A DNA stretch of 17,882 nt from Deltaproteobacteria bacterium (GTDB taxonomy: Bacteria > Desulfobacterota_E > Deferrimicrobia > Deferrimicrobiales > Deferrimicrobiaceae). The notes under the pieces are model-generated. The model was not told the origin of the DNA. It saw only the letters and a list, made by a program, of their open reading frames with translations, and ran no database searches. The translations under genes and the position numbers were made by a program. Of this stretch, positions 1 to 17,882 are shown in pieces (the stretch's first letter is position 1; each line of letters opens with the position of its first letter). The stretch lies in assembly GCA_023488945.1 (NCBI GenBank), contig JAMDBZ010000024.1, positions 7,734 to 25,615 on the forward strand, written 5' to 3'.

Positions 1-11
1 CGCCGGCATCC

Positions 12-144
12 GGCCGGACGCGCGCAGATGCGTTCCCCGGAAGCGGCGTGCGGAGCGAGAGGAGTGGCACGGCGAGCGCAGCCCGCAGCGAGCGGGCGAA
101 GGTCGCGAGCGTAGCGGAGGGGAATGCATCGAGCGCGGGAGGCC
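12..144 (+). repeat. Intergenic repeat, copy A
   Basis: The left end (12-38) is a 27-base block found identically at 151-177 and, inverted, at 4793-4819. The right end (119-144) matches the inverted complement of 4720-4745 with only a couple of differences. The interior is built from GCGAGCG/GGAGCGAG-like words and shares a GCACGGCGAGCG core with copy C, but is about 33 bases longer. The two ends form an imperfect terminal inverted repeat (both begin GGCC when read inward). No protein is evident; all frames read as low-complexity Arg/Ser/Ala-rich sequence. It resembles a MITE- or REP-like non-autonomous element. Confidence 0.7.
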
Positions 145-150
145 AACGCC

Positions 151-313
151 GGCCGGACGCGCGCAGATGCGTTCCCCGTCGCGGCGTGCGGAGCGAAGTT
201 GGAGGTGGGGCGAGCGAAGCCGGGGAGTCACCGCGCGGGGGATGCCCGGACGGCGCCACGCGCCGCCGGGCGGCCGCAACGGAGTGCGGGGCCATGAATC
301 GATCGCGGGAGGC
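151..313 (+). repeat. Intergenic repeat, copy B (divergent)
   Basis: This copy lies directly after copy A, six bases apart and in the same orientation. Its first 27 bases are identical to those of copies A and C. The right end (about 291-313) keeps the ATCGAGCGCGGGAGGC-type terminus in altered form. The interior is more diverged and longer, ending in a GC-rich stretch. Nothing recognisable was found between its end and the stop codon of the regulator gene at 370. Confidence 0.6.
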
Positions 314-369
314 GAAACGCCGTGCCGGATGCCGCGGAAGGCGGAGATCCCGCGCCGCGCGCGGAACGC

Positions 370-1785
370 TCAGGCGATGTCGTACTTCTTCATCTTGCGC
401 CAGAGGGTCGTCCGGTCCATCCCCAACGCGGCGGCGGCGTCCCGGCGGTTCCACCGGTGCTTCTCGAGGACAGCCAGGATCCGCGCTTTCTCCGGCCCGG
501 CGCCGTCCTCCGCAGCCGCCCGCGCCGCCGTCCCCGCGGGAGGCCCCGATGACGCCGCGGAGTCCTCCCCCCCCTCGCGCCGGGGGCGGGACGAAGCCAA
601 GAGATCCTCCGGGAGATCGGCGGCCGACAGGACCGCGCCGCGCGCGCAGACGACGCCGCGCTCCAGGACGTTCTCGAGCTCGCGGACATTGCCGGGCCAG
701 GAGTAATCCATCAGGCACCGCATCGCCTCCGGCGAGACGGCGCGCACCCGCTCGAGCCCGCGGGCCCGGAGGCGCTTCAGGATGTGGTCGACCAGCAGCG
801 GGATGTCCTCCCGGCGCTCCCGGAGCGGCGGGACGGTGACCGGGATGACGTGGAGCCGGTAGAAAAGGTCCTCCCGGAATCGCCCCTCGCGCATCGCGGC
901 CCGCAGGTCCCGGTTGGTCGCGGCGATCACGCGGACGTCGGCCGCTTGCGTCCGGCTGCTCCCCACCCGCTCGAACTCCCGCTCCTGGAGGACGCGCAAC
1001 AACTTCACCTGGACGGCGGGCGAGACGTCGCCGATCTCGTCGAGGAAGATCGTCCCCCCCTCGGCCGCCTCGAACCGGCCCACCTTGTCGGCGATCGCGC
1101 CGGTGAAGGCCCCTTTGACGTGGCCGAACAACTCGGACTCGAGGAGCGTCTCGGTGAGCGCGGCGCAGTTCACCTTGACGAAGGGACGGCCGCGGCGCGG
1201 CGAAAGGTCGTGGATGGCGCGGGCGAAGAGCCCTTTCCCGGTCCCGCTCTCCCCCAGGATCAGGATGGTGGAGTCGGTGTCCTTGACGACGTCGATCAGG
1301 TCGAAGATCCGCCTGAGGCTCGGGGTCTTCCCGACGATCCCGGGGAGCGTGAACTTCCCTTTGCGCTCCTCCGCGATCCGCTCGATCTCCTCGAAGCTGC
1401 GGAACGAGATGACGAAGCCGAGCCGCTCCCCGCGCTCGTCCTCGAAGAAGGCCCAGCTCGCGCTCACCGGGACGATCCGCCCGTCGGCGCGGACCAGCGT
1501 CCCCTCGACGTCGCTCCGGGGCTTTCCCCCTTCCGCGATGTCGCCCATGGGGCAGTCGTGCTCCGCGGGTCCGAAGGACGCCCGCAGGACCTCCCGGCAG
1601 TCCTTCCCGAGCACCTCGGCGGCCGGAAGCCCCACGAGCCGTTCGGCCGAGCGGTTGAACAGGGCAATCCGGTGATCCCGTCCGACGGTGACGACCGCTT
1701 CGCTCAGGCTGTTCAGGATTGCGGCAAGCGTCCGCTCCCCGCCCGCCGCAACGTTTTGTCGTAAGAGATCGCCGCCCGCGGTCAT
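370..1785 (-). CDS. Sigma-54-dependent transcriptional regulator (PAS-AAA+-Fis)
   Basis: This 471-residue protein is an enhancer-binding activator that uses ATP to open sigma-54 RNA polymerase promoters. A PAS sensor domain covers about residues 18-130, and its Cys63 and Cys78 are spaced as in PAS domains of this regulator type. The AAA+ domain covers about 148-375: Walker A GESGTGKG (178-185), the sigma-54 contact loop GAFTGA (225-230), Walker B GTIFLDE (244-250), the [11 protein letters not shown] arginine-finger region and WPGNVREL (363-370). A Fis helix-turn-helix occupies about 433-471. There is no receiver domain, so input is probably sensed directly by the PAS domain. The frame stays open far upstream over metY, but homology starts just after the ATG at 1785. 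That ATG has no well-placed ribosome binding site and sits six bases after a -10-like hexamer. The target genes are unknown. Confidence 0.93.
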
Positions 1786-1791
1786 TGGTGA

Positions 1792-1800
1792 AGTATAGCA
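1792..1800 (-). promoter_or_regulatory. Extended -10 promoter of the regulator, possibly leaderless
   Basis: Read on the minus strand this is TGCTATACT, an extended -10 (TGn plus TATACT, five of six consensus bases). It ends six bases before the ATG at 1785, so transcription would start at or next to the start codon. No clear -35 was seen. The overlapping TGGCCAGGGGAGTGCT also has the GG-N10-GC spacing of a sigma-54 promoter, with mismatches at three other positions. Confidence 0.45.
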
Positions 1801-1879
1801 CTCCCCTGGCCAGCCGGAGCGGGCCGATCCGGCCCCCCCTGGAGGAAGGGCGTATGACGAATCGGAATACCGCGAAACC

Positions 1880-1912
1880 GGGCGCCTCCCCGCCGGTCGC
1901 GGGAAGGCGCCC
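1880..1912 (-). terminator. Putative terminator of metY
   Basis: A perfect 8-bp arm pair, GGGCGCCT (1880-1887) and AGGCGCCC (1905-1912), is followed inward by further GC pairing. The hairpin lies 13 bases past the metY stop codon. No strong T-run follows on the minus strand, only a short TTT. Confidence 0.5.
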
Positions 1913-1925
1913 CCCAGGAAGGGAA

Positions 1926-3318
<1,393 letters not shown>

Positions 3319-3405
3319 GCACTTCCATGTATCCACGTATCTAACGACACGGATCGATTCCCCTTGACAGGGGGGCGCCATCGGTAAGTTTGCACCCCCA
3401 AATCG

Positions 3406-3469
3406 AAAAAGCCCGCGGGGCGTCCGCCGCCTGCGGCGCTTTGCGCATCGCGCCCGAACCGTTCGGGCG
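3406..3469 (-). terminator. Putative terminator region of the fad operon
   Basis: Just past the thiolase stop codon is a strong palindrome, CGCCCGAA (3451-3458) and TTCGGGCG (3462-3469) with a 3-base loop. Further along the minus strand a GC-rich segment with weaker pairing ends in five T residues (3410-3406). Either or both could end transcription. The palindrome itself has no T-run. Confidence 0.5.
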
Positions 3470-3472
3470 ATC

Positions 3473-4651
3473 CTACGCCCTCTCGAACAGCCCCGCGGCG
3501 CCCATCCCGCCGCCGATGCACATCGTGACGAGCCCCAGCGAAGCGTTGCGCCGCTTCATCTCGTGGAGGAGCGTTGCCGTGAGCTTGGCGCCCGTGCATC
3601 CCAGCGGGTGGCCGAGGGCGATCGCCCCCCCGTTGACGTTGACCTTGTCCGGATCGAGCGCCAGCTCCCGGATCACCGGGAGCGACTGGGCCGCGAACGC
3701 CTCGTTCAGCTCGACGAGGTCGATCCGCGTCTGCTTGATCCGGAGCCGTTTCAGGAGCTTGGGGACCGCCTCGATCGGCCCGATCCCCATGATCTCGGGG
3801 GCGACGCCGGCGGCCGCGAACCCCAGGAACCTCGCCATCGGCTCGGCGGAGAGCTCCTTGAGCGCCCGCTCGGAGACGACCACGGCGGCCGCGGCGCCGT
3901 CGCTCATCTGGGAGGAGTTGCCGGCGGTCACCGTCCCCCGCGCGGCGAAGGCGGGCTTGAGCTTCGCCAGCGCATCGAGCGTCGTGTCGGCGCGGGGCCC
4001 CTCGTCGGCCTCGAAGACGACCTCCCTCTTCACGGGCTTCCCGTCGTTCGTCGCGGAGAAGACGACCGTCCCCACCGGGACGATCTCCTCCTGGAACTTT
4101 CCGTCCCGGATGGCGGCAAGCGCCTTCATGTGGCTCTTGTAGGCGAAGACGTCCTGGTCCTCGCGGGTCACCTGGTAGCGCCGGGCGACCTCCTCGGCGG
4201 TCAGCCCCATCGGCATGAAGAGCTCGGGCCGGTTGTCCACGATCTCGGGATTGAAGGACGGCTTGTTCCCGCCCATCGGGACCATCGTCATCGACTCGGT
4301 CCCGCCCGCCACGACGATGTCGGCGAAGCCGGCCATGATCTTTTCGGCGGCGAGCGCGATCGCCTGGAGGCCGGAGGAGCAGAACCGGTTGATCGTCATC
4401 GCGGGGACCGAGTCGGGGAGCCCCGCCTTGAGGGCGCAGATCCGTGCCACGTTCATCCCCTGTTCCCCCTCCGGCATCGCGCATCCGAAGATCACGTCGT
4501 CGACCCGGGCCGGATCGAGGTTCGGCACCCGCTCCAGCGCGCCCCGGATCGCGACGGCCCCCAGGTCGTCGGGCCGCGTGTCCTTGAGCGTCCCCTTGTA
4601 TGCCCTGCCGACCGCCGTCCGCACGGCGGAGACGATGTAAACCTTCGCCAT
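3473..4651 (-). CDS. fadA: Acetyl-CoA acyltransferase (thiolase)
   Basis: This 392-residue enzyme of the thiolase superfamily cleaves 3-ketoacyl-CoA to acetyl-CoA and a shortened acyl-CoA, the last step of beta-oxidation. The nucleophile is Cys91 in [11 protein letters not shown]. The active-site motifs [13 protein letters not shown] (His348) and CIGGGMG (Cys378) are all present and correctly ordered. The length is normal for the family. The start has AAGGGG six bases upstream. It lies downstream of the dehydrogenase/hydratase gene on the same strand, so degradative FadA function is more likely than biosynthetic acetoacetyl-CoA formation, though sequence alone does not fully separate them. 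The 197-base gap to the upstream gene contains repeat copy C. Confidence 0.93.
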
Positions 4652-4719
4652 CGGTCACCCCTTCTTCCCGCGTGTCGTTTCCCATGCGGGCCGCCTCTTG
4701 CCCGGCAGGCCGGCCCTGA

Positions 4720-4819
4720 GGCCTTCCGCGCTCGATACATTCCCCGCAACTACGCTCGCCGTGCCGCTCCCCTCGCTTTCGCACACATCGAAGGGGAACG
4801 CATCTGCGCGCGTCCGGCC
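4720..4819 (-). repeat. Intergenic repeat, copy C (inside the fad operon)
   Basis: This is an inverted copy of the element at 12-144. The 27 bases at 4793-4819 are the exact complement of 12-38 and 151-177, and 4720-4745 match the other end of copy A. It is about 33 bases shorter in the middle than copy A. It fills most of the gap between the dehydrogenase/hydratase and thiolase genes, so if those are co-transcribed it is part of the mRNA. Confidence 0.7.
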
Positions 4820-4848
4820 ATCCGTCGCCGGACGCCGCGGGTATCCTC

Positions 4849-7257
4849 TCAGTTCCGGAGCGGCTTCCCCTTTATCAGCATATGTTGGATGCGCGCCACG
4901 GTCTTTTCCTCTCCGCACAGGGAGAGGAACGCCTCCCGCTCGAGGTCGAGGAGGTCCTGCTCCGAGAGCTTCGTCCCCGGCGGCACGTCGCCGCCCGTGA
5001 GAACGAAGGAGATCTTCCGGCCGACCTTTTCGTCGTGCTCGCTGATGTGGCCCGCGACCCGCATCGCGTAAAGCCCGTAGGCGAACGAGGAGAACTCGGA
5101 CCGCCCGGGGAGGGCGATGTCCGTGCGCGGCCGCGGCATCCGGTACCCCTCCGTGATCATCGCGAGAACGGTCCTCTTCGCGTCGTTGATGAGGAAGTCG
5201 CGACCGATCGTGATCCGGTCCGAGCGGCGCAGGAAGCCGAGCTCGCGCGCCTCCTCGGCCGACGTCGACACCTTCGCCATCCCGATCGTCTCGAACGCCC
5301 TTCGGAGGAACGGGAGCGGGTCGGCGGACACGCCGTCGGGGATCCCGTCGAGGTGGCGGATCGCCATCTCCTTGATCCCTCCGCCGGCCGGGATGAGCCC
5401 GACGCCCACCTCCACGAGCCCCATGTACGTCTCGGCGGCGGCCCGGATCCGGTCCGAGCCCAGGCAGATCTCGCACCCGCCGCCCAGCGCCATCCCCGCC
5501 GGCGCCGCGACCACGGGCCGCTCCGAGTAGCGCAGCCGCATACAGGCGTCCTGGAACGCCCGGACGATCTTTTCGAGGTTGTCGAAATTCCTGTTCTGCG
5601 CCTCCAGGAGGATGAGCATGAGGTTCGCGCCCGCGCAGAAGTGCTCCGCGTGGTTGGCGATGACCACCCCCGCGAAATCCTTCTCCGCAAGGTCTACCCC
5701 ATCGTTCACCATCGCAATGATGTCGCCGTCGATCGCGTTCATCTTGGTGTGGAACTCGAGGCACAGGATCCCGTCGCCGATGTCGTAGAGCGAGGCGCCG
5801 GGGTTCTTCCGGACGACCTTGTCCCGGTCCTTGAGCGCGGGGAGGAGGATGATTCCCGGGGAGGCCGGGGCGGGGACATACCGCCCTCCGGCGAAGTCGT
5901 AATACTCGAGCACGCCGTCGCGACGCCGGTAGAAGGAGGAGTTCCCGCCGGCGAGCATCCTCTCCACGTTTTCGGGGATCGCCTTCCCGTCCTTGCGCAT
6001 CCGCGCGACCGACTCGGCCACGCCGATCGCGTCCCACGTCTCGAAGGGCCCCAGGGCCCAGTTGAACCCCCACTTCATCGCGTTGTCGATGTTGCAGACG
6101 TCGTCGGCGATCTCGGGGACCCGCTTCGCCGAATACAGGAGCGTCCCGGAGAGGACCTTCCAGGCGTACCGGGCCGCCATGTCGTCGCCGGAGATCACTT
6201 TCCCGATCCTCTGCCCGGGGTCCTCCACCGCCTTCGCCGCCTCGAGCGACGGGAAGCTCACCTTCGCCGTCGGGCGGTACTCGAGGGTGGAGTAGTCGAG
6301 GACAAGCTTCGTCTTCGACTCGCCCTTCCCCTCCATCCTGAAGAAGCCGCCGCCCGCCTTCCGCCCGATCCACCCCCGCTTGACCATCTCGCTCACGAAG
6401 GAGGGCGGCAGGAACCGCTCCCGGTCCGGGTCATCCGGAAGGTTCCGGTAAACGTTGTCGGAGACGTGCAGGAGCGTGTCGAGACCGACCAGGTCCGCCG
6501 TGCCGTAGGCCGCGGACTTCGGGCGTCCCGTGGCGGGCCCCAGGACCTTGTCGACCTCCTCGATCGAGAGGCCGTCCTCGACCATCGCCTGCATCGCGTA
6601 CATCATCGCGAAGACCCCGACCCGGTTCCCGACGAAATTCGGCGTGTCCTTGGCGTAGACGATCCCCTTCCCCAAGACCCGCTCCCCGAAGTCGGCGATC
6701 CCGCGGCCGATGTCCGGGTCGGTGTCCGTCCCGGCGACGATCTCGAGGAGTTTCATGTACCGGACGGGGTTGAAGAAGTGGGTGACGAGGAAGTTGCGCC
6801 GGAACTCCGGTCCCCGGCCCTCCGTCATCCGGGCGATCGAGATCCCGGAGGTGTTCGAGGAGACGACGGTCCCCGGCTTCCAGAGCCGCTCGATCCGCTC
6901 GTAGAGTGCCCGCTTGATCTCGAGGTTCTCGATCACCGCTTCGATCACCCAGTCGCAGCGGACCGCTTCCGCGAGGTCGTCCTCGAAGTTGCCCGCCGAG
7001 ATCAGCCCGATGTTCTTCTGCGAGTAGATGAGCGACGGGCGGCTCTTCCGGATCGTCTCGAGCCCCTTCAGGGCGAACCGGTTGCGGAAGGCGGGGCTCG
7101 CCTCCGTGAGCCCCTTCTTCCGGTCGTCATCGCTGAGCTGCGGGGGGACGATGTCGAGCATGAGGCACGGGAAGCCGGCGTTGGCGATGTGCGCCGCGAT
7201 CCCGGATCCCATGACGCCCGCCCCCAAGACGGCCACCCGGCGGATCTTCGGAAACAT
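4849..7257 (-). CDS. fadN: 3-hydroxyacyl-CoA dehydrogenase / enoyl-CoA hydratase fusion
   Basis: This 802-residue bifunctional beta-oxidation enzyme hydrates enoyl-CoA and oxidises the 3-hydroxyacyl-CoA with NAD+. The dehydrogenase comes first: NAD-binding GAGVMGSG (12-19), NTSGISI (135-141), and the catalytic pair His160 (THFFNP) and Glu172 (LLEIV). A crotonase-fold hydratase follows from about residue 480, with oxyanion-hole segments HFCAGANL and ALGGGCE. Its acidic pair Glu596 and Glu616 are 20 residues apart, as in rat enoyl-CoA hydratase Glu144/Glu164. This order is that of Bacillus FadN rather than E. coli FadB, which has the hydratase first. The ATG at 7257 is preceded by GGGAGGTGG; an upstream in-frame ATG at 7290 lacks this. 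The gene precedes thiolase, forming a beta-oxidation operon. Confidence 0.93.
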   Translation of the reverse strand: MFPKIRRVAVLGAGVMGSGIAAHIANAGFPCLMLDIVPPQLSDDDRKKGLTEASPAFRNRFALKGLETIRKSRPSLIYSQKNIGLISAGNFEDDLAEAVRCDWVIEAVIENLEIKRALYERIERLWKPGTVVSSNTSGISIARMTEGRGPEFRRNFLVTHFFNPVRYMKLLEIVAGTDTDPDIGRGIADFGERVLGKGIVYAKDTPNFVGNRVGVFAMMYAMQAMVEDGLSIEEVDKVLGPATGRPKSAAYGTADLVGLDTLLHVSDNVYRNLPDDPDRERFLPPSFVSEMVKRGWIGRKAGGGFFRMEGKGESKTKLVLDYSTLEYRPTAKVSFPSLEAAKAVEDPGQRIGKVISGDDMAARYAWKVLSGTLLYSAKRVPEIADDVCNIDNAMKWGFNWALGPFETWDAIGVAESVARMRKDGKAIPENVERMLAGGNSSFYRRRDGVLEYYDFAGGRYVPAPASPGIILLPALKDRDKVVRKNPGASLYDIGDGILCLEFHTKMNAIDGDIIAMVNDGVDLAEKDFAGVVIANHAEHFCAGANLMLILLEAQNRNFDNLEKIVRAFQDACMRLRYSERPVVAAPAGMALGGGCEICLGSDRIRAAAETYMGLVEVGVGLIPAGGGIKEMAIRHLDGIPDGVSADPLPFLRRAFETIGMAKVSTSAEEARELGFLRRSDRITIGRDFLINDAKRTVLAMITEGYRMPRPRTDIALPGRSEFSSFAYGLYAMRVAGHISEHDEKVGRKISFVLTGGDVPPGTKLSEQDLLDLEREAFLSLCGEEKTVARIQHMLIKGKPLRN

Positions 7258-7299
7258 GGATTCCCACCTCCCGGCGGTCTTCGGGCGCAAGAAAAAAAA

Positions 7300-7313
7300 T
7301 GAACGGCCATTCA
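7300..7313 (-). promoter_or_regulatory. Putative TetR-type operator for the fad operon
   Basis: TGAACGGCCATTCA is a 14-base inverted repeat with one mismatch between half-sites, placed just after the predicted transcription start of fadN. The TGAA(T/C)G...CATTCA half-sites resemble those of Bacillus FadR, an acyl-CoA-responsive TetR repressor of fad genes. No such regulator is encoded in the window. Confidence 0.5.
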
Positions 7314-7324
7314 GTTACGAGAAA

Positions 7325-7353
7325 GGAATACCGCAACGGCCCGCCCCTGTCAA
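7325..7353 (-). promoter_or_regulatory. Sigma-70-type promoter of the fad operon
   Basis: On the minus strand a perfect -35 TTGACA (7348-7353) is followed after exactly 17 bases by a weak -10 TATTCC (7325-7330). The predicted start near 7318 gives a leader of about 60 bases containing the operator-like palindrome. Confidence 0.5.
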
Positions 7354-7427
7354 GTCGCCTTCCCCATCCGGCGCGAGACGCCCGCGGAACCGTTGCGCGG
7401 AGGGACCCGCCGGACGAGAATAAAAAA

Positions 7428-8579
7428 ATGTCCGGGATCTACGTCCACGTGCCGTTCTGCGCCCGCAAATGCGCCTACTGCGACTTCTATTCGGTCGTGG
7501 GGGACAAGGCAGCCATCGAGGTTTTTTGCGGGCTGCTGGTCCGGGAGATGGAGTTGTTCGTCGAGAGGTTCCCCGGCGAGGCGGCCGCCCCCGCGGACAC
7601 CGTCTTCTTCGGCGGGGGGACGCCGACCGTGCTCGGGGCGGAGGCGCTGTGCGGCTTGCTCTCTGCGCTGCGCGAGCGGTTCCCTGTCGCTCGGGACGCC
7701 GAGGTGACGACGGAGGCGAACCCCGGCACGGTGTCCGCGGAAGGCCTGCGCACGCTGCGGGCAGGAGGGTTCAATCGAATCAGCATCGGGGTGCAATCGT
7801 TCGACCCGCGGGCGCTTCAGACGCTCGGAAGGATTCACGGCCTGGAAGAGGTCCGCTCGGCGTACCGGGGCGCCCGCGCGGCGCGGTTCGATTCGGTGGG
7901 GATCGACCTCATCTTCGGGATCCCGGGGCAGAGCGTCGCGGACTGGCAGGCCGACCTCGACCGGACGGTCGCGTTCCTCCCCGATCACGTCTCCGCGTAC
8001 GCGCTCGCGCCGGAACCGGGAACGCCGATCCACGCGGCAATCGGGGAGGGCCGGATCGAGACGCTCGACGAGGAGACCGTGGCGGAGATGTACGAATCGG
8101 CCCGGCGCGTCCTCGGGCGGGCGGGATACCGGCGGTACGAGATTTCCAACTTTTCACGCCCGGGCCTGTTCTGCCGCCACAACATGAAGTACTGGAAACG
8201 AGGGGGATATGTGGGGCTGGGGCCTTCGGCCCACGGGCTCCTCTTCCCTCCCGAAGCCCCGCTGGGTCTGCGGACCGCCAACCCGCCGTCGCTGTCCGAC
8301 TACGCGAAACGGATCCGGGAGGGCCGCCTTCCCTGGGGAGATGCCCACGTTTGCACGGCGGATGACGCCTGGAAAGAGTCGCTCATCGCGGGGCTTCGGC
8401 TCGCGGAAGGGGTCGACGCGCCGGAGATCGAAAAACGGTACGGCCCCCCGCCCGATGCGGTGCGGGAGGCCGTCGAGGCCGCCGTGCGGACCGGCCGGCT
8501 CATCCGTGAGGGATCATCCCTGCGCCTGCCGGCCGACCTGTTCTTCGTGTCGAACGAGGTGCTCGCGGGGCTCGCCTGA
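7428..8579 (+). CDS. hemW: Radical SAM heme chaperone HemW
   Basis: This 383-residue radical SAM protein is related to coproporphyrinogen III dehydrogenase but assigned to HemW, which binds heme and delivers it to respiratory proteins. The cluster motif is CARKCAYCDF (Cys11, Cys15, Cys18). Residue 20 is Phe, as in HemW, where HemN has a fourth Cys. FFGGGTPT (60-67) contacts SAM. HNMKYW (251-256) matches the HNxxYW motif typical of HemW. GVQSF and GIDLIFGIPGQS are family landmarks, and the length matches HemW. The ATG at 7428 immediately precedes the conserved GIYVHVPFC start. An upstream in-frame extension is open but non-homologous. The ribosome binding site is poor. The gene is divergent from the fad operon and convergent with the next gene. 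A heme chaperone fits a cytochrome-making cell. Confidence 0.92.
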   Translation: MSGIYVHVPFCARKCAYCDFYSVVGDKAAIEVFCGLLVREMELFVERFPGEAAAPADTVFFGGGTPTVLGAEALCGLLSALRERFPVARDAEVTTEANPGTVSAEGLRTLRAGGFNRISIGVQSFDPRALQTLGRIHGLEEVRSAYRGARAARFDSVGIDLIFGIPGQSVADWQADLDRTVAFLPDHVSAYALAPEPGTPIHAAIGEGRIETLDEETVAEMYESARRVLGRAGYRRYEISNFSRPGLFCRHNMKYWKRGGYVGLGPSAHGLLFPPEAPLGLRTANPPSLSDYAKRIREGRLPWGDAHVCTADDAWKESLIAGLRLAEGVDAPEIEKRYGPPPDAVREAVEAAVRTGRLIREGSSLRLPADLFFVSNEVLAGLA

Positions 8580-8580
8580 A

Positions 8581-8628
8581 CGGCCGGCCCGCGCGTCACG
8601 CGGACCGGCCGGGGCCGATCGAGGCCCC
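8581..8628. terminator. Bidirectional hairpin pair between convergent genes
   Basis: Two GC-rich hairpins fill the 50-base gap between convergent stop codons. The first (8581-8611) has 7-bp and 5-bp stems separated by one mismatch, with a 5-base loop. The second is GGGGCC (8611-8616) with GGCCCC (8623-8628). Neither has a T-run, but position and symmetry suggest a shared terminator. Confidence 0.6.
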
Positions 8629-8629
8629 G

Positions 8630-9166
8630 TCAGTCGTCGCCCCTCCCGTGCCCCCTCCCGTGCTCCTTCCATTCCTTCCGGCGCTCCTTCTCCCACTCCC
8701 GGCGCTCGTGCTTCTCTTCCTTCCACTCCTTCCACTCGCCCATGCGGCGCCGCCGCTCGTACTCCCGGTGCTCCCAGTCCTTCTTGAGCAGTCCGTACGG
8801 GACGTGGCGCTCGCGGATGTAGACCGTGCGGTAATCCCGGGGAAGCCGGACGATCTCGACGGGGACGTACCGGGGACCGATGACGACCCACGGGCCGTTG
8901 TAGGCCCGCGCGCGGTACCACCGGCCCCCGCGCGGTGTCCACCACCACCCGCGGTAGAAGAGCAGCTCCACGTCGACTCCCGGCGCGAAGTAGACCATCG
9001 TCCGGGGGATCACGACCATCTCGGGCGGCTCGGCGACCACGACGGGCGGCGGGCCGATGTTGATGTTGACGTTGACCTCCGCCGACGCCGTCGGAGCCGA
9101 CCCGGTCAGCCCCAGGACAATCGCCGCGGCCAGAACGCCGGCCGGGATAATCGTTCGCCTTCTCAT
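8630..9166 (-). CDS. Exported Trp- and charge-rich protein of unknown function
   Basis: This is a 178-residue protein whose function I do not recognise. Residues 1-29 form a clear Sec signal peptide (MRRR, hydrophobic core, ASA cleavage site), so the mature protein is periplasmic or surface-bound. The middle (about 30-110) has VNVNINIGPPP, a RGWWWTPRGGRWYRA segment and YNGPW, recalling small exported YXWGXW-type or WW-containing proteins. The tail (about 130-168) is a highly charged helix with recurring EWK/REW/KEW units. It ends in HGRGHGRGDD, which could bind metal or nucleic acid. The start at 9166 is supported by an excellent AAGGAGGT ribosome binding site; an upstream in-frame ATG at 9217 is less likely. 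It is divergent from the HD-GYP gene. Confidence 0.8.
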   Translation of the reverse strand: MRRRTIIPAGVLAAAIVLGLTGSAPTASAEVNVNINIGPPPVVVAEPPEMVVIPRTMVYFAPGVDVELLFYRGWWWTPRGGRWYRARAYNGPWVVIGPRYVPVEIVRLPRDYRTVYIRERHVPYGLLKKDWEHREYERRRRMGEWKEWKEEKHERREWEKERRKEWKEHGRGHGRGDD

Positions 9167-9339
9167 TCGCACCTCCTTCGCGGCATCCTTCGCCGCGCAC
9201 GACACATGATGGGCCATTGGAGCACACGCGGCGCGATCCGGTCAATCGACCCCCCGCGGAAGATAGACGGACCGCAGCCGGCCGTTATTCAGATGACCTT
9301 CGTTGGAACGGAATTGCCGACCGCCACCGTCGTTTCCGA

Positions 9340-9345
9340 TATAAT
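9340..9345 (+). promoter_or_regulatory. Perfect -10 TATAAT directly before the HD-GYP gene
   Basis: TATAAT ends nine bases before the ATG at 9355, so transcription would begin about three bases before the start codon. No -35 at normal spacing is convincing; TTGCCG at 9314-9319 is 20 bases away. There is no ribosome binding site before the ATG, consistent with a leaderless or near-leaderless message. Confidence 0.5.
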
Positions 9346-9354
9346 TCCTCCAAT

Positions 9355-10761
9355 ATGGTCGCACCGGCGCAAATCGAGGCCAACGGGTCGAGGCTGAAGC
9401 GGGGACGGTTCACCCCCGGGATCCGACTCAAGCTCATCGGGTTCCTCCTGCCGCTCCTCTTCCTGGCCATCGCGGGGGTGGCGGCGGCGGTCATGACGAT
9501 CACCGAGGGGACGGTCCGCCAGGACCTTCTCCAGCGGGGCGTCGCGATCTCGCGGGTCGTGGCGTTCTCCGCGGCCCATTCCCTCCTCTCGGATGACCGG
9601 CTGGCCCTCCACAGCCTCACGGCCGAAACGAAGGAAAGCTCCCGCGGCATCGAGTACGTGGCCGTGCGGGACATGAACGACAACGTCCTGGCCCACAGCC
9701 GGGTCGAGCTCCTCGGGACGCATTTCCGTCCGCCCGACCGGTCCGTCGACCTGGGCCGCTTCGGCGAGACGCAGGCGGCGGACGTCCTTCGGAACGGCCG
9801 CCCCATGATCGAGTTCACGACCCCCATCCTGTTCGCCGGAAAGCGTGTCGGCGCGATCTCCCTGGCCCTGTCCCAGGAAAGCCTTCTCCTCGCGCAGCGC
9901 CACGTCCGGCGCTCGATCCTGATCGCCGCCGTGGGTTCCCTGGGCGCCGCCTTCCTCGGCGCGCTGGCCCTCGCCTCGCTCATCACGACCCCCGTCAAGC
10001 ACCTCACCTCGGGGGTCGGCGAGCTGGCCGGCGGCAAGATGTTCCACCCGATCCCGGTCCGGTCCGGCGACGAGCTCGGGGACCTGACGCACAACTTCAA
10101 CCGGATGGCGGAGACGATCCTCGACCAGCAGGACCGGCTCCGGCGCTACGCGCGGGAGCTCGAGGAGGCGTACATCGGGCTGGTCCGGGTCATCGCGGCG
10201 TCGATCGACGCCCGCGATCCCTACACGCTCGGGCACTCCACCCGGGTCGCCCGGTTCGCGTGCGGACTGGGAAAGCGGATCGGCCTCCCGGAAGAGGAGA
10301 TCGACCACCTCGAGAAGGCGTGCCTCTTCCACGACGTCGGAAAGATCCGGACGCCGGACAACGTCCTCCTCAAGGGGCAGCCGCTGGAGGCCCGGGAAAT
10401 CGACGTCATGCGGAACCACCCGGTCGACGGCGCGGAGATCCTCGGGCTGGCCCCCTCCCTGCAGCGTTACATCCCGGCCGTGCTTTACCACCACGAGTGG
10501 TATGACGGAAAAGGTTACCCCGAGGGACGCCGCGGCGCGGAGATCCCGCTGCCCGCCCAGATCATCGCGCTCGCGGACGCGTACGACGCAATGACATCCA
10601 CGCGACCCTACCGCCAGGCCCTCATCACGGAGGAAGCGGTCGAAGAGATCCTCTCCTGCCGGGGCACCCAGTTCTCCCCGCAACTGACCGACGCCTTCGT
10701 CCGGATGGTCCGGGAGATTCCCACGATCGATACCGAGGACTTCAGAGGGCTGGCGCTTTGA
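9355..10761 (+). CDS. Membrane HD-GYP phosphodiesterase with HAMP domain
   Basis: This 468-residue inner-membrane sensor probably hydrolyses the second messenger c-di-GMP. TM1 (about 27-50) and TM2 (about 186-210) flank an extracytoplasmic sensor of about 135 residues. A HAMP linker (about 211-263) and short coiled coil lead to the HD-GYP domain (about 275-455). The metal and catalytic motifs are intact: GHS at His294, HDVGK at His326-Asp327, His355, and HHEWYDGKGYPEG containing the GYP signature (387-389). The ATG at 9355 is chosen because the hydrophobic segment follows at a normal distance and the upstream extension is non-homologous. The next gene overlaps its stop codon by four bases, so the two are translationally coupled. 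No diguanylate cyclase is present nearby. The stimulus is unknown. Confidence 0.92.
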   Translation: MVAPAQIEANGSRLKRGRFTPGIRLKLIGFLLPLLFLAIAGVAAAVMTITEGTVRQDLLQRGVAISRVVAFSAAHSLLSDDRLALHSLTAETKESSRGIEYVAVRDMNDNVLAHSRVELLGTHFRPPDRSVDLGRFGETQAADVLRNGRPMIEFTTPILFAGKRVGAISLALSQESLLLAQRHVRRSILIAAVGSLGAAFLGALALASLITTPVKHLTSGVGELAGGKMFHPIPVRSGDELGDLTHNFNRMAETILDQQDRLRRYARELEEAYIGLVRVIAASIDARDPYTLGHSTRVARFACGLGKRIGLPEEEIDHLEKACLFHDVGKIRTPDNVLLKGQPLEAREIDVMRNHPVDGAEILGLAPSLQRYIPAVLYHHEWYDGKGYPEGRRGAEIPLPAQIIALADAYDAMTSTRPYRQALITEEAVEEILSCRGTQFSPQLTDAFVRMVREIPTIDTEDFRGLAL

Positions 10762-11366
10762 GGCGCGCCTCCCGGCGGACGTTCGCCGCCGCCCTGGCGG
10801 CGGCCCTGGCGCTGGCGGCGTTCCCCTCCTGCTCCCGCCTGAAGAGCCTCCTCCCCCGCGAGGAAGCCCCGCCCCCCGCCGCCGCGCCCGCCGACCGCGT
10901 CTACGCGGAAGGGGCGGCCGCCCTGCTGAAGGGAAACCCCGAGCGGGCCCTCGAGCGGTTCGCGGAGGCGTGGAAGGAGAACCCCGGGCATGCCGGCGTC
11001 CTTCAGGATTTCGACGAGGCGCTCAACGCGCTCAAGAAGGCCGGCGACGAAGCGTACCGCGCCGGGCGATACGAGCAGGCGGGGCGGTCGTGGACGAGCG
11101 CGCTTCAGTACCTGGGGCACCCGGCCGCCAGGGCGCACCCCCTCCCGTTCACGAAGGCGGGCCTCCAGGCGAAGATCGACAGGATGACGACGGCGCTGAT
11201 GGAGAAGGCGATCGTCGACTACCGGCAGGGGAACATCGAGGGGGCGATCGCCCTGTGGAAGACGATCCTTTCGTACGACCCGTCCCACAAGGAGGCGAGC
11301 CAGTCGCTCAAGACGGCCACCACCCAGCTCGAAAACCTCAGGAAGATCCCGCCGCCGGCGAAGTAA
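10758..11366 (+). CDS. TPR-type lipoprotein
   Basis: This 202-residue protein has a lipoprotein-like N-terminus: arginine-rich start, Ala/Leu core and AFPSC with Cys25 as likely lipidation site. The lipobox is non-ideal because Phe and Pro precede the Cys. The rest is alpha-helical with tetratricopeptide-like units around residues 46-80 (AEGAAALLKGNPERALERF), 95-120 and 150-185 (YRQGNIEGAIALWKTIL, then YDPSHKEA). These suggest a protein-interaction scaffold in the periplasm. Translation starts at TTG (10758), overlapping the HD-GYP stop as TTGA, with GAGGG about eight bases upstream. Co-translation suggests it works with the HD-GYP sensor, perhaps modulating its periplasmic domain. This is inference. 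Confidence 0.82.
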   Translation: MRRASRRTFAAALAAALALAAFPSCSRLKSLLPREEAPPPAAAPADRVYAEGAAALLKGNPERALERFAEAWKENPGHAGVLQDFDEALNALKKAGDEAYRAGRYEQAGRSWTSALQYLGHPAARAHPLPFTKAGLQAKIDRMTTALMEKAIVDYRQGNIEGAIALWKTILSYDPSHKEASQSLKTATTQLENLRKIPPPAK

Positions 11367-11370
11367 CCCG

Positions 11371-11387
11371 GGCGCTCTCAACGCGCC
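11371..11387 (+). terminator. Weak hairpin after the lipoprotein gene
   Basis: GGCGC (11371-11375) pairs with GCGCC (11383-11387), four bases past the stop codon. The stem is short and no T-run follows, so terminator activity is uncertain. Confidence 0.25.
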
Positions 11388-11497
11388 GGCGTTGCCGGTC
11401 CATGCCTCGATGCCCGCATCCCGGCGGCCCGGTTGGCGAACGGCGCCCCCGATGTTCGAAATCCCGCGCCGCAGAGTGTCGGGGTGAGCCGCCGAAC

Positions 11498-11620
11498 TTA
11501 CGGATGCCCCGGGACCACGAGGACCGGGATCGTGGACCGATGGACCACGTGGTTCGCCACTCGCCCCGGAAACGCTTCCCCCATGGACCCCCGTCCCTGG
11601 CCGCCGGCTCCCCCATCGCC
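11498..11620 (-). pseudogene. Universal stress protein, C-terminal remnant
   Basis: A minus-strand frame ending at TAA (11498-11500) reads GRVANHVVHRSTIPVLVV, followed by PGHP and the stop. This matches the end of UspA-family proteins, whose nucleotide-binding C-terminus has a GS...VVRH...PVLVV pattern. About 40 residues are recognisable. Upstream in the same frame the sequence becomes Gly-rich and unrelated, so roughly 100 N-terminal residues are missing. I rate it a dead fragment. Confidence 0.55.
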
Positions 11621-11704
11621 TGACACACCATAGCCGGAGTCAGATCGCTTCGAAAATGCAGACAAGCACGTAGTGGATCCCGGCGGCGATGAAGATGGGA
11701 ATTG

Positions 11705-11857
11705 TTACTCCGGGAACCGCGGTGCGTGGCGGTGCTTCCGGCTCTCGCTCAGGTAGAAGAGGATCGGCACGGTCATCCGCGACAGGAGCAGCGAGGCCAC
11801 CTCCCCCGCCATGAGCGAAATCACCAGCCCCTGGAAGATGGGATCGAAGCCGATCAT
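11705..11857 (-). pseudogene. RND efflux transporter, C-terminal remnant
   Basis: A minus-strand frame ending at TAA (11705-11707) contains [20 protein letters not shown] and then a TVPILFYL segment. This is the last transmembrane region of RND permeases (AcrB/CusA type, consensus DPIFQGLAISLxxG...VIPLLYY). Only about 50 of roughly 1,000 residues remain. Upstream the frame loses similarity abruptly near 11860-11900, close to where base composition changes. The natural stop codon is preserved, so the gene was truncated at its 5' side, probably by a rearrangement. Confidence 0.6.
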
Positions 11858-11913
11858 CGACGTCGCTGTTCGGCCACGCCGGGACCACTGCGGACGACGA
11901 CCTCGTTTTTGAC

Positions 11914-11941
11914 TTGACGCCGGATGGCGATGGCCTAAACT
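11914..11941 (+). promoter_or_regulatory. Candidate promoter of the molybdoenzyme operon
   Basis: TTGACG (11914-11919) and TAAACT (11936-11941) are separated by 16 bases. The predicted start near 11948 would leave a leader of about 275 bases before the cytochrome gene, with no open reading frame I would defend. Confidence 0.35.
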
Positions 11942-12184
11942 TGCTGTAAAAGAGGTTGGGGTTGACCCGATACCAAAGTAGGGTGGCTTCATGACCGCAA
12001 CCAGCAATCCCTTTTCCCGGCCGCTCTCCATTGATTGATGACCCGTTCTGCAACCGCCGGAAGGCATTGTCGGATCTCTCCTCATATGCCCGAGCCCGTG
12101 CGAACATCGTAGTCTGCTCACCGCCCGTTTTGGAAAAACATCTCTTCTCAGGCGGGGACAAAGACGGCTTAATGAAATCATTCC

Positions 12185-12200
12185 GGCCGGTGCTCCGGCC
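12185..12200 (+). promoter_or_regulatory. Leader hairpin before the cytochrome gene
   Basis: GGCCGG (12185-12190) and CCGGCC (12195-12200) form a perfect 6-bp stem with a TGCT loop. It ends about 13 bases before the GGAGG ribosome binding site. It could stabilise the mRNA 5' region or modulate translation. No T-run follows. Confidence 0.35.
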
Positions 12201-12222
12201 TGACGAGAAGAAAGGAGGAATC

Positions 12223-12609
12223 ATGAGTAGCGGATGGCGGTCGATATCGACGGCGTTGGTGCTGCTGGCGGCAGCTTTCCTGCCGTTTGCCGGCGGCAAG
12301 GCGACTTATGCGGCAAGCCAAAACCTTGTCGAATTGCACAGGAACGCCGGGAAGCTTTCCAACAAGGAATGCCTCTCCTGCCATGCGGACATCACAAAGG
12401 CGGTCACCCTGAACAAGAAGTTCAAGACCTTCCACAGGCTCCACCTGGAGTCGAAACTCGATACCCCGAAGAAATGTTCGGATTGCCACCAGTCCGTCGA
12501 TCTGCGGGAAGGGTCCGCGGCCGCGTTGCGGAAGCAGGTGGACCCCGGCATTTGCGCGGATTGCCACAGCGGCGGCGTAAAAGGCGCCAAAGTCTTATTC
12601 GCGAAATAA
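12223..12609 (+). CDS. Exported triheme c-type cytochrome
   Basis: This 128-residue periplasmic electron carrier has a signal peptide at about residues 1-30 (hydrophobic core, cleavage near TYA). Three covalent heme sites CxxCH follow: CLSCH (50-54), CSDCH (85-89) and CADCH (111-115). Exactly three other histidines remain (His39, His71, His74), enough to give every heme a second His ligand, as in low-potential class III/c7-like cytochromes. AAAGGAGG precedes the ATG with ideal spacing. The molybdopterin oxidoreductase gene starts 11 bases downstream, so the cytochrome most likely passes electrons to or from that enzyme. No membrane anchor is seen, so it would have to interact with another quinol-linked protein encoded elsewhere. 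Confidence 0.88.
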   Translation: MSSGWRSISTALVLLAAAFLPFAGGKATYAASQNLVELHRNAGKLSNKECLSCHADITKAVTLNKKFKTFHRLHLESKLDTPKKCSDCHQSVDLREGSAAALRKQVDPGICADCHSGGVKGAKVLFAK

Positions 12610-12620
12610 GGGAGGGTCCG

Positions 12621-14951
12621 ATGGCGGAAAGAAGAACGATCCCGAAAGAGGAACAGGATCTTTTCGAACAGGCCACCGGGAAGAAGTTCTCCCGGAGGGA
12701 TTTTCTCAAGTGGACCTCCGGGCTTGCCGGGGCGGCGATCGCCAGCGGGCTGATCTGGGACGGAAAGCTGGGGCTTTTCCGGGAGGCCCGCGCGCAGGAG
12801 AAGATGGCCGGAAAGGGGAGGTGGATTTACACGACTTGCCAGATGTGCGGCGGGACGTCGGGGATCAAGGTTCACGTCGTCGACGGCAAGGTCGTCAAGA
12901 TCGAGCCGAACGAATACAACCCGATCGGCGTCGCCAATATCTCCACGGATTACGCAGCCCAAAAAGCTCTCGGTGGGAGGATGTGCGCGAAGGGGAATTC
13001 CGGCGTCAGGGCGCTCTATGATCCCGACCGTTTGAAAACGCCGATGAAAAGAATCGGCCCGAGAGACTCCGACCGGTGGAAAGCGATCTCCTGGAAAGAG
13101 GCGCTTGACGAGGTTTCCGGGAAGCTTCTGGAGATCCGTGAAAAGCATGGTCCCGAGAGCCTTTTCTGGTGCACCGAGGATTCCTCGTTCACCGACATGC
13201 AGTCGGACTTCAACCTCCTCTACGGCTCACCCAACTTTTCCATGCACTCCAACACTTGCGACGTGGCGCGCAAGGCGTCGTTCAAACTGGTGATGGGTGA
13301 CGACCGCCCTCTTGCCGACTTCGCCAACACCAAATATGCGCTGGTCTTCGGCTGGAACCTCCTCGCGGCCACGAAATGGGCCCTTCTCCCCGGCGTCTGG
13401 AACCTGGGCCGTGCGCGGGGCGCCAAGATGGTCTACGTCGATCCCTTCTATAACCAGACCGCCGCCAAGGCGGACGAATGGATCCCCATCCGGCCCGGAA
13501 CCGACGGGGCGTTCGCTCTTGCGCTTGGCCACGAGATCGTGAAGAACCGATGGCAGGACGAGGAGTTCATCCGGGATTACACGGTCGGATTCGATAAATA
13601 CGTGGACTTCGTGAAGGACAAGACCCCGGAATGGGCCGAGAAGATCACTTCCGTCCCGGCGGAGACCATCCGGAGGGTCGCCAAGGAGCTTGCCACGACG
13701 AAACCGGCCGTTGTGGATGTGTGGAGCGGTCCCGGGCATCACACAAACGCCACGGACGGGGGGAGGGCGATCGCCATGCTTCCGGCCCTCCTGGGGCAGT
13801 ACGACAAACCCGGCACGATGATCAGTCGTCAGGCCATGGGCGGAAAACGTCGGGCGTTCAATGTCGACAAGCCGAAAGCCCCGAGGATCGACGGCCTTGG
13901 AACGAAGTATCCCTTCGCCCACGTGTCGGGGATCTACACGGAGACGAGAGATTCGATGCTCTCCGGGCAGCCTTACCGGCTCCGGGCCGGGGTGTTCATG
14001 TTCCAGAATTTCGTGATGTCCGTCCCCAACACGCAGAAGAACATCGAGGCCCTCAAGAAGCTTGACTACATCGTCGTTCTCGACACGATGATGAGCGAAA
14101 CGGCACGGTTGGCCGACATCGTCATCCCGGGGAGCCACTACCTGGAGCGATGGGAGGTGAACGTGAACTGGGTCACCTTCCCGGCTACCGCAATCAGGCA
14201 ACCTGCCGTCAAATCGGTGATCAACGGGATGACCGAGCAGGAGTTCATTCTCGCTCTTGCCAGGAAGATGGGTCTCAAGGACAAGGATGGGAAGTCCCTT
14301 CCGGACACCTATCCCGAGTACATCAGCGACCAGTTGAAAAACGGTCCCATCGGGAAAACCCTGGACGAGATGCTTGCCCTTCCCGGCGGCGTGTTCATCG
14401 GCGGGGGAACCCAATACGAAAAATACAGGAAAAACGGCTTCGGGACACCGTCAAAGAAGATCGAGTTCTTCTCGGAACAGATGGAGAAGAAAGGGCTCAA
14501 TCCCTTGCCGGATTACGTGGAGCCGGTCTACAAACCGACATCCGGCTTCCCCCTCTACCTCGTGAATTACAAGCAGGCCGAGCATACGCATTCGAGGACA
14601 TTCAACAACGACTGGCTCATGGAGATGAAGCCGGACAACCCCCTTCTCATCAATGCGGCGACCGCGGCCCGGCTCGGTGTCAAGGACGGCGATCCCGTCT
14701 GGCTGGAATCCCCTTACGCGAAGGCGAAAGCCACGGTCCGGGTGACGGAACGGATTCATCCGGAAGTCGTCGCGCTGCAACATGGCTATGGCCACTGGGG
14801 ATTCGGGAAGGTTGCAAGGGGGGCACTGAACAAGATCAACACGTGGTGCCCCGCCGGAACGGCGGACGGCATGTTCCTCGCGGGCGTGTCCGAAAAGGCA
14901 TCGGGGATGGCCGTTCACAAGGAAATCGGCGTCCGCGTCACCAAGGCCTAG
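12621..14951 (+). CDS. Tat-exported molybdopterin oxidoreductase, catalytic subunit
   Basis: This 776-residue protein belongs to the DMSO reductase superfamily (molybdenum or tungsten bis-MGD) and is closest in style to the Psr/Phs/Ttr/Arr branch. A Tat motif SRRDFLK (24-30), after an unusually long polar N-terminus, and a hydrophobic stretch direct it to the periplasm folded. The iron-sulfur region has Cys73, Cys76 and Cys122, but the expected third cysteine is Ser80 (CQMCGGTSG). Cys213 in HSNTCDVARKA is the likely molybdenum ligand. WSGPGHHTNATDGG, near residue 370, and the C-terminal molydopterin dinucleotide-binding domain (from about 640) are in place. The ribosome binding site is GGGAGGG. 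It is flanked by cytochrome and ferredoxin-like subunit genes. The substrate is unknown; sulfur, arsenic or selenium oxyanions are possibilities. Confidence 0.9.
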   Translation: MAERRTIPKEEQDLFEQATGKKFSRRDFLKWTSGLAGAAIASGLIWDGKLGLFREARAQEKMAGKGRWIYTTCQMCGGTSGIKVHVVDGKVVKIEPNEYNPIGVANISTDYAAQKALGGRMCAKGNSGVRALYDPDRLKTPMKRIGPRDSDRWKAISWKEALDEVSGKLLEIREKHGPESLFWCTEDSSFTDMQSDFNLLYGSPNFSMHSNTCDVARKASFKLVMGDDRPLADFANTKYALVFGWNLLAATKWALLPGVWNLGRARGAKMVYVDPFYNQTAAKADEWIPIRPGTDGAFALALGHEIVKNRWQDEEFIRDYTVGFDKYVDFVKDKTPEWAEKITSVPAETIRRVAKELATTKPAVVDVWSGPGHHTNATDGGRAIAMLPALLGQYDKPGTMISRQAMGGKRRAFNVDKPKAPRIDGLGTKYPFAHVSGIYTETRDSMLSGQPYRLRAGVFMFQNFVMSVPNTQKNIEALKKLDYIVVLDTMMSETARLADIVIPGSHYLERWEVNVNWVTFPATAIRQPAVKSVINGMTEQEFILALARKMGLKDKDGKSLPDTYPEYISDQLKNGPIGKTLDEMLALPGGVFIGGGTQYEKYRKNGFGTPSKKIEFFSEQMEKKGLNPLPDYVEPVYKPTSGFPLYLVNYKQAEHTHSRTFNNDWLMEMKPDNPLLINAATAARLGVKDGDPVWLESPYAKAKATVRVTERIHPEVVALQHGYGHWGFGKVARGALNKINTWCPAGTADGMFLAGVSEKASGMAVHKEIGVRVTKA

Positions 14952-14963
14952 GGAGGGGCGTCC

Positions 14964-15539
14964 ATGTCGAAGAATCCGAACCAGATCGGTTGGTACTATA
15001 ACGAAAACAACTGCATTGCCTGCCGGGCCTGCGAGGCGGGGTGCAAACAGGAATTCGATCTCCCCGCGGGGGTCAGGCGTCGACGGGTGATCATCCGGGA
15101 GTCCGGGAAGTATCCGAACCCGAAGGTCCGATACATCTCCTCGGCGTGTAACCATTGCGAGGAGCCTGCTTGCATGAAGGCATGTCCGGTGGGGGCGTAT
15201 ACGAAGGAAAAGGAGTTCGGCGTCGTCCTGATCGACCAGGGGAAGTGCATCGGCTGCAGACGGTGCGAGGCCGCGTGCCCGTACGGCGCCCCCACGTTCG
15301 ACGAGAAAAAGAAGAAGATGGACAAATGCACCCTTTGCCACCACAGGCTCAAGGCGGGGTTGCCGCCCGCATGTGTCAGGACCTGCATGGGTTATGCGCT
15401 CTGGCATGGAAAGCTGACCGACATCACGGCGCAAACGACCCCGGAGGAAATCTACAGGAGACCTTTGGTCGAAGCCCTTCCCGGTTTTGCCGATCCGAAG
15501 CTGACGAGACCGTCGGCAAGATTCTCGGAGAACAAATGA
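14964..15539 (+). CDS. Four-cluster [4Fe-4S] electron-transfer subunit (DmsB/PhsB-like)
   Basis: This 191-residue protein is the usual partner of DMSO reductase-family catalytic subunits. It has sixteen cysteines in four groups: 17/20/23/27, 62/65/70/74, 95/98/101/105 and 122/125/137/141. This is the full complement for four [4Fe-4S] clusters in the DmsB/NrfC arrangement. It has no signal peptide, so it is probably exported by the Tat system as a complex with the catalytic subunit. A strong GGGAGGGG ribosome binding site precedes the ATG, 12 bases after the upstream stop. In most relatives the next gene encodes a NrfD- or DmsC-like membrane anchor. Here that gene is absent and a chaperone gene follows. 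Confidence 0.92.
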   Translation: MSKNPNQIGWYYNENNCIACRACEAGCKQEFDLPAGVRRRRVIIRESGKYPNPKVRYISSACNHCEEPACMKACPVGAYTKEKEFGVVLIDQGKCIGCRRCEAACPYGAPTFDEKKKKMDKCTLCHHRLKAGLPPACVRTCMGYALWHGKLTDITAQTTPEEIYRRPLVEALPGFADPKLTRPSARFSENK

Positions 15540-15547
15540 GGAAAGCG

Positions 15548-15574
15548 CCGGGGGCGGGGATCACCCGCCCCCGG
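15548..15574 (+). promoter_or_regulatory. Perfect 11-bp GC hairpin inside the operon
   Basis: CCGGGGGCGGG (15548-15558) and CCCGCCCCCGG (15564-15574) pair perfectly around a GATCA loop. It begins nine bases after the iron-sulfur subunit stop and ends just before the chaperone start. Without a T-run it is not a classical terminator. It may protect the 3' end of the structural-gene mRNA or lower expression of the downstream genes. Confidence 0.7.
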
Positions 15575-15588
15575 ACCGCGTGTTCCGG

Positions 15589-16167
15589 ATGACGACGAGC
15601 GGAGAACTCTCCCGTTCCTTCGGCGTGTTGGGCAGCATGTACCTTTGCAAGCCCACGAAGGAGGCCGTTGCGGACTGGCGGCCCCTCCTTCGGGAAGTCG
15701 CTTCCCCCTTCCTCAAGGAGCTGCGTGAAACCCTGGGCCGCATCCATCCGGATTCGGAGCGGGAGATGGAGGACCTTCTCTGGGACTACACGAAGCTCTT
15801 CCTCGGCCCCTACAGGCTGCCGTGCCCCCCCTGGGAATCGGTGTACACCTCTCCGAAGAGGCTGTTGATGCAGGAAGCCTACGATGCCGTATCGGACTTC
15901 TATCGACAGGCCGGCCTCTCGATCGGGGATCCCAACGTGCTGCAAGACCATGTCGGGGCGGAACTTTCCTTCCTGGCGGTCCTTTACGGGAAGATGGAGA
16001 CGGAGCCTTCGAACGCGCCCCATCACAAGGAGCTTGCGGAACGGTTCCTCGCGGAACATCCGCGGAGATGGATCCCCGCCTTTTCCGTGGACATGGAGAA
16101 GGCGGCGGATACGGAATTCTACAAGGTCCTGGCCAGGGCGACCCGGGATCTGATCGCGGCGCGATGA
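15589..16167 (+). CDS. TorD-family molybdoenzyme chaperone
   Basis: This all-helical cytosolic chaperone of about 192 residues binds the Tat signal and apo-form of a molybdoenzyme until cofactor insertion. Family landmarks are the acidic helix plus YTKLFLGPY segment, LPCPPWESVYTS (ExxY-type loop), and the DHVGAELSFLAVLY helix corresponding to the conserved D-H-xx-x-E-L-x-F motif. The length is typical. The start is ambiguous: ATG at 15589 or an in-frame GTG at 15580, and neither has a good ribosome binding site because a strong hairpin lies immediately upstream. Its client is presumably the catalytic subunit encoded 600 bases upstream. The gene ends 13 bases before the transporter gene. Confidence 0.87.
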   Translation: MTTSGELSRSFGVLGSMYLCKPTKEAVADWRPLLREVASPFLKELRETLGRIHPDSEREMEDLLWDYTKLFLGPYRLPCPPWESVYTSPKRLLMQEAYDAVSDFYRQAGLSIGDPNVLQDHVGAELSFLAVLYGKMETEPSNAPHHKELAERFLAEHPRRWIPAFSVDMEKAADTEFYKVLARATRDLIAAR

Positions 16168-16180
16168 AAGGGATCGCGTG

Positions 16181-17410
16181 ATGCTCGTCGACCCCTATCG
16201 GAGGGTGACGGTGCGGCCCGTGGGGAGGAGGTTCCGGCTCGATCTCAACGAAATATCCGGGTCCATTGGGGACCTGGCGACCTTCCTTCCCCTGGCCATC
16301 GGCCTGATATCCATCAACGGGGTGAACGCCACCTCGCTCTTCCTCTCCACGGGGCTGGCCTACATCGCGGCGGGCCTCTATTACGGGCTGCCGATGCCCG
16401 TTCAGCCTCTCAAGGCGACGTCGGCCATCGCCATCGCCCTGGCCGTCGGCCCGGATGCCGTCTCCGCGGCGGCTTTCTGGATGGGCGTCATCTTCATCCT
16501 CCTGTCGCTGTTCGACCTGAGAGGAATTTTCGGCAGGATATTCACCCGCCCTATCGTGAGAGGGATCCAGCTCGGGTTGGGCGTCCTGCTGGTCAAGGGG
16601 GGAGGGAAGGCGATTTTCCGAGGGAGCGACCCGGCGATCGCCGGCATGGCAAGCTCCCCGGTCCTCTACGCAGTCGCCCTCGCCATCGGCAGCGCGGGGA
16701 TCCTCTTACTCTCCCGGAAAAGCCGGCGGTATCCCGCCGCCCTGGCGGTGACGATCTTCGGACTGCTCTGCGGATTGCTGGCGAGCTCTTCCGGGGCGCT
16801 GTCGTCCCCGGCCATGGGCTGGATCGCTCCAAAATGGGGAGTCCCGGCCGATGCGGACCTCTACACGGTCCTCGTCGTTCTCCTCCTCCCCCAGATCCCC
16901 CTCACGTTCGCCAATTCCGTGGTCGCCACGGCGGAGACCTCCCGCCAGTACTTCGGGGAAGGGGCACGGCGCGTCACGATCCGCAGCCTCTCCGCATCCC
17001 TGGGGTTCGCCAATCTCTTCGCGGGGCTGATCGGCGGGATGCCGGTGTGCCACGGCTCGGGGGGGCTGACGGCCCATTACCGTTTCGGAGCGAGGGGCGG
17101 CGGGGCAAATCTCTTCATCGGGGGGCTGTTCGTCGCCCTGGCCCTTCTGTTCGGGAGATCGATCCCGGAGATCTTCGGACTGCTGCCCTCGCCGGTCCTC
17201 GGGGTCCTCCTCGTCTACGTCGGGTTCGAGCACGCCCGGCTGATCAGGGACGTGTTGGAGGTTTCCCACGAACTGGCGGTTGCCCTGAGCATCGGGATCA
17301 TGACCCTTCTCACGGGGAACCTGGGCATCGCCTTCATGACCGGGATCGTTTTGAACGCGATCGGCGGGAAACTCCTCAAACCGATGATCCAAGGAGATTC
17401 GCCTCGATAA
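16181..17410 (+). CDS. MOT1-family molybdate transporter
   Basis: This inner-membrane protein of about 409 residues has some ten hydrophobic segments and resembles the MOT1 molybdate transporters, distant relatives of SulP permeases without a STAS domain. The two signature regions are PVQPLKATSAIAIA (73-86) and MPVCHGSGGLTAHYRFGARG. ATG at 16181 and an adjacent GTG at 16178 are both possible starts, preceded by AAAGGG. It probably imports molybdate (or tungstate or sulfate) for the cofactor of the oxidoreductase upstream. Its presence in this operon beside mobB supports molybdate over sulfate. Its 3' end overlaps the convergent mobB by 35 bases. Confidence 0.85.
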   Translation: MLVDPYRRVTVRPVGRRFRLDLNEISGSIGDLATFLPLAIGLISINGVNATSLFLSTGLAYIAAGLYYGLPMPVQPLKATSAIAIALAVGPDAVSAAAFWMGVIFILLSLFDLRGIFGRIFTRPIVRGIQLGLGVLLVKGGGKAIFRGSDPAIAGMASSPVLYAVALAIGSAGILLLSRKSRRYPAALAVTIFGLLCGLLASSSGALSSPAMGWIAPKWGVPADADLYTVLVVLLLPQIPLTFANSVVATAETSRQYFGEGARRVTIRSLSASLGFANLFAGLIGGMPVCHGSGGLTAHYRFGARGGGANLFIGGLFVALALLFGRSIPEIFGLLPSPVLGVLLVYVGFEHARLIRDVLEVSHELAVALSIGIMTLLTGNLGIAFMTGIVLNAIGGKLLKPMIQGDSPR

Positions 17411-17882
17411 AATCGGCGATGCTTCGCGGGTCGTTCAGGTTCAGGACCGGCACGTCCAGTTCCAATGGTTCGTCGCTGGCGACGGCAATCAGCCCGGGAT
17501 CGTTGTAATCTCCCCTGCAGAGAAGAGGATCGTTCCTGCCTTTCCGGTGAAGCTCGATCTTGGGAAGGGTGCTCCGGCTGAACCCCTCGACAAGAACGAT
17601 ATCCATGTCGGAGAAATAGGTCTGGACGAGCTCCTCCGCCGAGGGGGCCTCGGAATGATTTTTCACGAGGGCCATCTTTTCGGCGGAGGCGATCAGCATC
17701 GTCTCCGCGCCCGCTGCGGTAAGGCGGTGGCTGTCTTTGCCCGGATTGTCAATGTCGAACCGATGAGCATCGTGTTTCAACGCCCCGACGCGGAAGCCGC
17801 GGTTCAGAAACTCGGGCAGCAGTCGTTCCAGCAAGGTGGTCTTCCCCGTACCGGATCGAGCGACGAAGGCCACGGCCTTAAC
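17376..17882 (-). CDS. mobB: Molybdopterin-guanine dinucleotide biosynthesis protein MobB (5' end cut by window)
   Basis: This P-loop GTPase assists conversion of molybdopterin to the guanine dinucleotide form (bis-MGD) needed by DMSO reductase-family enzymes. The P-loop reads ARSGTGKTT, with Ala where the first Walker A glycine usually stands. Other family features are LKHDAH, DIDNPGKDSHRL, DIVLVEGFS and PKIELHRKG. The reading frame continues to the window edge with VKAVAF before the P-loop. The true start is therefore probably just beyond 17882 rather than the internal GTG at 17873. It is convergent with the transporter gene, overlapping its 3' end by 35 bases. About 165-175 residues is normal for MobB, so little is missing. 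Confidence 0.9.
   Translation of the reverse strand, partial: VKAVAFVARSGTGKTTLLERLLPEFLNRGFRVGALKHDAHRFDIDNPGKDSHRLTAAGAETMLIASAEKMALVKNHSEAPSAEELVQTYFSDMDIVLVEGFSRSTLPKIELHRKGRNDPLLCRGDYNDPGLIAVASDEPLELDVPVLNLNDPRSIADFIEANLLGSSV

Follow-up and report, generated by a model that had tools for sequence, protein, structure and literature searches.

A cassette of six genes closes the 17,882-nucleotide stretch of Deltaproteobacteria bacterium DNA analysed here (the window), and we lean slightly towards reading its product as a respiratory reductase that is soluble in the periplasm, belongs to a lineage not yet described, would be fed by its own cytochrome and would most likely have arsenate as its substrate. 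For the window itself the arsenic part of this reading is drawn from orthology, its predicted catalytic subunit being 81–87% identical to those of related loci L001 to L010. The original prediction had supposed that the substrate might be new; since the sensor modules and ars genes of the relatives point to arsenate, it need not be, and the novelty would lie in the enzyme lineage.

Gene content and conservation of the cassette

The open reading frames of the window and their Pfam and NCBIfam matches put all six genes where they had been predicted, and they bear out the head-to-tail arrangement of cytochrome, molybdopterin subunit, iron-sulfur subunit, TorD and MOT1 genes with a convergent mobB (Table 1). 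The intergenic gaps from the cytochrome to MOT1 are 11, 12, 40 and 10 bases, and because they are so short we suggest that the genes from cytochrome through MOT1 form one transcript; mobB, on the opposite strand, overlaps the 3' end of MOT1 by 35 bases. By sequence the catalytic subunit is of Tat type, with an arginine pair at residues 25–26 and a TAT_signal match of 22.1 bits against a cut-off of 22.7, and the iron-sulfur subunit has no signal peptide of its own. Promoter and terminator scans of the window gave nothing above shuffled sequence, an Rfam search of it gave no matches, and, with a mean pLDDT of 57.5, the AlphaFold prediction for the catalytic subunit was too poor for a fold search. 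To the left of the cassette lie genes for a TPR protein, an HD-GYP sensor, HemW, fatty-acid oxidation proteins, an O-acetylhomoserine sulfhydrylase and a sigma-54 regulator, which have no bearing on its function.

Table 1. The cassette genes and the features by which each was recognised (window coordinates)
Product	Position	Strand	Features
Secreted triheme c-type cytochrome, c7-like, 128 aa	12223–12609	+	PF14522 Cytochrome_C7; 3 CXXCH; hydrophobic N-terminus
Tat-type molybdopterin catalytic subunit, 776 aa, Cys-ligated (HSNTC)	12621–14951	+	Molybdopterin, Molydop_binding and Fe4S4 domains
Four-cluster 4Fe-4S electron-transfer subunit	14964–15539	+	16 Cys in four groups of four
TorD/DmsD-type maturation chaperone	15580–16167	+	PF02613; DmsD model 55.6 bits, below cut-off of 162
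MOT1-type molybdate transporter	16178–17410	+	PF16983, E 6.6e-49
MobB, molybdopterin guanine dinucleotide biosynthesis adaptor	17376–17882 (to window edge)	-	PF03205; TIGR00176 144.1 bits, above cut-off of 76.2

Scanning the species genomes of bacteria and archaea yielded 33 loci; three further loci were added, and conservation was counted over the 27 loci with catalytic identity of at least 53%. The four-gene core of cytochrome, catalytic, iron-sulfur and TorD genes is conserved: the cytochrome gene is found in 22 of the 23 loci with 500 bases of upstream DNA (it is absent in L020), the iron-sulfur gene in all 25 loci with 700 bases downstream, and the TorD gene in all 23 with 1500 bases downstream, the match in L020 being weak. 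Thus the core of the predicted gene order is kept in other genomes, whereas the MOT1-MobB tail is variable; because MOT1 lies within 10 kb of the cassette in only 4 of the 27 loci (L003, L007, L016 and L029) and MobB-like genes lie near it in four (L003, L007, L017 and L019), the full series from cytochrome to MobB is no fixed order. The proposed bundling with molybdate uptake and cofactor genes likewise survives in part, in that 17 of the 23 loci with enough downstream DNA have at least one molybdenum-cofactor gene no more than 10 kb away. Among the best 120 homologues, 48 (the window's own included) are 78–100% identical to the catalytic subunit, 72 are 57–62% identical, and none falls between; since the closest 48 are also nearly all about 776 aa long, the gene is not a chance reading frame.

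All but two of the 33 scan loci are labelled as MAG or uncultured. L012 is labelled Nitrospiraceae bacterium Ngb-4, and one close protein Candidatus Sulfobium mesophilum. The labels, mostly those of MAG bins, comprise Nitrospirae, Deltaproteobacteria, Proteobacteria, Armatimonadetes, Planctomycetota and Eisenbacteria. The catalytic family (E ≤ 1e-150) occurs in 19 of 395 Nitrospirota genomes, in 16 of them without and in 3 with a membrane anchor.

The window had been predicted to hold no NrfD- or DmsC-type gene, and seven queries of the NrfD, PsrC, TtrC and DmsC types indeed gave no tblastn match within it (E ≤ 1e-4); a membrane anchor gene such as those of PhsABC, PsrABC, TtrABC and DmsABC is absent from the cassette up to the window's end at 17882. 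Within 3.5 kb of the 27 orthologous cassettes the only NrfD-like gene is that of L021, which lies on the opposite strand and adjoins its own separate iron-sulfur and molybdenum genes, so that the relatives argue against an NrfD-type gene just beyond the window's end. The anchorless form has anchored cousins, since the three more distant Nitrospirota members (G046, G055 and G242) carry iron-sulfur and NrfD genes adjoining the gene of the catalytic subunit; L023, L076, L077 and L078, at about 45% catalytic identity, are anchored relatives. The gene content of the window and its relatives supports an anchorless periplasmic molybdoenzyme with its own cytochrome, as predicted, and with anchored relatives at about 45% the cassette would be a clean case of a respiratory molybdoenzyme exchanging its NrfD anchor for a cytochrome.

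The cytochrome has exactly three histidines besides those of its CXXCH motifs, and all six histidine columns are filled in 25 of 25 rows (the window and 24 relatives); three CXXCH motifs are present in 24 of these rows, and L019 has five. This pattern fits a bis-His cytochrome of the c7-like type, and low potentials are expected of bis-His cytochromes of the c7 family. NapC/NrfH-like proteins score above cut-off in 19 of 22 cassette genomes, a finding that is permissive only because many of the matches are weak or partial. Electrons would probably pass from quinol through a membrane dehydrogenase to the triheme cytochrome, and from there through the iron-sulfur subunit and molybdenum to the substrate.

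Placement of the catalytic subunit

The catalytic subunit matched 27 NCBIfam models, and none of the 25 listed reaches its cut-off: the PhsA model NF012032 scores 442.4 bits against 694, DmsA/YnfE 293 against 778, the ArrA model NF041714 242.1 against 1600, QrcB 205 against 440, and the TtrA model NF011567 134 against 1750. A search of the PDB with a profile of the catalytic subunit gave 360 bits for Thermus PsrA, 255 for ArrA and 249 for acetylene hydratase. In a tree of 34 proteins, made up of 16 cassette-family rows and others that include ArrA, TtrA-like and KH32C-type proteins, the 16 rows form a clade of their own (100/100) outside PhsA/PsrA, ArrA/ArxA, TtrA, DmsA and acetylene hydratase; the ArrA/ArxA clade is supported at 100/100 and the PhsA/PsrA fork at 96/83. 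The catalytic subunit thus does not fall in any clade with an assigned substrate. Forcing the cassette family together with ArrA/ArxA costs 10 log units, a weak rejection (p-AU 0.029). Filing with PhsA/PsrA, as in the automatic names "thiosulfate reductase/polysulfide reductase chain A", was rejected on the sub-threshold score and the position outside that clade; filing with ArrA was rejected on the same two grounds, although regulation and neighbours are still Arr-like. The cysteine-ligand motif is HSNTC or HSNLC in the cassette family, HSSxC in ArrA and ArxA, SVSLC in PsrA and HASTC in PhsA, and its seemingly greater resemblance to ArrA/ArxA than to PsrA is weak evidence. Judged on its sequence, the catalytic subunit is an undescribed lineage of the DMSO reductase superfamily; PMC10100899 reports unassigned lineages near the PsrA/PhsA and AH groups.

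Two of these results would count against arsenate, namely the higher score with PsrA than with ArrA and the position outside the ArrA/ArxA clade. The main rival is a sulfur enzyme, which we consider unlikely: an anchorless enzyme in electron exchange with cytochromes of the periplasm, either a thiosulfate, polysulfide or sulfur reductase or one that acts in disproportionation as proposed for MolyABC (the "MOLY cluster"). The nearest characterised enzymes by sequence are PsrA and PhsA, and the MOLY cluster of Desulfobacterota, as described in PMC12998232, consists of A, B and TorD without a membrane anchor, single molyA genes being known from Nitrospirota. The cassette family nevertheless stands apart from PhsA/PsrA as a clade, and its regulatory slot and ars neighbours (below) are of arsenic type. 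Moreover, in a comparison by description only, that paper places molyA of the relevant group in all Thermodesulfovibrionaceae, whereas 19 of the 395 Nitrospirota genomes contain the cassette family.

Sensor modules and ars genes beside related cassettes

Many of the relatives' cassettes are preceded by genes for a PF12974 periplasmic binding protein (X), a histidine kinase and a sigma-54 regulator (together XSR). An X gene of ArrX/AioX type lies within 10 kb of 11 of the 18 cassettes with at least 5 kb of upstream DNA, and the other 7 are without one; in eight of the 11 (L003, L004, L008, L010, L011, L013, L022 and L074) the module shares the strand of the cytochrome gene and ends about 0.2–0.6 kb ahead of it. 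Within the window there is no XSR, no ars gene and no sigma-54-like site before the cytochrome. Over half its length the window's FadB shares 79% identity with a protein of genome G011, whose cassette, L011, is directly preceded by XSR, and the window organism is therefore probably a deltaproteobacterial relative of L011. Compared with random stretches of the same loci, sigma-54-like sites upstream of the cytochrome gave a combined p of 0.0013 in nine XSR loci and of 0.13 in 13 other loci; single-letter shuffles, which gave smaller p values, are too lenient.

The X protein of L003 has as its best PDB match ArrX (6x6b, E 7e-50), followed by AioX (about 1e-39). According to PMC5908839, AioX, ArxX and ArrX are arsenic-sensing proteins with a pocket formed by Tyr88, Cys106, Tyr131, Ser161, Ser163, His192 and Asp210, and the pocket cysteine is absent from PhnD; it is also absent from the two PhnD proteins that we compared with the X proteins. 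Thirteen of the 15 X-like proteins near cassettes carry the equivalent of AioX Cys106 together with Ser or Thr at 163 and Asp or Glu at 210. The two without the cysteine are the protein of L007 and a second protein of L022, and the X of L021 is cut off at the end of its contig piece. The 13 cysteine-bearing proteins form one clade (99/98) with AioX, ArxX and ArrX, to the exclusion of PhnD, TtrS and the two cysteine-less proteins, and the L001 protein clusters with an ArxX (98/99). Sensing of the TtrS type was rejected for X, because a TtrS sensor from E. coli lacks every one of the pocket residues. The plasmid neighbourhoods of six top-ranked X relatives (L042, L043, L048, L049, L052 and L053) all contain an arsenic-type molybdoenzyme or ars genes; two control plasmid neighbourhoods are phosphonate transporters.

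Homologues of ACR3, ArsA, ArsC, ArsD, ArsM or ArsR lie within 10 kb of 5 of the 27 cassettes (L005, L006, L012, L013 and L021), and the other 22 have no ars gene in the DNA read, many of these loci being short. Above the NCBIfam cut-offs, L005 has ACR3, ArsD and ArsA, L021 has ArsD, L012 has an arsenite methyltransferase and L013 has a metalloregulator; the ArsC match of L005 is under its cut-off, and the ArsA of L021 passes only the broader GET3/ArsA model. ACR3 is found above cut-off in 19 of 30 genomes, mostly in one copy, and lies within 10 kb of the cassette in four of the 30 (G005, G006, G013 and G021) against 0.16 expected, by a statistic that was devised after the neighbours had been seen, takes no account of contig ends and includes the gene of G021, which scores slightly below the family cut-off.

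We also compared the distribution of X, ArrA and the cassette. The NF041714 profile gave no matches over 30 genomes and was silent in 14 control genomes as well, so a protein query was used instead, which found ArrA in 32 genomes. A two-domain X (at least 367 bits) is present in 52 of the 395 Nitrospirota genomes, comprising 13 of the 16 with an anchorless cassette (p 3.5e-10 over the 395, kinship uncorrected), 18 of the 32 with ArrA, and 21 with neither. Cassette and ArrA occur together in none of the 395; because about 1.3 co-occurrences would be expected, this is not significant alone, and only the test within the 52 X genomes carries weight (13 with the cassette alone, 18 with ArrA alone, none with both and 21 with neither; p 0.002, among related genomes with kinship uncorrected). 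Thirty-four X neighbourhoods without a cassette were read, 16 around the best-scoring X genes and 18 from X genomes with neither enzyme. At the first 16 places X is 63–80% identical to that of L003, and 12 of these places have a true ArrA gene no more than 8 kb away in the same contig; these genes are 45–55% identical to solved ArrA where they fall in the span. ArrA stands beside XSR at 12 of the 34 places (nine in the span, three by coordinates) and follows it directly at six; since the places were picked by X score or by absence of both enzymes, 12 of 34 is a tally of places read and not a rate. The remaining partners are nine TtrA-like enzymes, one of KH32C type and three iron-sulfur/NrfD/multihaem sets, with no molybdoenzyme in the span at nine places. 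In a quick tree of X proteins, including partners of ArrA, the cassette and TtrA-like enzymes, those beside ArrA (9 of 9) and beside the cassette (8 of 9) are intermingled in one clade of 27 rows (SH-aLRT 91), where the sensors of L013 (cassette) and L093 (ArrA) are sisters at 100. In part, both ArrA and cassette operons are followed by an FmdE, LysR-type HTH and MoeA-like gene set. On the plain reading of these patterns, a single type of sensor would drive ArrAB in some species and the cassette in others; on the opposing one, XSR would be a module for oxyanions in general.

That XSR is not confined to ArrA weighs against the arsenate reading: TtrA-like and other molybdoenzymes also have X proteins with the same pocket residues beside them, and, according to PMC5908839, selectivity is not set by the pocket residues alone. 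The enzyme might then reduce some other oxyanion or metalloid, such as antimonate, selenate, tellurate or tetrathionate, under an XSR whose X had changed its specificity, which seems to us decidedly improbable given that cassette X proteins intermingle with those of ArrA while 7 of the 9 TtrA-like-partnered ones fall outside the 27-row clade, and that ars genes adjoin five cassettes. Least probable is an Arx-type arsenite oxidase running in reverse and sending electrons out through the triheme cytochrome, for although AioXSR and ArxXSR control arsenite oxidases, one cassette X groups with ArxX as noted, and a cytochrome c gene can occur in Aio islands, the sensors of Nitrospirota are paired with the reductive enzyme ArrA, the low potential expected of the cytochrome would suit it to donate to arsenate, and the cassette has neither ArxB' nor NrfD.

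Proposed function and comparison with known systems

If the cassette does encode an arsenate reductase, the catalytic and iron-sulfur subunits would fold with their cofactor in the cytoplasm under the control of TorD and leave together by the Tat route, with MOT1 and MobB supplying the molybdenum cofactor. A separate quinol dehydrogenase, of the NapC/NrfH kind or another membrane complex, would reduce the bis-His triheme cytochrome, which would take the place of the NrfD anchor and feed the iron-sulfur subunit; the electrons would then reach the molybdenum site, where As(V) would be reduced to As(III). In the relatives, the periplasmic ArrX-like protein, histidine kinase and sigma-54 regulator would control the operon, and the ars genes beside some copies would remove arsenite.

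We hold a wider claim tentatively, as slightly less probable than its opposite: that an undescribed arsenate reductase family, not close to ArrA, has replaced ArrAB behind an ArrX-type sensor in part of the Nitrospirota, has swapped the quinone-reactive membrane subunit for a dedicated triheme cytochrome, and is also present in MAGs that carry the names of several further phyla. No description of the cassette family as an arsenic enzyme was found in the literature searched, which lay largely outside subscription journals, and the cassette is not described in the accessible part of PMC9751629. If the claim is true, the enzyme would be missed by arrA primers and models. A second lineage in the ArrAB regulatory slot would mean that counts of arsenate respiration are too low for Nitrospirota and for some MAGs with deltaproteobacterial, armatimonadotal or planctomycetal labels. 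Arsenate respiration mobilises arsenic into groundwater, and surveys of it rest on arrA.

Among known systems, PhsABC and PsrABC are the best-scoring characterised relatives of the catalytic subunit (about 31–33% identity), but they have a membrane subunit (phsC in L044) and no cytochrome gene. DmsEFAB(GH), PcrABCD and ArrAB-CymA are respiratory molybdoenzymes of other catalytic families that use c-type cytochromes instead of a membrane anchor subunit; we know of none with the triheme cytochrome of the cassette. MolyABC resembles the cassette in its A and B subunits, its TorD-type chaperone, its lack of a transmembrane anchor and its occurrence in anaerobes, and the cassette has the gene content described for a MOLY cluster, with A, B and TorD together and no anchor; set beside the cassette by description only, however, MolyABC is proposed to act in sulfur disproportionation, and the accessible text of PMC12998232 mentions no cytochrome or XSR. 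The ArxB'ABCD islands (L042 and L049) share with cassettes of the window's relatives an XSR in front of or divergent from the molybdoenzyme and, in L042, ars genes; they differ in having an extra iron-sulfur protein and NrfD and a catalytic subunit within the ArrA/ArxA clade. ArrAB with ArrXSR is alike in its catalytic, iron-sulfur and TorD genes, in the XSR in front (for the cassette, in its relatives), in an HSxxC cysteine ligand, and in having no adjoining anchor gene in those Nitrospirota loci that show the stretch after ArrB; the cassette differs from it in a catalytic subunit only about 27–29% identical, which forms the separate clade described above, and in the addition of a dedicated triheme cytochrome.

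Anchored relatives and a third molybdoenzyme type

Relatives of the cassette's catalytic subunit with Fe-S and NrfD-type genes beside them were read at L023 and likewise at L076, L077 and L078; L076 also has an ArsA homologue. They are about 45–47% identical to the cassette subunit and are an anchored sister form in the same family. In the catalytic-subunit tree the Azoarcus KH32C-type enzymes (L043, L074 and L108), which lie near XSR (sensor, kinase and regulator) and ars genes, form their own clade (100/100), which is akin to the TtrA-like enzymes at 85/77.

Features located in the window and in other loci
Feature	Locus	Position
Exact direct repeat, 30 bases	window	10-39 and 149-178
Inverted copy of that repeat (27 bases exact; 40 bases at 90%)	window	4780-4819
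HD-GYP protein with single-cache (sCache_3) sensor and HAMP domain	window	9217-10761
Downstream PhnD-like sensor gene, no arsenic-type Cys	L007	10923-12113
Downstream PhnD-like sensor gene(s), no arsenic-type Cys	L022	11234-14919
Catalytic-subunit relative with Fe-S and NrfD-type genes	L023	4497-8475
KH32C-type molybdoenzyme	L043	6866-9505
KH32C-type molybdoenzyme	L074	from 828
KH32C-type molybdoenzyme	L108	6916-9477
TtrA-like enzyme behind XSR, small triheme cytochrome in front	L086	1739-6210

Genes that follow the operons

Trailing operons of the cassette, ArrA, TtrA-like and KH32C types is a recurring set, incomplete at some loci, of genes for an FmdE-like protein, a LysR-type HTH protein of ~113 aa that is perhaps ModE-like, and a MoeA-like domain protein. 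This set, likely a molybdenum-cofactor module, lies downstream at L003, L004, L010, L012, L022, L027, L028 and L075, and was found also at L081, L103, L104 and L108. The PhnD-like sensor of L022 is accompanied by kinase and regulator genes and by a further molybdoenzyme.

Window features and likenesses to XSR systems

The left-end repeat and its inverted copy, which lie about 4.6 kb apart, resemble an intergenic repeat element. The HD-GYP protein encoded upstream of the cassette shares its cache and HAMP type with the S kinase of XSR modules. Modules of the type that precedes cassettes also stand before the TtrA-like enzymes of L086 and L103, the latter likewise preceded by a small triheme cytochrome; the cytochromes of these two loci differ from that of the cassette in their distal His pattern.
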